From NCBI GenBank assembly GCA_003216815.1, contig QCIG01000002.1, forward strand, positions 50,676 to 114,675: a DNA stretch of 64,000 bases, given 5' to 3'. Source of the stretch: Prochlorococcus sp. AG-402-K14. GTDB taxonomy: Bacteria > Cyanobacteriota > Cyanobacteriia > PCC-6307 > Cyanobiaceae. Below the pieces are notes generated by a model, which saw only the letters and a list, made by a program, of their open reading frames with translations, was not told the origin of the DNA and ran no database searches. The position numbers were made by a program, and so were the translations under genes. Positions 1 to 64,000 of the stretch are shown one piece after another. Within the stretch, counting starts at the first letter, position 1; the number at the start of each line of letters is the position of its first letter.

Positions 1-1
1 C

Positions 2-220
2 TTGCTTTTTGATTATGCAAATAGTATTGAAGATCTATGTGATCAACTTTCTGTTCAAATAATTGAAGAACCCAAAATGCCTAATAAGAGTAATTATATT
101 AAAGGCGTCGGATCTTTAGAAGTTTCTGAAGATGTAAGAAATGAAATGAATGAATACTGTGGCAATGAGGTTCGGAAATATAAATTCCTACCTCTCGATA
201 TTATTAGAGACTTCTCCTGA
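2..220 (+). CDS. C-terminal fragment of an unidentified protein, cut by the window edge
   Basis: The frame is open from the first bases to a TGA at 218-220, so this is probably the 3' end of a longer gene that begins before the window. The TTG offered as a start is unlikely to be real. The 72 visible residues contain a stretch (EDLCDQLSVQII, later EVRKYKFLPLD) that loosely resembles the C-terminal end of sulfotransferase-family proteins, where a short helix precedes a final Tyr-rich segment. That resemblance is weak and is inference only. It lies about 170 bases upstream of the pilin operon on the same strand. Confidence 0.4.
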   Translation: MLFDYANSIEDLCDQLSVQIIEEPKMPNKSNYIKGVGSLEVSEDVRNEMNEYCGNEVRKYKFLPLDIIRDFS

Positions 221-386
221 ATTAAGGTTTTAATGATCTAAAAATTTTTTTAAGTTTAATATTCAATAGAATTTCAACCAATTAATTAGTCAGAGCTGTA
301 ATCAAAACAAATAAGATTAGACAAAGCAATGACAAAAGTCAGAATAGACAATAATATATAAAATAGAATGTATAGAGATTGAAAAA

Positions 387-998
387 ATGATGATTCAGCT
401 GCTCAGAAAGAAAACTAATCGAGCATTTCCTCCTAGTGAAAGGCTTAAATTTGCGTTAATTCAGAAATTTAATCTAAGAGATGGAGATAAAGTAAATGGG
501 TTTACTTTGATTGAATTAATAGTTGTTGTAATGATCATTGGAATTCTCTCTTCTATAGCTGTACCTCAGTTCTTATCCTCCGCTGATAAGGCTAAGCAAA
601 AAGAGGCGAGTCTTTTAATGGGTTCTTATTTAAAAGCTGCTCAATCTTATTACACGGAATACAGCAGTGTCCCAGTAAACGCAGGAGGTATCAAAAATTA
701 TGTTTCAGTAACTCAATGTCCAAGTAGTGGAGGCGCTTCTGCTTGTAAAAGTGCCACCCCAAGTGTAGTGAGTGATAATTCTTACCAGTGGTTTTCACCC
801 TCGGGCAATTACAGAATCCTTATGGAAAGGAATGCTCAACGTTTTCGAATAATGTCTTATCCACATGGTGGTTCATATGCCAATACAGGATATGGAGTTA
901 AAGCTTGTTTCAACCCCGCGACTGGAGGAGCAAAAGTTTTTGAGAATACTGGAACAGCTCAGCAAGGTCAGAGAAATATGGCATGGCCAAATTGTTAA
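387..998 (+). CDS. pilA: Type IV major-pilin-like prepilin (PilA-like)
   Basis: A 203-residue prepilin. The class III signal is clear: after a long leader of about 38 residues comes G^FTLIELIVVVMIIGILSSIAVPQF, with the prepilin-peptidase Gly, the conserved Glu at mature position 5 and the hydrophobic helix that packs in the fibre core. The C-terminal globular part has two Cys near the middle (QCPSSGGASAC) and two near the end (ACFNP, WPNC), fitting the disulfide-bounded D-region of pilins. The leader is long compared with the usual 6-25 residues; no in-frame start lies closer to the cleavage site than the two initial Met codons. It is first in a run of five prepilin-like genes on this strand, and the machinery lies just downstream, so it probably forms or caps the fibre. 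Confidence 0.85.
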   Translation: MMIQLLRKKTNRAFPPSERLKFALIQKFNLRDGDKVNGFTLIELIVVVMIIGILSSIAVPQFLSSADKAKQKEASLLMGSYLKAAQSYYTEYSSVPVNAGGIKNYVSVTQCPSSGGASACKSATPSVVSDNSYQWFSPSGNYRILMERNAQRFRIMSYPHGGSYANTGYGVKACFNPATGGAKVFENTGTAQQGQRNMAWPNC

Positions 999-1026
999 GA
1001 GAAGATATGAATTTATTGTTTAATTG

Positions 1027-3165
1027 ATGGAGAAGAAACCTCTAGTTAGAGTTAATGAGTTATTTTTGGATGAATCAAGTGGATTTGCTATATCACAAAT
1101 ATTAGTCTTAGGAATAGGTTTGGCAGTTATAACTAGCGGAATATTATCTGCTGCTTTGCTAGGTCTAAAAGAATCAAAAATAAGTAGACAAGAACTCATG
1201 GCTAAAACAGCTTCTGAGTCTGGTGTGACTACTTTTAGGGCACTCTTAAATGATAATGGTGATAGTCTATTTTATTATTTTTGGTTGACTAAAAACTGCT
1301 CAATTAATGCCATTGAATGTCCTACTAATATATTAAATTCAACCATTGCAAATCCATCAAATCAGTTCTGGGAAGATAAAGATTGGTGTAATGGTAATCA
1401 AAATTGCAAAGGAAGAAGAGTCGCTCCATTATGTAATTATGAAAGGAAAATAGGTTGGAATAGAACTACAAATTATTTCAAAACACTTCTTGATGGGACC
1501 CCCGACAAAATTGGATATGATCTTCTTGGAGCAAAAAAGGAATTTAATCAGTTTTATGATATTAAATCTACAGAATTTACTGGCTCAGAGGATTATGGAA
1601 TAACTTCAATATTATTAGAAGGAATTAATAAACCAATTTCTCAAAATGAAAAAACTGCATCGAATAAACTAAGAGTTAATTTCCAAGTTAATAAAAAAAT
1701 TCCTTTATCAGGGTTCGCTTTTTTGAGTATTGGTGAGAACGTAGACGATGATGAGGATTCATTATTTTTGGGTAATTTAAATATATACGGTGATAATGGA
1801 TCATCTCCTAAAGGCTCAATAATTTGGAGGAGGAATTTAGACGATAACTTTTCAGATTGTGCATCTTTCAGACAACAGGCCAAATCAAACAACTCAAATT
1901 TTCCAAGAAAAGGGAATGGTGGAATTTGGGTACAGCCACTAAAAATGCCTAAAGAACCATCACTTGGTGGAATTAAGGATATTGGTATTCTGATTTGCAC
2001 TCCTGAAGTAATAAATAGAAGAGGAACTGCATGCAAATTAAATAACTTCCAAGAAAAAAAAACAAGAAATTATTTAATACATTCTATTTTTGCTAGTAGT
2101 CCAGGCTCAAGATTTGAGGTGTCAACATCTGACGATTCCATCGTAAACTTGAAGATTCTTGGTGATATCGATATAAGTAATGGAGGTATTTTTTGTCACA
2201 GAGACAAATCATCTAAATGTGGCAGCGGGAATCCAAATAATTTAAATATCTTCTTTAGTCCACACTCTGATAATAGTGCTTCGAATTATAATAAATTAGT
2301 ATGTCATCGGAATGGAAATGGCGGAGTAAAATTAAAGAATATTCATACCATAAGTTCATTAAATACAAAATATTTACCTGCAAATAGTTTTAATATTGAT
2401 AATACAAATAATGAAAAGTTTAATGCTTTTATATATGCACCTAGTAATACCTTCATCTCAATAATGCCTGAAAACAAGTTAGTACAAACTGTCAATACCA
2501 ATAGAAATAGTGTCTTAGGATCAATGGTCGTAACTACAAGAGGAGTAAAAGGATGGATCAATGAAACAAGAGGTGGAAGATGGGAAGATAAAATGACTAA
2601 TTTATTTGTAACATCCAATAATAAATTGATACCTTCAGAGAATGGAGGAGTTACAGGTTCAATAGATACTTCATTTAAAAATCAAGATATAATAGCAATG
2701 GGTACTAAGAATGAATATCCAAAGAATAATCTTATAAAGGATGTAATTCTTGCCTATAATAGAGAAAATAAAAATTATTCACTTTTTGGATTTGAAAAGC
2801 AAAGATCGAACCAAGCTAATGATTCGAGTTCACAACGCTCATTGCCCGTAAATAAAGGTATTATAAAAAGAAATCCAGTAATTAATTTAGGAACCAATCT
2901 GAATACTAGTCTAGCGATATATTGGTTAAACTTTTATAATATTAGATTATCAATAAGGCCAACTATATCTAATAGAGATTTTTCTGGTGCTGCTTGGGTG
3001 AAAAATCTATGTTTTGACAATAGAGGAAAGAAAAGATGGTATTTCAGTGAGAAATTTTATGATCAATTTAATAAGCAGCCTAAGGAAAAGATGAAATTTG
3101 GCGTTGGATATTATAGAGGCCAGTCAATATTATTATGGGATACTTTAAGAGATTTCAGATCATGA
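1027..3165 (+). CDS. Large minor prepilin (PilX/GspK-like), 712 aa
   Basis: The N-terminus has a short basic leader then G^FAISQILVLGIGLAVITSGILSAAL, a prepilin cleavage and helix in which position 5 is Gln and not the usual Glu. Loss of Glu5 is typical of the tip-most GspK/PilX-type minor pilins. The helix is followed by about 650 residues of Asn/Ser-rich, probably beta-rich exported sequence with many Cys, far larger than ordinary minor pilins. I recognise no catalytic motif. I chose the ATG at 1027 over the TTG immediately before it. Its stop overlaps the next gene's start as ATGA, showing translational coupling within the pilin operon. Likely role: tip or adhesin-bearing minor pilin (inference). 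Confidence 0.7.
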   Translation: MEKKPLVRVNELFLDESSGFAISQILVLGIGLAVITSGILSAALLGLKESKISRQELMAKTASESGVTTFRALLNDNGDSLFYYFWLTKNCSINAIECPTNILNSTIANPSNQFWEDKDWCNGNQNCKGRRVAPLCNYERKIGWNRTTNYFKTLLDGTPDKIGYDLLGAKKEFNQFYDIKSTEFTGSEDYGITSILLEGINKPISQNEKTASNKLRVNFQVNKKIPLSGFAFLSIGENVDDDEDSLFLGNLNIYGDNGSSPKGSIIWRRNLDDNFSDCASFRQQAKSNNSNFPRKGNGGIWVQPLKMPKEPSLGGIKDIGILICTPEVINRRGTACKLNNFQEKKTRNYLIHSIFASSPGSRFEVSTSDDSIVNLKILGDIDISNGGIFCHRDKSSKCGSGNPNNLNIFFSPHSDNSASNYNKLVCHRNGNGGVKLKNIHTISSLNTKYLPANSFNIDNTNNEKFNAFIYAPSNTFISIMPENKLVQTVNTNRNSVLGSMVVTTRGVKGWINETRGGRWEDKMTNLFVTSNNKLIPSENGGVTGSIDTSFKNQDIIAMGTKNEYPKNNLIKDVILAYNRENKNYSLFGFEKQRSNQANDSSSQRSLPVNKGIIKRNPVINLGTNLNTSLAIYWLNFYNIRLSIRPTISNRDFSGAAWVKNLCFDNRGKKRWYFSEKFYDQFNKQPKEKMKFGVGYYRGQSILLWDTLRDFRS

Positions 3166-3749
3166 TTTATTTTGACTTTAAAAGATATTTCTCTTTAAAT
3201 AAGTTCGAAAAGGGCTTTGGATTGGTTGATTCAATTCTTAGTATAATGATGCTTGGAACTTTATTAACATATAGTGTTTACTTTGCATCAAAAAGAGCTG
3301 GTGTTACTAGTAAATCAAATATTACTCGAGCAATAAATAAGGAAATTCATAGAGATATAGAGAGGCTAAAGTCAGATTTATGGAATATTTATTATGATAG
3401 AAATAGTAAAGGATATAATAATAAAACAAGTAATGGAAAAATAGATTGTTATGATATGAAAGCTACTATAACTAAATTAGATAATTGGAGAAGAGGTAAT
3501 AATAGTAAATCAAATTTAATTCAATCATGGACTCCATCTAAAAGCTCAAATAAAGTATTTACAGGAGTACCTGTTAAAATTACTAGACAATTAATTACAT
3601 CTAGACCATTGAATATAACCTATACAGGTATTAATAAAAGTATAGCAAATATTACTTATAGAGTTGAATGGGGAGGGAATAATATTCAATGGTTAAGTGT
3701 TGCTTTGGGAAGTGAGGCTCATAGTTGGTGTCCTCAGATGAGTTATTAA
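3162..3749 (+). CDS. Minor prepilin-like protein (PilV/GspI-like)
   Basis: 195 residues from the ATG that overlaps the upstream stop (ATGA at 3162-3165); the longer ORF start at 3135 would overlap the previous gene by 31 bases. The leader ends KFEKG^FGLVDSILSIMMLGTLLTYSVYF, a prepilin-type cleavage and hydrophobic helix with Asp in place of Glu5. The remainder is a small Lys/Asn-rich domain ending in a Trp-Cys-Pro motif. Length, position between a K-like and an H-like pilin, and the VDSI sequence fit the PilV/GspI class of minor pilins that prime pilus assembly. The subtype is inference from order and the helix only. Confidence 0.65.
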   Translation: MIYFDFKRYFSLNKFEKGFGLVDSILSIMMLGTLLTYSVYFASKRAGVTSKSNITRAINKEIHRDIERLKSDLWNIYYDRNSKGYNNKTSNGKIDCYDMKATITKLDNWRRGNNSKSNLIQSWTPSKSSNKVFTGVPVKITRQLITSRPLNITYTGINKSIANITYRVEWGGNNIQWLSVALGSEAHSWCPQMSY

Positions 3750-4382
3750 ATGAAAATAAATTCCAAAGAAGGTTTTACAATAATAGAACTAATAGTAGTT
3801 ATTTTTTTAATTAGTTTTTTTTCTGCCTTAGGCGTACCTTCAATATTAAATTGGAAAAGAAATCAAAATGTAAATGCATATTCAAGAGAATTAAGCGAAT
3901 TTATTAGGTTAGTTAGAAAAGATTCTAGAAGATGGGGGGCGAGTTGTGATTTAAAAGTAAAACAATTAAGCTTTAATGCAGAGGGTAAAGGATTTGTTGT
4001 TCAATGTGATTATGGCAATGCTTTAAAAACTAATATTAATTGTGAGCGTGATATCTATTTGTCAAAACTTAATTCAAATAAAGAATGCAGGCTTAATTAC
4101 TTAGTCCCATCTATTAATAAAAAAAATAATATCTTTCAAGTTGTAAGTGATAGTTTTAGTACAACTCCAAATGGGAGGATAAGTAATGATGATTCAATTA
4201 TTATTGTAGTCGGGTCTATTTTTTATAATCAAGGTTCCAAACAGTTAAACTGTTTAAAAGTTACATCTCCAAGTGGACATGTTAAGCAAGGTAAATTCTC
4301 AAGAATAATAGTTTCAAATAATATTTATAGAAGTCAAATAGATAATAGAATTGATAAAAGACAATGTATTTTTAGGAGTTAA
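3750..4382 (+). CDS. Minor prepilin (FimT/GspH-like)
   Basis: A 210-residue protein that starts directly after the previous stop codon. A short leader ends KEG^FTIIELIVVIFLISFFSALGVPSILNWKRNQNVNAYSRELSEFIRLVRKDSRRWG. The cleavage site, Glu5, the hydrophobic helix and the following helix rich in RELxxxIRLVRxxSxxWG match the FimT/GspH family of pseudopilins. Several Cys in the globular part may form disulfides. It is the third minor pilin in the operon and presumably joins the tip complex. Confidence 0.75.
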   Translation: MKINSKEGFTIIELIVVIFLISFFSALGVPSILNWKRNQNVNAYSRELSEFIRLVRKDSRRWGASCDLKVKQLSFNAEGKGFVVQCDYGNALKTNINCERDIYLSKLNSNKECRLNYLVPSINKKNNIFQVVSDSFSTTPNGRISNDDSIIIVVGSIFYNQGSKQLNCLKVTSPSGHVKQGKFSRIIVSNNIYRSQIDNRIDKRQCIFRS

Positions 4383-4386
4383 ATAA

Positions 4387-5874
4387 ATGGATATTAGAGT
4401 AGAGAAAGGTTTTACACTTGCTGAATTAATAGTAACAAGTGCTATTTCTACCTCTGTTATTATTGGTGGTTTTGCCTTAGTACAAGTGTTAATGCAGACG
4501 AGTGAATTAGAAGAAAGAAGTCTAACAACGACAGGTAATGTAGAAGATGCTCTTGATTTTATAATGGATGAAGTTAATAGAGGGAAAAAAATAATAGAAA
4601 ACCAATCAGATATAAAAAATAATAATCCTATATGTTCAATTCCAAATGGTAAATTTTTATTTGGAATAAAATTACCTGGACAAGCTTTATCAAACAAAGA
4701 TTATACTAATAAAGATATTGATTCTAAAACCGGTAAGTTTAATTTATCAAAAGTTGAATGTCCTATTGTTTATTATTTAAGGAATCATACTTCTCAAGAA
4801 AAGAAAGGTTTTACCTTGTTAAGATATGGACCACAATTAACAAAAAAAGGTTTTTATGAATCCCCTTCATCAAAAAACTATAAAAGTAGTTCTTTGCTCG
4901 AGGGTATTCTTAACTCTAACCAAGAAAATGAAAATTTAATTTGTCCTCCTAATTGGAAATCTGTAAATAAAATTGAAGGATTTCAATATTGTTTGGATAA
5001 AAATAATAAAGCAATCGAAATACTTATTGGTGTTGATGATTTACTTAATCAACGTCAAAAAACAAATGTGATTTCATCCTTTGGAGGGTTTACAAGAATT
5101 CAGGATGAGGGTTTGATAAATATGAATCCAGGAGACGTTAAAGAAGGCAAAATCCCCCCTTGTTTTGGTGGACCTTGTAACTGGATGGGTGTTGGAATAA
5201 AATCCAATAAGATTACATTTATGATTGATAAATCAGGCTCAATGTATAAATATTTTAGGCATTGGAAATGCGATAAGACAAAATATGGTTGGAGAAGTTG
5301 CAGAACAGTTTATCCAAGAATTCAAGGGCAAGGGTTATTTGATGCAGCTAGATCAAACCTAAGGCAACAAGTAGTTAAATTACCAACAAGAGATGAAGTT
5401 AACAAATTAAATCAACAATATAATAGTAATTTCGAGTATGTATATTTACAAATAATTGCTTTCAATCATATAAATTACCCTCTTTTCAGTTCTGGTCCGA
5501 AAATTTTAACTCATGCTACAAAAGCTCAAGCACTTAGATGGATTGACCAGTTACGACCAGGAGGAGGAACTAATCCTTGGAATGGTTTATGTTCATCTTT
5601 ACAAGACGATAAAAATGTTGGTCAAGTCATACTACTCTCTGATGGTATGCCCAATAGGTATTCTGGTTATTGTGCCGGTAAATATGGAAAATATTCAGAT
5701 GTAATTAATGAATTTAATAGGAATATAAGAAGCAAAAAACCATCAGGTGAATTAATAATAGATTCCATCTCATTCTTTCATGATTTTTGTAACTCCAACA
5801 ATAATATTTGGGGGAGAAATTGGTTGGGTAATATTTCATCAGGCAATCAAAGTGAATGTACTCCTGTTAATTAG
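4387..5874 (+). CDS. Minor prepilin (PilW/GspJ-like) with a C-terminal von Willebrand A domain
   Basis: A 495-residue two-part protein. Residues 1-60 are a prepilin head: EKG^FTLAELIVTSAISTSVIIGGFALVQVL, with Glu5 present. From about residue 270 there is a vWA domain: the MIDAS metal site is visible as FMIDKSGSM (DxSxS, about 281-285), a Thr in PGGGTNPW (about 395) and an Asp in VILLSDGMPN (about 419). The middle has Cys-rich beta sequence. Pilin-linked vWA domains are known in some Gram-positive pili, and in Gram-negatives a vWA usually sits on PilY1, which I do not see here. Inference: this protein may do the tip adhesin or mechanosensing job of PilY1. It ends the pilin operon, convergent with pilQ. 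Confidence 0.8.
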   Translation: MDIRVEKGFTLAELIVTSAISTSVIIGGFALVQVLMQTSELEERSLTTTGNVEDALDFIMDEVNRGKKIIENQSDIKNNNPICSIPNGKFLFGIKLPGQALSNKDYTNKDIDSKTGKFNLSKVECPIVYYLRNHTSQEKKGFTLLRYGPQLTKKGFYESPSSKNYKSSSLLEGILNSNQENENLICPPNWKSVNKIEGFQYCLDKNNKAIEILIGVDDLLNQRQKTNVISSFGGFTRIQDEGLINMNPGDVKEGKIPPCFGGPCNWMGVGIKSNKITFMIDKSGSMYKYFRHWKCDKTKYGWRSCRTVYPRIQGQGLFDAARSNLRQQVVKLPTRDEVNKLNQQYNSNFEYVYLQIIAFNHINYPLFSSGPKILTHATKAQALRWIDQLRPGGGTNPWNGLCSSLQDDKNVGQVILLSDGMPNRYSGYCAGKYGKYSDVINEFNRNIRSKKPSGELIIDSISFFHDFCNSNNNIWGRNWLGNISSGNQSECTPVN

Positions 5875-5934
5875 ACTTTCTCATTTTTATATTATTTATT
5901 AGTTCAATATTATTAAAAGTTACTTATTCGAAGA

Positions 5935-7740
5935 TTAAATATTTTCATCATTGGTCTCTTTAATTATATTAGGAGTAACTAATATTACCAATTCTCTTTT
6001 TTCTTTACTTATTTCTTTTTTCTTAAATAATCTTCCTAGAAGAGGTAAATCTCCAAGCAAAGGTGTCTTCCACAACTTTTCTACTTCCGTATCTTGCAGA
6101 ACACCAGTTAAAATAAGGGTATCATTATTTTTAACTCTAATAGAACCTGTGTCGACTTTCCTGGTACTTAATAAATTAATCATCGGACAACCTGGAATCT
6201 CAACTTGATTAGATACACCTGTGATTTCTGGTGAAATTGTAAAAGTAATAAATTCGTTATTATCTATCCCTAGTATTCTTGCACCTAGCTTTACACCCAC
6301 TAAACCATATTCGACTGTGCATACACTACTTCCTTCTTCAGTTGAAGCATTTACAGGGACTTTATCTCCAACTTCGACATACCCATCATTCCCAAATTCT
6401 CTTCCTATTTCGCCATCACCAGCAGGACCAGAATATTCACTAAGAATAAGAGTTGGATTAGCTAAGACTTGTGCGGTGCCTTTTTTTAATTGTAGCTCTA
6501 ATTGGGTAACAAATTGCTTTGGCCATGCTAACCCTGGGTTTGAGATTGGATTGCCAAAATTAGGAGCATTATTACCAATTATAGATTTCAATATACCTTG
6601 ATCATTAACAATAAAAGTCTTACCTGTTCGAACTGCAAAGTCATTACTAAAAGAATTATCTTTGGTAACTCTTAAATCAATTATTTGAACATTAAGTGCA
6701 ACTTGCTGCTGTCTTTTGTCAAGATCTTTTAGGAAATTTTGAGCAAGTTCAACTAATCTCGGTTCACCTACCAATGTTATAGTTTGGAGCCTCTCATCAG
6801 TAGTTGCAAAAAGTCCTAAAAGTGGACCTATCGTTGCTCCATAAACCTTAACTGAGGTTTGAGATTGCTCTGTGGTTGTTGAACTATTTGATGCTCCTTC
6901 AACAGCTTCTGCTTGTGTAGCTCCTTCCGTAACAGAAGTATTAATAGTATATGTTTTTGTCACACTCGCTCCAAGATTTGCTAGATAATCTGCAGCTGAA
7001 CTAGAACTTATTTGATTCAAATTAAAAACAAATGATTTTCTTTCTTTAAAAATTGTATTTCTCACATCAGGTCCCACATAAAGAATACCTTCCTCAAATT
7101 TTGCCTGTAAGCCACTAGCCAATAAAACAGCATTAAGTGCTTTTGAATAACTTATATTATTTAAGGATATAGTTAATAATCTAGGAGAGTCTGCGTTTTG
7201 TTCGCTAGCTTCAGGTAAAGAATCTATATCTGTTAATTCAGAACCTTCTAAAGCCTCTAAATCCAATGGCTGAAACTGGTTAGAATCCTGATCAAATGAA
7301 CTTATAACTTGATTTGATCCCTGAGAATTAAAAGTAGGTTCTTGATTAACCCAAACAAAATCATAACCACCTATTTTTGCAATTTTCTGAAGGATAGTTT
7401 TCGCGGAAACTTGCCTGAAAATTAAAGTAATTTTGGGTCCATTAATATTTAATAAATTTGGATTGTATATAGATTTTTGGTTGTAGTCATCCTTAAGGGA
7501 ATCAAGTGATGCAATCAATTTACTATGATTTAAATAAATAGAACTTTCATTAAAGGATTCTAGATTACCTATATTTTTATGAGATCTAGATATATTGAGA
7601 AAACTTTTTAGAGAATAATCCAGTTTATTTAAGTGCTTTCTATCTTCATAAAAAGAATCAAAATCATATGAATTTACTGATATGGGAGCTAGAGAAAATA
7701 GGCAACCAAAAATAGCGGAAATATAGTTTCTATTAGTCAC
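5935..7740 (-). CDS. pilQ: Type IV pilus secretin PilQ
   Basis: 601 residues, outer-membrane pore for the pilus fibre. An N-terminal signal-like segment (IFGCLFSLAPISVNS) precedes a short N0/STN-like domain (ISAKTILQKIAKIGGYDFVW), a Gln/Ser/Thr-rich linker, an N1-type domain with ITLVGEPRLVELAQNFLKDLDKRQQQV, then the secretin beta-barrel with VALNVQIIDLRV and the C-terminal TPLLGDLPLLGRLFK signature followed by RELVILVTPNII. It is shorter than many cyanobacterial PilQ proteins, and I see no AMIN domains. It is the last gene of the - strand pilP-like/M/N/O/Q block, 64 bases after the PilO-like gene. Confidence 0.93.
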   Translation of the reverse strand: MTNRNYISAIFGCLFSLAPISVNSYDFDSFYEDRKHLNKLDYSLKSFLNISRSHKNIGNLESFNESSIYLNHSKLIASLDSLKDDYNQKSIYNPNLLNINGPKITLIFRQVSAKTILQKIAKIGGYDFVWVNQEPTFNSQGSNQVISSFDQDSNQFQPLDLEALEGSELTDIDSLPEASEQNADSPRLLTISLNNISYSKALNAVLLASGLQAKFEEGILYVGPDVRNTIFKERKSFVFNLNQISSSSAADYLANLGASVTKTYTINTSVTEGATQAEAVEGASNSSTTTEQSQTSVKVYGATIGPLLGLFATTDERLQTITLVGEPRLVELAQNFLKDLDKRQQQVALNVQIIDLRVTKDNSFSNDFAVRTGKTFIVNDQGILKSIIGNNAPNFGNPISNPGLAWPKQFVTQLELQLKKGTAQVLANPTLILSEYSGPAGDGEIGREFGNDGYVEVGDKVPVNASTEEGSSVCTVEYGLVGVKLGARILGIDNNEFITFTISPEITGVSNQVEIPGCPMINLLSTRKVDTGSIRVKNNDTLILTGVLQDTEVEKLWKTPLLGDLPLLGRLFKKKEISKEKRELVILVTPNIIKETNDENI

Positions 7741-7804
7741 GAAACGTTAATACAGTGTTTATATATTAAATATTTTAATATAGTTTTTTGATAATTAATA
7801 GATA

Positions 7805-8674
7805 TCATTGTTCTTTTGTAGGAATATTAATTATAAATTTAGAATTCATATATCCTTGTTTTGAACTTTCTGATTCACTTCCTTGATAAGAAGAAGCACC
7901 TATATTAATACATGTAGGTATTATCGTGATTTTATATGACTGTAAAAGTCTTATGAATTTTATAGTGTTAAAATATTCTGATTTAAGGCTTATCTCTAAA
8001 TAATTATTTATAAAATTAAGTTCTTTTGGAGGAAGATTATCCTGAGGAAAAGAATTAGCTTCCTCAGAATTAGAAAACCCATCATTATTGTATTCATTTG
8101 AATAGTTCTGATCTTCAGTCATTATAAAATTATTGTTATTATCTAAGTTGTTATAAGTTAAACCTAGAGTATTTTGTTCGTCCTCATTTAAAGCTCTACA
8201 TATAGAAAAAGGATCTTCATTAATTTTCATTAAAGATAAAATCTCAACATCAGATTTCAATGCAACATCTGAAATTATGCGATTAATTAATATAAGTTGG
8301 TTCTTCTCTAGAATAGTTTCCTTTAAACTAGAGAAGGGAGTTTCTATCTTCTTAATTAATTTAACTAACTTATCTCTTTCAATCGTTAAATCTGCTATTT
8401 GGTTAAAATGATCTTCATAAAGGTTGGCCTTTCTATTTAGTTTTATCAAATTAGCTATGCTTGGATATAAAAATAAATAAGAGAACAATAAAAAGCTTAA
8501 TCCACCAATTAAAAAGGGGAATGATTTATTCTTATGTATTGATTTGAGGTCATCTAATTTAAAATTTTGAATATCCTCTAATTTTATATCATTTAATTTT
8601 TTTAATAATTGACTAATATCAATAGAATTAAGATCTGAATAGATTTTTTTTAGTTTTATTTTGATGTTAGACAT
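7805..8674 (-). CDS. pilO: PilO-like inner-membrane alignment protein
   Basis: 289 residues with one membrane segment around residues 53-75 (FPFLIGGLSFLLFSYLFLYPSI), then a coiled-coil region (DHFNQIADLTIERDKLVKLIKKIETPF) and a ferredoxin-like C-terminal domain containing NYLEISLKSEYFNTIKFIRLLQSYKI, the hallmark arrangement of PilO. The sequence is divergent and has an Asn/Ser/Glu-rich insert in the C-terminal half. The start codon overlaps the stop of the PilN-like gene by one base. PilO dimerises with PilN in the periplasm to connect the motor to PilQ. The identity rests on fold-level features and synteny. Confidence 0.75.
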   Translation of the reverse strand: MSNIKIKLKKIYSDLNSIDISQLLKKLNDIKLEDIQNFKLDDLKSIHKNKSFPFLIGGLSFLLFSYLFLYPSIANLIKLNRKANLYEDHFNQIADLTIERDKLVKLIKKIETPFSSLKETILEKNQLILINRIISDVALKSDVEILSLMKINEDPFSICRALNEDEQNTLGLTYNNLDNNNNFIMTEDQNYSNEYNNDGFSNSEEANSFPQDNLPPKELNFINNYLEISLKSEYFNTIKFIRLLQSYKITIIPTCINIGASSYQGSESESSKQGYMNSKFIINIPTKEQ

Positions 8675-9384
8675 TAATTCAATAAAGCTCCAATTTTTTT
8701 GTATTCACTAAGTTTTATTAGCAATCCATTTGCTGAAGATTCAGCATATAGGGACATTTTATTTTTTAGGCTCAATGATTTTAATGATCCTTTGATTTCC
8801 GCTTTGAAAACAGATTTCTTAGCCTTATTATCCTCTGAAGAGCTTTCTTCATTGAATATCTCATTAATTGCAATAGTTTCTATGCTTATTAATGGTGATT
8901 CAATTAATAAAGTTACCATTTTATTTAAAAAATCTAAATTTGGGGAATCAGCAATAATTTTATATGCATATTGATCTATGATAATTTCATTTATAGAGAT
9001 TTTCTCGGGAATTGCATTTTGTAAATAAAAAGCAAAGAGATAAACTGGTGCACGTTCGGTATAAAAAATTTCAAAAGAATTGTATTGCGATTTTATTTCA
9101 TCTTTCTTTTTAATTGCTTTGTTAATCTGGTAATTTAAAATATTAAATTCATAATGAGAATTTTCAAATCTACTAATTTTATTTTTAGGAATTAAAGTAA
9201 ATATGTTTATTGAACCGAATATTATTATTCCAATTAAACTAGGAACCAAGATAATGGGATTATTTATTATATAATTCCCAAATAATTTATAATTATTTGA
9301 TTTATTTTGCTTTATTTTTAAACTTATAGAAGGACTAATCCATTCTTTAAGGTTGCCATCTTTAAATGCAAAGTTATATTTCAT
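8674..9384 (-). CDS. pilN: PilN-like inner-membrane alignment protein
   Basis: 236 residues. A cytoplasmic N-terminus of about 40 residues is followed by one membrane helix (NPIILVPSLIGIIIFGSINIFTLI), a coiled coil (NYQINKAIKKKDEIKSQYNSF) and a small periplasmic domain with ISINEIIIDQYAYKIIADSPNLDFLNKMVTLL, the pattern expected of PilN. It overlaps the PilM-like gene by four bases (ATGA) and the PilO-like gene by one, so it is translated as part of a coupled operon. PilN binds PilM through its cytoplasmic tail in characterised systems; the tail here (LKEWISPSISLK) is not the textbook INLLP motif. Confidence 0.75.
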   Translation of the reverse strand: MKYNFAFKDGNLKEWISPSISLKIKQNKSNNYKLFGNYIINNPIILVPSLIGIIIFGSINIFTLIPKNKISRFENSHYEFNILNYQINKAIKKKDEIKSQYNSFEIFYTERAPVYLFAFYLQNAIPEKISINEIIIDQYAYKIIADSPNLDFLNKMVTLLIESPLISIETIAINEIFNEESSSEDNKAKKSVFKAEIKGSLKSLSLKNKMSLYAESSANGLLIKLSEYKKIGALLN

Positions 9385-10547
9385 AATTTAGAAATATTTA
9401 AAATTAAGTTTGTAACTAAGATCTTTGAATCGAGGGATTGATTGATATTGCTTATATTTTTAATATTACTTTTATTGGTTTTGGAATTGTTAAAATCTTT
9501 AATTTCATCAGCTTTAAAAAATGGGGAAGGAATGTCTATATTCCTGTTTAAAATCAATGAATCTAATCCTTGACCAAAAACAATAATATTACTAACCTTA
9601 TCGTAATTATTCTCTTTCTCAATTATATTTATTGATGTTTTTAATCTATCAAAAAAATCATTTATTGAACTTTTCTCATCTTTATTGCAATATAGTATGG
9701 AGCCATAAGGAAGTTTATATGATTTAATTGCATTATGTTTATCGGTCATTATTAATTGAATTGAATTTGATTCAATATCTGCAAGTATAAAACTTTCATC
9801 TATATAAGTATCTTTTATCTCATCATATAAATGAAGTGAAGGGAAAGTTATACCAATTACTGGTAGATTAATAATTTCTAATGAATTTATCCATCCATTA
9901 ATTAGTTTTTTACTTGAGAATACAATTCTATTAAATGAATTTTTCTTATATTTAATGTTATTTATATCTGAATATGTATCATATGGTAAAAAAGGTGTAT
10001 TTGCTTTTATTTCTAACTCAGTTGGCTTGCTATTCCCTGACCTTGACACAAGTGAAATTATTGAAAATATTGAAGAAGGGAGAATTAACAATATTGGATT
10101 AGAATTAGTGTTCAATATGTTTAGCATATCTAATATTATTTGTGATAACTCTTTTGGATTCTCAACCTGATCTTTGCCTATCAGGTATCCAGGTATTGGA
10201 ATCTCAACAGATCCATTAATTATATTAGTGTTCCCCCCTCTTGTAATTGATAATATTGTGAGAACTTGATCTAAGTAAAATATTACTGTTATATGATCAC
10301 TATGTTTATCTGAGTTATTCTTTCGCTTGAAAAATGGAAATTGTTTTATTGTTTTAGCAAATTTATTTACATATTTTATTTGATTACCTTTCTTTTGGTT
10401 CTTCTTTGTATTTAGCATGCTTGGTAATTTTATTTTTTTTATTGATGATTGGTTTGTATTTTTAGTAGTCAGTTTAAATTTAATTCTATTTATTAGAATT
10501 AAATTAGGGCATATTCTTTTTATTGTTTCTTTAATACTTATCATCAT
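9381..10547 (-). CDS. pilM: PilM-like cytoplasmic actin-fold protein
   Basis: 388 residues. After a basic N-terminal stretch of about 80 residues the protein shows HITVIFYLDQVLTILSITRGG and later SFILADIESNSIQLIMTDKH, consistent with the two phosphate-loop regions of an actin-like ATPase fold as in PilM. No membrane segment is present, fitting a cytoplasmic ring protein. It lies between the PilP-like gene and the PilN-like gene, with 4-base overlaps at both ends. Sequence divergence from textbook PilM is large, so the name depends mainly on operon position and predicted fold. Confidence 0.65.
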   Translation of the reverse strand: MMISIKETIKRICPNLILINRIKFKLTTKNTNQSSIKKIKLPSMLNTKKNQKKGNQIKYVNKFAKTIKQFPFFKRKNNSDKHSDHITVIFYLDQVLTILSITRGGNTNIINGSVEIPIPGYLIGKDQVENPKELSQIILDMLNILNTNSNPILLILPSSIFSIISLVSRSGNSKPTELEIKANTPFLPYDTYSDINNIKYKKNSFNRIVFSSKKLINGWINSLEIINLPVIGITFPSLHLYDEIKDTYIDESFILADIESNSIQLIMTDKHNAIKSYKLPYGSILYCNKDEKSSINDFFDRLKTSINIIEKENNYDKVSNIIVFGQGLDSLILNRNIDIPSPFFKADEIKDFNNSKTNKSNIKNISNINQSLDSKILVTNLILNISKL

Positions 10548-11071
10548 ATTTTCATTTTTATTCTATATCTATCACTACCATCAGTTAACTCTATAAATTG
10601 CTTATCAATAGAAATTCGAGATAGTTTTAAACTTTCTCCAATCTTTTGTCCAATTTTGAGTAAGTATTCTTTTCCATTATTTTCTTTTAAAATAACAAAA
10701 GCATTTTTATTAGTTTGGTATAAACCTGATAATTTTATTTTCTTTAAAAAGTTAATCGCATCATTGGATGAATTAATTCTTTGATGAATAAATGGATCCC
10801 TTGTACTCCTTACAAGTTTAGAAACTTCTTTAGCCTCTTGTTTTGGTAATGGCAACAACTTATCGGAAATGTCTGTTTCTTTTTTAGAAATCTCTTCCGC
10901 TGAAAAGCGGAATGTTGGGTTCAAAGGTAATGTATGAATTGATTTAGTTAATGAGCTATTAGAATCTTCTTGATTTGATATTTCCTTATTAATTGTATTG
11001 GCTGTAGTGATTTGTTGAGATTGAAGGCACAGGAAGAACAAAGCAATATAATTAATTGTTTTTTTAATCAT
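10544..11071 (-). CDS. PilP-like exported protein, first gene of the pilP-like/M/N/O/Q operon
   Basis: About 175 residues if translation begins at the Met that directly opens a signal-like segment (IKKTINYIALFFLCLQSQQITTA); the ORF could start seven codons earlier at 11092. The C-terminal half reads TRDPF, then IKLSGLYQTNKNAFVILKENNGKEYLLKIGQKIGE, a small beta domain that strongly resembles the PilP/GspC homology region, which contacts PilQ. No lipobox Cys is evident at a good position, so it may be anchored or periplasmic. Gene order is unusual: PilP normally lies between pilO and pilQ, whereas here it leads the operon. It is divergent from pilB. Confidence 0.6.
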   Translation of the reverse strand: MIKKTINYIALFFLCLQSQQITTANTINKEISNQEDSNSSLTKSIHTLPLNPTFRFSAEEISKKETDISDKLLPLPKQEAKEVSKLVRSTRDPFIHQRINSSNDAINFLKKIKLSGLYQTNKNAFVILKENNGKEYLLKIGQKIGESLKLSRISIDKQFIELTDGSDRYRIKMKI

Positions 11072-11216
11072 TTCTTTTTTTATGTATGACAATTTTATGA
11101 AATTATTCTTTGGTATTTTTTATAATTCTATCTTGTTTGACTAAATTTGCTATATTGGCTAGTCAATATTAAGAATTTGGTATAAAATTAATTTAACGTT
11201 AGATAGATAATAGACG

Positions 11217-12959
11217 ATGAAGCCTGAGGATAATAGGCATAAATCACCACCCCTCCTTTCGGAAGAGCTTTGCGCCGAGGCAGGTGTAATACCTTTAAAT
11301 CTAAAAGGAAATATTTTGAAAATCGGAGCAATGAATCCTGGATACAGGAAAGTAAATCAAATTGTAGAGGATCTTAAGAAAAACAAAAATATTAGTGTAA
11401 CCATAAAGCAGATATCACCTTTGGAATGGGAGAAATGGTTTTTAGAGTCCAATAGTAATGAGTTGAATTTTGATCTTAATCTTGAAACAAATGAATTAGA
11501 TCTGCCTGACAATCAAATTACTAAAAAATCTAGCTCTCCTATGGCTGGAAAATTAAATAATGATGAAGACATCAATAATGGATTAATTGATAAATATGAT
11601 ACAAATGAAGAAGAGGATTTAGAACCAACAAGGATTGAGATTGATGAGAATGATCCACTATATAAGTTGGCGAACTCTTTAGACCAATTTCAAGAACAAG
11701 ATGAAGACGAATTTGTTAAAGATGATGAGATCCAGCTAGAGAATGATTTAAGTGATTCAGAAGATCCAATAATATCTGGAGTTGCCAGGTTATTGACTAA
11801 GTGTGTTCAACTAAGAGCATCAGATATTCATGTCGAACCCCTAGAAGAAAGATTTAGAATTAGATATAGGTTGGATGGTGTTTTAGAAGAATTAATATCA
11901 CTACCTATCTCAAATATAGGCCCCTTTGTAAGTAGATTAAAGATAATGAGCAATTTAGACATTTCTGAAAAACGTCTACCTCAAGATGGACGTCTTAGGT
12001 GTATTCTTGAAGGCCGTCAATGTGATTTTAGGGTTAGTACATTACCAGGAAGGTGGGGTGAAAAGGTTGTATTAAGATCATTAGAGCAAGATACTTTGCT
12101 GAATTTAGATATTTTAATTAATTCAGATAAAGAATTAAAATCCATAAGAGAAATGGGTGATTCTCCATATGGAATTTTAATAGTAGTAGGCCCTACTGGA
12201 AGTGGAAAGTCAACGACTTTATATTCAATACTTAATGAATTAAATAAGCCTGGAGTTAATATAAGTACAGTTGAAGATCCTGTTGAATATACACTTGATG
12301 GTATTCACCAGGTTCAAGTTTTAAGAGAGAAGGGACTGGATTTCTCAAGGGCTTTAAGATCATTGATGAGACAGGATCCAGATATTATTCTCGTAGGTGA
12401 AACTAGAGATAAAGAAACTGCTCAAACTGCAATGGAGGCGGCTTTAACGGGACATATGGTTTTTACTACTCTTCATGCAAATGATACAGCTACAGCAATT
12501 ACAAGACTTTCAGAAATGGGTATCCCTCCTTATTTAGTTGGTGCATCAGTAATAGGAGTTGTTGCACAGAGATTAGTCCGGAAGGTTTGTCCAAGATGTA
12601 GTAGAACTCGTAAATTACAATTAGGTAAAGATGATCTTGCTCTTTCACATGCTATAACCCAAGTAAAAGAGGCAAATATAACTTCCACAAAAAAATCACT
12701 TAATAAGCAGAACAAAAAAATATGTACATTGTGTGGAGGTGCTGGTTATAAAGGTAGAGCTGGTATTTATGAAGTAATGAGGATAAATGATTCTTTAAGA
12801 GAATTAATAATGAACAATGCCACCGCAGATGTGATTCGTGAAAATGCCTTTAAAAAATCAGGAAGAAGTTTACTTGCTTATGGTATGGAATTGGTTAAAA
12901 GGCAATTAACTACAATTGAGGAAGTTGAGAGAGTTTGTTTATTAGAGGAAAACTCATGA
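11217..12959 (+). CDS. pilB: Type IV pilus extension ATPase PilB
   Basis: 580 residues. A GspE/MshE N-terminal domain (about 1-90) and an acidic linker (about 95-185, rich in Asp/Glu) are followed by the AAA+-like motor: GPTGSGKSTTLYSIL Walker A, DPDIILVGETRDKETAQTA Walker B and the Asp/His boxes around TGHMVFTTLHANDTATAITRL. A zinc-binding module is visible as CPRCSR and CTLCGGAGYKGR. It powers pilin polymerisation at the inner membrane. It heads the pilB-pilT-pilC run and its stop overlaps the start of pilT (ATGA). Confidence 0.96.
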   Translation: MKPEDNRHKSPPLLSEELCAEAGVIPLNLKGNILKIGAMNPGYRKVNQIVEDLKKNKNISVTIKQISPLEWEKWFLESNSNELNFDLNLETNELDLPDNQITKKSSSPMAGKLNNDEDINNGLIDKYDTNEEEDLEPTRIEIDENDPLYKLANSLDQFQEQDEDEFVKDDEIQLENDLSDSEDPIISGVARLLTKCVQLRASDIHVEPLEERFRIRYRLDGVLEELISLPISNIGPFVSRLKIMSNLDISEKRLPQDGRLRCILEGRQCDFRVSTLPGRWGEKVVLRSLEQDTLLNLDILINSDKELKSIREMGDSPYGILIVVGPTGSGKSTTLYSILNELNKPGVNISTVEDPVEYTLDGIHQVQVLREKGLDFSRALRSLMRQDPDIILVGETRDKETAQTAMEAALTGHMVFTTLHANDTATAITRLSEMGIPPYLVGASVIGVVAQRLVRKVCPRCSRTRKLQLGKDDLALSHAITQVKEANITSTKKSLNKQNKKICTLCGGAGYKGRAGIYEVMRINDSLRELIMNNATADVIRENAFKKSGRSLLAYGMELVKRQLTTIEEVERVCLLEENS

Positions 12960-14029
12960 AAGAAGGAAAATTAATTGATTTAATGAGCGAACTTGTAAAA
13001 AGAGATGGTTCAGATCTTCATTTAACAGGAGATAGTATTCCATTTTTTAGGGTTCAAGGTGAAATCCTTCCTGCTTCAAATCAAAATCTATCTATCTTAG
13101 AACTTAGATCAGAATTAGAAAAACTTTTAGGTTCAAAAAAATTAGATGTTTTTGATAAGGAAAAAGAACTTGACTGTAGCTTTGGTATTGAAGGAATTGC
13201 TAGATTTAGAATCAATATTTTTTTAGATAGAGGAAAAATTGCTTGCGTCATGCGAGCATTGAGTACAGATATTCCAACTTTTTCAAATATTGGTTTACCA
13301 GAAAGTGTTCAACAATTATTAAATAGGCCAAGGGGTTTGATTTTAGTCACGGGTCCCACAGGATCTGGCAAGACAACAACCCTTGCGAGCTCTATTGATT
13401 GGATAAATTCAAATAAATCTCATCATATACTTACAATTGAAGATCCAATTGAATTTATTTTTAAAAATAAGAATTGTTTAGTTAGACAAAGAGAAGTAGG
13501 AGAGGATACTAATTCATTTTCTAGAGCCTTAAGATCAGCATTAAGAGAAGATCCAGATATAATACTCGTTGGTGAAATGAGAGATTTAGAAACAATAAGT
13601 TTGGCAATAACAGCAGCTGAAACAGGACATCTTGTAATGGGAACATTGCATACAGCTTCTGCCTCTCAAACAATTGATAGAATAATTGATGTATTTCCAA
13701 CAGCCCAACAACAACAGGTTAGAGTTCAATTATCAGCTTCATTAATAGGAGTTATTTCTCAAACACTTTGCCAAACTACTGAGAGAAAAAGAACATTGGC
13801 AGCTGAAATATTGGTGAATAATAATGCGGTAGCAAATCTAATTAGAGAATCAAAGGCATCTCAAGTTTATAGCCAGATTCAAATAGGTGCAAAATATGGG
13901 ATGCAGACTCTAGAGCAATCTTTATCTGAATTAGTTTCAGAAGGAGTAATTACTAAAGAAGAGGCCTTATATAAATCAAATAGGCCAAATGTTTTACAAA
14001 GTCTAATAGACCAAGAGATTGCAAATTAA
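12956..14029 (+). CDS. pilT: Type IV pilus retraction ATPase PilT
   Basis: 357 residues from the ATG overlapping the pilB stop. The ORF start at 12935 would lie inside pilB and lacks support. Motifs: GPTGSGKTTTLAS Walker A, EDPDIILVGEMRD Walker B, ETGHLVMGTLHTASASQTIDRIIDVFP, and a C-terminal VANLIRESKASQVYSQIQIGAKYGMQTLE that corresponds to the AIRNLIRE retraction motif of PilT. It depolymerises pilin during retraction, the step needed for twitching and DNA uptake in other bacteria. Its presence argues that these pili are dynamic. Confidence 0.95.
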   Translation: MKEGKLIDLMSELVKRDGSDLHLTGDSIPFFRVQGEILPASNQNLSILELRSELEKLLGSKKLDVFDKEKELDCSFGIEGIARFRINIFLDRGKIACVMRALSTDIPTFSNIGLPESVQQLLNRPRGLILVTGPTGSGKTTTLASSIDWINSNKSHHILTIEDPIEFIFKNKNCLVRQREVGEDTNSFSRALRSALREDPDIILVGEMRDLETISLAITAAETGHLVMGTLHTASASQTIDRIIDVFPTAQQQQVRVQLSASLIGVISQTLCQTTERKRTLAAEILVNNNAVANLIRESKASQVYSQIQIGAKYGMQTLEQSLSELVSEGVITKEEALYKSNRPNVLQSLIDQEIAN

Positions 14030-14039
14030 TACTTTATAA

Positions 14040-15401
14040 ATGGATTATAACTTTATAAATGATGAAAATTTAAGAGAAAAATTAATAAATGCAAGATTAA
14101 TAAGAGATGTTCAGGATAATAAAAATGAGTCAATTCCTATCAAGATTTCGGCAAATTTAATTGATGGTGAAAAGTATTCAACTAATAAAATACAATCAAA
14201 AAATAAGGATTCGAAAAAAACATATAGAAAAAAAGTAAAGCAAGTACAAAATGTTATAAAACAAAACGAAAGTGATAGAGAATCTTCTACTAAGCATAGA
14301 AGAAATCGAGAAACAAGACATAAAAGGAATAATTTAAATAAAAAATATTTAAAGCTAAAAGCACCCCCAACAAAAGATCTAGCAGTTACAACAAAACAAT
14401 TATCTGCAATGATTAGAACAGGCTTACCTCTTCTTGAAGCCTTGAATCTAATATCTGAAAGTACAGAAAATAGATCATTAAAATTTGTCTTCAAGGAAAC
14501 ATCTATAGGAATAAGTAGAGGTTCTACACTTGTAGAGAATTTAGAAAAATATCCTAGTATATTTAGTGATATGTATTTAGCACTTGTATCTGCTGGAGAA
14601 ACAGCAGGATTACTACCTGAGGTTTTAGAAAGGGAAGCTGAATTACTTGAGAGTTTAGCAAAAGTTAAATCACAAATAAAAAGTGCATTAGCCTATCCAA
14701 TTGCCATTTTCCTTATTACAGTAATAGTTGTAATTTTAATGCTTTTATTTGTAATACCTATTTTCGTAGAAATTTATGAGGGATCTGGTGCAAATCTTCC
14801 AGCTTTAACAAAATTCCTAGTTGATTCATCTAACTTAATGAGAAAAGGTGAGTTTTATCTGTTTGGATTGCCTTCATTAGTATTCTTTTATATAGTTATT
14901 AAAAAAGAAACTAAGAAATATTCTTTTAAACTTTGGAGAGATAGATTGCTACTTAAGTTGCCAATTACTAAAGATTTAATAACTAAATATTGTTTGGCTA
15001 ATTTTGCTAGGACTCTATCAGCTTTAAGTACAGCAGGCGTACCTATATTAGAAGCATTACAAATATCTAAACGAACATTAAGTAATATAGTCTTTAAGCA
15101 AGTTGTAGATAGGATGTATAATCAAATTAGATCTGGTTCACAATTTCATACTGTATTAATTGAAGAAAAAGTCATCCCAATCATGTTTACATCTATGTTC
15201 CGTATAGGAGAAGAGACTGGAGAATTAAGTCAAATGGTTACTAAGCTAGCTGATTTTTATGAGGACGAAGTTTCAAATACTGTCAAAGCTCTAACTTCTA
15301 TTTTAGAGCCACTACTAATTGTTTTTGTTGCAACAATTGTAGCAGTAATTCTTGTTGCAATGTATCTACCTATGTTTAATATGATGAATAATGTAAGATA
15401 A
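14040..15401 (+). CDS. pilC: Type IV pilus inner-membrane platform protein PilC
   Basis: 453 residues with two T2SSF domains. The first begins near KDLAVTTKQLSAMIRTGLPLLEALNLI and the second near KYCLANFARTLSALSTAGVPILEALQISK, each followed by long hydrophobic helices (YPIAIFLITVIVVILMLLFVIPIFV; TSILEPLLIVFVATIVAVILVAMYLPMF). The first ~110 residues are very basic and low in complexity (KKTYRKKVKQ, HRRNRETRHKRNN), longer than the usual N-terminus, possibly a contact surface for PilB/PilT or nucleic acid. It follows pilT by 10 bases. Confidence 0.94.
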   Translation: MDYNFINDENLREKLINARLIRDVQDNKNESIPIKISANLIDGEKYSTNKIQSKNKDSKKTYRKKVKQVQNVIKQNESDRESSTKHRRNRETRHKRNNLNKKYLKLKAPPTKDLAVTTKQLSAMIRTGLPLLEALNLISESTENRSLKFVFKETSIGISRGSTLVENLEKYPSIFSDMYLALVSAGETAGLLPEVLEREAELLESLAKVKSQIKSALAYPIAIFLITVIVVILMLLFVIPIFVEIYEGSGANLPALTKFLVDSSNLMRKGEFYLFGLPSLVFFYIVIKKETKKYSFKLWRDRLLLKLPITKDLITKYCLANFARTLSALSTAGVPILEALQISKRTLSNIVFKQVVDRMYNQIRSGSQFHTVLIEEKVIPIMFTSMFRIGEETGELSQMVTKLADFYEDEVSNTVKALTSILEPLLIVFVATIVAVILVAMYLPMFNMMNNVR

Positions 15402-15416
15402 TATCTTAGCTTTCTA

Positions 15417-16265
15417 TTAATTAGGTCCATAAAATAATATTTTATTCCAAAACTCATTTCCTAGAGTTAAAACACATATTCCACCAATGCTCATAAAAGG
15501 TGCAAAAGGAATCAAACTTCCAGGCTTTATTTTATTGATAAAGATTCCAACGCATGTAAATATTCCTGCAAAATATATAGATAGTAGTGATGATAGAAGC
15601 AAGCCATTCATTCCAAGCCATGCTCCTAAGCAAGCTGCTAAATAAGAATCTCCCTTTCCTAATGCAGGCTTTTTGAATAATTTTTTACCTAGAAAACCAA
15701 TTATTTCATAAGTCGTGAATCCTATGAATATAGCATAAAAATGATTAATTATAGAGCTTTTTGTAATAAAAAATTCACCTATAAAATATGAATTTAAAAT
15801 TGTAAATATAAGACCAAGACAAATACTAGATAAGCATAATACTGATGGTATTAGTAAATACTCTATATCAATTAAAGCGATACTTACAAATAAAATAAGA
15901 AATACAGAGGTTGATAGATTTAATAATAAATCAATAGCATTATTATTAAAATAAGAGTACGCAGAAGTACAAGTTGTGAAAATTATTGCAAATGCTATTT
16001 CTACAGTTATGTATCTCAGTGATATTTTCTTATTGCAATTTGAGCATCTTCCTTTCAATCTAAGCCAACTAAATATTGGAATATTATCTATAATTTTTAT
16101 TGTATTGTTGCAATTCGGGCAATAACTTCTTGGATGAATAATTGATATTTTACGTGGTATGCGATAAGTGACAACATTTATAAAGCTACCTAAGCATAGT
16201 CCAAGTAAAAATTTTAACATTATTTCTATAATTATTATCATATTTACGAACTCTCTTTTATTCAA
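15417..16265 (-). CDS. pilD: Prepilin peptidase / N-methyltransferase PilD
   Basis: 282 residues, polytopic. The N-terminal domain has GLCLGSFINVVTYRIPR and two zinc-type CxxC pairs (CPNC, CSNC). The two catalytic Asp of the A24 family are in IDIEYLLIP and GKGDSYLAA (GxGD). It cleaves prepilin leaders after Gly and methylates the new N-terminus, so it should serve the five prepilins of this locus. The start is uncertain: Met codons at residues 9 and 16 also precede the first membrane helix. It ends convergently with pilC, 15 bases away. Confidence 0.94.
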   Translation of the reverse strand: MNKREFVNMIIIIEIMLKFLLGLCLGSFINVVTYRIPRKISIIHPRSYCPNCNNTIKIIDNIPIFSWLRLKGRCSNCNKKISLRYITVEIAFAIIFTTCTSAYSYFNNNAIDLLLNLSTSVFLILFVSIALIDIEYLLIPSVLCLSSICLGLIFTILNSYFIGEFFITKSSIINHFYAIFIGFTTYEIIGFLGKKLFKKPALGKGDSYLAACLGAWLGMNGLLLSSLLSIYFAGIFTCVGIFINKIKPGSLIPFAPFMSIGGICVLTLGNEFWNKILFYGPN

Positions 16266-16372
16266 TATAGCATAACAAAAGGCTATGATTAATCATTCTT
16301 TTTTAATTTTCTAATGATATTGCATTATTGCTTTATTTTAAATTTAAATATTGCTTTAAATACTTGGAGAAT

Positions 16373-16477
16373 ATGAAAGCATTGATTTTTATTGCTAATC
16401 TTTTAGGTCTTTTATTTTTAATACGTCCCCTTGTTTGCAGATGTTGTATATATAAAAAATCAGTTTATAATGAATAA
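16373..16477 (+). CDS. Candidate 34-residue membrane microprotein
   Basis: A short ORF absent from the ORF track. It starts ATG after a purine-rich TTGGAGAAT and encodes MKALIFIANLLGLLFLIRP followed by VCRCCIYKKS and a short tail. That is one hydrophobic helix with three closely spaced Cys and a basic end, which looks like a genuine small membrane protein rather than random sequence. The Shine-Dalgarno spacing is short. It sits in the 230-base gap between pilD and the glycine-zipper gene, in the direction of the latter, and ends 18 bases before it. No family is recognised. Confidence 0.4.
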   Translation: MKALIFIANLLGLLFLIRPLVCRCCIYKKSVYNE

Positions 16478-16495
16478 TAAGATTATAGACCTAGC

Positions 16496-17362
16496 ATGCA
16501 AAAGTCAAAGAAATTCAAGATCGGGGCTTTGATTTTTACTTCATTGAATTTGTTTTTTGCTCCTGCTTTCCCTGGCGAGATTTACCCAAAAGCTGTTTAC
16601 AAGAAGCATGCTGCTTTGATAAATGAGCAAATAGCTATAAAAAATCAATCGTCTATTAAGCTTAAAGGAACATGTAATTCCTCAAAGTTATGCACAATTG
16701 CAATTGACGGAGAAGGGATTTTTACAACTCATGGTGATCAAATAAAAAGTGATCGAATAATTGGATGGACTATTGCAAATACAACAAACTCTGGCGGCGT
16801 TCTCTTTTTAAGTAGAAATGAAGATTATAGATTTCTAATCAAATACTTTGATGACTTAGGTAATCGAAATATTAGTGAAATCGGTTTTTATAATTTTAAA
16901 TCCGCTCAAAGTTTTATGAATTCGCTTGAATTGCTTTCAGGACTTTCTCTTAATCATGATCAAGCTGGTATGACGACACACTGTTTAGCAATTGGCAAAG
17001 ATAATTTTTCAGGTACTGATATTGATCAAATATCAGACGTAAATAAAAATTATTATGAAAGAGGAATCAAGAGGAATACGTTAATAGGTTCTACAGCTGG
17101 AGCGATAGCAGGAGCAGGAGTAGGTGATCTTGTGGGAGAGGCTGCCTCTATTACTACTGGAACAATTGCTGGTGGAATAATAGGAGGTTTTGTAGGTAAT
17201 TCATTTGGGAAAAACTCAGGTAATTTAAGCTTGAAAAGGAATGTTGTAAGTGAAGTTAGGAGTCAGCCAGCCAACTCGACCTCCTTCAATGATGGTTCTT
17301 ATAAGCATCGTGATGCTTGCAAGGATCCTGTTGTTCTAAGATCGCACCATCATCATCATTAA
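16496..17362 (+). CDS. Exported glycine-zipper protein with natural C-terminal histidine tail
   Basis: 288 residues. A signal peptide is visible (KKFKIGALIFTSLNLFFAPAFPG). Residues about 45-160 form a soluble domain with one CNSSKLC pair. A glycine-zipper hairpin follows (GSTAGAIAGAGVGDLVGEAASITTGTIAGGIIGGFVGNSFG), of the kind seen in outer-membrane or envelope proteins. The end is RSHHHHH, five consecutive His. I do not recognise the soluble domain. The location is probably envelope. The His tail could bind metal (inference). Confidence 0.65.
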   Translation: MQKSKKFKIGALIFTSLNLFFAPAFPGEIYPKAVYKKHAALINEQIAIKNQSSIKLKGTCNSSKLCTIAIDGEGIFTTHGDQIKSDRIIGWTIANTTNSGGVLFLSRNEDYRFLIKYFDDLGNRNISEIGFYNFKSAQSFMNSLELLSGLSLNHDQAGMTTHCLAIGKDNFSGTDIDQISDVNKNYYERGIKRNTLIGSTAGAIAGAGVGDLVGEAASITTGTIAGGIIGGFVGNSFGKNSGNLSLKRNVVSEVRSQPANSTSFNDGSYKHRDACKDPVVLRSHHHHH

Positions 17363-17485
17363 ATTTGGGAAATTAATTCTTATGTTCTGTTTTCTACCTT
17401 TTTTTAATTAGCTATTAATAAATATTGTTGAAAACTTTTTTTAGTGATTTATTTTGAATGTTATTAAGAATATAAAAAAGATGAC

Positions 17486-18127
17486 ATGAAAAGTTCTAAT
17501 GATTCTTCATTTCTTTACCTTGAAGCAATAAATTTAATTGATTTAGAAAATTATGGGAAAGCTATTGATTTTATTAAAAATAATATTGATACTCTTAAAG
17601 AACCCGATGATATTGCCCTAGCATATATGAATTGTGGTTTTTTGAATGACAAAATAGGAGATTATACTTCTGCGATAGTCGACTTCTCAAAAACAATATC
17701 TTTTGAAGCTGAATTGGGAATTATAAATCAAAGATCTAGAGATATTCCATTAAGTGGCAGAAGTAATTCGAGATATAAAAATGGTGATTATAAGGGAGCT
17801 ATAGAAGATAAAAGAAAAGCAAAAAAGATTAGATTATTAGAAATGGATCAATCCTCGGAACTAGATAATATTAAAATAGATTATAAAAATATACTATTAG
17901 GTACTTTTATAGAGAAAGAATTGGAAACTAAATACAAAATATTGATTAAAGTATCTAAAATTGAAAAGAGTAAATATGATTTAATATCAGATTACAAAAA
18001 AGTAATTAGTATTAGGAGGAAAGATCAAGTGATAAAAAAATTAGAAAATTTAAGTGAGTCAAAGTATAAGGTTGGAGATTACAAAGGTTCTATTAAGGCT
18101 ATTAGAAGGGCAGAGAAATATTATTGA
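17486..18127 (+). CDS. TPR-like helical repeat protein
   Basis: 213 residues without signal peptide or membrane segments. Helical pairs such as DIALAYMNCGFLNDKIGDYTSAIVDFSKTI and SRYKNGDYKGAIEDKRKAKKI, and again ESKYKVGDYKGSIKAIRRAEKYY at the end, match tetratricopeptide repeats of the type abundant in Prochlorococcus. The middle is Lys/Ile/Asp-rich with weak repeats. No enzymatic domain is present. It is likely a protein-protein interaction scaffold; the partner is unknown. It stands alone, convergent with the ferredoxin gene. Confidence 0.6.
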   Translation: MKSSNDSSFLYLEAINLIDLENYGKAIDFIKNNIDTLKEPDDIALAYMNCGFLNDKIGDYTSAIVDFSKTISFEAELGIINQRSRDIPLSGRSNSRYKNGDYKGAIEDKRKAKKIRLLEMDQSSELDNIKIDYKNILLGTFIEKELETKYKILIKVSKIEKSKYDLISDYKKVISIRRKDQVIKKLENLSESKYKVGDYKGSIKAIRRAEKYY

Positions 18128-18155
18128 ATATACGGTAAATAATATTTTTTTATTG

Positions 18156-18389
18156 TTACCAATATGGGTCATTAAAAAAATCAACTTTTAGTTCCATTCT
18201 TTCTGGAACGGTAGATATGCATGCGCGTATTACTTCCCCGTTAACTTCTATTTCGCATGCCCCACAGCTTCCTCCCAAGCATCCAGTAGGGATTTCGATT
18301 TTGGCATCATATGCAGCTTTTAACCATTCAACTCCAGGAGAGCAATGGCTTGATTGTTTGTTAGGCCAGATTATTTTTACTTTTTTCAT
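18156..18389 (-). CDS. 2Fe-2S ferredoxin-like protein
   Basis: 77 residues with a plant-type 2Fe-2S ligand set: IPTGCLGGSCGACEIEV gives three Cys and RACIS gives the fourth. It is shorter than photosynthetic PetF (about 97-99 residues) and ends in an aromatic DPYW. It carries electrons to an unknown partner. It lies 3 bases downstream of cobQ on the same strand, so it is probably cotranscribed with it. Confidence 0.85.
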   Translation of the reverse strand: MKKVKIIWPNKQSSHCSPGVEWLKAAYDAKIEIPTGCLGGSCGACEIEVNGEVIRACISTVPERMELKVDFFNDPYW

Positions 18390-18392
18390 TTT

Positions 18393-19913
18393 TTAAATGG
18401 CAAAAAATAGCTCATCAATCCTTATATTTTCTTCTAAGGAGTCTGCAAGTAAGTCTAACAATCTCTCTCTTTTATCATTGCTATCCTCTTCATTGATTTT
18501 TAATTTATTTAATCCCTTCTTATCTCGTATTTTATTTATCCATTCACGTCTCCATTCATCATTTTCAAATATTCCATGTAAATAAGTTCCACCTATAAAG
18601 CTTTTATCACTTTTTTCAAGTACCCATCCTAAGGAAGTGTTTTTAAATAAAGAAGTAATATTATAATTTTCATTACTGATTAAATCACTGTGGCCATAAT
18701 GCATCTCAAAACCCTTTACTTTTTTTGTCCCTGGCCATGAAACTATCTCTTCTCTTTGTGAAGTGTTCTTGGTTTCTCCAAAGGTTGTTTTTATGGGAAG
18801 AAGATCCATACCTATATCTGAAAATGAGCTTATCTCATCAATACTTTCCTGCTTATATGGGTCCTCTAAATATTTTCCTAGCATTTGCAACCCTCCGCAA
18901 ATGCCAAAAACTGTTCCCCCATTTTTTGCATAATCCTTTATTTGATTACTCATGCCAATATTATTTAGAATCTGTAGATCTTTAATTGTTTGTTTGCTTC
19001 CAGGAATTATTAATGCATCTGGTGAGCCAAGCTCTTCTCCAGGTTCAATCAATCTTATTTGAATCCTTGAATCGCTAAAAAAAGGATCTAGATCAGAAAA
19101 ATTACTAATTCTAGGTAGTTTTATTATTGCTATTTCTATTTCTGCATTTTGATGTTTTTGATTTCTTCCAAGTAGATCAAGTGAATCTTCAGGTGGAAAG
19201 ATTTCATTAAGCCAAGGTAATATTCCTAAAACTGGAATGTCTGTTTCTTTTTCTATCCATGTTATACCTGTCTCAAATAATGCTTTATCGCCTCTAAACC
19301 TATTGATAATTATTCCTTTAATTAATCTTTTTTCCTCAGGTTTCATTAATGCAATCGTTCCAATTATTTGAGCAAAAACGCCTCCTCTTTCAATGTCTGC
19401 TACTAAAATACAGTTTGCATTTAGAAATTTTGCTAATTTCAAATTTGTTAAATCTTTATGTTGCAAATTTATCTCTACAGGACTTCCAGCTCCCTCAAGA
19501 ATAAGTCTTCCATCTTGTACATTATTCAATAATATTTTCAGGCCTTTTTTAATTGCTTCCCATCCTGAATCATACCAATCTTCGTAGTAATTTATTGCTT
19601 GACTAGTTCCTACTCGCTTGCCAAGATGAATTACTTCACTGCTGCAATCTCCCTTTGGCTTGAGAAGTACAGGATTCATTTCAGCACTTGGTTCTAAGCC
19701 TGCAGACCAAGCCTGAAGGGCTTGAGAATATGCCATCTCTCTTCCTTCATTATCAACCCAGGCATTATTGCTCATATTTTGGCCTTTAAAAGGTATTGGC
19801 TTTGCCCCTTTTCTTTTTAAATATCTACAAATAGCTGTAGCTATAAGTGTTTTCCCTGCTCCACTTGAAGTCCCTAAAACCATTAAGGGAGTATGCTTAA
19901 ATTCTATTTTCAT
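18393..19913 (-). CDS. cobQ: Cobyric acid synthase CobQ
   Basis: 506 residues from the ATG that overlaps the upstream stop (ATGA); the ORF-track start at 19940 lies inside that gene. It amidates four carboxylates of adenosylcobyrinate using Gln and ATP in B12 synthesis. The N-terminal synthetase domain has LGTSSGAGKTLIATAICRYLKRKG and PFKGQNMSNNAWV. The C-terminal class I glutaminase has the nucleophile in FGICGGLQMLG and the catalytic His in TYLHGIFEN. Marine picocyanobacteria make pseudocobalamin, so the gene is expected. Confidence 0.96.
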   Translation of the reverse strand: MKIEFKHTPLMVLGTSSGAGKTLIATAICRYLKRKGAKPIPFKGQNMSNNAWVDNEGREMAYSQALQAWSAGLEPSAEMNPVLLKPKGDCSSEVIHLGKRVGTSQAINYYEDWYDSGWEAIKKGLKILLNNVQDGRLILEGAGSPVEINLQHKDLTNLKLAKFLNANCILVADIERGGVFAQIIGTIALMKPEEKRLIKGIIINRFRGDKALFETGITWIEKETDIPVLGILPWLNEIFPPEDSLDLLGRNQKHQNAEIEIAIIKLPRISNFSDLDPFFSDSRIQIRLIEPGEELGSPDALIIPGSKQTIKDLQILNNIGMSNQIKDYAKNGGTVFGICGGLQMLGKYLEDPYKQESIDEISSFSDIGMDLLPIKTTFGETKNTSQREEIVSWPGTKKVKGFEMHYGHSDLISNENYNITSLFKNTSLGWVLEKSDKSFIGGTYLHGIFENDEWRREWINKIRDKKGLNKLKINEEDSNDKRERLLDLLADSLEENIRIDELFFAI

Positions 19914-20284
19914 TTTGGCGATAGTTGATATTTTAGGCATTTAATTAATTTCTTTATAAGATTAGTTTCTTTGTTTAATAAATCTGAATAGCTTTCTAGA
20001 ACTTGTCTTCCTATTGGAGTAATACGAACTTTCGAAGTGAGCCCCTGACCATCAACTTCTCTTCGTAAGACGCCTATCTTGATTAATTTAAGAAATTCAT
20101 TTTCAATAAAAAATGGACTACGTATAAACATAAATTCTTGGTTCAAATATTTTGATTTATTCAGAAAAACATTTTCAGCACTGAGACTCTTTTCCAGAAG
20201 ACTTTGAAAAAGAAATAAGTTAAAGGGAGAATTTCTTATCCCTTTCTTTGCTCTTCTAAAGATTTTTTGGTCAATCAGCAACAT
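19910..20284 (-). CDS. Conserved-looking small protein with winged-helix character
   Basis: 124 residues. The C-terminal half reads FLKLIKIGVLRREVDGQGLTSKVRITPIGRQVLESY, which looks like the recognition helix, wing and following helix of a winged-helix DNA-binding domain; the N-terminal half is basic and helical. No membrane segment is present. It overlaps cobQ by 4 bases, so it is translationally coupled to it. It is divergent from maf, with a 19-bp perfect hairpin between them. The function is not recognised; a regulatory role is inference. Confidence 0.6.
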   Translation of the reverse strand: MLLIDQKIFRRAKKGIRNSPFNLFLFQSLLEKSLSAENVFLNKSKYLNQEFMFIRSPFFIENEFLKLIKIGVLRREVDGQGLTSKVRITPIGRQVLESYSDLLNKETNLIKKLIKCLKYQLSPK

Positions 20285-20301
20285 TTAGTTAAATGGATTT
20301 A

Positions 20302-20343
20302 TTTTTAATAGATAGGTTCAATGATGAACCTATCTATTAAAAA
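20302..20343. repeat. 19-bp perfect inverted repeat between divergent genes
   Basis: TTTTTAATAGATAGGTTCA (20302-20320), loop ATGA, then its exact reverse complement (20325-20343). The element sits in the 70-base gap between two divergent starts, 11 bases before the maf ATG and 17 bases before the other gene's ATG. With U-tracts on both strands it resembles a bidirectional terminator, but no gene ends here. It may instead be an operator or a 5'-UTR hairpin. Confidence 0.8.
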
Positions 20344-20354
20344 ATTAGTTTTCT

Positions 20355-20993
20355 ATGTTTGTGCTTGCCTCTGCATCCAAAGCACGTCAAAAATTACTTG
20401 ATCAGATAGCTTTAAGATACAAAGTTATTGTAAGTGATTTTGATGAAAGAAAGATTCAAGAATTAGATCCTCGCTTGAAGGTCAAATTATTAGCTAAGGG
20501 TAAAGCTGATAGTGCATTAAAAAAGCTGATAAAAGAAAATCAAGGGTTAAATACTGTTCAAGCTTTATTAGCTTGTGATTCTTTGTTTGAGTTTGATGGG
20601 GAAATATTCGGAAAACCAATTAATAAAGATCAATTGATATCAAGGTGGCAAAGGATGTCGGGTAAATCTGGTTTGTTGCACACAGGTCATTATTTAATTT
20701 CTCTAGATACTTCAAAATTTGATATGAAAGCTATTTCACTAAATAAGAGTTTTGAGGGGGTTGTGAGTACGAAAATTGAATTTATGTCTTTATCTAGTCA
20801 TGAGATCCTTAAATATGCGTCGATTAAAGAACCATATAATTGCGCAGGAGGTTTTGCTATCGAAGGTAATGGTGGTTTATTTATAAAAAAAATAGATGGA
20901 TGTTTTAGTAATGTTATTGGGTTGAGTTTGCCGTGGTTGAAAACTACTTTAGAAAAATCAGGATTATCAAATTTGTTTTTAGATAGCTTTTAA
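20355..20993 (+). CDS. maf: Maf-family nucleotide pyrophosphatase
   Basis: 212 residues, starting MFVLASASKARQKLLDQI, the canonical Maf N-terminus with SxSxxR. ACDSLFEFDGEIFGKP corresponds to the catalytic ADT/CDS-x-V segment, and YNCAGGFAIEGNGGLFIKKIDG to the GxYxIQG-like C-terminal motif. Maf/YhdE enzymes hydrolyse dTTP, UTP and modified nucleotides, protecting pools and possibly affecting division. The family-typical start is only 11 bases beyond the 19-bp hairpin, leaving no clear Shine-Dalgarno sequence. Confidence 0.9.
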   Translation: MFVLASASKARQKLLDQIALRYKVIVSDFDERKIQELDPRLKVKLLAKGKADSALKKLIKENQGLNTVQALLACDSLFEFDGEIFGKPINKDQLISRWQRMSGKSGLLHTGHYLISLDTSKFDMKAISLNKSFEGVVSTKIEFMSLSSHEILKYASIKEPYNCAGGFAIEGNGGLFIKKIDGCFSNVIGLSLPWLKTTLEKSGLSNLFLDSF

Positions 20994-21021
20994 GTAAAGA
21001 AAAACATTTTAATGCATAAAA

Positions 21022-21053
21022 AAAAGTCCTCTGTTCAGAGGACTTTTCTTATT
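21022..21053. terminator. Rho-independent terminator between maf and psbC
   Basis: AAAAGTCCTCTG and CAGAGGACTTTT form a perfect 12-bp stem with a minimal loop, flanked by an A-tract on one side and a T-tract on the other. It lies between the convergent ends of maf and psbC and should stop transcription from both, mainly from the highly expressed psbDC operon. Confidence 0.85.
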
Positions 21054-21063
21054 TAGAAAGGAT

Positions 21064-22446
21064 CTAATCTAGATCAGGCATTGAAAGAGCAGGCTCTTGT
21101 GAACGACTGATACCTTTTTCAAATCCTGCAGCTGCAGCTCTTGCACGACCAGCATGCCAAAGATGACCTACAAATGTAAACCAACCAAGGAAGAACTGTG
21201 CACCAGCAAGCCATTGGCGCAAGTTAACAAAGTTAACAGCATTAGGCTCTGTGATGATTCCACCAACTGAGTTGATAGAAGCGTTTGGAGCGTGTGTCAT
21301 GTATTCAGCAGCACGGCGAACTTGCCAAGGCTGAATATCATTTTGAATTTTGTCGAGACTTAATCCATTAGGACCTCTTAGAGGCTCTAACCATGGACCT
21401 CGGAAATCCCAAAAACGCATTGTCTCTCCACCAAAGATGATTTCACCTGTGGGTGAGCGCATTAGGTATTTACCCAAACCAGTTGGTCCCATAGTTGAAC
21501 CAACGTTTGCACCAATTCGTTGGTCGCGAACTAGGAATGTGAAACTCTGGGCCTGAGAAGCTTCTGCGTTTGTCGGGCCATAAAACTCAGATGGATAAGC
21601 TGTGTTGTTGAACCAAATGAAACATGAAGCTACAAAACTAGCTACACAGATTCCACCAAGTGCATAACTAAGAAGACCTTCACCATTCCAGATAAATGCT
21701 CTTCTTGCCCAACCATATGGACCGGTAAAGATATGGAAAAGTCCACCAATTATTTCAATCACACCCAGATAAACATGTCCTCCGACAATATCTTCCATTG
21801 AGTTGACACCAACTATCCAACCTTGACCACCCCAAGGGGTTGATACTAGGTATCCAAAAATAACTCTTGGATCGAGAGTTGGATTAATCAGCCTAACTTC
21901 TCCACCACCAGGAGCCCAGGTGTCGTATGCGCCTCCTATATACATCCAGTTAATGGACCATAGAAGTGCACCAACACCAAGTACAACCAAATGAAAACCA
22001 AGAATATTGGTCATTTGATTTTTATCTCTCCAATCAGTGGAGAAGAATGGGAAATCTTCTTCAAGTTTCTCTGGACCAGCAAGAGAGTGGAAAACCCCTC
22101 CAAAGCCAAGAATTCCAGAAGCAACAAGGTGAATAACACCTGCAATGAAGAATGGCCAAACGTCTGTGACTTCTCCACCTGGACCAATACCGTATCCAAA
22201 CATGGCTACGTGAGGCATACAAATTAAGCCTTGCTCCCACATGGGTTTATCCATGGTGAAATGACTTACTTCGAAAAGCATCATCGCGCCAGCCCAGAAG
22301 ACAATTAGTCCTGCGTGAGCAATGTGAGCTCCCAAAAGTCTTCCAGAAAGGTTGATTAGCCTTGCATTTCCTACATACCAGGCATAACCAGTCTCTTCAA
22401 GACTTTGATTTGGGGCTTTAAGTAAACTATTAAAGGGCGTTTCCAC
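21064..22446 (-). CDS. psbC: Photosystem II CP43 chlorophyll protein
   Basis: 460 residues beginning at GTG within the 3' end of psbD, giving the familiar [24 protein letters not shown] start. A Shine-Dalgarno sequence TGAGGAGG lies 9 bases upstream; the longer ORF to 22473 has no such support. Six membrane helices are present, and the large lumenal loop carries [14 protein letters not shown], which contains the Glu and Arg that contact the Mn4CaO5 cluster. It is an inner antenna of the PSII core. It overlaps psbD by 17 bases, the conserved operon structure. Confidence 0.97.
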
Positions 22447-23506
22447 GTGGGAGTACCTCCTCAGGGAATACAAAGTTTTCGTGTGGCTGGTCTACGGAAG
22501 ACATCCATGCACGCATACCTTCATTAAGAAGGATATTTTTTGTGTAGAAAGTTTCGAATTCAGGATCTTCAGCAGCTCTAATTTCCTGGCTAACGAAGTC
22601 GTAAGCACGGAGGTTTAGAGCTAATCCAACAATTCCTATTGATGCAGCCCACATGCCTGTTACTGGCACAAAGAGCATCAAGAAGTGAAGGAAACGCTTA
22701 TTTGAGAATGCAATACCGAAAATCTGACTCCAGAAACGGTTTGCAGTAATAAATGAGTAAGTCTCTTCTTCTTGAACAGGGTCGAAACCTCTGAAAGTTG
22801 TACTCTGATTTTTACCATCAGAGTAAATACTTGAATCTTCGTAAAGAGTGTTCTGAACTGTTGCACCATGAATAGCGCAAAGTAGAGCACCACCAAGGAT
22901 TCCAGCTACTCCCATCATGTGGAATGGGTTAAGCGTGATGTTGTGGAAACCTTGAATGAAGAGAATGAAACGAAATATTGCTGCAACTCCAAATGAAGGA
23001 GCGAAGAACCAACTGTGCTGACCTAATGGATAAATAAGGAAGCAAGCAGTAAATACTGCAATAACTGCTGAGAAAGCAAGTGCGTTATAAGGTCTGATAC
23101 CAACTAGTCTTGCAATTTCGAACTGACGAAGCATGAAGCCTATAAGACTAAATGCACCGTGTAGAGCAACGAAATTCCATAGGCCACCAAGTTGGAACCA
23201 ACGTGTTAAATCGCCTTGAGCTTCTGGTCCCCAAAGGAATAGAAGACTGTGACCCATGGCATCGCCAGGAGTACTAACAGCAGCAGTGAGGAAATTACAT
23301 CCCTCAAGGTATGAACTGGCTACACCATGGGTGTACCAGGAAGAAACGAAGGTTGTACCTGTAAACCATCCACCGATAGCTAAGAAAGCTGTAGGGAAGA
23401 GAAGTAGTCCAGACCAACCAACAAATACGAATCGGTCGCGCTTTAACCAGTCATCGAGGGCGTCAAACCAACCTCGTTCTGTTGCGCTTCCAACAGCGAT
23501 CGTCAT
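22430..23506 (-). CDS. psbD: Photosystem II reaction-centre protein D2
   Basis: 358 residues, [41 protein letters not shown] onward, full length. [40 protein letters not shown] and [19 protein letters not shown] are textbook D2 regions that bind chlorophyll, pheophytin, QA and the non-heme iron. With D1 it forms the PSII core. It is cotranscribed with psbC and overlaps it. Codon use is more conserved and GC-richer than in its neighbours, as expected for a highly expressed photosynthesis gene. Confidence 0.98.
22456..22463 (-). promoter_or_regulatory. Shine-Dalgarno sequence of psbC inside psbD
   Basis: On the - strand TGAGGAGG lies 9 bases upstream of the GTG start of psbC, within psbD codons. 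It decides the psbC start. Confidence 0.8.
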
Positions 23507-23704
23507 GGGAGGAGCGTTGCTGAGCTTTTGTATACGTGGGAGACTTTAACAACGATGACGGGGTTTGTGGGTAAATCTTTAACCTGATGAAATCCTTGTA
23601 TTGAAATGAGATAAAATAAATGTTTTTTATTGCTAGTTAGTAATTCTAAAAAACTTAGTCTCTATAATGATTTGAAAGGGATGCCTTCCCAATTATTTGA
23701 GCTT

Positions 23705-24280
23705 ATGTCAACTGAATACAACTTAAGCAAGTCAGAAAAAGAATTATCTGATTTAGTTCTTGAACAGAAAATTAAAGGTTCGCGTAAGATTTCTAACTAT
23801 TTAGTTGCTTCCATGCTCAGTATTGGAGGAGTTGGATTTTTGCTGGCTTCTTTTTCTAGTTATTTTGGAAGAGACTTTTTACCTCTGGGTAATCCTTCTA
23901 CGCTGATTTTTGTTCCTCAAGGCTTGGTTATGGGGCTATATGGGATAGCAGCTTTTTTCTTAGCTCTTTATTTTTGGAGATTAATTAGTATTGATTACGG
24001 TTCTGGAGTAAATAGATTTGATAAGAATAAAGATGTTTTATCTTTGTCAAGAAGAGGATTCTTTAAAAATATCGAAATAGAGATTCCTCTTAATCAAATT
24101 AAAGCTGTCAAATTAGATGTTAGAGAAGGTTTTAATCCACGAAGAAGAGTTTCTCTAAGAATAAAAGGAAGGAAGGATTTACCGATATCGAGAGTTGGAT
24201 CTCCAAAACCTCTATTGGAATTAGAGAATGAAGGCGCTGAAATTGCTAGATTCTTAGAGGTTAATCTTGAAGGAATTTAA
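23705..24280 (+). CDS. ycf4: Photosystem I assembly protein Ycf4
   Basis: 191 residues from [17 protein letters not shown]; the ORF opens at a TTG 25 codons earlier, but family length (about 185-190) favours this Met. Two membrane helices ([52 protein letters not shown]) precede a stromal/cytoplasmic domain with [31 protein letters not shown]. Ycf4 scaffolds assembly of PsaA/PsaB. It is divergent from psbD, and its 3' end overlaps the cyclophilin gene by 14 bases. Confidence 0.93.
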
Positions 24281-24971
24281 AAATAAATATAATAAAATAT
24301 CAAACAATTCAATTTTAATTAATAAATTATATCAATCAATTTACATTGTTTTATTTGTTAATTTGTTTTTTATATATGGATGTTCATCTTTAAAGGAAAA
24401 TGAAGATATAAATTTATGCTCCCTATCAAAACTTCCTTGCATTCCTTCTACAGAATATGTTCTATTAATTACCAATAAAGGGAATGTGAAGTTGGAGCTT
24501 TATGGTAAATCAGCTCCTATAACTGTTGGCAACTTCATTGATTTTGTTGAAAAAGGAGCATATGAGAAAACTATTTTTAACAGAGTTATTAGAAAACCGT
24601 ATCCTTTCATAATTAGGGGAGGTGATGATAGTTTAATAAAAGGTCAAAATAAGTTTTTAGATGCTAATACAGGTAAAAAAAGATATATTCCTTTAGAAAT
24701 AAAACTAAAAACAAAAATAGCCCCAACGTATGGAAAGGAGATAGATATTTCTAATCAAAAAAATAATATTGAACTTAAACATAAAAGAGCTTATTTATCT
24801 ATGGCTAGATCTAAAGACATAAATTCTGCAAGCTCACAATTTTATATATTGCTTAAATCATTGCCGGAACTTGATGGAAGATTTGCTGTTTTTGGAAAAG
24901 TAATTGATGGTATGAATGTCGTTGACTTGATTCAAGAGGAAGATTATATAATTGAAGCGAAAAGATTATAA
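24267..24971 (+). CDS. Cyclophilin-type peptidyl-prolyl isomerase, putative lipoprotein
   Basis: 234 residues. An N-terminal hydrophobic segment ends [11 protein letters not shown], a lipobox-like sequence, so the protein is probably anchored and faces the periplasm or lumen. The cyclophilin core shows [45 protein letters not shown], then [46 protein letters not shown]. The canonical FHRV is FNRV here. The TTG start lies inside the 3' end of ycf4, so the two are likely coupled. Confidence 0.9.
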
Positions 24972-24986
24972 TTTTTTAAGAAAATG

Positions 24987-25496
24987 TTATTTTTTCGCTT
25001 TAAGCATTTCAGTGTTAACACCAGATGCTCTCTTAAGAGCAACTTTGCCTGTCCTAGCAATTTCTAAAATTCCATAAGGTTTTAATAGGTTTTCTAGAGC
25101 AACAAGTTTCCCTGGGTCTCCAACCACTTCTAAAGTTAATGCATTATCAGAAACATCAACTACTTTTGCTCTAAACACTTGAACAAGATCCAAAATTTTT
25201 CCTCTGTTTTCGGATGATGCTGAGACTTTGAGTAGCATTAATTCTCTCTCTACAGCAGGTAAAGCTGTTAAATCAAGAACTTCTAGAACATTTATTAATT
25301 TGTTTAGTTGTTTGGTCATTTGTTGAAGTGTTGATTCGTCTCCCTGAACAACCATTGTTAATCTCGAAATTCCTTTGGCTTCCGCAGGCCCTACCGCCAA
25401 GCTATCAATATTGAATCCTCTTCTTGCAAAAAGACCTGCAATTCTGCTTAGTGCTCCAGACTCATCTTCAACTAAAACTGAAAGTGTGTGCTTCAT
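24987..25496 (-). CDS. ilvH: Acetolactate synthase small regulatory subunit
   Basis: 169 residues. An N-terminal ACT domain ([37 protein letters not shown]) is followed by the second ACT-like domain ([58 protein letters not shown]). It confers valine feedback and full activity on IlvB in branched-chain amino acid synthesis. The full family length is present. Its start overlaps the stop of the upstream hydrolase (ATGA). Confidence 0.96.
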
Positions 25497-26473
25497 ATTG
25501 GTTGCTTAGAAGTTTTTAAGTTCTTCAGCCATTTCAGAACAATTTGATTGAAATGATTTGGTAATTCATCGTGGAGACAATGGCCTGCATTATTAATTAC
25601 AGTTAATTTAAGCCAAGGATGGAGCTTTATTAGTTTTTTTGCCAAAAATATAGGTATCAATTTATCTTCTTTGCCCCAAATCAACAAAATTGGCGGACGA
25701 TTTGGCAGGTCTTGAATATTTGCAATAATGGAGGGACCTTTTGCAGAGCTTTTTCTATTACTCATGCCAATGCACATTGATCTAAGTGCTTTGGCAGCAT
25801 AGGGTCTTTTCGCAGGAACTGTAACTATTCTTTTTAATGAGTTGTCATCTGATATTGATTTAAAGTAGGCGCTTTGAAGAGCAAAAGTAATTAATTTTGT
25901 ATTTGATATTAAATTTATTAAGGGTTTTAGGGGAAACAAATTAAAAAAAAGTTTTATAAGAAATCTTTTAATTTTTTTTATCCAATTAGGGAATAAAGGT
26001 TTAATTGGATTGATAAAAACTGGTTCTGGGAGTGGAGCTGCAATTACTGTTTTTATTAGCTCTGGTCTTTGAGAGAGGATTGTTATTGCTGTTAAAGCTC
26101 CCAAAGAATTACCAATCAAGATAGCCTTACCATTCCTTTTAATGTCTACTATTTCATCAAGAAAAGAAGCTAATTGATCTGCCCAAAATTGATTATCTAA
26201 ATTGTTTGTCCTGCATAGAAGATTTTGCTCTGATTTCCCAAAACCTATTAAATCTATTCCATATATTCTAAAACCTTCAGCTGCAAATATTTCTGCATTG
26301 TATCTCCAGTGATCACAGCTTGCTCCAAAGCCATGAATCAGAACAATGGGTGGATCTGACTTGCAACCAGTCACTCTGAAATGAACTTTCAGATTTTCAA
26401 AAAACCAATTCTTTGACTCACCCCAATCTGCGGTTTTAGCGAAATGCCCCTCATTGTAAATATTTGAATGCAT
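25493..26473 (-). CDS. Alpha/beta hydrolase
   Basis: 326 residues with a complete hydrolase fold: [18 protein letters not shown] oxyanion region, nucleophile Ser in [14 protein letters not shown], acid in [13 protein letters not shown] and His in [15 protein letters not shown] cap region of about 100 residues lies between the nucleophile and the acid. Such enzymes in cyanobacteria include chlorophyll or lipid esterases; the substrate cannot be assigned. It is upstream of and coupled to ilvH. Confidence 0.85.
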
Positions 26474-26616
26474 TTCATTTAAAACAAACTCTAAATTTGA
26501 ATTTGAACCGTTTTTAGTTCATTTTGATTTTATTTTAAAAATTCACTTATGAGGTTTGATTTTTATCTGAATGTCAGGGCTTTAGGTTTTAATAGTAAAT
26601 GAGTTAAATTATCTGA

Positions 26617-26715
26617 ATGGCATCAGAAATTTTTGGAATCGCTGCAGTCTTTTGGGTTTTGATTCCCGTTGGGCTATTAGGAGGTGTTCTTCTTTTGAAA
26701 CTTCAAGGCGATTAA
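26617..26715 (+). CDS. petM: Cytochrome b6f subunit PetM
   Basis: A 32-residue single-helix protein too short for the ORF track: [32 protein letters not shown]. This is essentially the canonical PetM sequence of marine picocyanobacteria. It is a peripheral small subunit of the b6f complex in the thylakoid membrane. It lies 55 bases upstream of ycf39, in the same direction. Confidence 0.93.
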
Positions 26716-26770
26716 TTTCCACAATCTAGAGTCTGCCCATTTAGGCTCCAATCTTGTAATGAATTCAATG

Positions 26771-27733
26771 ATGCAAGTCCTGGTGATTGGTGGCACAGGT
26801 ACCCTTGGTCGCCAAATAGCCAAAAACGCCATAGACAGAGGGCATAAAGTCCGCTGCATGGTTAGAAAACCAAAAGCTGCTTCATTCCTTCAAGAGTGGG
26901 GCTGTGAGCTTACGCGTGGGAATTTATTAAATAAAGAAGATATTGAATATGCGCTTGAAGGAGTCGATGCTGTAATCGATGCTGCAACAAGTCGTCCTGA
27001 TGATCCGCTGAGCGTTTACGATATTGATTGGGATGGAAAATTAAATCTATACAATGCTTGTGAAGAAAAAAATGTAAAAAGAGTAGTGTTTTTATCTCTA
27101 TTGGGAGCAGAAAAGTATAGGGATATTCCTTTAATGGACATAAAATACTGCACTGAAGAATTATTGGTTAATTCATCTTTGGACTACACTATTTTGCAAG
27201 GAGTTGCTTTTATGCAAGGAGTTATAGGTCAATTTGCTATTCCTATTTTAAATAACGAACCAGTTTGGATAAGTGGTAATCCTACAGATATTGCTTACAT
27301 GAATACTCAGGATATTGCCCGATTTGCTATTGCAGCTTTGGATAGACCTCAAACCATAAAAGGAAGATTTCCAATTGTTGGTCCAAAAGCATGGAGTGCT
27401 AAGGAATTAGTTAATCTATGTGAAAAATTCAGTGAAAAAAAAGCGAGAGTTTTAAAAGTTTCTCCAACAATGATTTCTATTGCTCAATCAATTGTATCGT
27501 TTTTTGAGTCAACCTTAAATGTTGCTGAGAGGCTTTCTTTCTCTGAAGTAAGTGGAAGTGGAGGAAAATTGGATTCTCCAATGGAAGATACTTACGATGC
27601 TTTTGGTTTAAGTCAAGCTGATTCAACAACAATGGAGGGATACATAAAAGAGTATTACGGAGTCATTTTGAAGAGACTTAAAGATATAGGAGTTGATCTA
27701 GATATTGAAGAGAAAAAGAAATTCCCGATTTAA
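26771..27733 (+). CDS. ycf39: Ycf39/HCF244-type NmrA-like protein, PSII assembly factor
   Basis: 320 residues from MQVLVIGGTGTLGRQIAKNAIDRGHKVRCMVR; four codons of extra ORF upstream are ignored because the Rossmann strand starts here. GGTGTLG is the dinucleotide-binding loop of atypical short-chain dehydrogenases, and the usual YxxxK catalytic pair is not obvious. ILQGVAFMQGVIGQFAIPILNNEPVWI is characteristic of Ycf39. In Synechocystis Ycf39 binds Hlips and delivers chlorophyll to nascent D1. It follows petM. Confidence 0.92.
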   Translation: MQVLVIGGTGTLGRQIAKNAIDRGHKVRCMVRKPKAASFLQEWGCELTRGNLLNKEDIEYALEGVDAVIDAATSRPDDPLSVYDIDWDGKLNLYNACEEKNVKRVVFLSLLGAEKYRDIPLMDIKYCTEELLVNSSLDYTILQGVAFMQGVIGQFAIPILNNEPVWISGNPTDIAYMNTQDIARFAIAALDRPQTIKGRFPIVGPKAWSAKELVNLCEKFSEKKARVLKVSPTMISIAQSIVSFFESTLNVAERLSFSEVSGSGGKLDSPMEDTYDAFGLSQADSTTMEGYIKEYYGVILKRLKDIGVDLDIEEKKKFPI

Positions 27734-27785
27734 TCCATTGCAAAAAAATAGTTAATATGTACTATTAAGGAAACCTCTTTTTGTG

Positions 27786-28001
27786 ATGTCTATTAGTCAA
27801 ATTAAAAACCTTAATAGAAGATTGGAAAATCTATCTAAAGAAGCCACTTCAGAGCTGGATAAGTTATGTGGTAATGAATTGTGGAAAAGCATTGGATTTG
27901 AAGCTTTTGATGGTTTAGATGATTCGAATTTAAGAGCTTCCGCGAATTATTATTATGGACAATTTCAAACTGTTCGAGAATTGCAAGACATTTTTAGTTA
28001 A
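27786..28001 (+). CDS. Small conserved-looking hypothetical protein
   Basis: 71 residues, mostly helical, beginning MSISQIKNLNRRLENLSKEATSELDKLCGNELW and ending YYYGQFQTVRELQDIFS. The GTG codon before the ATG could also start it. No membrane segment or known motif is seen. It lies alone between ycf39 and infA in the same direction, with a plausible upstream region. The amphipathic helices suggest a real small soluble protein of unknown function. Confidence 0.6.
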   Translation: MSISQIKNLNRRLENLSKEATSELDKLCGNELWKSIGFEAFDGLDDSNLRASANYYYGQFQTVRELQDIFS

Positions 28002-28077
28002 ATATACATTTATTGGTTAATTAAAGACTTTTTAGAATACAATTGTTTTAGTTAATTAGTGCTATTAAAAAAAACAC

Positions 28078-28347
28078 ATGATTGAAACATCTGGCGTTAT
28101 TGAAAAAGAGCAGGGCAATGGATTCTATCTTGTAACTCTTGAACAGCCAGCTGGACATCAATGCTTGTGTAGAGCTGCAGGAAAATTAACAAAATTTAGA
28201 ATAAAACTACTTGCAGGAGATAAAGTTCTTGTCGAAATCAGTCCTTATGATTTAACACGTGGTCGAATTACGTATCGAGAAAGAAACGTAGGTCCTGGAG
28301 GAGGAAGGCAAGGAGGCAATAGGCCAGGAGGGCCAAGAAAAAGATAG
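28078..28347 (+). CDS. infA: Translation initiation factor IF-1-like protein
   Basis: 89 residues with an OB/S1 fold: MIETSGVIEKEQGNGFYLVTLE, HQCLCRAAGKLTKFRIKLLAGDKVLVEISPYDLTRGRITYRER. A Gly/Arg/Pro-rich tail (GPGGGRQGGNRPGGPRKR) extends beyond the usual IF-1 length of about 72. IF-1 occupies the A site during initiation. In this group a second, divergent IF-1-like gene can exist, so this may be an RNA-chaperone variant. Confidence 0.85.
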   Translation: MIETSGVIEKEQGNGFYLVTLEQPAGHQCLCRAAGKLTKFRIKLLAGDKVLVEISPYDLTRGRITYRERNVGPGGGRQGGNRPGGPRKR

Positions 28348-28351
28348 TTTT

Positions 28352-29731
28352 TTAATCTTTAATTAATTGATCTAAAGCCAATTTATATTCACTTCTTGCT
28401 TTCACACCTTTCCATTGTTTTTTTAATTTCTTGTTTTTAAAAAGATGTACTGTTGGGGTTCCGGTTACTTCAGCTTGCTTTGCTATATCTTGGTCATTTT
28501 CGATATCAATTTCAACTCCTAATGCCTTCCCTTTTGATTCGTTAAGAACTCTATGAAGTTGCGGCTTAAGTATGTGACATGGCCCACAGCTGCTGGATGT
28601 ATATATTACGAAAAGAGGCTTCTCGGTTTCGTGGTACAACTTTCTTAAAGCATAACTTCCCTTTTGCAATATCTTGTCTGGGTTAAAATTCTCCTCGTTA
28701 CTAGTTTCTAAAGTTTTAGAGATTTCAGTCTTTGAAGGTTCTAATTCCTCTCTTTTGATAAGACTTGCAAGATTGTTTTTTGTAAGCCATCTTTCAGCCG
28801 CCAGAGCAGCTTTACATCCACTACCTGCAGCTGTAATTCCTTGTCTCCATTCTGAATCAGCAACATCTCCAGCTGCATAAACACCCTCTAACGAAGTTTC
28901 TGGTCTTCCAGGTTCTGTTAGTAGGTAACCTTTGGAATCGGTGGCTAATTGATTTCCAAACAAAGATGTGTTTGGAGTATGTCCTATTGCATAAAAAAGA
29001 CCTTTTGCCAAAATCTCATCTTGTTGGTTTGTGTCTTTTCTTTTTATTTTTAATTTTTCAAGCCATTCATTTCCAAAAACATCTAAAAGCTCTGTTTCCC
29101 AGTGGATTGTAATGTTGGAGTTTGCTTTTACTCTATCTGCCATTGCGGCAGAGGCCTTTAATTTGCTTGATCGGACTAGTAAATGAACATGGCTTCCATA
29201 TTTTGTTAGATATTCAGCCTCTTCACAAGCTGAGTCCCCTCCTCCTACGACAGCGAGTTCTTCATTCCTGAATTGAGGAGTTGCCCCATCACAAATAGCG
29301 CAAGCACTAATACCTTTACTCCAGAATAATTTTTCGTTCTTAAGACCTAATCTATTTGCACTTGCTCCCGTCGAGATGATTAAGGAATTAGATTTAATTT
29401 CTTGAGTATTTGTATTGATAGTAAAGGGTCTTTTGCTTAGATCTATTGACATGGCATCTTCTTCGATCAGCTTTGTGCCCCATCTAACAGCTTGAGCTTT
29501 TATTAAATCCATCAATTCTGGCCCCTGAACTCCATTTGGGAAACCGGGGAAATTCTCTACAAATGTAGTCGTCATTAATTGACCTCCAGGTATGCCACCT
29601 TCTTGAAAGCCAGTAATTAGCAATGGTTGGAGATTCGCTCTCGCAGCATAGATGGCTGCTGTATATCCAGCGGGTCCAGAACCTACAATTACAAGGTTTT
29701 CAGTTTTTAATTCTTCGTGCTCGGCTGCCAT
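28352..29731 (-). CDS. trxB: NTRC: thioredoxin reductase fused to thioredoxin
   Basis: 459 residues from [19 protein letters not shown]; the ORF opens five codons earlier. Residues 1-320 are NADPH-thioredoxin reductase: [23 protein letters not shown] loop, redox pair in [17 protein letters not shown] loop [15 protein letters not shown] and [21 protein letters not shown]. Residues about 355-459 are thioredoxin with [18 protein letters not shown] (CGPC) and a [11 protein letters not shown] cis-Pro loop. NTRC uses NADPH to keep 2-Cys peroxiredoxin and other targets reduced in the dark. Confidence 0.95.
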
Positions 29732-29831
29732 GCCATTACAAATCATACTGACTTACACCATATAAGAAAAATTCTTTAAAATGTAGCGAAAAAAAAGAGA
29801 GTATTTGTAAACCAAATATCTATTTAAAAAA

Positions 29832-30062
29832 TTAAAGTTCTAAGAGTTCATCAGCGTCAAAATTTTCTATCTGAAAATCAGGAACTTTTAAGGTTGAAGC
29901 TTTTAGGCCTTCTGGATAAGTATTTATACATGTAATCCATTCGCAAAATTCCTGATTAATAGCATAACTATCTTCATATCGTTCTACGCTATCTAGTAAA
30001 GCTATCCTGCTTGCAGCCCAACAGCTGGCAATACTGATTCTTTTGTTGAAAGAAGCATTCAT
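29832..30062 (-). CDS. Small conserved-looking hypothetical protein
   Basis: 76 residues if started at MNASFNKRISIASCWAASRIALLD, preceded by GGGGATTA at Shine-Dalgarno distance; a further ten codons are open upstream. Features: VERYEDSYAINQEFCEWITCINTYPEG in the middle and an acidic end, NFDADELLEL. There is no membrane helix. I do not recognise the family. It lies between the NTRC gene and a second hypothetical gene, all on the - strand. Confidence 0.55.
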   Translation of the reverse strand: MNASFNKRISIASCWAASRIALLDSVERYEDSYAINQEFCEWITCINTYPEGLKASTLKVPDFQIENFDADELLEL

Positions 30063-30268
30063 GATTAATCCCCAACGAGGCCACCATGACACGCCGAAGG
30101 GGGTTAACTTGTGTTTTTTGGTACAAATTAGCGTTTTGTCTGGAAAACGATATTATCGCTTAAGATTTTAGATTCTCTTAATAATTAGGTCTGCAAAAAA
30201 TATTTGCTTAGCTTGAGAAGTTTGTGACGCGTATTGTGCTTTAATTGTATGTATTTATATCTAATTGT

Positions 30269-30847
30269 TTAAACTGCTTCTGTATGGTTAATTAATAGCT
30301 TTTCAACATCATTTATACCCTCGATTGCTGCATCTTTAGCTAATTCAAAATTACCATTAGCCTCTCCTTCTAAAGCTTTTGCAATCTTATTTGTTAGTTC
30401 TTCTTTTTTGGCTTCAATCATTACAATTATTTCATTTTCTATTACTTTCCTGACAGCTTTAGATGGTAATTTGTCATCTTTTGCTTCAGCAAATGTACCT
30501 TGTACAAGTTCTTGGATGAATAAGCGATGGACTTCACTGCTTCTTAAAAAACTTTCAGTTGCATTAATAATTCCCTCAACCAATGCTTCATCAGGTTCTG
30601 AGTCTTTATTTGCGAGCTTGAACTCCCAATCAAGATGCTTTCTTTGCCACCCAGAAGAGTGAAGGCTTGGCATGACTGTCTGAGAAAATGTATCTACAGA
30701 CATCTCATAGATTCTTTCTGCTAAACGCTCGCACCATTCTTTACCATGACTTTGAAGATTTTTTTGCATAGCTGTTCTTGGAACAGCATGCCCACCGTGA
30801 TGGCTATGACATACACCATCTGGACATTCGATCGCGGTGAGGCTCAT
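30269..30847 (-). CDS. Conserved-looking cyanobacterial hypothetical protein, Cys/His-rich N-terminus
   Basis: 192 residues from MSLTAIECPDGVCHSHHGGHAVPRTAMQKNLQ; the ORF opens nine codons earlier. The N-terminus CPDGVCHSHHGGH could bind metal. The rest is helical (EWCERLAERIYEMSVDTFSQTVMPSLHSSGWQRKHLDWEFKL, then a Lys/Glu-rich helix EAKKEELTNKIAKALEGE). No catalytic motif is recognised. It is divergent from pntA, and its distinctive N-terminus suggests a conserved picocyanobacterial family of unknown role. Confidence 0.65.
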   Translation of the reverse strand: MSLTAIECPDGVCHSHHGGHAVPRTAMQKNLQSHGKEWCERLAERIYEMSVDTFSQTVMPSLHSSGWQRKHLDWEFKLANKDSEPDEALVEGIINATESFLRSSEVHRLFIQELVQGTFAEAKDDKLPSKAVRKVIENEIIVMIEAKKEELTNKIAKALEGEANGNFELAKDAAIEGINDVEKLLINHTEAV

Positions 30848-30979
30848 TTTTTTTGATCGATAACATTTTCTCATTTACTTCATAGCCAAGAAAAACTATT
30901 AGGAAAACCTTTCTTAACTAAAAATGCTGGTATTCAAACGTTTACTCTTCTAATCTTAGAAAGGATAAATTTTTTTACT

Positions 30980-32125
30980 TTGGTTAGTTTTTTAATTCCC
31001 TGCGAATCAGCTATAGAGGAAACGCGTGTTTCTGCTACTCCAGAGACCGTTAAAAAGTTTTTGGACTTAGGTTGTAATGTCTTTTTTGAAAAAGGCGCAG
31101 GAGTGGCTGCAGGCTTTTTGGATAAATCGTATCAAGAAGCAGGTGCTGAATTGGTTGAAAAGGAAAATAATGAAGTAAAGAAAATTGTTGATATTGTTCT
31201 TTGTGTTCAGCCTCCTAACAAACAATTCCTCTCGAATTTAAAATTAGGCGCTTGTATTGTTGGTCTTTTGGATCCTTATGGAAACAAATCATTAGCAGAA
31301 ACATTAAAATCACAAAAAATCTCAGCAATATCTTTGGAGTTGCTTCCTCGAATTAGCAGGGCTCAATCATCAGATGCATTATCTTCTCAAGCAAATATAG
31401 CTGGATATAAATCTGTGCTTTTAGCTGCAAGTGCTCTTGATCGATATTTTCCAATGTTGATGACTGCTGCTGGTACTATTCAGCCTTCAAAAGTTGTTGT
31501 TTTAGGAGCTGGGGTCGCAGGTCTGCAAGCTATTGCAACAGCAAAAAGACTAGGAGCTGTCGTTTATGTGAGTGATATTCGAGAGGCTGTAAAGGAGCAA
31601 GTTGAATCATTAGGAGCAAGATTCATTGAGCTTCCAAAGATTGATGAAACCCCATCAGAATCAGGTGGATATGCAAAACAAGTCTCCGATGAATTTCTTG
31701 TCGCGCAGAGAAAAGAATTGGCAAAACAATTGTCTGAAGCTGATGTTGCAATTTGTACTGCTCAGGTACCTGGCAAAAAAGCCCCGAAACTTATTGATGA
31801 AAAAATGTTGGACGACATGCGGTCTGGTTCTGTAGTGATTGATCTTGCTGTGCTAAGCGGAGGTAATTGTGCATGTTCAATCCCAGGTGAAACTATTGTT
31901 AGAAATGGGGTCAAGATTGTTGGTGCTTCCAACCTTCCTTGTTCAATTCCAAATCACGCCAGTTCTTTATATTCGAGGAATTTATTGTCACTTCTTCAGC
32001 CAATGATTAAAGAGGGTAAGTTTTTAATTGATAACGATGATGAGCTTATTGCTGGTTCTTTGATTAGTAAGGATGGAGTAATACTCAAATCAGAAATTAT
32101 TGAGAATGGAGGAACTAGATCATGA
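30980..32125 (+). CDS. pntA: Proton-translocating transhydrogenase alpha subunit, NAD-binding part
   Basis: 381 residues from a TTG start that yields the family N-terminus VSFLIPCESAIEETRVSATPETVKKFLDLG. The dI NAD(H) domain shows VVVLGAGVAGLQAIATAKRLGAVVYVSDIRE. It lacks the membrane part, which is encoded next door, the split typical of cyanobacteria. The complex couples hydride transfer from NADH to NADP+ to proton entry. The stop overlaps pntAB by 4 bases. Confidence 0.95.
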   Translation: MVSFLIPCESAIEETRVSATPETVKKFLDLGCNVFFEKGAGVAAGFLDKSYQEAGAELVEKENNEVKKIVDIVLCVQPPNKQFLSNLKLGACIVGLLDPYGNKSLAETLKSQKISAISLELLPRISRAQSSDALSSQANIAGYKSVLLAASALDRYFPMLMTAAGTIQPSKVVVLGAGVAGLQAIATAKRLGAVVYVSDIREAVKEQVESLGARFIELPKIDETPSESGGYAKQVSDEFLVAQRKELAKQLSEADVAICTAQVPGKKAPKLIDEKMLDDMRSGSVVIDLAVLSGGNCACSIPGETIVRNGVKIVGASNLPCSIPNHASSLYSRNLLSLLQPMIKEGKFLIDNDDELIAGSLISKDGVILKSEIIENGGTRS

Positions 32126-32415
32126 GTTTTTTTAGCGAAGCTCTTTGGGTGCTTCTCCTTGGAAGCCTTTTGGGGTTGGAGCTTATAGGCAAGGTCCCTC
32201 CAACTTTGCACACCCCACTAATGAGTGGAGCTAATGCAATTTCAGGCATCACTATGCTTGCAGCTTTAACATTGATAATCAAATCAGGAGACAATTTACC
32301 TTTACTAATAATTGGATCAATATCTCTTGGATTTGCCTTGTTTAATGTGATTGGTGGCTTCCTTGTTACAGACAGGATGCTTGCAATGTTTAGTCGTAAA
32401 AAAACTCGTAAATAG
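32122..32415 (+). CDS. pntAB: Transhydrogenase alpha-2 membrane subunit
   Basis: 97 residues with three hydrophobic helices and the signature LGLELIGKVPPTLHTPLMSGANAISGIT, which forms part of the dII proton channel. It starts at the ATG overlapping pntA and ends 11 bases before pntB. It is required with pntA and pntB for the membrane enzyme. Confidence 0.93.
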   Translation: MSFFSEALWVLLLGSLLGLELIGKVPPTLHTPLMSGANAISGITMLAALTLIIKSGDNLPLLIIGSISLGFALFNVIGGFLVTDRMLAMFSRKKTRK

Positions 32416-32426
32416 GATTATTTCTT

Positions 32427-33866
32427 ATGACTTTTATTGCTCCCGTTAAGTTTGCTATTGATTTACTGGCAGTTTTATTGCTTGCTTTAGGTATTAAAGG
32501 CCTTTCAAAAGTTAGATCAGCAAGAGAGGCAAATAGGCTTGCTGCCATAGCAATGATATTGGCTGCTTTTGGAGTCTTGTTTAACTCTCAAGGAACCATA
32601 GGCATTTCTCTTAACTCTTGGATTTGGATAATTAGTGGAACTTTGATTGGAGGGTTCTTAGGCGCTTTAACTGCAAAAAGGGTTCCCATGACTGCGATGC
32701 CTGAGATAGTGGCTTTGTTTAACGGTTGTGGAGGGATGTCATCATTATTGGTGGCTCTTGGTGTCGCTTTGTTCCCCTCTGTAGAAGGCTCAGATAGTTC
32801 GGTAGGTGAACTTGTTAGAAATTTCTCAATATTCGTTTCTCTCTTTGTTGGAGCTATTACATTTTCTGGATCAATAGTTGCAATGGCCAAGCTTCAAGGT
32901 TGGCTGTCTACACCCTCTTGGACCCAAAGTAAAGCCAGGCATTTCTTTAATATTCTCTGTGCTGTCCTTGTTTTGATAGGTGGGATCTATCTTTTAATTG
33001 ATGGGCAAAATGGTCTTTTTCTTATTGTAGTTGCTTCATCTTTGTTAGGTATTGGAGTTACTCTTCCTATTGGTGGAGCCGATATGCCAGTAGTTATATC
33101 ATTGTTAAATAGCTACTCTGGAGTCGCCGCCGCCGCCGCGGGCTTTGTTGTTGGTAGTCAACTTTTGATTGTTGCGGGTGCAATGGTTGGAGCCGCTGGA
33201 TTAATACTTACTCAAGTTATGTGCGATGGCATGAACAGATCTTTAGTTTCTGTATTATTTGGTGGTGCACTTGGTTCTAGTTCTGTTACCTCAGGAGGAG
33301 GTGGGGGAGAATATACAAACATAACTAGTTGCAGCCCAGAAGAATGTGCTCTCACACTTGAGGCCGCAGAGAAAGTTATAATTGTTCCTGGTTATGGCCT
33401 TGCTGTAGCTCAGGCTCAGCACACTCTAAGAGAGGTCACCAGGGTTTTAGAGAATGCCGACATCGAAGTCACATATGCAATACATCCTGTTGCAGGAAGA
33501 ATGCCTGGTCATATGAATGTTCTTTTGGCGGAAGCAGATGTACCTTATGAGCAATTAAAAGAAATGGATGTTATTAATCCTGAGTTTCCTGCGACTGATG
33601 TTGTACTAGTTCTTGGAGCAAATGATGTGGTTAACCCACAGGCCAAGAATGATGAGACATCGCCTTTGTATGGAATGCCAGTTTTAGATGTTCAAGAGGC
33701 TAGGACCGTATTTGTTGTCAAGAGAGGCATGAGTGCTGGATATTCAGGAATAAAAAATGATCTTTTTGATTTGCAAAATACTTCCATGGTCTTTGGTGAT
33801 GCAAAAAAAGTTCTTGGAGATCTTCTTTTGGAATTAAAGGAGCTTGGAGTTGGAAGTAAAGGATAA
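32427..33866 (+). CDS. pntB: Transhydrogenase beta subunit
   Basis: 479 residues. The N-terminal half is the polytopic dII domain (IAPVKFAIDLLAVLLLALGIKGL; IGGADMPVVISLLNSYSGVAAAAAGF). The C-terminal dIII domain binds NADP(H) with IIVPGYGLAVAQAQHTLREV, YAIHPVAGRMPGHMNVLLAEADVPYEQL and VLVLGANDVVNPQAKNDETSPLYGMPVLDV. A GC-rich codon run encodes AAAA at about 33,127-33,141 in otherwise AT-rich sequence. Its end overlaps the next gene by 23 bases. Confidence 0.95.
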   Translation: MTFIAPVKFAIDLLAVLLLALGIKGLSKVRSAREANRLAAIAMILAAFGVLFNSQGTIGISLNSWIWIISGTLIGGFLGALTAKRVPMTAMPEIVALFNGCGGMSSLLVALGVALFPSVEGSDSSVGELVRNFSIFVSLFVGAITFSGSIVAMAKLQGWLSTPSWTQSKARHFFNILCAVLVLIGGIYLLIDGQNGLFLIVVASSLLGIGVTLPIGGADMPVVISLLNSYSGVAAAAAGFVVGSQLLIVAGAMVGAAGLILTQVMCDGMNRSLVSVLFGGALGSSSVTSGGGGGEYTNITSCSPEECALTLEAAEKVIIVPGYGLAVAQAQHTLREVTRVLENADIEVTYAIHPVAGRMPGHMNVLLAEADVPYEQLKEMDVINPEFPATDVVLVLGANDVVNPQAKNDETSPLYGMPVLDVQEARTVFVVKRGMSAGYSGIKNDLFDLQNTSMVFGDAKKVLGDLLLELKELGVGSKG

Positions 33867-34950
33867 TTTTAAAAAAGAAGATCTACTTTCTGATTTAGGA
33901 ATAAGGCCTTTTAAAGAGCGAATCCCTTGGATTGGAGCTGATCTTCAGACACTAAGAGATACATTTGCATCCGATGAATTACCTGATATCAACTCATCAG
34001 AAATTCGTATAAAGGTTCCACCTCTAAAAAGTAGAGAAAAAGGAGGAGGTCACTTAGTTGCTTACTTGGATAAACCATCAAGTTCATCGAGTATCAATGG
34101 TTTAGTTCTACTTTTGCATGGACTTGGTGGTTCTACTCGTAGACGGGGTTTGATTAGAATGGCAAGTGCTTTGGTGCAATCAAACTTCGCTGTTTTGAAG
34201 CTTAATCTGAGAGGAGCAGATCCTTGTAGAGAATTTGTTGATGGTACCTATGCTGCTGAATGCAATAGTGATTTGATTCCTGTCTTAATGCGTGCCAGAG
34301 AGATTTCTTATCAATTAACTGAAGAGTATCAATCTTCAAAAAATATTTCTGTCTTTGGAGCTGGGATATCTTTGGGTGGAACTATTCTTTTAAATGCTTG
34401 CATGTGTGATGAGTCTTTATTAGATGGATTGGTATGTATAAGTAGTCCTTTGGATTTAAATGAATGTAGTTCTTCTATTGAAAGACCAAGAAATTTTATT
34501 TATCAAAAATGGTTGTTAAATCGTTTAATTAGGCAAACTTTAGAAGATCCTTTTGGGATAGAAGAAAGGGAAAAGAATGCATTGTTAATAAATAGAAAGG
34601 ATAAAGAAAGAAAAATAAATGATATTAGATCATTTGATAATTTGATAACTGCTCCAAGGTGGGGATATAAAGATGTTGGAGAATATTATGCAAAAGCATC
34701 TCCTTTCTTTTCTCTTATAGAAAATAAAAAATCTCTTCCTAAAACATTATTTATTCAATCCAAAGATGATCCGTGGGTGCCTTTTTGGGCTGCTGAAAAA
34801 CTAATGGAAAAAATGAAATTTTCTAATAATCAAATATCTAATCAATTTATTTTTACTGAGAAAGGCGGACACAATGGATTCCATGGGGTTAAAGGTTGTT
34901 GGGGGGATCAAGTCGTTTCTAAATGGTTTTTATCTTTGAAAACTATTTAA
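33844..34950 (+). CDS. YheT-type alpha/beta hydrolase (COG0429-like)
   Basis: 368 residues from a TTG inside the 3' end of pntB. The N-terminus LGIRPFKERIPWIGADLQTLRDTF, then LVLLLHGLGGSTRRRGLIRMASALVQSNFAVLKLNLRGADPC, is typical of the YheT/ABHD1-3 family. Nucleophile Ser is in VFGAGISLGGTILLNA, acid in SKDDPWVPFW and His in EKGGHNGFHG. Substrates of this family in bacteria are poorly defined; esters are likely. Confidence 0.85.
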   Translation: MELEVKDNFKKEDLLSDLGIRPFKERIPWIGADLQTLRDTFASDELPDINSSEIRIKVPPLKSREKGGGHLVAYLDKPSSSSSINGLVLLLHGLGGSTRRRGLIRMASALVQSNFAVLKLNLRGADPCREFVDGTYAAECNSDLIPVLMRAREISYQLTEEYQSSKNISVFGAGISLGGTILLNACMCDESLLDGLVCISSPLDLNECSSSIERPRNFIYQKWLLNRLIRQTLEDPFGIEEREKNALLINRKDKERKINDIRSFDNLITAPRWGYKDVGEYYAKASPFFSLIENKKSLPKTLFIQSKDDPWVPFWAAEKLMEKMKFSNNQISNQFIFTEKGGHNGFHGVKGCWGDQVVSKWFLSLKTI

Positions 34951-34951
34951 T

Positions 34952-36190
34952 CTAAAACTGCATTTTTGTAATATTTTTTTCTGAATAATCTAAGACTTCT
35001 TCTCTAGCCCAGCTGTCAATTTCAAGGATTTCACTGAGGCTTGGATTTAGATTTAGGTCGCATTTATGTTTCTCGCAAATCGCCTCAATTACTTTTGGTA
35101 TGTCGATAAATTTAAACCTTTCTTCTAGAAATAGTTCTACTGCTTTTTCATTAGCGGCATTAAGCACTGCTGGCATTGTGCCCCCTAATCTTCCTGCGCT
35201 GTAAGCAAGTTCCATGCATGGATATTTTTTAGTATCTGGCTCTTTAAAAGTTAAATTTCCTATTTCAGTAAGCTTTAATCTTGGCCATGGTGTTTTCAGC
35301 CGACCAGGCCAACTTAAACAATACAAAATAGGGAGCTTCATATCTGGCCATCCCAATTGAGCTAAAACAGATGAATCATCTAATTCAACCATTGAGTGAA
35401 TGATGCTTTGTGGATGGATAATGATTTCGATTTGGTCATATGAAAGACCAAAAAGATAATGCGCTTCAATGACTTCGAGTCCCTTATTCATAAGGGTTGC
35501 AGAATCTACAGTTATTTTCTTTCCCATGCTCCAATTAGGATGGCTAGTCGCATCCTTTACAGTTGCTTTTACTAAATCTTCTGCTTTCCAATCTCTAAAT
35601 GCTCCTCCTGATGCAGTTAATTGTATGGATTTAAATCCTGGAGTAGGCACTCCAGTTGAGAGCCTTGCATTGTCTGCCCATGGCGTTCCTTGGAGACATT
35701 GAAATATCGCTGAGTGTTCAGAATCCGCGGGCAAGAGCCTACTTCCACTTTTTCTTAAAGCAGGAATTACAACTGGTCCTGCTGCAATCAAAGTTTCTTT
35801 ATTTGCTAAAGCTAGGTCCTTCCCTGCTTCAATAGCTGCAAGTGTTGGTAGGAGGCCAGCACAGCCAACTATTCCAGTTACAACAAGATCTGCACTTCCC
35901 CAAGCTGCTGCAGTATTGAGTCCTTCTGCTCCCGCCATCAATAAGGGCTTCTTGAATATTTTTGAATATTCATTGAGATTATTTATTCGCCTAGACAGTT
36001 CTGGCAAAAGAGATTCATCGGCTAGTGAAACGACTTCAGGTTGATGAGTTTCAATTTGTTTGATTACTAAATCAAGATTCTTTCCTGCTGTTAGTGCAAC
36101 AATTTTGAATTGATCAGGAAACTCTTCTGCAATTTGAAGGGTTTGAGTTCCAATAGATCCTGTTGAGCCTAAAACGCTTATGGCTTTCAC
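34952..36190 (-). CDS. dxr: 1-deoxy-D-xylulose 5-phosphate reductoisomerase
   Basis: 412 residues. NADPH loop [38 protein letters not shown], metal/substrate region [27 protein letters not shown] and [32 protein letters not shown] are all present, giving a complete enzyme. It makes MEP, the committed step of plastid-type isoprenoid synthesis for chlorophyll tails and carotenoids. It ends one base from the convergent hydrolase stop. Confidence 0.97.
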
Positions 36191-36282
36191 ATTGTGAAGT
36201 CAAGTATGACCAGTCTCCCATTTAAAGGTATAACCCAGTTATATATTTACCAGTTTCTTCTGGATTTTAATAGAGATTTATT

Positions 36283-37608
36283 ATGCAAGAAAGGGAACAA
36301 TGGAAATCAGGACTGGGATTTGCGCTCGCCGCGGCCGGTAGTGCCGTAGGGCTTGGAAATCTTTGGGGCTTTGCTTATAGGTCATCTCAAGGCGGTGGAC
36401 TTGCTTTTCTTATCCTTTATGTATTGGTTGTATTGGTTGTTTGCCTACCTGTCTTAGTTGCAGAGATGGTCTTGGGGAGAAGCACTGCAAGTAGTCCTTT
36501 CCTTGCTCCAATCAAAGCTGCTGGAGAGAATTGGAAGCCTCTAGGTTGGTTATTTGCAATAGCTTCTTGTGGAATTCTTTCTTATTACGCAGTGATAATG
36601 GGATGGACAATTGATACTTTCTTCCATTCCTTATTTATTGGCCTACCCTCGGATATGACTGAGGCTGGAGAATTTTTTGGTAAAATTAGCAGTGGCAATA
36701 GTGTATTTTTAGGTCAAATAATCAGCTTATTATTAACTGCTTTTGTTGTTGTAGCAGGAGTAAGGGGTGGTATAGAAAAACTAACAAAATGGGCAATGCC
36801 ATTTTTATTTGGACTTCTTTTGTTGTTAGCTATATGGGCTGCAACTTTATCTGGGGCATGGGAAGGATATACATCATTTTTACTTAAATGGGATTCATCT
36901 CAACTTTTTGATAAAAACACAATAAGTAATGCATTTAAACAAGCTTTCTTTTCTTTAAGTTTGGGTATTGGAATTATGGTTGCCTATTCTTCATATTTAA
37001 ACCGTAAAAATCATCTTCCTAAAGAAGCTTTGAGAGTTGCAACCTTGGATACTGCTGTGGGTTTACTTGCCGGGCTAATTACATTCCCAGTTGTTATGAG
37101 TTTTGGTTTGAAAGATGTTATCAGTGAATCAACTGTTGGGACTTTATTTATTGCTCTTCCAACTGGATTTGCAAATCTTGGATCGTTTGGGAGATTGATT
37201 GCTGCTGTTTTCTTTGGATTGGCCTTTATAGCTGCTATTACTTCTTCTGTTTCATTAATGGAAGTACCAGTATCTTCTTTGATGGACAGGCTGAATTGGA
37301 GTAGGAAGAAGGCTGTTTGGACTTCAACATTATTGATCTTCTTGATTGGAATACCGTCTGCTATATCTACAGACTTTTTAGGCAAGTCCGATGCTATCTG
37401 TAATACACTCTTGATATTAGGTGGTCTTCTAATTTCAATTCTTTTGGGTTGGATTGTTCCAAATCGTTATGATGAGGATCTTGCAAATTCTAATGCTAAT
37501 TTAAGGGTGAGAAGGTATCTAAAGTTTATGCTGCGCTGGGTGTCTCCACCAGTTATTGCTATTGGGCTTTATTTAACAGTCTTATCTACAATAGAAACAT
37601 TTGCTTAA
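36283..37608 (+). CDS. Sodium-dependent transporter, neurotransmitter:sodium symporter family
   Basis: 441 residues, about 11-12 hydrophobic helices. The unwound first helix reads [33 protein letters not shown], where most family members have GNLWRFPY; loss of the Arg/Pro is notable because that Arg forms the outer gate. [16 protein letters not shown] corresponds to the sodium-binding helix 6 region. It imports an amino acid or similar solute; the substrate is unknown. It lies between dxr and cysS, overlapping cysS by 4 bases tail to tail. Confidence 0.88.
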
Positions 37609-39107
37609 TCTGAAAGTTGTTTCCATTCAGTAACCCCTTTAGGTTTATCAATTAAATCAATTCCAATATTTTTCAAATCAGCTCTTATTTTATCAGCGAG
37701 TAAAAAGTCTTTATTAGCTTTTGCTAAGGATCTATCCTTGATAAGTTCTTCAATTTTACGTGTGTCAAGCTCAGTATTGGCTTTTGGTTTTTCTTGATTT
37801 AAAGTTACTTTTAAGCCTAGAACTCCTGCTAACTCAGAGAGTAGTTCCCATTTATTAAAAACTTGATTTAAAATATCTTTGTCAACCTCATTGATATCTT
37901 TTCCTTTTAATAAATTTAGGCACTTTCTAATAGGTTGAGACAATTCGAAAAGTATAGATAAAGCCCCAGATGTATTTAGGTCGTCATCCATATATTTTTC
38001 AAACTCTGATAATAATTTAAATGAGTCTTTATCAAGTTTACTATTGGCAGATCTTTTTATCGGTCTATCTAGGTTGATTTCGTTTTTACCTTGATGTTTG
38101 ATTTTATAAATATAACCAAAAGATAGGCAATTATTTAATCTTTCCCATCCTTTTGAAGCAGCCTTTAGGGCTTCTTCAGTGAAATCTAGGGGCTTTCGAT
38201 AATTAGTTTGTAACACAAAAAATCTTAAAGTCATAGGTGAAATACCTTCATCTAATAAAGATCTAATGGTTGTAAAATTCCCTAGTGATTTACTCATCTT
38301 TTCACCCCCCACATTAACCATTCCATTGTGAAGCCAATATTTTGCCAACTCTTTCCCATTACAGGCTTCAGATTGAGCTATTTCATTCTCATGATGAGGA
38401 AAAATTAGGTCTGATCCACCAAGGTGAATATCAATACTTTCTCCTAATTCTTGTTTAACCATTGCTGAACACTCAATATGCCAACCTGGTCTGCCGTTTC
38501 CCCAAGGCGAAGAATAACTAACCTCACCTAATTTGGACTTTTTCCAGAGAGCAAAATCAAGTGAGTTTTGTTTACTTTCTGTTTGATTTATTTTTAATCG
38601 CCCTGCTGCATTATCTAACTGATTCTCAATTTCTCTTCCACTAAGTTTCCCATAATTTTTATGTTTATCCACTGAAAAATAAACATCACCATTTGATGAG
38701 TAAGCTACTTTTTTTTGTTCTAATTCTTCTATAAAATTAATAATTTGATGGACGCATTTTGTTGCTCTTGGCATGCTACTTGGTCTAAGAATGGAAAGAG
38801 TATCCATATCTTTGTGAAATTCATCAATATTTCTTTCACTTAATTCATCAGGAGAACATCCTTCTTTATTTGCTCGATTAATAATTTTGTCATCAATATC
38901 AGTGAAGTTTTGTACAAATTTAACTTCAAATCCTTTCCAAATTAAAAACCGTCTTAATACATCCCAATTAAGATAACTTCTTGCATGGCCAAGATGACAA
39001 AGATCATAAACAGTTACACCACAACAATATATTTTAACTTGATTAGGATTTATAGAAATAAAATCCTCTTTCTTTTTGGATAAGGTGTTTGTGAATTTTA
39101 GGGACAA
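37605..39107 (-). CDS. cysS: Cysteinyl-tRNA synthetase
   Basis: 500 residues. The zinc Cys and HIGH-like site are in [23 protein letters not shown], the second Cys/His ligands in WHIECSAM and [14 protein letters not shown], and the KMSKS loop in [16 protein letters not shown]-type helical domain lies at the C-terminus. It charges tRNA-Cys. It is downstream of polA on the same strand, 43 bases away. Confidence 0.97.
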
Positions 39108-39150
39108 TTTCTTAGATAAAAATGTGAGAAATTATTGAATTTGTCAGCAA

Positions 39151-42111
39151 CTATTTTGCTTCCATCCAATTTACTCCAACGCCAGTTTCAACTATAAGAG
39201 GAACACTAAGTTTTACAGCATTTTCCATAGTGTTTTGTACAAGGAGTTTTGTTTCCTCCAAATCTTTGGGATCAACTTCTAGCACGAGTTCATCATGCAC
39301 TTGAAGTAGAATTTTCGCTGCCAATCCAGTCTTTCTTAAAGCTGAATGCAATTGAATCATTGCAAGCTTAATTATGTCTGCACTGGAGCCTTGAATAGGT
39401 GCATTTGCTGCGGCTCTTAATTGTTGTGCTTCCATCCCTGCTCTTCTGGCCGTAGTTAAATCAATTGCATTTGGTGGGGTTCCCAGAAGTCTTCCAAGAC
39501 CATTTTTATTGAAATGAAAATATCTTCTTCTCCCTAGCAATGTTTCAACAAACCCTTGGCTTAGGGCAAGTCTTTCTTGATATTCTAAAAATTTAAAAAC
39601 GGCTGGATAACGTTCTTTGAATTTACTTAAAAAATATTTTGCTTCTATTAATGAAACGCCCGTTGATCTTGCAAACCTTTGAGCCCCCATACCATAAATA
39701 ACCCCAAAATTTATTGTTTTTCCTATTCTTCTTTCATCGGCGTCAATGGCATCTTTTTCAAATAAAATTTTTGCCGTTAAAGAGTGGACATCTTCATTTT
39801 TTAAATAAGCATTTTTTAGTACTTCTTCACCTGAAAGATGTGTGAGTATACGAAGTTCAATTTGTGAATAGTCTGCGCTAAGAAGTTTCCAATTTTTTTG
39901 CGGAAGAAAAGCTTTTCTTATTCGTCTACTAAATTCAGTTCTGACAGGGATATTTTGGAGATTTGGATTGCTGCTACTTAATCTTCCAGTAGAGGTTACG
40001 GCTTGATTGAAATCTGTATGTACTCTTCCCGTTTCTTGTTCAATAAGCTGAGGCAAAGCATCTACATAAGTATTAAGCAACTTACTTATAGTGCGATGTT
40101 CAATGATCATTTTTACGATTGGATGCTCTGATTCCAGCTTTTCCAATACACCTGCATCTGTACTCCATCCTGTTTTTGTTTTTCTTGATTTTCTCCTATC
40201 TAAATCAAGTTTCTCAAAAAGTAATTCACCTAATTGTTTAGGTGATGAAAGGTTAAACTCATTGCCTGCAATCTTATAAACTTCTTCCTCGATAGTATTT
40301 AATGTTTTTGTTAACTCCAAAGATAAATCTTTTAGATAAGGTGTATCAATAATGATTCCTGTGGACTCGATTTCCGCTAAAACCCGCTCAAGTGGTTGTT
40401 CAACTTCGTTTAGTAAGGTTATTAATTTTGTACTTATTTCTTTTAATCTATTAATATAAATAATTGCTAATTTTCTTGTTAAATAAACGTCCATCCCGCA
40501 GTAAATACTCGCAGACTTAATGTCCACATAAGAGAAGTCTTCTCCTTTTTTGACAACATCAGAAAAACTTTTGGGCTTAAATCCAAATTCTCTATAAGCA
40601 ATTTCATCTAAGCTATGTTTAAGAGTTGCATCACATATATAATCGGCAAGTAAAGTATCAATTACAACGCCATTTAATATAATTCCATGTCTTAGCAAAA
40701 TCAGTCTGTCGTATTTTGCATTCTGAAGGGTTTTAGGATTTTCATCGCTAGAGAACCAATCCTTAAGTGCAAAGATAACTTCTTCAATCTTTAATTGATG
40801 TATATGATTAATTTCTATTAAATCGGCTTCTTTCTTTTGATGTCCTATTGGTATATAAACTATATCTTTTAATGATTCACCAAAACAAAATCCTAAGCCA
40901 ACAAGTTCAGCTTTAAAAGGATTCAAATTGGTTGTTTCGGTATCAATAGCTATTGGTTTCTTCGCATCAGTATGTTTCATTATTTGTGCAACAAAAATAT
41001 TAAGTTCTTCCAGATTGTCTATAATCTTAGGCTCTATCTGGGGAATCTCTTTTGTTTCATTAACCCTAGTTAGATTAATATTCTCACTCTTATTATTAAC
41101 GATTTTACTTTCCTTTGATGAGCGGTTATTGTCTTGCTCTGATAAGCCTTCTTTAGAAAATAGAGCTTTAAAAGTTGAGACTTGTTTTAATAAACTATGT
41201 AACTCAAGTTTTTCAAGGCTTTCAGTTAATTTTGATTCGTTAATACCTTCTAAGTTATGTTCTGTTTTTGGACTTATAGGAATTTTAATTAATATTTCTG
41301 CAAGTTTTCTTGAGAGATATGCATTATCTTTGTCTGCTTTTAGCTTTAATCTTACGGCTCCTTTTATAGCGCCTCGTTTAGCTTTTTCGCCTTCTCTCTC
41401 TAGCTCTTGGAGTGATTTATATATTCCATCAAGATCATTGTTTTCGTTTAAAAGATTTATTGCTGTTTTTGGACCAACTCCTTTAACGCCAGGAATATTA
41501 TCTGAGCTATCACCAGTTAAGGCTTTCAGATCTATGACTTTGTTTGGATTGACGCCAAGTTTCTCCTTCACTCCCTCTTCATTAATCAGTCTAGGATTTC
41601 CGCTTTTTGCGTAAGGACCTCCACCCATATACAAGACTGCGATATCTCTTTTGTCATCCACTAATTGAAATAGGTCTCTATCTCCAGAAAGGATTCTGAC
41701 ACTCCATCCTTTATCAGCGGCATCATTGGCGAGTGTTCCTAAGACATCATCGGCCTCATATCCTGGGGCTTTGCATATAGATAGATTTAGACTTTCTTTG
41801 AGAATCTCTTCAAGCTGATCTAAATCTTGAAAAAATATGTCTGGTGCTACATCTCGATTGGCTTTGTAGTTTGGATCTTCCTTGTGGCGAAATGTTGGCT
41901 CAGCAGTATCAAAAGCAATTGTGATTCCTTTAGGCTCGATAGATTTGCAATTATCTAAAAGGCTTTTTAGAAAACCATAGGTCACACTTGTAGGAAATCC
42001 TTCCTTTGTGGTAAGACCTCCTTCACCTCCTTTGCTAAAAGCATAAAAACTTCTAAAAGCTAAAGAATGGCCATCAACCAATAATAAAGTTGGCTTTTTT
42101 ATTGCTTTCAT
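39151..42111 (-). CDS. polA: DNA polymerase I
   Basis: 986 residues. The N-terminal 5' nuclease starts LLLVDGHSLAFRSFYAF and has GDRDLFQLVDD and LTGDSSDNIPGVKGVGPKTA. The 3'-5' exonuclease domain keeps its metal motif AIDTETTNLNPF, so proofreading should be active. The polymerase domain has SADYSQIELRILTHLSGE (motif A), DERRIGKTINFGVIYGMG (motif B) and LLQVHDELVLEV (motif C). It fills gaps and removes primers. A small HTH-linked Lys/Ser-rich linker separates the nuclease and exonuclease parts. Confidence 0.97.
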   Translation of the reverse strand: MKAIKKPTLLLVDGHSLAFRSFYAFSKGGEGGLTTKEGFPTSVTYGFLKSLLDNCKSIEPKGITIAFDTAEPTFRHKEDPNYKANRDVAPDIFFQDLDQLEEILKESLNLSICKAPGYEADDVLGTLANDAADKGWSVRILSGDRDLFQLVDDKRDIAVLYMGGGPYAKSGNPRLINEEGVKEKLGVNPNKVIDLKALTGDSSDNIPGVKGVGPKTAINLLNENNDLDGIYKSLQELEREGEKAKRGAIKGAVRLKLKADKDNAYLSRKLAEILIKIPISPKTEHNLEGINESKLTESLEKLELHSLLKQVSTFKALFSKEGLSEQDNNRSSKESKIVNNKSENINLTRVNETKEIPQIEPKIIDNLEELNIFVAQIMKHTDAKKPIAIDTETTNLNPFKAELVGLGFCFGESLKDIVYIPIGHQKKEADLIEINHIHQLKIEEVIFALKDWFSSDENPKTLQNAKYDRLILLRHGIILNGVVIDTLLADYICDATLKHSLDEIAYREFGFKPKSFSDVVKKGEDFSYVDIKSASIYCGMDVYLTRKLAIIYINRLKEISTKLITLLNEVEQPLERVLAEIESTGIIIDTPYLKDLSLELTKTLNTIEEEVYKIAGNEFNLSSPKQLGELLFEKLDLDRRKSRKTKTGWSTDAGVLEKLESEHPIVKMIIEHRTISKLLNTYVDALPQLIEQETGRVHTDFNQAVTSTGRLSSSNPNLQNIPVRTEFSRRIRKAFLPQKNWKLLSADYSQIELRILTHLSGEEVLKNAYLKNEDVHSLTAKILFEKDAIDADERRIGKTINFGVIYGMGAQRFARSTGVSLIEAKYFLSKFKERYPAVFKFLEYQERLALSQGFVETLLGRRRYFHFNKNGLGRLLGTPPNAIDLTTARRAGMEAQQLRAAANAPIQGSSADIIKLAMIQLHSALRKTGLAAKILLQVHDELVLEVDPKDLEETKLLVQNTMENAVKLSVPLIVETGVGVNWMEAK

Positions 42112-42137
42112 GAAACATTCATAATGAGATTAAGTTA

Positions 42138-43211
42138 TTAATTTTTCCTTTTTTTAGCCCAAGGAGGAAGATCAATAAAAACTTTCTCTCCTGGTTCTAA
42201 TCCAGATATTATTGCAGTCTTACTACCACTACTTGTACCCAATTCAACTTTTTTAAATGTTGGTTGATTGTTCTTTCCAACTACAAGTACTCCAGCTTTT
42301 CCTTCTTCCGTGACAATTGCAACAGTTGGAATAAGTGTATTGATTTTGGTTGCTCCCGTTTGGAAGTTGATATCAGAAGTCATACCAAGTCGTAAATCTT
42401 CAGGTTTATTACTTAATAACAACGTAACTTCAAATGAGGTTACGTTGTTATTTTTGATGGCGCTTGGAGAGATTTTGGAAACAACTGCTTTAAAACGCTT
42501 ATCAGGAAAAGCATCGACTCTAATTGTGGCTTCTTGTTCCGTTTTTATTCTTCCTATATCACTCTCAGGAACTTTCGCAACTATTTCAAGGCCCTGAGAA
42601 AGTTTTACTATTGATGAACTTGTTGCCCCCCCCTCTCTTGATGAAGATGCAGAGGTTGTTGGGGTCACGAATGCCCCAGGGACTGCGTATCTGCTTGTTA
42701 TTACTCCTTGAAATGGAGCTCTTATTTTTGTTTCGTTTTCTTCAACTTCTATTTGTTTAAATTTAGCTTCGCTTCTTAAAAACCTATTTCTATATTCTTC
42801 ATACTCTTCTGCACTTATAGCACCCTCGTTAAAAAGCATCTTTCTTCTTAGATAGCTTGCTTTTTGGGTTTGATAATTTGCTCTTATTTCTTCAATCCTA
42901 TATTCCAAGTCTCCGAAATCCATTTTTGCAATTAGATCTCCTTTCTTTACCTGATCTCCTTCCTCAACGAAAATCTTATCAAGTATTCCTTGCCTTTTAG
43001 GACTTACGTTTACGCTTTTATTTGCTTTTAATTCACCACTTGCTGTTATTAAACCAGGCAAACTGCCGCTTTCAGCTGCAATTGTAAATTCAGTGATGTC
43101 TTTGTTAGACCTATTGCCTTCTTTGACCTTAAACATAATCCCACTAACAGTTAGGACCGAAAGTGCAATGAGGCCTAAAACTTTTTTCTTTTTTAAATTT
43201 TTCCAAATCAT
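42138..43211 (-). CDS. RND/MacA-type efflux periplasmic adaptor
   Basis: 357 residues. One N-terminal membrane helix (VLGLIALSVLTVSGIMF) is followed by the split lipoyl motif (KSVNVSPKRQGILDKIFVEEGDQVKKGDLIAKMD and KIRAPFQGVITSRYAVPGAFVTP), a coiled-coil hairpin between them and a beta-barrel domain (LEIVAKVPESDIGRIKTEQEATIRVDAFPDKRFKAVVSKISP). It links an inner-membrane pump to an outer-membrane channel. No pump gene is adjacent. A 14-bp perfect inverted repeat lies inside the gene. Confidence 0.9.
   Translation of the reverse strand: MIWKNLKKKKVLGLIALSVLTVSGIMFKVKEGNRSNKDITEFTIAAESGSLPGLITASGELKANKSVNVSPKRQGILDKIFVEEGDQVKKGDLIAKMDFGDLEYRIEEIRANYQTQKASYLRRKMLFNEGAISAEEYEEYRNRFLRSEAKFKQIEVEENETKIRAPFQGVITSRYAVPGAFVTPTTSASSSREGGATSSSIVKLSQGLEIVAKVPESDIGRIKTEQEATIRVDAFPDKRFKAVVSKISPSAIKNNNVTSFEVTLLLSNKPEDLRLGMTSDINFQTGATKINTLIPTVAIVTEEGKAGVLVVGKNNQPTFKKVELGTSSGSKTAIISGLEPGEKVFIDLPPWAKKRKN
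42415..42452. repeat. 14-bp perfect inverted repeat inside the efflux adaptor gene
   Basis: AATAACAACGTAAC and GTTACGTTGTTATT are exact reverse complements separated by 10 bases, within codons for NNNVTSFEVTLLL. On the + strand the hairpin is followed by TTT. It could fold in the mRNA; nothing else suggests a function. Confidence 0.7.
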
Positions 43212-43377
43212 TTTACGAAATCAATTGCTCTAGAGTTTTTAAAGTTTTGATGTTGTGAAGAAAAAGTTTAAAAAACTTTCCTTTGGAGATTTATAACCAT
43301 ATTTTCGCTGTTAATGGGCACGATTGGGTTTAATTTGGTCAAATTAATCAACTGGGGTCCCTCAAAGATCCATTTCA

Positions 43378-44469
43378 ATGCTTAAGGCCGGAATTGTTGG
43401 ACTTCCAAATGTAGGGAAGTCAACTTTGTTCAATGCTCTTGTCGCGAATGCTCAAGCTCAAGCTGCAAATTTTCCTTTTTGCACTATTGAACCCAATGTA
43501 GGCTCTGTTTCTGTGCCTGATCAACGCTTGAATTTGCTTGCTGAACTTAGTGATAGCAAACAAATTATTCCAACCAGAATGGAGTTTGTTGATATCGCTG
43601 GTCTTGTTAAGGGAGCAAGTAAAGGAGAGGGCCTTGGTAATAAATTCTTAGCAAATATAAGAGAGGTAGATGCAATAGTTCATGTGATTAGGTGTTTTAG
43701 CGATGACGATGTTATTCATGTCTCAGGATCAGTAGATCCATCAAGAGATATTGAGATAATAAATTTAGAATTAGCTTTGTCTGATTTAAATCAAATTGAA
43801 AAGCGAAGAACTCGATTAAAAAAACAATTGAATACTAATAAGGAGGCAATATTAGAGGATAGTATTTTAGAAAAACTAAAATTTGCCTTGGAAAATGAGA
43901 ATGCAGTTAGAACTGTTGCTTTAACCGAAGAAGAGAAAAAATTAATCAAACCATTAGGCCTATTAACTCAAAAACCAATTATTTATGCAACTAATCTTGG
44001 GGAAGATGAACTTTCTAAGGGGAATAACTTTTCAGAGGAAGTAAGTAATCTTGCGAGTAAGGAAGGTTCTGAATGTGTCAAAATTTCAGCTCAAGTTGAA
44101 GCAGAATTAATTGAATTGGGAAAGGAGGAAAGGGATGATTATTTAACTGGATTAGGAGTACAGGAAGGAGGTTTAATTAGTCTTATTAAAGCTACATATC
44201 GATTGCTTGGTTTAAGTACTTACTTCACTACTGGAGAAAAAGAAACAAAAGCGTGGACGATATATGATGGGATGACAGCTCCTCAAGCAGCTGGAGTAAT
44301 TCATACAGATTTTGAAAAGGGTTTCATTCGAGCTCAAACAATTTCATATGAAAAATTATTGGAAGCTGGATCTTTAACAGAGGCTAGAAATAAAGGTTGG
44401 TTAAGAAGTGAAGGGAAAGAATATGTAGTGAATGAAGGAGACGTTATGGAGTTTTTATTCAACGTATAG
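43378..44469 (+). CDS. ychF: Ribosome-associated ATPase/GTPase YchF (OLA1)
   Basis: 363 residues: Walker [19 protein letters not shown], switch-like [38 protein letters not shown], NxxE-type base contact ATNLGEDEL, and a C-terminal TGS domain ending [18 protein letters not shown]. It prefers ATP in characterised homologues and acts in translation stress responses. The last codons (ATGGAGTTTTTATTCAACGTATAG) are duplicated several times downstream, marking the start of the accessory island. Confidence 0.97.
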
Positions 44470-44535
44470 CAGACTAGTCATACCAAGGGTTCTCGAAAAT
44501 CATGTTAGAACAAATTCTAACTTTTGTTCTAACAT
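44446..44535 (+). repeat. att-like repeat copy 1: ychF 3' end and downstream arm
   Basis: ATGGAGTTTTTATTCAACGTATAG of ychF continues into CAGACTAGTCATACCAAGGGTTCTCGAAA, then two TCTAAC motifs 12 bases apart. The core recurs at copies 2-7. The left arm found at the other copies is missing here because ychF coding sequence occupies it, as expected for the chromosomal edge of an integration site. Confidence 0.75.
44502..44535. terminator. 13-bp perfect hairpin after ychF, possible terminator
   Basis: ATGTTAGAACAAA and TTTGTTCTAACAT pair exactly around an 8-base loop and are followed by TTTTG. It may end ychF transcription. The arms contain the TCTAAC motif in both orientations, so the hairpin may equally be part of the att-like site. 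Confidence 0.5.
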
Positions 44536-44661
44536 TTTGATCAATTTTCCAGGTATTTATAGCTATACCTTCCCTTCTTTTGAGACAGGTGAGACTTGAA
44601 ACCTCATTTTTTAACGTGTTTGAGCCAATATGTTTCATGACAGTCATGGCAGTTTCTTTCT

Positions 44662-46629
44662 TCAGCCAAAGACAGTTGGCTCAGGAAAAAGCGATTTATA
44701 CTCGGCTGATTCAGTGAAACCAAGAAGAACTTCATATCCAGTTTCAGCTCCACTATTGAGTTGACCTGTCCAATAATTCATGCCAATAGAATCAGGCTCT
44801 CTATCAAGAACTTCTTCGTATAGATTAGATATGAATGTTTGATGATCTATATCTAATAAATAGTCGTTATCTAATGTTTCTGATGAGAATGGGTTAATCT
44901 CATTGTCAGCGACTTTGAAAGTATTGGCAGCATGAATATTAGTTTCTATGCCAGTGATAATATCTACGTTCGATTTACTAGAATCAATTGCAAGCTTGTA
45001 ATTATATGAAGCAGATAACCTACTGAATTTAGCAATACTATTCTCAATTCCCCATGAGGTATGTGCATTGTATAAATCTATTCCTGATATATAGTTTTTA
45101 GCTTCTGTGAGATTATTACCTGTAATCCAGGGATTTGTTGATTGAGCTTGATAAGCAAGTATTGAGGATGTACTTTCCCTTATCTTTGCTGTATAAGCAA
45201 CAGCAGCATTAGTTTTATTTGTAAGTGTAGTTTTATCGTTTGAACTTCCAGAATTATTTTCAGCAGCCCAAACAAGGTCATTGGCAATAGATGCAAGCTG
45301 TAAGACACCATTTCGAATTTGTTTAGCCCAATAAGTTAGACCAGCTATATCTGCTTCTCGACTGAATAAATTTAAGTAGATTTGATTGACCTGTGCCTCT
45401 ACAGAAAGATCACTGTTTACATTATTAAATTCAGGCTGTAAATACATATTTGCTGCAAAGGCACTTCTGCTGATCCCCTTGTTAGTCCAATAATCTAGAC
45501 CTATTGGATCGGAGGGACGACTAAAATAAGCGATAAAAAGTTGTTGTAATTCTATGGAAGTTGCAGGTCGTCCTGATGGCGAAGTTTCATTTAAATCATT
45601 AACTGAAAGGGTAAAAGATTTCTCAAAACTATTGTTACCGCTATCGGTGGTTTTTATTCGAATAGTGTATGAAGATTTTAACTCATAATCGGGAGAAGAA
45701 TTAATTTTTAAGGATGATCCATTAATCGTAAAATAACTATTATCAGTATCACCTACTCCGCTAACTAAAGTATATGTAAATGTATCATTTACATCTACAT
45801 CAGTTGTACTGAGTGTCGCTATTGAGGTGTTTGCCTGAATATTTTCATTAAAATTTGTACTTGAAAGACTAATAGAAGTAGGCGTATTTTCGGTTTCAAC
45901 TCCCCATATTGATTGTAGTGCTGCTATGTCTGCAGGTCGCCATGATGGTGCTTTAGCATAGCTCAGATTTTCATTGTAAATAAAGTTGTAAGACATAACA
46001 GTGTCATCAGTGTCATGCCAGTCCCCATTTGGATCGTCTACTCCATTTAATTGAGGATGAGAGAGTCCAATAGCATGTCCAATCTCATGAATCAGAGTCA
46101 TTGCATCGTCATCTTTTAGTGAGCCATAAGGTAATTCCCAATCAGCTATATTTTCATAGACTATTGAATAATTAGATGTCTTCTCCCAAAATATGTCTAC
46201 GTTTGAATCAGTTAAATCACCAGTATGAGCATACCCCGTGTATCCCTCGGACCAGTCTCCAATATAATAAATATCAATATTAGATTCAGATTTTGAATAT
46301 GTACGATAGAAATCAAGTTCTATATAAGGATCAATACTTTTAAAAACATTTTCTATGAATTTTTGTTCGCCTATCTCATGAGGTTCGGTAGACTCATAAG
46401 GTCCCCATAGATCGGGAAATTTTACCCCATAAGAATCATCAATATAATAATAAATATTCTCTTTCCCAGCAAATTCAGATTCAATTGCATTAGTAACTTC
46501 TCCTATTAAATCTGAACTTTGAAATGTCTTACTATTCGCGCTTATTTCTAAGTTTGGGTTTTTATTAAGTTGAAGGATTTTTGAAAGATCAGTTTCAAAA
46601 CCTGATTGCTGGTCACATATAAAGCACAT
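44662..46629 (-). CDS. Metzincin metalloprotease with cadherin-like and DUF4214 domains
   Basis: 655 residues. The zinc site HEIGHAIGLSHP (about 181-192) followed by the Met-turn TVMSY (about 210-214) identifies an M10/serralysin-like metzincin. A cadherin-like repeat (about 255-348, FTYTLVSGVGDTDNSYFTINGSSLKI) follows, then two DUF4214 segments (about 360-655) with IGLDYWTNKGISRSAFAANMY and SIGMNYWTGQLNSGAETGYEVLLGFTESAEYKSLF. There is no N-terminal signal peptide, so type I secretion is likely (inference). Between att-like copies 1 and 2, it is the sole gene of its module. Confidence 0.85.
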   Translation of the reverse strand: MCFICDQQSGFETDLSKILQLNKNPNLEISANSKTFQSSDLIGEVTNAIESEFAGKENIYYYIDDSYGVKFPDLWGPYESTEPHEIGEQKFIENVFKSIDPYIELDFYRTYSKSESNIDIYYIGDWSEGYTGYAHTGDLTDSNVDIFWEKTSNYSIVYENIADWELPYGSLKDDDAMTLIHEIGHAIGLSHPQLNGVDDPNGDWHDTDDTVMSYNFIYNENLSYAKAPSWRPADIAALQSIWGVETENTPTSISLSSTNFNENIQANTSIATLSTTDVDVNDTFTYTLVSGVGDTDNSYFTINGSSLKINSSPDYELKSSYTIRIKTTDSGNNSFEKSFTLSVNDLNETSPSGRPATSIELQQLFIAYFSRPSDPIGLDYWTNKGISRSAFAANMYLQPEFNNVNSDLSVEAQVNQIYLNLFSREADIAGLTYWAKQIRNGVLQLASIANDLVWAAENNSGSSNDKTTLTNKTNAAVAYTAKIRESTSSILAYQAQSTNPWITGNNLTEAKNYISGIDLYNAHTSWGIENSIAKFSRLSASYNYKLAIDSSKSNVDIITGIETNIHAANTFKVADNEINPFSSETLDNDYLLDIDHQTFISNLYEEVLDREPDSIGMNYWTGQLNSGAETGYEVLLGFTESAEYKSLFPEPTVFG

Positions 46630-46781
46630 ACGACTTCTCTAAACTCATTAATCTCATCGATAAGCCACAGGTTGTTTCGATCTGATAGCTAGAGTATCTA
46701 TTATATCTAGCTCTATGATTTTTTTTCTGAAATCCGAAATAAATGTTTTAAGTGAGACTCAGTCTGTCTTAAAACGCTCTT

Positions 46782-46958
46782 CTAACTTGTTCTAACAAAT
46801 TGGCGATTTGGTCTAACACGGATTTTTGCTTGTAATCAGTTGGTGTGACTTATCTGAATGGAGTTTTTATTCAACGTATAAGCGTCCAGTCATGGCAAGG
46901 GTTTTCAGCGATTTTTATAGCTATTCTAACTTTATTCTAACTTTATTCTAACTTCTGA
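46782..46958 (+). repeat. att-like repeat copy 2 with left and right TCTAAC arms
   Basis: The core ATGGAGTTTTTATTCAACGTATAA is identical to the ychF end apart from the final base, followed by GCGTCCAGTCATGGCAAGGG. On the left lie CTTCTAAC, GTTCTAAC and GTCTAAC; on the right three tandem TATTCTAACTT units at an 11-base period. This explains most of the 550-base gap between the protease and ATP-grasp genes; I see no gene in the rest. Confidence 0.8.
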
Positions 46959-47181
46959 ATTATTTTAGAAATCTTTTTTAGTTATTTTTCCTCTAAACAT
47001 GCATAACCTTAAGTTCGTTCGATGCTTGAGATTTATGAGGAAATAATAGAAGATCATGCAAGAACTGTATTTTAATATACTTAAATCATAAACTGGAGAT
47101 ATTTAAATTCTTTTTTGTATTTTTAGCTACCTGAATAATTGCTGGCTTGATTCATATTTAATTAACTAATTGGAGGTTGAT

Positions 47182-48615
47182 ATGTTTACAGATTATCAAC
47201 CAAAAAAGGGATATGATGAATATTTTACATCTGAAGATTTTTCTCCTAGAACATCCCTTGAGCCTCTTCTTTCGTCTTTAAAAAAGATAGGTTTAGACCA
47301 GTTAAATGTAAGTCATGAAATTGCAAGAAAATTACTTCTACGTCATGGAGCAACTTTTCGTCTTAACGACTCCGGTAATAAAGGTTCTGAAAGGATTCTT
47401 CCTTTTGATCCTTTGCCGAGAGTAATTGGTGCCTCTGAGTGGTTAGAGCTAGAAAAAGGACTTGTACAGAGACTTGAAGCAATAGATTTATTTTTATCTG
47501 ATGTTTATGGTAAACAGCAAATAATAAAAGATCGGATTATCCCAAGAGAATTTATAGAGAGTTCTGATGGTTGGCGGCCACAAATGCAGGGATTTGTATT
47601 GCCATTAGGTAAATGGTGCCATGTGTCTGGATTGGATTTAATTAGGGATGGAAAAGGAGACTGGCTCGTTCTTGAGGACAATCTTCGGTGCCCTTCAGGA
47701 GTTGCATATTTCTTGGAGAATAGATTAGTTATGAAAAGAATTTTTCCTAGCCTTTTTGCTGGCAGGATTGTTAGACCTATTGATGATTACCCATCATATT
47801 TATTGAAATCACTTCAGGAATTGGCAGTTTGGACTGACAATCCAAAAGTTGTTTTATTGACTCCTGGAGTTTTTAATAGCGCATATTTTGAACATAGTTA
47901 TTTAGCTCAACAGATGGGAGTTCAATTAGTTGAAGGAAGTGATTTAGTTTGTCAGAATGATAATGTTTATTTGAGAACCACCTCAGGGATAAAAAAAATT
48001 GATGTTATTTATCGTCGAATAGATGATGATTTTTTAGATCCTAAATTCTTTAGAAAAGATTCAATGCTTGGAGTCCCAGGTCTTCTTGATGTGATGAGTA
48101 AGGGTAGAGTTGCTGTTGCAAATGCTCCTGGCACAGGATTAGCAGATGATAAATTAATTTATACTTTTGTACCAGATATGATTAGATATTATTTAAAAGA
48201 GGAACCTATAATAAATAATGTTAAAACATATGTATGCGCAAAGGAAAAAGATCTTAATTATGTACTTGAGAACCTCAATTACTTAGTTGTTAAAAGTGTT
48301 TCTGAAGCTGGCGGCTATGGAATGTTAATAGGTCCACATTCTTCTCAAATAGATATTGATAAATTTTCAGCAAAAATCAAAGCTAATCCAAGAAATTATA
48401 TAGCTCAACCAACTCTAGATTTGTCTACGGTCCCATCACTTAGTGATGGTGAAGTATACCCATGTCATGTTGATTTAAGACCATATGTTCTTAGGGGAAA
48501 GGATACTTGGGTAAGTCCTGGAGGTCTCACAAGGGTTGCTTTAAAACGAGATTCTTTGATTGTTAATTCTTCTCAAGGTGGAGGGTGTAAAGACACTTGG
48601 GTGGTAAGCCAATAA
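47182..48615 (+). CDS. Circularly permuted ATP-grasp protein
   Basis: 477 residues from the ATG five bases after GGAGGT; the ORF's TTG start would include the Shine-Dalgarno sequence in the coding region. The signature LVLEDNLRCPSGVAYFLENR and YLIVKSV-like LVVKSVSEAGGYGMLIGP belong to the COG2308 ATP-grasp family, predicted to form amide bonds. It heads a three-gene operon with alpha-E and transglutaminase-like proteins, a widespread trio whose product is unknown. The operon lies between att-like copies 2 and 3. Confidence 0.9.
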   Translation: MFTDYQPKKGYDEYFTSEDFSPRTSLEPLLSSLKKIGLDQLNVSHEIARKLLLRHGATFRLNDSGNKGSERILPFDPLPRVIGASEWLELEKGLVQRLEAIDLFLSDVYGKQQIIKDRIIPREFIESSDGWRPQMQGFVLPLGKWCHVSGLDLIRDGKGDWLVLEDNLRCPSGVAYFLENRLVMKRIFPSLFAGRIVRPIDDYPSYLLKSLQELAVWTDNPKVVLLTPGVFNSAYFEHSYLAQQMGVQLVEGSDLVCQNDNVYLRTTSGIKKIDVIYRRIDDDFLDPKFFRKDSMLGVPGLLDVMSKGRVAVANAPGTGLADDKLIYTFVPDMIRYYLKEEPIINNVKTYVCAKEKDLNYVLENLNYLVVKSVSEAGGYGMLIGPHSSQIDIDKFSAKIKANPRNYIAQPTLDLSTVPSLSDGEVYPCHVDLRPYVLRGKDTWVSPGGLTRVALKRDSLIVNSSQGGGCKDTWVVSQ

Positions 48616-48620
48616 TATAA

Positions 48621-49595
48621 ATGTTACTTAGTAGAGTTGCTGAATCACTTTATTGGATTAATAGATATTTAGAACGTGCAGAGAATATTTCTAGATTTGT
48701 TGAAGTTAGTGAGTCTATGGCTCTAGATTGTCCGCCTGGTAGTGCTGAACCATGGTTGCCTTTAATAGATGCTAGTGGTGATAGAAACGAATTCGATAAG
48801 AGTTATAAGAATAAAACTTCAAGCGATGTAATAAGTTTTCTTATTAAAGATAGAGAGAATCCAAATAGCATTGTTAGTTGTATTTATATGGCAAGAGAAA
48901 ATGCTCGCCAAATAAGAGATGTTATTACTTCTGAGATGTGGGAACAAATAAATAGTTTGTTTTGGAGTATTCAGGAGGGTGAGGTCATTTGGCATCAACC
49001 TGCTCAAGAACAATTATTCGAAATAAGAAGAAGTTGCCAGTTATTTTATGGAGTTACAGATGCTACTTTTAGTCATGATATTGCATGGCATTTTAGTAAA
49101 TTAGGAAGGTTGATTGAGAGAGCGGATAAAACTTCTAGAATATTAGATGTAAAATATTTTTTGCTTTTACCAAATCTAAATGAGCTTGGTGGAGCGTTAG
49201 ATGAGCTGCAATGGATTTCTTTATTACGCTCAGCGGGAGCTTATCAAATGTTTAGAAGATCTGAACAAGGATCAATAACTCCTAATGCAATCGCAAGTTT
49301 TTTACTATTAGATCCTATTTTCCCAAGATCTGTGAGATTTTGTCTTGAGGGTATTAAAGAATCTTTAGGTAAGATTCAAAATTCACCTGTTTCTGAGAAG
49401 CCAAATGATCTGGAATGTTTAATAGGTTTATTACTATCAAAATGGAGTTTTGTAAGAATAGATCACTTAATTAAAAATGGTTTGCATGAGGCTATTGATA
49501 GTCTTCAAATTGATTTAAATAAATTAAATGATCTTATACATAGCTTTTATTTTATAAACGAAAAGGGATTTGATTTTGATTCTTTACAAGAATGA
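48621..49595 (+). CDS. Alpha-E domain protein (DUF403)
   Basis: 324 residues, all-helical. MLLSRVAESLYWINRYLERAENISRFVEV at the start and HDIAWHFSKLGRLIERADKTSRILDVKYF in the middle are hallmark alpha-E motifs with conserved RxExxxR pattern. The family always accompanies the circularly permuted ATP-grasp enzyme and is proposed to help peptide synthesis or modification. It starts 5 bases after the ATP-grasp stop and overlaps the transglutaminase start by 4 bases. Confidence 0.9.
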   Translation: MLLSRVAESLYWINRYLERAENISRFVEVSESMALDCPPGSAEPWLPLIDASGDRNEFDKSYKNKTSSDVISFLIKDRENPNSIVSCIYMARENARQIRDVITSEMWEQINSLFWSIQEGEVIWHQPAQEQLFEIRRSCQLFYGVTDATFSHDIAWHFSKLGRLIERADKTSRILDVKYFLLLPNLNELGGALDELQWISLLRSAGAYQMFRRSEQGSITPNAIASFLLLDPIFPRSVRFCLEGIKESLGKIQNSPVSEKPNDLECLIGLLLSKWSFVRIDHLIKNGLHEAIDSLQIDLNKLNDLIHSFYFINEKGFDFDSLQE

Positions 49596-50440
49596 AAAAG
49601 AAAATAATTCACAAACTATTTTATTCTTATGAAGAGCCCGTCTCTCTTAGCGAGCATTTGATTTGTATGAAACCCAGGTCTGGCGGCTTCCAGAAGTTAA
49701 ATTATTTTGATCTTGAAATTAATCCCTATCCCCATTCAATATTTCCTTTGATCTCTGCTAATGGAGATGATATTTTTAAAGTATTTTTTAAAGAACCTAC
49801 TGATTCTCTTCTTATTAAGACAGAAAGTGAAATTGAGACACAGATTCATCCAGATTTATATCAATTAAAAAATTATAATGATCTAAGTTTACCTATGAAA
49901 ATAGAAGGAGAAAATAGCTCATTGAATGGATTTATTCAAGGTTGGTTCCTTAATGGACAACATGATCCAGCAGCTATTCAAATTGCTCAAGAGGCATTGG
50001 TAGGGATCGAAAATAATGTATTGGACTTTTTATATCAATTAATCGCTCTAATAAAAGATAGAGTTAAATATACACCTAGACATATTGGACCGGCATGGAC
50101 TGCAGGAAGAACTCTTAGAGAAAGAGTTGGTTCTTGCAGGGATTTGGCGATTTTGTTAATGGAGACTTGTCGATGCGTTGGCATACCTAGTCGTTTCGTT
50201 AGCGGGTATCAATTTATGGACCAACCCCCAGAAAAATATGAACTTCATGCATGGACTGAGATTTTTATACCTGGTTTTGGATGGAGAGGATTTGATCCAA
50301 GCGGTTGTGGTTTGATTAATAGTAAATATATAACCCTAGCCTCTTCTTCTAAGTCTGAACTTGTAGCTCCAGTAAGAGGAAGTTTTACTGGTGCTCCTGA
50401 CTTGAAAAGTGAATTACAGTGGAATATTGAAATTATCTGA
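49592..50440 (+). CDS. Transglutaminase-like cysteine peptidase
   Basis: 282 residues with an N-terminal beta domain (about 1-110, typical of bacterial transglutaminase N-terminal region) and a papain-like core. The catalytic triad is visible: Cys182 in RVGSCRDLAILLMETCR, His219 in YELHAWTEIFIPG and Asp235 in WRGFDPSG. No signal peptide is seen. It probably cleaves or ligates the peptide made by the ATP-grasp partner (inference). Third gene of the coupled operon. Confidence 0.92.
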   Translation: MKKKIIHKLFYSYEEPVSLSEHLICMKPRSGGFQKLNYFDLEINPYPHSIFPLISANGDDIFKVFFKEPTDSLLIKTESEIETQIHPDLYQLKNYNDLSLPMKIEGENSSLNGFIQGWFLNGQHDPAAIQIAQEALVGIENNVLDFLYQLIALIKDRVKYTPRHIGPAWTAGRTLRERVGSCRDLAILLMETCRCVGIPSRFVSGYQFMDQPPEKYELHAWTEIFIPGFGWRGFDPSGCGLINSKYITLASSSKSELVAPVRGSFTGAPDLKSELQWNIEII

Positions 50441-50525
50441 ATTGTATGGAAATTATGAATGGACTCACTTATTGATAAATCTTCGATCAGTCTTTCTCGT
50501 TTCTGCCTCCTTCTTGATAGTTATA

Positions 50526-50697
50526 TCTGTTCTAACTTCGTTCTAGTCTTCTAACTTACGTCTAACCGCGATTTTTGCTCGTAATCGACTGGTATGACTG
50601 GACGTGATGGAGTTTTTATTCAACGTATAAGCGTCCAGTCATAGCAGGGGTTCTCAAAGGTTAGAAGAGGTGCTATTCAAACCTTTGTTCTAACTTT
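50526..50697 (+). repeat. att-like repeat copy 3 with perfect 12-bp hairpin
   Basis: TATGACTGGACG (50593-50604) and CGTCCAGTCATA (50632-50643) are exact reverse complements around a loop that holds the ychF-end core ATGGAGTTTTTATTCAACGTATAA. Left arm: TTCTAACTT, TTCTAGTCT, TCTAACTT, GTCTAACC at about 10-11-base spacing; right arm: TTCTAAC. It fills the middle of the 459-base gap before the TPR-sulfotransferase. The rest of the gap shows no gene. Confidence 0.85.
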
Positions 50698-50899
50698 TGA
50701 ATCTCTAATACTTTTAAAATAAAAAGATTGAGAAAGAATATAGCTATTGAAATTTGTTTGAAGACATTATGGAATTGATTGTGTTAAACCAAAAAAGAGA
50801 AAACATCACATAACAATTTTTGGAACTCCTTGTGGAAAGTTAAGGAATCTATATTATTTTGGTAACTTAGTATTTTGACCATATTCAAGATCAAAAGAT

Positions 50900-52711
50900 A
50901 TGAAAGGTTTTGGGAATAGACAAAGCAATAGGAAGAAAATAACAAGTTCCAATCTTCAAAAAGAAATTAATAAGATTAGTAATATTTCCAATGAGCAATT
51001 AGTTTTAAAGGCACTAAAGTATCATTCCGATGGTGACTTATTAAATGCTGAAAGACAATATAAGTTATGCCTAAGACAAGGTTCTAATGATCCTAGAGTC
51101 TTATCTAATTATGGCTTGATCTGTAAAGAAGCAGGTAGATTTGATGAAGCGATAAAACTATGGACGAAATCAACTCGATTGTATCCAGTAAATCCAAGAC
51201 CATATTTCAATCTTGCAAATTTGTTAATAGATATACGAAGATTTAAAGAAGCTGAAAAGTTCATAAAAGAAGGGATTAGTCTTAATCCTAATGAAGCAAA
51301 AATGCATTATAATTTAGGCATAATATTAAGAAATAATAGGAAATATAAAGAAGCAATTTTATCATTTAATAAAGCAATTCAGCTTAAACCTGAATTCACC
51401 GAAGCTCATTCCAATCTGGCTGAAGCTTTTCTTGAAATTGGCGATATAAAAGATGCAAAAAAATCTATTATAAAAGCCATTAAAATTGACCCTAAAGATG
51501 CCAATTTGTATTTAAATTTTAGTAAAATATTAAAAGAAAATAGGGAATTAAAAGATGCAGAAATAAATATCAAAAAAGCAATTATATTGAATCCTAATTT
51601 CGCAGAGGCTCATTCTAATCTTGGTGCTAACTTTAGTCATTTGGGTAAATTAAAAGAAGCAGAATCATCTATTTGTAAAGCTATCGAATTGAATCCCAAT
51701 TACGCAAAAGCTTACTATTTGCTTTCTCTACTTAAATCATCTAATTATAAAAAAGAATTCAAAAATAAACTATTTTCTAAATCCATTTTAAATAAACAAA
51801 CAGAAAAAGATAAAATTGATATTTATTTTGCAAGATCAAATATTCTTCATATTGAAAGAGATTATAAATCAAGTGCTGTTAATCTTTTATTAGCTAATAA
51901 TTTAAAATTAGATCTCGCAGGATCTCAGCCAGAAGGATTAATAAATAAATCAAAAAAATTACTTTTTGAATCCGAAAAATTAGAAATATATGAAAAAGAT
52001 AATGAAAACTCTTTTTCAAGTATTTTTATTGTAGGAATGCCAAGAAGTGGATCAACATTATTAGAATCAATTCTTAGTATGAATGGTAATGTTAATGATT
52101 TGGGCGAAACTAATATCCTTGAAGAATCATATGAAGAGTCAAAAAAACTCGATGAAAGATTAACTCTAGCAGAAATATATAGGAATAAAATAAATGATTA
52201 TAAAAGTAAATTGAGTATATCCACCAACAAGTGGTTATATAACTATCAATATACAGGTATAATTAGCAGGCAGATACCTAAAGCAAAAATTATCCATTGT
52301 TTTCGAAATCCTTTAGATAACATTCTTTCTATTTATCGTGCACATTTTGAAGGGAATGAATATTCATCATCATTAGTTGATTGTGCAAGGGTTTATTTAG
52401 ATCAAGAAGAAGTAATGGCAGAATATAAAACTAGATTTCGATCTCAAATATATGATTTAAATTACGACTTATTAGTTAGCAATCCAAATCAAGAAATTAA
52501 ATCTTTGATTTCTTGGTTGGATTGGGAATGGGACGAGTGTTATTTGTCGCCTCATCTGAATCCGCGCTCAGTATCTACAGCAAGTAGCGTACAAGTTCGT
52601 ACTCCAATAAATTCAAAATCTATTGGCGGATGGAAAAACTATAGAGATATGCTTCATCCTGCTATTGAAATACTTTCTAAAACTGATAGATACAGAGAGT
52701 TGGATTGTTAA
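50900..52711 (+). CDS. TPR-sulfotransferase fusion protein
   Basis: 603 residues. Residues about 30-285 carry seven or so TPRs (for example AHSNLGANFSHLGKLKEAESSICKAIELNPNYAKAYYL). Residues about 370-600 are a sulfotransferase: PAPS 5'-loop IFIVGMPRSGSTLLESILSMN, 3'-phosphate loop IIHCFRNPLDNILSIYRAHF and a C-terminal LNPRSVSTASSVQVRTPI. Soluble, cytoplasmic or periplasmic location unclear. It likely sulfates a surface glycan or protein Tyr. A close paralogue lies about 10 kb on. It is the only gene between att-like copies 3 and 4. Confidence 0.88.
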   Translation: MKGFGNRQSNRKKITSSNLQKEINKISNISNEQLVLKALKYHSDGDLLNAERQYKLCLRQGSNDPRVLSNYGLICKEAGRFDEAIKLWTKSTRLYPVNPRPYFNLANLLIDIRRFKEAEKFIKEGISLNPNEAKMHYNLGIILRNNRKYKEAILSFNKAIQLKPEFTEAHSNLAEAFLEIGDIKDAKKSIIKAIKIDPKDANLYLNFSKILKENRELKDAEINIKKAIILNPNFAEAHSNLGANFSHLGKLKEAESSICKAIELNPNYAKAYYLLSLLKSSNYKKEFKNKLFSKSILNKQTEKDKIDIYFARSNILHIERDYKSSAVNLLLANNLKLDLAGSQPEGLINKSKKLLFESEKLEIYEKDNENSFSSIFIVGMPRSGSTLLESILSMNGNVNDLGETNILEESYEESKKLDERLTLAEIYRNKINDYKSKLSISTNKWLYNYQYTGIISRQIPKAKIIHCFRNPLDNILSIYRAHFEGNEYSSSLVDCARVYLDQEEVMAEYKTRFRSQIYDLNYDLLVSNPNQEIKSLISWLDWEWDECYLSPHLNPRSVSTASSVQVRTPINSKSIGGWKNYRDMLHPAIEILSKTDRYRELDC

Positions 52712-52732
52712 ATCATCTGCAAAATAAGAAGG

Positions 52733-52897
52733 TTAGACCTGTTCTAACTTTGTTCTATCTCTTCTAACTTACGTCTAACCTTGATTTTCGCCTATAATCA
52801 ACTGGTATGACTGGATCCTAAGGAGTTTTTATTCAACGTATAGCAGTCAAGTCATAGCAAAGGGTTCTAAGTATCCTCAATAGAGTCTTGTCTAACT
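52733..52897 (+). repeat. att-like repeat copy 4
   Basis: Left arm GTTCTAACTTTGTTCTATCTCTTCTAACTTACGTCTAACC is nearly the same as that of copy 3. Core GGAGTTTTTATTCAACGTATAG, followed by CAGTCAAGTCATAGCAAAGGGTTCT as in copy 1. Flanking TATGACT/AGTCATA pair as a short hairpin. It accounts for part of the 417-base gap to the oxygenase gene. The remainder holds only an 8-bp hairpin GCCTGCTA/TAGCAGGC (53005-53039). Confidence 0.8.
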
Positions 52898-53128
52898 TTT
52901 TAGCCGTTTTCATGAAAGATGTCTCGTCTCGTTGCATTGCTTTGTCAGACTTTTAATGCTGAGATTTAACCCTTAAATAACGCTGTAATCAATTCTTGGC
53001 CCCTGCCTGCTATGAGCTTTTGTTCGTTGTCTAGCAGGCTAGGCTTTCCGCGAGCTTCTCAACTTTGTCAAAAGGATCTTGCCTAACTTTTGAGTTGATG
53101 TATATGAGATTCTATTTATTTGTGATAA

Positions 53129-53815
53129 TTAATCAACAACACTAAATGAGTATCTTTTGTCTTTATCAATACAATTTTTTGGCATTGAATTAAAACTTAG
53201 TGTTAATCGTTCATCCCCCTTATTAGGGATTTCATATCCATGAGAATTATGACTTCTCCAAAGAAATACCTGACCTTCTTTAGCATTTATAGTAATAGAT
53301 TTTGAATTATAGAGATTATTGACGTCTGGATTTTTTGGTGTAGTTATATTTGGTGAGTTATATATTAAAACTCTATCATTTAAAAAATTTAATTGAGTAT
53401 GAATCTCATGATTAAAGTTTATAAAATAATTTCCGGAGATATATGAATTGCCGTGATAATGATAAGCCAGAGTTGAATTTTTGCTTGAATTATTTAACCA
53501 TGCATCGCTAATCACTATATCTTCGCAAATATGACCAATTGTTTTTATATATGTAAGGATCATTAATTTTAGGTCTTTTTTTAGATTTAAAAGTGTCTGA
53601 AATTGGTTGAAGATATTCTGATTATAACTATTACAAATATGTGTTGTATATTTTTCTGTTGGAAATTGTTGTCTTAATTCTTTTGGTGCTTGTCTTTCAA
53701 TTAATTGTGCAGACTTTTTATAATTTAAATGTTTTTCAACTGGTAAAGTAAATATTCCAATTGGTTCTGGATTTATGTTTAAGATTTTTAATGGATATGA
53801 TTGATTTTCTACCAT
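53129..53815 (-). CDS. 2OG-Fe(II) oxygenase-like protein
   Basis: 228 residues. YHYHGNSYISGNYFINF resembles the metal-binding HxH...SGxYY segment and GQVFLWRSHNSHGYEIPNKGDERLTLSFNSMP the distal His plus Arg that binds 2-oxoglutarate in the TIGR02466-type putative 2OG-Fe(II) oxygenases. Such proteins are common in marine cyanobacteria and their phages and hydroxylate unknown substrates. There is no signal peptide. It is the only gene between att-like copies 4 and 5. Confidence 0.75.
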   Translation of the reverse strand: MVENQSYPLKILNINPEPIGIFTLPVEKHLNYKKSAQLIERQAPKELRQQFPTEKYTTHICNSYNQNIFNQFQTLLNLKKDLKLMILTYIKTIGHICEDIVISDAWLNNSSKNSTLAYHYHGNSYISGNYFINFNHEIHTQLNFLNDRVLIYNSPNITTPKNPDVNNLYNSKSITINAKEGQVFLWRSHNSHGYEIPNKGDERLTLSFNSMPKNCIDKDKRYSFSVVD

Positions 53816-54063
53816 TTTACAAAAGTTTTATTTTTGTCTTTTATATTATAACTAATATGATCTTAGTAATTAAATTATCATTGCTGATCCGTAGCTGAGG
53901 GAAATCATCCGTCATGTCAACGGGTTTTTGGAAAGGATTTCGACCTGTGACACAACTGTGATTCAATTTCTTAAGTTTGTGAAGTAATTATTTAAAAAGA
54001 ATTATCTATCAATTTCATCTTCAGTTGACTGATGCTTTAGTTGACTCAAAATTAAAAGATTGA

Positions 54064-54219
54064 AATGGAAAACGAAATCAGGAACATACGCTTCCTAAAC
54101 GTTCAGACATAGGAATTGGAGCAGGGGCTGATTAAACTCTTTATGACGTTGGCAGTGATAAGACTCACTTCTTAACGGTTGGTGATGTCACTAAATCCAA
54201 AGGGCGAGGCTTCGAGTAA
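54064..54219 (+). pseudogene. Possible gene remnant
   Basis: One frame reads HTLPKRSDIGIGAGAD, stop, then TLYDVGSDKTHFLTVGDVTKSKGRGFE and a final stop. The Gly/Asp-rich composition looks like secreted-protein sequence and not random translation. No start codon or ribosome site is convincing. I take it as decayed coding DNA in the 690-base gap between the oxygenase and the methyltransferase; apart from this and att-like copy 5 I see nothing in the gap. Confidence 0.3.
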
Positions 54220-54292
54220 CAATTCTTTCTGAGAGAATTTGGAGGATAGTCCGGTTAAGGGACTTATTCCTGTCTCAAGGTGTCTAGAAAAC

Positions 54293-54453
54293 AGTCTAAC
54301 TTTTTGTTGTATGGCCTAACCCTGACTTCTGCTTGTAATCAATAGGTATGACTGAATGTATAGGAGTTTTTATGCAACGTCTGGAAAGTTATTTATAGCA
54401 AGGGCTTCCAAAGCCGGACTGATGTTTTGTCTAATTAATTAGTCTGACTTCTT
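54293..54453 (+). repeat. att-like repeat copy 5
   Basis: GTCTAAC, then GCCTAACCCTGACTTCTGCTTGTAATCAATAGGTATGACTGAATG, core GGAGTTTTTATGCAACGTC and a variant right half GGAAAGTTATTTATAGCAAGGGCTTCC. The right half is shared with copy 6, so these two may be the ends of one inserted element. Confidence 0.7.
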
Positions 54454-54505
54454 TAAATCATGAAATTGGTTTAAGACAAAAGTGTTTAATAAATTAAAAT
54501 ATTAA

Positions 54506-55264
54506 GTGTTAGAATATGAAAAAGTATTAGAAATGAATATTGAAAATTATTTCCCAATATCATCACAGTCATCTATTGAAGATAAAACAGTTCTATTGAA
54601 GTTAAAAGAGTTTATTAGGCAAAAATATTCTAAATATAATTATGTGGAAATAGGATCTTTCTTAGGAGGCTCGTTGGCCCCGTATTTAATGGATAGCTGT
54701 TGCATAAAAGTATTGAGTGTTGATGATAGAGAACGACAGCAACCTGATGAACGTGGTGTTATTTATGATTATGCAAAAATTACAAATCAAACAATGCTTG
54801 ATAAGATTTTGTCAAAAGGTTTAAATATAGAAAAACTTGAGACATTTGATGGTGATTTGAAAGATTTTTTAAATAAAAGTTCTAGTAAAAATACAAAATA
54901 TCATATCGCATTTATTGACGGTGAGCATACAAACTCTGCATGTTTTAGTGATTTTGTTAATGTAAGAAAGCTTCTTGAGGTTGATTCTATTGTCGCTTTC
55001 CATGATAGTCATTTGATATTTTCTGCATTGAAGAATATACAAACTCTTCTTGAATCTGAGGGGGCTAAATTTAAATTTATCAAAGTTTTAAACAGTGATG
55101 TCTCTTTTATTTTGTTTGGTGACCTAGTTAATATTGATACCAAAAGCCTTATCGCGGATGATGAGAATTGGATGTATATGGCAGAGTCAAAACTTCTTTT
55201 AGAAATTTTTAATAATAGATTAAAGCTTGGAATTATAGCTCCAAGAGTTTTTAAAGCATATTGA
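54506..55264 (+). CDS. Class I SAM-dependent methyltransferase-like protein (Methyltransf_24 type)
   Basis: 252 residues from a GTG; an ATG nine codons later (MNIENYFPISS) is an alternative. Motif I KYNYVEIGSFLGGSLAPYLMD and the acidic loop YHIAFIDGEHTNSACFSDFVNVRKLLEVDSIVAFHDSH match the class I fold used by small cyanobacterial and glycan-cluster methyltransferases. There is no membrane segment. It likely methylates a sugar or other small acceptor. It is the first gene after att-like copy 5. Its frame is open for 40 codons beyond the TGA, which may be chance. Confidence 0.7.
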   Translation: MLEYEKVLEMNIENYFPISSQSSIEDKTVLLKLKEFIRQKYSKYNYVEIGSFLGGSLAPYLMDSCCIKVLSVDDRERQQPDERGVIYDYAKITNQTMLDKILSKGLNIEKLETFDGDLKDFLNKSSSKNTKYHIAFIDGEHTNSACFSDFVNVRKLLEVDSIVAFHDSHLIFSALKNIQTLLESEGAKFKFIKVLNSDVSFILFGDLVNIDTKSLIADDENWMYMAESKLLLEIFNNRLKLGIIAPRVFKAY

Positions 55265-55484
55265 ATAATTTGTTTGAATAACCGGGTTTTTGAGAAATGC
55301 GAGGTTGCGATATTTGGATTCGATGCTTATAAAGAAATTTTTTGTAGTCAAAGTTTGATCACTCCGAGAGTAGGGGGTAAGAACTAATACGAATGCTCAT
55401 TAGGATTAATCTAATTAAATGTTTGATCGAAATACTTATCTAAAATTCACTTCTTTCCTTTATAGTTGATCTCTATTGATATAT

Positions 55485-57101
55485 TTAATTTGCTACATCT
55501 TTTTCTTGCTCCTTATGTCTTATCTCGAAGACAGTTAAGTAGTTGAATTCACTAAATTGAATGGCTCTAGCATCTTTTTCGTAGGCACTTATGCATTTAT
55601 CGAGATCTTTAATTGGATATTTTGGTACTGTTTTAGCAAACACTAAAATTGATCTATCAGGGTACGTCTCTGGATCAAAACATATACATTTTAGGTGATC
55701 TTTAATTTGGCACATTACTTTAGCTTTAGATGGTGGAAGATTTATATGAGGAAAAAGATATTGCTGAAAATATAGTGTTTCCTTTGGGAAATTTTTAGTG
55801 AGATAAATTAGTTCTTGTTTTATTCCTTTTTGTGTATCAGTAATTGGCAATCTCCAAACCTTATCTAGTGGTGATTGCTTAGCATAAAATGTAAGCAATA
55901 GGAATAAGGATAAAGATAAAAGAATACTTTTATTAAAATTAAATCTATTTAATAATGGTATGATTTTACATATTATAATTCCTGGTAAGATTGAAAATAA
56001 TATAGGTGCAATTAAATCATCATAATGGTATTCAGAAGAATACATCGGCTGGGAATTTACTAGCAAATTTTGCATAATCACTGGTAATGCTATTATTCCG
56101 CTTCTCCAAAAAATTATTGGTAAAAAACCAAGCGGTAAAAACAACAAAAATACATAATTAAGCTTCAATCCCCAATCATCAAATATCCCAAGTCTAATTA
56201 ATTTCCCATAACTAGCTCCATTGATACTTGGAATAATAAATAGAACTATAATCAATAGGGAAGTGATACCAATAATGAATAAAAATATACTTTTTTTATA
56301 ATCTTTTTTCTGAAAAAATAGATAAAAACTAAATCCAATTAAAACTAAAGTAAGGTTTTCCTTGAAAAATAATAGAAAAATCAAAGATATTAACATTCTT
56401 CGCATTTTTCCTTCAATGAGATAAGAGAAGGCAAGTAAGATAAATGGTGCTGCAATTGATGAAGGATGGAAAGGGAACCCCATCGCTGCCCTCATTGGGA
56501 TATAAATCAACCAAAGTATTGATAAAAATAGAGATACTATGATTTTCTCAGATTTCTTTTTTGTATAATTGCTAGAAATTCGATAAATAATAATTGGGAC
56601 AAAGCTAAATGATATTGCCTGTGCTATTAGCAACCATCTTAGATCTGATTTAATCAGATAAAAAGGAGCAAAAACTGTCACAATTGGCGAAAAATGCTCA
56701 CCTAAGTGATTTTTTTCAAGCACAGAAGAGTAAAAAGGTTCTCCAAATGCAGTATTAAAAGCTATATTTCCATAAATGCCAGAGTCAAATGCACCCAGAT
56801 TAAAGCGGGCAAACATATGAAAATATGTTATTAACCAAGTAAACAAAGATAAAAAGAATAAACTCCAAAAATAAAATATTGGATTAATCTTTAATACAAA
56901 ATTTTTGGTTTTTTTGAGATATATTTCATATTCTTGTTGCAACTTTTTGTTATTAATAAGGATGAGAAAAGTAAAACCAATTAAGGGGACTATAAGTGCT
57001 AATAAATGTAAATTCACTCCTCCTATACCAGATCCGTATATGATCAATGCTAAAAAACAATAGAAGCCATTGATTATATTAATCTTCTCATTTCTTTTCA
57101 T
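55485..57101 (-). CDS. DUF2079 polytopic membrane protein
   Basis: 538 residues with about ten to twelve hydrophobic helices. The region YFHMFARFNLGAFDSGIYGNIAFNTAFGEPFYSSVLEKNHLGEHFSPIV is the diagnostic N-terminal block of DUF2079, a GT-C-like family with an acidic and His-rich periplasmic loop. Such proteins may be lipid-linked glycosyl or phosphoryl transferases; function is unproven. The C-terminal 130 residues are soluble with two Cys pairs. It lies between the methyltransferase and the RTX/DUF4214 gene, in the module bounded by att-like copies 5 and 6. Confidence 0.82.
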   Translation of the reverse strand: MKRNEKINIINGFYCFLALIIYGSGIGGVNLHLLALIVPLIGFTFLILINNKKLQQEYEIYLKKTKNFVLKINPIFYFWSLFFLSLFTWLITYFHMFARFNLGAFDSGIYGNIAFNTAFGEPFYSSVLEKNHLGEHFSPIVTVFAPFYLIKSDLRWLLIAQAISFSFVPIIIYRISSNYTKKKSEKIIVSLFLSILWLIYIPMRAAMGFPFHPSSIAAPFILLAFSYLIEGKMRRMLISLIFLLFFKENLTLVLIGFSFYLFFQKKDYKKSIFLFIIGITSLLIIVLFIIPSINGASYGKLIRLGIFDDWGLKLNYVFLLFLPLGFLPIIFWRSGIIALPVIMQNLLVNSQPMYSSEYHYDDLIAPILFSILPGIIICKIIPLLNRFNFNKSILLSLSLFLLLTFYAKQSPLDKVWRLPITDTQKGIKQELIYLTKNFPKETLYFQQYLFPHINLPPSKAKVMCQIKDHLKCICFDPETYPDRSILVFAKTVPKYPIKDLDKCISAYEKDARAIQFSEFNYLTVFEIRHKEQEKDVAN

Positions 57102-57210
57102 TTAATCCCTTACTTGGGCTAGCTGCCCCGCAAAAAAAAATAATAGAAAGATACGACCCTGAAATTTTAGTTTTTTATAAAAATTTATACATCTTTAGTT
57201 ACACTAACTA

Positions 57211-58950
57211 TTACCCAAACCCAGTCATTGCAGTAAAGAGATCTTTGTTCTCAGCTGATTCTGCAAAACCTAGTAGTGCTTCGTAACGGGTCTCAGCACC
57301 ACTACTTAATTGACCTAACCAATAGTTCAAACCATCTGTATCAGCATCTCTTTCAAGAACATTTTTATAGAGAGTATTCACAAATTCTTCATCAGTGACA
57401 TTGCTACCATATCGTTCTCCAAATTCCGCTGAGCCTAAAAATGATGAGGCAACAACTCTGATGGTGTTTGCTCCTGAGCTGAACTGATTAATCCAATACT
57501 CCAATCCATCTGGATCAGGCAATCGCTTAAATGATGCATTGTATAAGCGGAACATGCGTCCAGAATCAGTATTCAATCCAGTGACATGGTCAAAGGTTCC
57601 TTTAATATCTGCAATGGCACTGACGTTTCTAAATGAACTCGTGCTTGCTTCTTCTGTAAAAATCAATGATGGATATCCTGTAATGTCGTCATAGCCAGAG
57701 TCTGTTTTTATTTGATAGACACCATTACCTTTGTTATAGAACTTGTAATCACTAAAGTTACCGCTATAAGTTTTCACAACGTCTACTTTTGATTCTTCTA
57801 CTGTTTGGTCTGTAAATTGAATGTATTCAATATTTTTTAGTGTATCTGTTCCATCATTGGAGCCTGTTCTTTGATCGGCGATTTGAAGTGTGTCCGACCC
57901 TCGAATGAAGGAATAGTTGGAGAAATCTCCTGAATATACTGAAGTATCGGAACCTCCTTCACCATTAATTATATCTGAGCCTTCTGAGGCGAAGAAAGTT
58001 TCATTACTACTACTACCAGTAAGCTCATCGTTTGAATTGCTCCCCGTGTTTGGGATATATCCAGAAAGTCCTTGGTTGTTTTCTTTAAAAATTTCTTCTA
58101 GTTCATTGCTAGAAGGCTTACTAATTACTTTCTTAATATAATTTTTATACAAGTTATGTCCTAAAGGGTTCCCTTCCTTAATCTTTTCGGGGGTTAAGTA
58201 ATTATCTGACCATTCTGGATCAAGACTGCCTGAATACTTTTCAATATATCCCCATTCAGCAAAAGTTAAAGCGTATTGATATTCAACCATTACTGTTTTC
58301 CAATATGTGAAACTACCCACGCCCATATGGTTGTAGATTGAAGCATCAAAAACCCCATTGTTGATAGCTTCTTTTGCTGCTTCAAAAAGTAAGCCTGACA
58401 ATATTGGCTCTTCTTTAGAGGCATCCCCACCGTACTCAGGGGTTCTGTCTTCAATAAATAGAAATTGCTCTGGGAATACACCTGGCAAAGCAAATCTAAC
58501 TAATGTATGAAGTAAATGTTCAAGAGCTTCTGTTATTTGGCTGTTAGCAGTTCTGTCTGAAGTCCCAGAAAGGTTGAATTGCCATATAAAATCGGTAAGA
58601 CTATGCTTATCATTTGTTGTGTCCCATCCTGAATAATTTTCTCCGTTCAGATTAGGAGAGTATGAATCCATTTCCTCAACTCCTATTCTTTGTAAGGTAT
58701 TTATACTTTTTAAATGTTTAATAGCTTTAATTTGAGAGTCAGCATTAATTGATGTATCTTCTGGGTTAAGTAATAGTTTTGTTGTTTGAGCTATTTTTTT
58801 TATAAATTCATCTTCTACAGCAACGTTTCCTCCTGTTTCTTTTAAACCCGCGATTTTGAGACCATAAACTTCTATATATCTGTTAAAGGGCTCTATTTCT
58901 GAACTAAATTGAATTTGATAGCTTTTATAGACAGCGTCTAATGTTCCCAT
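57211..58950 (-). CDS. RTX-like secreted protein with C-terminal DUF4214 repeats
   Basis: 579 residues. The N-terminal ~290 residues form an uncharacterised domain with EALEHLLHTLVRFALPG; it is not a canonical HExxH site. A single RTX-like block follows (NDELTGSSSNETFFASEGSDIINGEGGSDTSVYSGDFSNY), then a second similar unit and two DUF4214 segments (PDGLEYWINQFSSGANTIRVVASSFLGSAEF; DGLNYWLGQLSSGAETRYEALLGFAESAEN). There is no signal peptide; type I secretion is inferred. The last segment closely matches that of the metalloprotease at 44.7-46.6 kb. Confidence 0.75.
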   Translation of the reverse strand: MGTLDAVYKSYQIQFSSEIEPFNRYIEVYGLKIAGLKETGGNVAVEDEFIKKIAQTTKLLLNPEDTSINADSQIKAIKHLKSINTLQRIGVEEMDSYSPNLNGENYSGWDTTNDKHSLTDFIWQFNLSGTSDRTANSQITEALEHLLHTLVRFALPGVFPEQFLFIEDRTPEYGGDASKEEPILSGLLFEAAKEAINNGVFDASIYNHMGVGSFTYWKTVMVEYQYALTFAEWGYIEKYSGSLDPEWSDNYLTPEKIKEGNPLGHNLYKNYIKKVISKPSSNELEEIFKENNQGLSGYIPNTGSNSNDELTGSSSNETFFASEGSDIINGEGGSDTSVYSGDFSNYSFIRGSDTLQIADQRTGSNDGTDTLKNIEYIQFTDQTVEESKVDVVKTYSGNFSDYKFYNKGNGVYQIKTDSGYDDITGYPSLIFTEEASTSSFRNVSAIADIKGTFDHVTGLNTDSGRMFRLYNASFKRLPDPDGLEYWINQFSSGANTIRVVASSFLGSAEFGERYGSNVTDEEFVNTLYKNVLERDADTDGLNYWLGQLSSGAETRYEALLGFAESAENKDLFTAMTGFG

Positions 58951-59024
58951 TCCAGGAGTTAAATGAAACTATTTTATCAAACAAACTATTTTGAGTGACT
59001 AGTCTCAAGCTGTCTCGAAAATGG

Positions 59025-59145
59025 TCTAACTGTTTGTTGTGCTGGTCTAACCCTTTCCTATCACTCTAATAAGTTGCTATGAATTGATGTATAGGGGATT
59101 TTATCCACCTTTCACATGTCATTTATATCAGTGGTCCTTAGTTTT
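59025..59145 (+). repeat. att-like repeat copy 6, degenerate
   Basis: GTCTAACTG, GGTCTAACCC and, 50 bases on, AGGGGATTTTATCCACC then GTCATTTATATCAGTGG. Alignment to copy 5 shows the same order and spacing with many substitutions. It lies in the 362-base gap before the small exported-protein gene, where I see no other feature. Confidence 0.5.
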
Positions 59146-59312
59146 TTACAAAAGCATTGCCTAATCATATTGTCTGATTTTTAAAGGTAAAACTTTCTTG
59201 CCTCTACAAGCAAGTTAAAGAGCCAGGTATTGATTCATTAATGCTAGTCATATCATTTGTCTTTCCATCTAATTACTTTTTTAGCTAAAAAGAATAAAGA
59301 TATATTTTCTAA

Positions 59313-59540
59313 ATGGATAAGGAAACTCTTCTAAGACTTGCGACACCAGCATCAATTTTTGCTCTTGCTTTAAGCATTGGCACACTACCAATGACAGTTA
59401 ATGCATATGACCAAACTATAAAAATAAGTGGTTCAGTAGAAATAGAAGGTGATGATTCACGTTTTCACGCTCCTATAAACATTAATTGTGTTAGTGGATG
59501 CATCCCAAGAGAAAAGCCAACTACATATAGATTCAGATAG
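59313..59540 (+). CDS. Small exported protein
   Basis: 75 residues. A signal peptide or helix (LATPASIFALALSIGTLPMTVNA) is followed by about 40 residues with two Cys in ININCVSGCIPREKPTTYRFR. It resembles small secreted Prochlorococcus proteins of unknown function. No Shine-Dalgarno sequence is obvious. It is in the module between att-like copies 6 and 7. Confidence 0.55.
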   Translation: MDKETLLRLATPASIFALALSIGTLPMTVNAYDQTIKISGSVEIEGDDSRFHAPININCVSGCIPREKPTTYRFR

Positions 59541-59714
59541 TCGAAAAAAAATATTTGATAGGCCTATAGAAATAGTTTTTTTACATTACTCATAGGATTT
59601 AATCTGAACAATTTTTTTGTTGGATAGTTTTTTAATTGAAAAATAATTTAGTATTTGTTGGAGAAAAGTATTTTCTTTTGATGAGAATAGATATAATAAA
59701 AAAATATAAAAAAG

Positions 59715-60107
59715 ATGAAGAGAGAAGAAAAATCTCAGCTGAATATTAAGATAGATCCAAAACTCTTACTTAGACTGAAGTCTAGAGAAATAAAGAATGG
59801 AAAAACACTAACAGCCTTTATTACTGAGATATTAGAACAAAGTCCTACTAAAATAACTAGCGATATTGATATTCTTGAACAGAGACTATTAAGAGTAGAA
59901 GAACAAATTAAGCTAAAAGATAATTTATCGCCTGATAAGGAAAAAGATTTAAATCCAAGTAAGAGCATTTTTACTAATAGTGGAGCAAAGAGATATGGTG
60001 AGATTGCTAAGAAACTTTTTGATTTACATAGGGAAAAAAGGCATCTTTCTTTGAAAGATGCCTTCGCAGAATTATCTACTTGCCTTGCTAATTTTGATAG
60101 TACCTGA
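59715..60107 (+). CDS. Ribbon-helix-helix-like protein with coiled coil
   Basis: 130 residues. The N-terminal LNIKIDPKLLLRLKSREIKNGKTLTAFITEILEQS has the beta strand and two helices of a CopG/Arc-type DNA-binding fold. A predicted coiled coil (LEQRLLRVEEQIKLKD) and a helical tail follow. A role in control of the island or of its recombination is possible but unproven. Confidence 0.6.
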   Translation: MKREEKSQLNIKIDPKLLLRLKSREIKNGKTLTAFITEILEQSPTKITSDIDILEQRLLRVEEQIKLKDNLSPDKEKDLNPSKSIFTNSGAKRYGEIAKKLFDLHREKRHLSLKDAFAELSTCLANFDST

Positions 60108-60156
60108 ACTAGTATTTAAACTCCTCTCAGGGGATCATGACTTAACAGGTATAGAA

Positions 60157-60282
60157 ATGACAGATGCCTACAGGAATGGATCTTGTGGGATGAGAAGTGC
60201 TCTATCTGAATGGACCAACAGCTCTTTAGAGCCATTAAATGAAGCTTTTCTAAACGCGGTAGATTCTGGAAATCTTATATGA
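60157..60282 (+). CDS. Possible small protein (weak)
   Basis: 41 residues if started at MTDAYRNGSCGMRSALSEWTNSSLEPLNEAF; the ORF-track start at 60058 overlaps the previous gene by 50 bases and its first part is likely a shadow. There is no strong ribosome site and no known motif. I include it because the frame is open and not covered by another gene. Confidence 0.25.
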   Translation: MTDAYRNGSCGMRSALSEWTNSSLEPLNEAFLNAVDSGNLI

Positions 60283-60361
60283 TTCAGATTGATCTATCTG
60301 CTAGCAATTTTTCTTTTTGATAGATTTCTTCTATATGCATTCTAAACGCTTTTTGATTTTT

Positions 60362-60486
60362 TTGTCTAACCCGAATAAACTATCTAATTAATTATTTTGA
60401 TTTGGCAGAGATTTGTTTTTATTTAATTTATAGAAGACTATTCATACATTCATTGTATTTGCTTTTAATATATTATTTATCTAACT
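60362..60486 (+). repeat. att-like repeat copy 7, degenerate
   Basis: GTCTAACCC, then 51 bases on TTTTTATTTAATTTATAGAAGACTATTCATACA, which matches 20 of 25 bases of the copy 1 segment CAACGTATAGCAGACTAGTCATACC in its right half, and then TCTAACTTTTT. Order and spacing equal the other copies. The site fills much of the 330-base gap before the second TPR-sulfotransferase. Confidence 0.45.
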
Positions 60487-60618
60487 TTTTAAGTTTGAAA
60501 GAAGGGATATTGTTTAGCGTAAACATTCTTTCGAAGTTTCAAGCATTTCTATAGATGTTAATACTTTAGTTGTATATCGTATAGTCTATTGTTATTATGA
60601 TATTTATTGGAGCGGATT

Positions 60619-62370
60619 TTGAATAATAAAAAAGATAATATTATTTCTAATAATAACAGGATCAAAGAAGTCGTAACTTATCCGGTCCCAATGGATTTAA
60701 AGGAAATAAAAGAAAATTTTATTATTAATACCGATAATAATATATCTAAACAAAAAATAATCAACAAAGCATTTAAGTTACATGCTCAAGGAAATATTAA
60801 AGAAGCAGAAAAATATTATCAGTATTTTCTTAATCAAGGCTATCAAGATTCCAGGGTCTTAACTAATTATGGATTAATCTTAAAAAAACATGGAAATTTC
60901 AAAGAAGCAGAAATATGGCTTCGTAAAGCTATTCAAATAGATCCTAATTGTGCCATTTCTTATTCAAATTTAGGAAATTTCATGAGAAAAATTGATAATT
61001 TAAAAGAAGCAGAAATCTTTACTAGAAAAGCGATACATCTTAAACCTAACTTCGCTGAAGCCTATTCTAATTTAGGAAGCATATTGAGAGATCTCGGTGA
61101 ATTAAAAGAAGCAGAGCTATCTCTTAGAAAGGCTATAAAGCTAAAGCCTTTTATTGCTGATGCATATAATAATCTGGGTAATATATTGAGAGATCTTGGT
61201 GAATTAAAACAGGCAGAAATATCTTTTAATAAGGCTATTCAAATAGATCCTAATTGTGCAGATGCTTTTCATAATTTGGGAAATAACATGCAAGATCTAG
61301 GCAATTTAGAATTTGCTGAAAAATATTATATAAAAGCTATTAAGATTCAATCTGATTTGACTAAAGCATACTACTCCCTCTCAAAACTTAAATATTCAAA
61401 TAAAAAACAAAAATGGAAGGATGAATTATTTAATAAAAATATCTTGAAAAATAAATTACCAAAAGATAAAGTAGATATCTATTTCGCAAGAGCAAATATT
61501 TATCATAATGAAAGAAAATATAAACAGAGCTCAAAATGCTTACAATTGGCAAATAAAATTAAACTTAAGATCAAACCATCATTCACTAATAAAATATTAA
61601 ATAAATCAAAAGAATTAATGATTGAATCATATAAAGAAGTTGTTAATAAAAAACAAAAAGAAATAACATTAGAAAATATTTTCATTGTTGGAATTCCTAG
61701 AAGTGGATCAACATTGTTAGAATCTATTCTTAGTATGAATTTAAATGTAGATGACTTGGGAGAAATTAATATTTTAGAAGAATCATTTCAGGAGTCAAAG
61801 AAAAATAACCAAAATCTTACTCTTTTTGAATTATATTTTCAGAAACTAAATAATAATAATAAATCTTATATCAAAACCAATAAATATTTATTTAATTATC
61901 AATACGTAGGAATAATTGCTAAGCAAATTCCTAATGTACATATCATTCATTGTTTTAGAAATCCTTTAGATAATATTCTTTCGATTTATCGATCGCATTT
62001 TGCACAAGGTAATGAGTATGCCTCTTCATTAGTTGATTGTGCTTATATTTTTTTAGACCATGATTACATAATGACAGAATATAAAGATAGATATAGATCA
62101 AAAATTTATGACTTAAATTACGATTTGCTAGTCAAAAAACCTAACCAAGAAATTAAAGCTTTAATTTCTTGGTTAGGTTGGGAATGGGATAATTCATATT
62201 TATCGCCACATCTCAATCCTCGCTCAGTTTCAACAGCTAGCAGTGTACAAGTCCGATCACCTATCAATTTAAGATCTGTTGGAGGTTGGAAGAACTATAG
62301 AGAAATGTTGCGTCCTGTTATCAAAGTTTTAGAAAAGCATGAGAAATATAAGAACTTGCAATTTCTATGA
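60619..62370 (+). CDS. TPR-sulfotransferase fusion protein, paralogue 2
   Basis: 583 residues from a TTG six bases after GGAG; the ORF-track TTG at 60607 overlaps that ribosome site. An N-terminal VTYPVPMDLKEI tag is shared with the next gene. TPRs span about 45-270 (AYSNLGSILRDLGELKEAELSLRKAIKLKP). The sulfotransferase domain has IFIVGIPRSGSTLLESILSMN, HIIHCFRNPLDNILSIYRSHF and LNPRSVSTASSVQVRSPI. It is clearly paralogous to the gene at 50.9-52.7 kb, with a diverged N-terminus and near-identical C-terminal motifs. Confidence 0.88.
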   Translation: MNNKKDNIISNNNRIKEVVTYPVPMDLKEIKENFIINTDNNISKQKIINKAFKLHAQGNIKEAEKYYQYFLNQGYQDSRVLTNYGLILKKHGNFKEAEIWLRKAIQIDPNCAISYSNLGNFMRKIDNLKEAEIFTRKAIHLKPNFAEAYSNLGSILRDLGELKEAELSLRKAIKLKPFIADAYNNLGNILRDLGELKQAEISFNKAIQIDPNCADAFHNLGNNMQDLGNLEFAEKYYIKAIKIQSDLTKAYYSLSKLKYSNKKQKWKDELFNKNILKNKLPKDKVDIYFARANIYHNERKYKQSSKCLQLANKIKLKIKPSFTNKILNKSKELMIESYKEVVNKKQKEITLENIFIVGIPRSGSTLLESILSMNLNVDDLGEINILEESFQESKKNNQNLTLFELYFQKLNNNNKSYIKTNKYLFNYQYVGIIAKQIPNVHIIHCFRNPLDNILSIYRSHFAQGNEYASSLVDCAYIFLDHDYIMTEYKDRYRSKIYDLNYDLLVKKPNQEIKALISWLGWEWDNSYLSPHLNPRSVSTASSVQVRSPINLRSVGGWKNYREMLRPVIKVLEKHEKYKNLQFL

Positions 62371-62553
62371 TGAAGGTTTAATTTCCTATTTTCTTTATTA
62401 ACTTGGACTCATTATTTAAGGAATCTTTTCTTCTTCAAATTTTTAGGCTTTTTTAATTAAAGTCTTTTTGCTAATAAAATTAATATAAAAGCTAAATTAT
62501 TATTTTCTTAGATAGAATAATAAAATAAGTATTTTAAGTGAGATAATTATAAG

Positions 62554-64000
62554 ATGGAGGAGTATCGGGAACAAGAACAAGAACAAGAAGAAATCAAAAT
62601 TAATAAATTAACTACATATCCTGTTCCACTTTTACTTGATGAATTAACAAATCATAATATTTCTGTAGAAAATCTTTCATCTATGAATAAAAAAGAAATA
62701 ATTAGTCAAGCTATAAGATTTCATCTGCAGGGAAATATTTTAAAAGCAATTAAATATTATCAATATTGTATTGATCAGGACTTTAATGATCCAGTTATTT
62801 TTTCTAATATGGGAACAATATTAAAAAATCTAGGCAAGTTAAAAGAAGCAGAATCATTAACTCTTAAAGCAATTAAACTAAATCCTGATTTTTCAGATGC
62901 ACATTCTAATTTGGGAATGATATTGGAGTCTCTTGGCAAACTAAAAGAAGCTGAATTGTCACAACGCAAAGCCATTGAGCTAAATCCTGATTTCGCAAAC
63001 GCGTATTCTAATTTGGGAATCATTTTGAAAAACTCAGGCAGACTTAAAGAGGCAGAAATATATCAGCGTAAGGCAATTGAATTAAAACCTGACTTTGCGA
63101 ATGCGTATTTAAATTTAGGAAATTTGTTGAAAGAACTTGGTAAATTAAAAGAATCAGAAAAATCTTTATATAAAGCCATCGAACTAAACCCTGATTTGTT
63201 AATGGCTTTTTTTTAATCTTTCACAATTACAACTTTTAAAAGGAGATTATCATTCAGGTTTAGAGAATTATGAATTTAGATTTAAAAGAAATATAACTTC
63301 ATTTGTCCATGCTAATCCTATAATAAAAAAATTAAACGATAATCAGCTATTTCAAGAAAAGAAAATATTAGTCGTAAGTGAACAGGGCTTCGGTGATACA
63401 CTTCAATATATGAGATATATACCTTTTTTAAGAAAAAAAGGTTTAGAAGTTTCTTTTTGTGCTCAGGAAAAACTTCATACCCTAATTAAAGCATCTCACA
63501 TTGATTCGAATCCATTAACTCCAAAACAAGCTAATCAGGTTTCTGAAGGTAAATGGATCCCACTATTATCCTTGCCTAAATATCTAAAAGTTAATCCAAA
63601 AAATCCAATTGTTTCAGAACCATATATTTTCTCATCTAATAAAATGATTGATAAATGGAGAAATATTCTCTCATGTGAAAAAAGACCAATTATCGGTATT
63701 AATTGGCAAGGTAATCCTGGTTTAGAAAAAACAACATATGATGGTCGATCAATTCCATTAGAAGTGTTCTCAATTATCTCTGAATGTTGTAATAACAAGC
63801 TCCTTTCTCTTCAAAAGGGATTTGGATCGGAACAACTTGAAGATTGCTCATTTAAAAATAAGTTTGTTAAATGCCAATCTGAAATTGATTTAATTTGGGA
63901 TTTTCTTGAAAATGCTGCAATTATTTCTAACTGTGATCTTATTATTACAAATGACACATCGGTTGCTCATTTGGCAGGAGGCATGGGTAAACAGGTATGG
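62554..64000 (+). pseudogene. TPR-glycosyltransferase (GT9-like) gene split by a frameshift; runs off the window
   Basis: The first part (62554-63216, 220 residues) has a Gln/Glu-rich start, the TTYPVP tag and five TPRs, then stops at GCTTTTTTTTAA. Dropping one T from the run of eight continues the frame without a stop from 63215 to the window end: NLSQLQLLKGDYHSGLENYEFRF, then KKILVVSEQGFGDTLQYMRYI, RPIIGINWQGNPG and CDLIITNDTSVAHLAGGMGKQVW. These are the sugar-nucleotide-binding motifs of TPR-linked, GT9-like glycosyltransferases. It is either a true pseudogene, a slippage-controlled gene or a sequencing error. Confidence 0.8.

Follow-up and report, generated by a model that had tools for sequence, protein, structure and literature searches.

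A von Willebrand A-bearing minor pilin, probably a tip adhesin, in a type IVa pilus operon of Prochlorococcus

Our analysis indicates that a minor-pilin gene of Prochlorococcus sp. AG-402-K14 encodes a pilin joined to a C-terminal von Willebrand A (vWA) module, and that a retractable type IVa pilus probably displays this protein at its tip, with the vWA module serving as a MIDAS-bearing adhesion head of the kind found in S. sanguinis PilB. The gene lies at 4387..5874 (+) of the window, which is the whole stretch of DNA that was analyzed (64,000 nt; GCA_003216815.1, contig QCIG01000002.1, forward strand, 50,676-114,675). The most likely function is that of a tip-displayed adhesin or tip cap, and the adhesion head is the best-supported reading, in line with the initial annotation, whose proposal of a self-contained tip adhesin remains the best account of the protein. 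The same annotation contrasted the fused vWA pilin with well-studied Gram-negative pili, where the vWA is on PilY1, but vWA-bearing minor pilins were already known: the bimodular S. sanguinis PilB has been solved, and its vWA is a demonstrated adhesin whose MIDAS is functional (PMC8179133). The window protein is therefore an additional member of the known bimodular vWA pilins, a new branch and not a new type.

The reading frame is intact, starts with ATG, and encodes 495 aa, assigned to the W position of a minor-pilin row by sequence, Pfam, family profiles, and synteny. The prepilin leader MDIRVEKG (4387..4410, +), recognized from the sequence and an N_methyl match, is predicted to be cleaved before Phe9. 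In the site MDIRVEKG/FTLAELIV, Gly-1 is residue 8, Phe+1 is residue 9, and Glu5 is residue 13, so that EKG/FTLAE has the Gly-1 and Glu5 of a class III signal peptide. Alignment delimits a pilin module at residues about 9-255 (4411..5151, +), and profiles together with alignment delimit the vWA module at residues about 270-495 (5194..5871, +). All five MIDAS residues of the pattern DxSxS, T, D are present in the alignment: D281, S283, and S285 in motif 1, DKSGS (residues 281-285; 5227..5241, +), T395 within GGGTN (5569..5571, +), and D419 within LLSDG (5641..5643, +). Motifs and family profiles thus agree with the earlier description of a prepilin and a vWA with complete MIDAS in one polypeptide. 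Minor pilins usually give low single-sequence Pfam scores, and here both ends stay under the cut-off (N_methyl, 18.8 bits; VWA_3, 16.4 bits), the IV_pilin_GFxxxE and N_methyl matches slightly so, while the matches of the N terminus to GspJ (13.0 bits versus a cut-off of 64.85) and HpsC (21.4 bits versus 200) are far below.

The assignment of the C-terminal module to vWA is firm from family profiles. The columns DxSGSM, GGTxPW, and DG are common to all 15 aligned MIDAS-intact homologues, 14 of which match a Pfam VWA family. When a family profile of the module was compared with 177,635 distinct PDB sequences, the top match was S. sanguinis PilB (7b7p, E=1.1e-7), and the PilB metal-site mutant 7ba2 was also matched (E=3.8e-6); a second profile, built from six short-type relatives, again placed PilB first (E=2.3e-5). 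PilB was reached with MIDAS-intact vWA profiles only: when the profile covered every full-length homologue, with or without the MIDAS, PilB was not retrieved, the window protein alone as query retrieved nothing relevant from the PDB, and between the pilin modules of the window family and of PilB there was no match. AlphaFold, with the window and L001 (see below) sequences as its only input, returned a mean pLDDT of 30.7 for the full protein and 32.0 for the vWA module alone, and with values of about 31 the fold assignment depends on the sequence profiles.

The vWA pilin gene is the last of a pilA-K-V-H-W minor-pilin operon, beyond which lie a convergent PilQ-O-N-M row, then PilB-T-C and PilD. 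Upstream are a major-pilin-like PilA of 203 aa with GFTLIE (387..998, +; sequence, family matches, and synteny), a large K-position minor pilin of 713 aa with a TTG start (1024..3165, +) and a V-position minor pilin of 204 aa with GFGLVD and Asp5 (3135..3749, +), both assigned by sequence and synteny, and an H/FimT-position minor pilin of 210 aa with GFTIIE (3750..4382, +; sequence, family matches, and synteny). The K-position protein has Gln instead of Glu at mature position 5 (FAISQ). It was initially called GspK-like; no GspK match was obtained in Pfam or NCBIfam and no PDB match up to E 1, so that no profile links it to GspK and the label comes down to size, position, and Gln5. Downstream, the PilQ secretin of 601 aa (5935..7740, -) is assigned by family matches, synteny, and the PilQ tree. 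Position and synteny identify the PilO-position (7805..8674, -) and PilN-position (8674..9384, -) alignment proteins and the PilM-position protein (9381..10547, -), and position alone a small PilP-position protein of 182 aa (10544..11092, -). The PilB extension ATPase with Walker A GPTGSGKST (11217..12959, +), the PilT-type retraction ATPase (12935..14029, +), the PilC platform protein (14040..15401, +), and the PilD prepilin peptidase (15417..16265, -) were assigned from sequence and synteny. Beside pilD, a 288-aa open reading frame (16496-17362, +) has a natural C-terminal end of five histidines (...VLRSHHHHH).

The following account of processing, placement at the tip, metal coordination, adhesion, and ligand is inferred. 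PilD would cleave the prepilin in the GspJ/PilW position after Gly8, and the N-terminal helix would be built into the retractable type IVa pilus alongside the neighboring K, V, and H minor pilins, with the bulky C-terminal vWA module placed at the pilus tip. The tip position is likely: in modeling, the bulky C-terminal vWA of PilB fits the filament tip only (PMC8179133), and the window gene lies next to those of its K, V, and H partners. There the module would act as an exposed adhesion head, working as in S. sanguinis PilB; its MIDAS, complete in the window lineage, would coordinate Mg2+ or Mn2+, and the head would bind a ligand carried by particles, other cells, or phage.

The complete MIDAS stressed in the initial annotation is a true feature of the window protein, but it has been lost in most of its close relatives, where three of the five residues are gone. 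We followed the site on a maximum-likelihood tree, calculated from 36 homologues with the MIDAS columns left out. The site is intact in 11 of 11 Synechococcus-type proteins and in all seven short-type Prochlorococcus proteins (six genomes). Inside the long type, the window protein pairs (support 99/97) with the 52% identical protein L001 of Prochlorococcus sp. AG-409-I11 (same contig as G090), and both are MIDAS intact. The other long-type proteins retain D281 and S283 and differ in the remaining residues: G171 has T to S as its sole MIDAS change, G154 and G383 have S285N, T395S, and D419S, and eleven further proteins, with the motif DxSx[FYLAV], have S285 replaced by F, Y, L, A, or V, T395 by I or V, and D419 by A. 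The site was lost separately in G053 and G093, and the minimum number of state changes for MIDAS on the tree is two.

Altogether, 13 Prochlorococcus-type homologues have lost MIDAS residues and kept the vWA module, and purifying selection acts on both modules in related pairs. For pairs within the MIDAS-lost long type, dN/dS of the vWA part is 0.10-0.17 (NG86), close to that of the pilin part and to that of intact pairs, which implies that the module is maintained even where a normal metal site is missing. The finding that S. sanguinis PilB with metal binding abolished still supports piliation and fibronectin binding (PMC8179133) agrees with this. With the MIDAS gone from the majority of close relatives, a metal-dependent adhesion role cannot hold for the whole family. 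We tentatively suggest, at somewhat less than even chances, that in the Prochlorococcus type the site was removed stepwise (first T395S, then loss of S285 and D419, finally all three residues hydrophobic or Ala) while the head was kept for a metal-independent tip function such as a cap, a primer, or metal-free binding, and that the window lineage has the ancestral metal-dependent form.

The same 13 homologues and the S. sanguinis mutant would also suit a vWA head that serves chiefly to cap the tip structurally or to prime assembly, with a dispensable MIDAS. PilY1 has such a role, together with minor pilins, in Myxococcus, and no PilY1 seems to be available for priming here. We consider this account rather unlikely, since MIDAS is strictly kept in every aligned Synechococcus-type protein and likewise in both the short-type and the window branches, and since beyond the family, where PilY1 is lacking and no vWA pilin was detected, many cyanobacteria are known to be piliated.

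The initial annotation had seen no PilY1. None was found in the genome of the window with PF05567 either, but the absence is not special to the strain. The assembly is 84.8% complete and control genomes were silent in the same search, and we therefore place weight on the class-wide search, in which 291 Cyanobacteriia genomes yielded one match (123.7 bits), showing that a true PilY1 propeller can be detected in this way. The matching locus (L102) is on a 4-kb contig, C299, of G454, an assembly with 88% completeness and 2% contamination, and the propeller may be foreign or a contaminant. Absence of PilY1 is thus the rule across essentially the whole class, whether or not a lineage has vWA pilins, so the vWA pilin does not stand for a special replacement of PilY1 in this strain. 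The vWA pilin itself has no PF05567 beta-propeller according to Pfam. A PF13519 search detected no other vWA in the window genome, but it also missed the 4387-5874 protein and so carries no weight.

Two further roles had been raised for the vWA tip, and neither is favored by the gene content. Minor pilins of several competence pili bind DNA, and transformation of S. elongatus requires a PilW (PMC12288463), so a DNA receptor for natural transformation could be envisaged. ComEC was found in 9 of 10 Synechococcus-type genomes, whereas the same search detected it in none of 31 Prochlorococcus-sized genomes (that of the window and 30 others), many of them at least 99% complete. On this ground we rejected the DNA uptake reading as highly improbable. 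The vWA of PilY1 is also a proposed mechanosensor, and by analogy the tip could sense contact or force and signal to the cell from a pilus that, with PilT present, is probably retractable; no chemosensory or c-di-GMP genes were noticed adjacent to the pilus genes within the window, and we judge such a sensor quite unlikely. Adhesion by the tip-displayed head remains our preferred reading.

The same gene row and machine occur in seven genus groups (g1, g4, g11, g15, g18, g51, and g53), and the machine adjoining the vWA pilin (PilQONM/BTCD) is kept in many loci. H is located before pilA in short-type loci, and g54 has a reduced locus in which W is flanked by two pilA copies. Synechococcus-sized genomes (g5, g25, g30, and g35) carry a more divergent pilA-K-V-H-W operon, in some of them twice, with W proteins of 522-631 aa that have the vWA at their C-terminal end. 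No full-length match combining pilin and vWA was found outside the family among the 291 Cyanobacteriia genomes. Other W-type pilins differ: in a third W-type pilin of Synechococcus-sized genomes, RTX calcium-binding repeats (PF00353; L060:10866-12248 and L101:280-1629) replace the vWA at the C terminus, and W-like pilins of other cyanobacteria have other cargo, e.g., PASTA repeats. The W-position pilin is thus a carrier of variable cargo.

Several loci show further variation at this position. G307 has two vWA pilins flanking one pilus machine (L067:2836-4209 and L067:15596-16957), both with an intact MIDAS; the pair has a dN of 0.118 in the vWA parts versus 0.063 in the pilin parts and a raised dN/dS of 0.39. 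In G009, contig C11 contains an orphan fragment of about 67 aa (L029:5215-5403, -) whose match is confined to the final portion of the vWA module and which is either a gene remnant or a silent cassette. On contig C17 of the same genome, a second W-type gene beside a pilA copy (L005:1189-2286) encodes 365 aa with the same pilin module and an unrelated cysteine-rich C terminus in which Pfam finds no domain; we did not retain it as a module swap, as it may instead be a decayed gene.

The main branches of the PilQ tree match those of the W tree, so the pilus locus moves as one unit. G000, G029, and G009, all from the window's genus group, fall on three separate PilQ branches, closest to genomes of other genera. 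Among 41 genomes of the genus group, a secretin like the window PilQ occurs in only eight, and five of these have another type of pilus that lacks K, V, H, and W. This other locus (L021-L025, in G005, G001, G007, G023, and G008 of the same genus group) encodes pilins of about 170 and 400 aa and has no K/V/H/W row and no vWA pilin. The pilus locus behaves as an accessory block that is exchanged or differentially lost between lineages.

Pili help picocyanobacteria resist sinking and grazing according to a 2021 study (PMC7994388), and a tip vWA is a concrete candidate for the means by which these highly abundant phototrophs attach to particles, cells, or phage. A vWA pilin is mentioned neither in that study nor in a 2025 review of cyanobacterial pili, and the titles and abstracts on vWA, PilY1, and pilins, which represent the literature in part, describe none in the cyanobacterial phylum. 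What the present family adds to the known bimodular pilins is the occurrence of vWA pilins throughout a picocyanobacterial family and the stepwise loss of their metal site. The natural series of MIDAS-plus and MIDAS-minus proteins offers a direct test of the need for metal coordination in vWA pilins.

Among known systems, PilY1/PilC proteins with an N-terminal vWA, such as PilY1 of Pseudomonas aeruginosa, carry a vWA that minor pilins present on the tip of type IV pili, as is likely for the window protein; PilY1, however, is no pilin and has a C-terminal beta-propeller (PF05567), whereas the window protein is a pilin without a propeller. The GspJ/PilW minor (pseudo)pilins and, in filamentous cyanobacteria, HpsC are encoded at the same operon position, next to H-, V-, and K-like pilins, but are devoid of a vWA module. 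The closest parallel, S. sanguinis PilB, differs in that its host is monoderm, while the host of the window protein is a diderm cyanobacterium, and in that the window gene belongs to a five-gene pilA-K-V-H-W operon and the MIDAS is degenerate in many relatives. Both proteins have a class III signal peptide, Glu5, and the same order of modules, with the pilin part first and the MIDAS-bearing vWA at the C terminus, and they are close in size, with 454 aa in mature PilB and 487 aa in the window protein.
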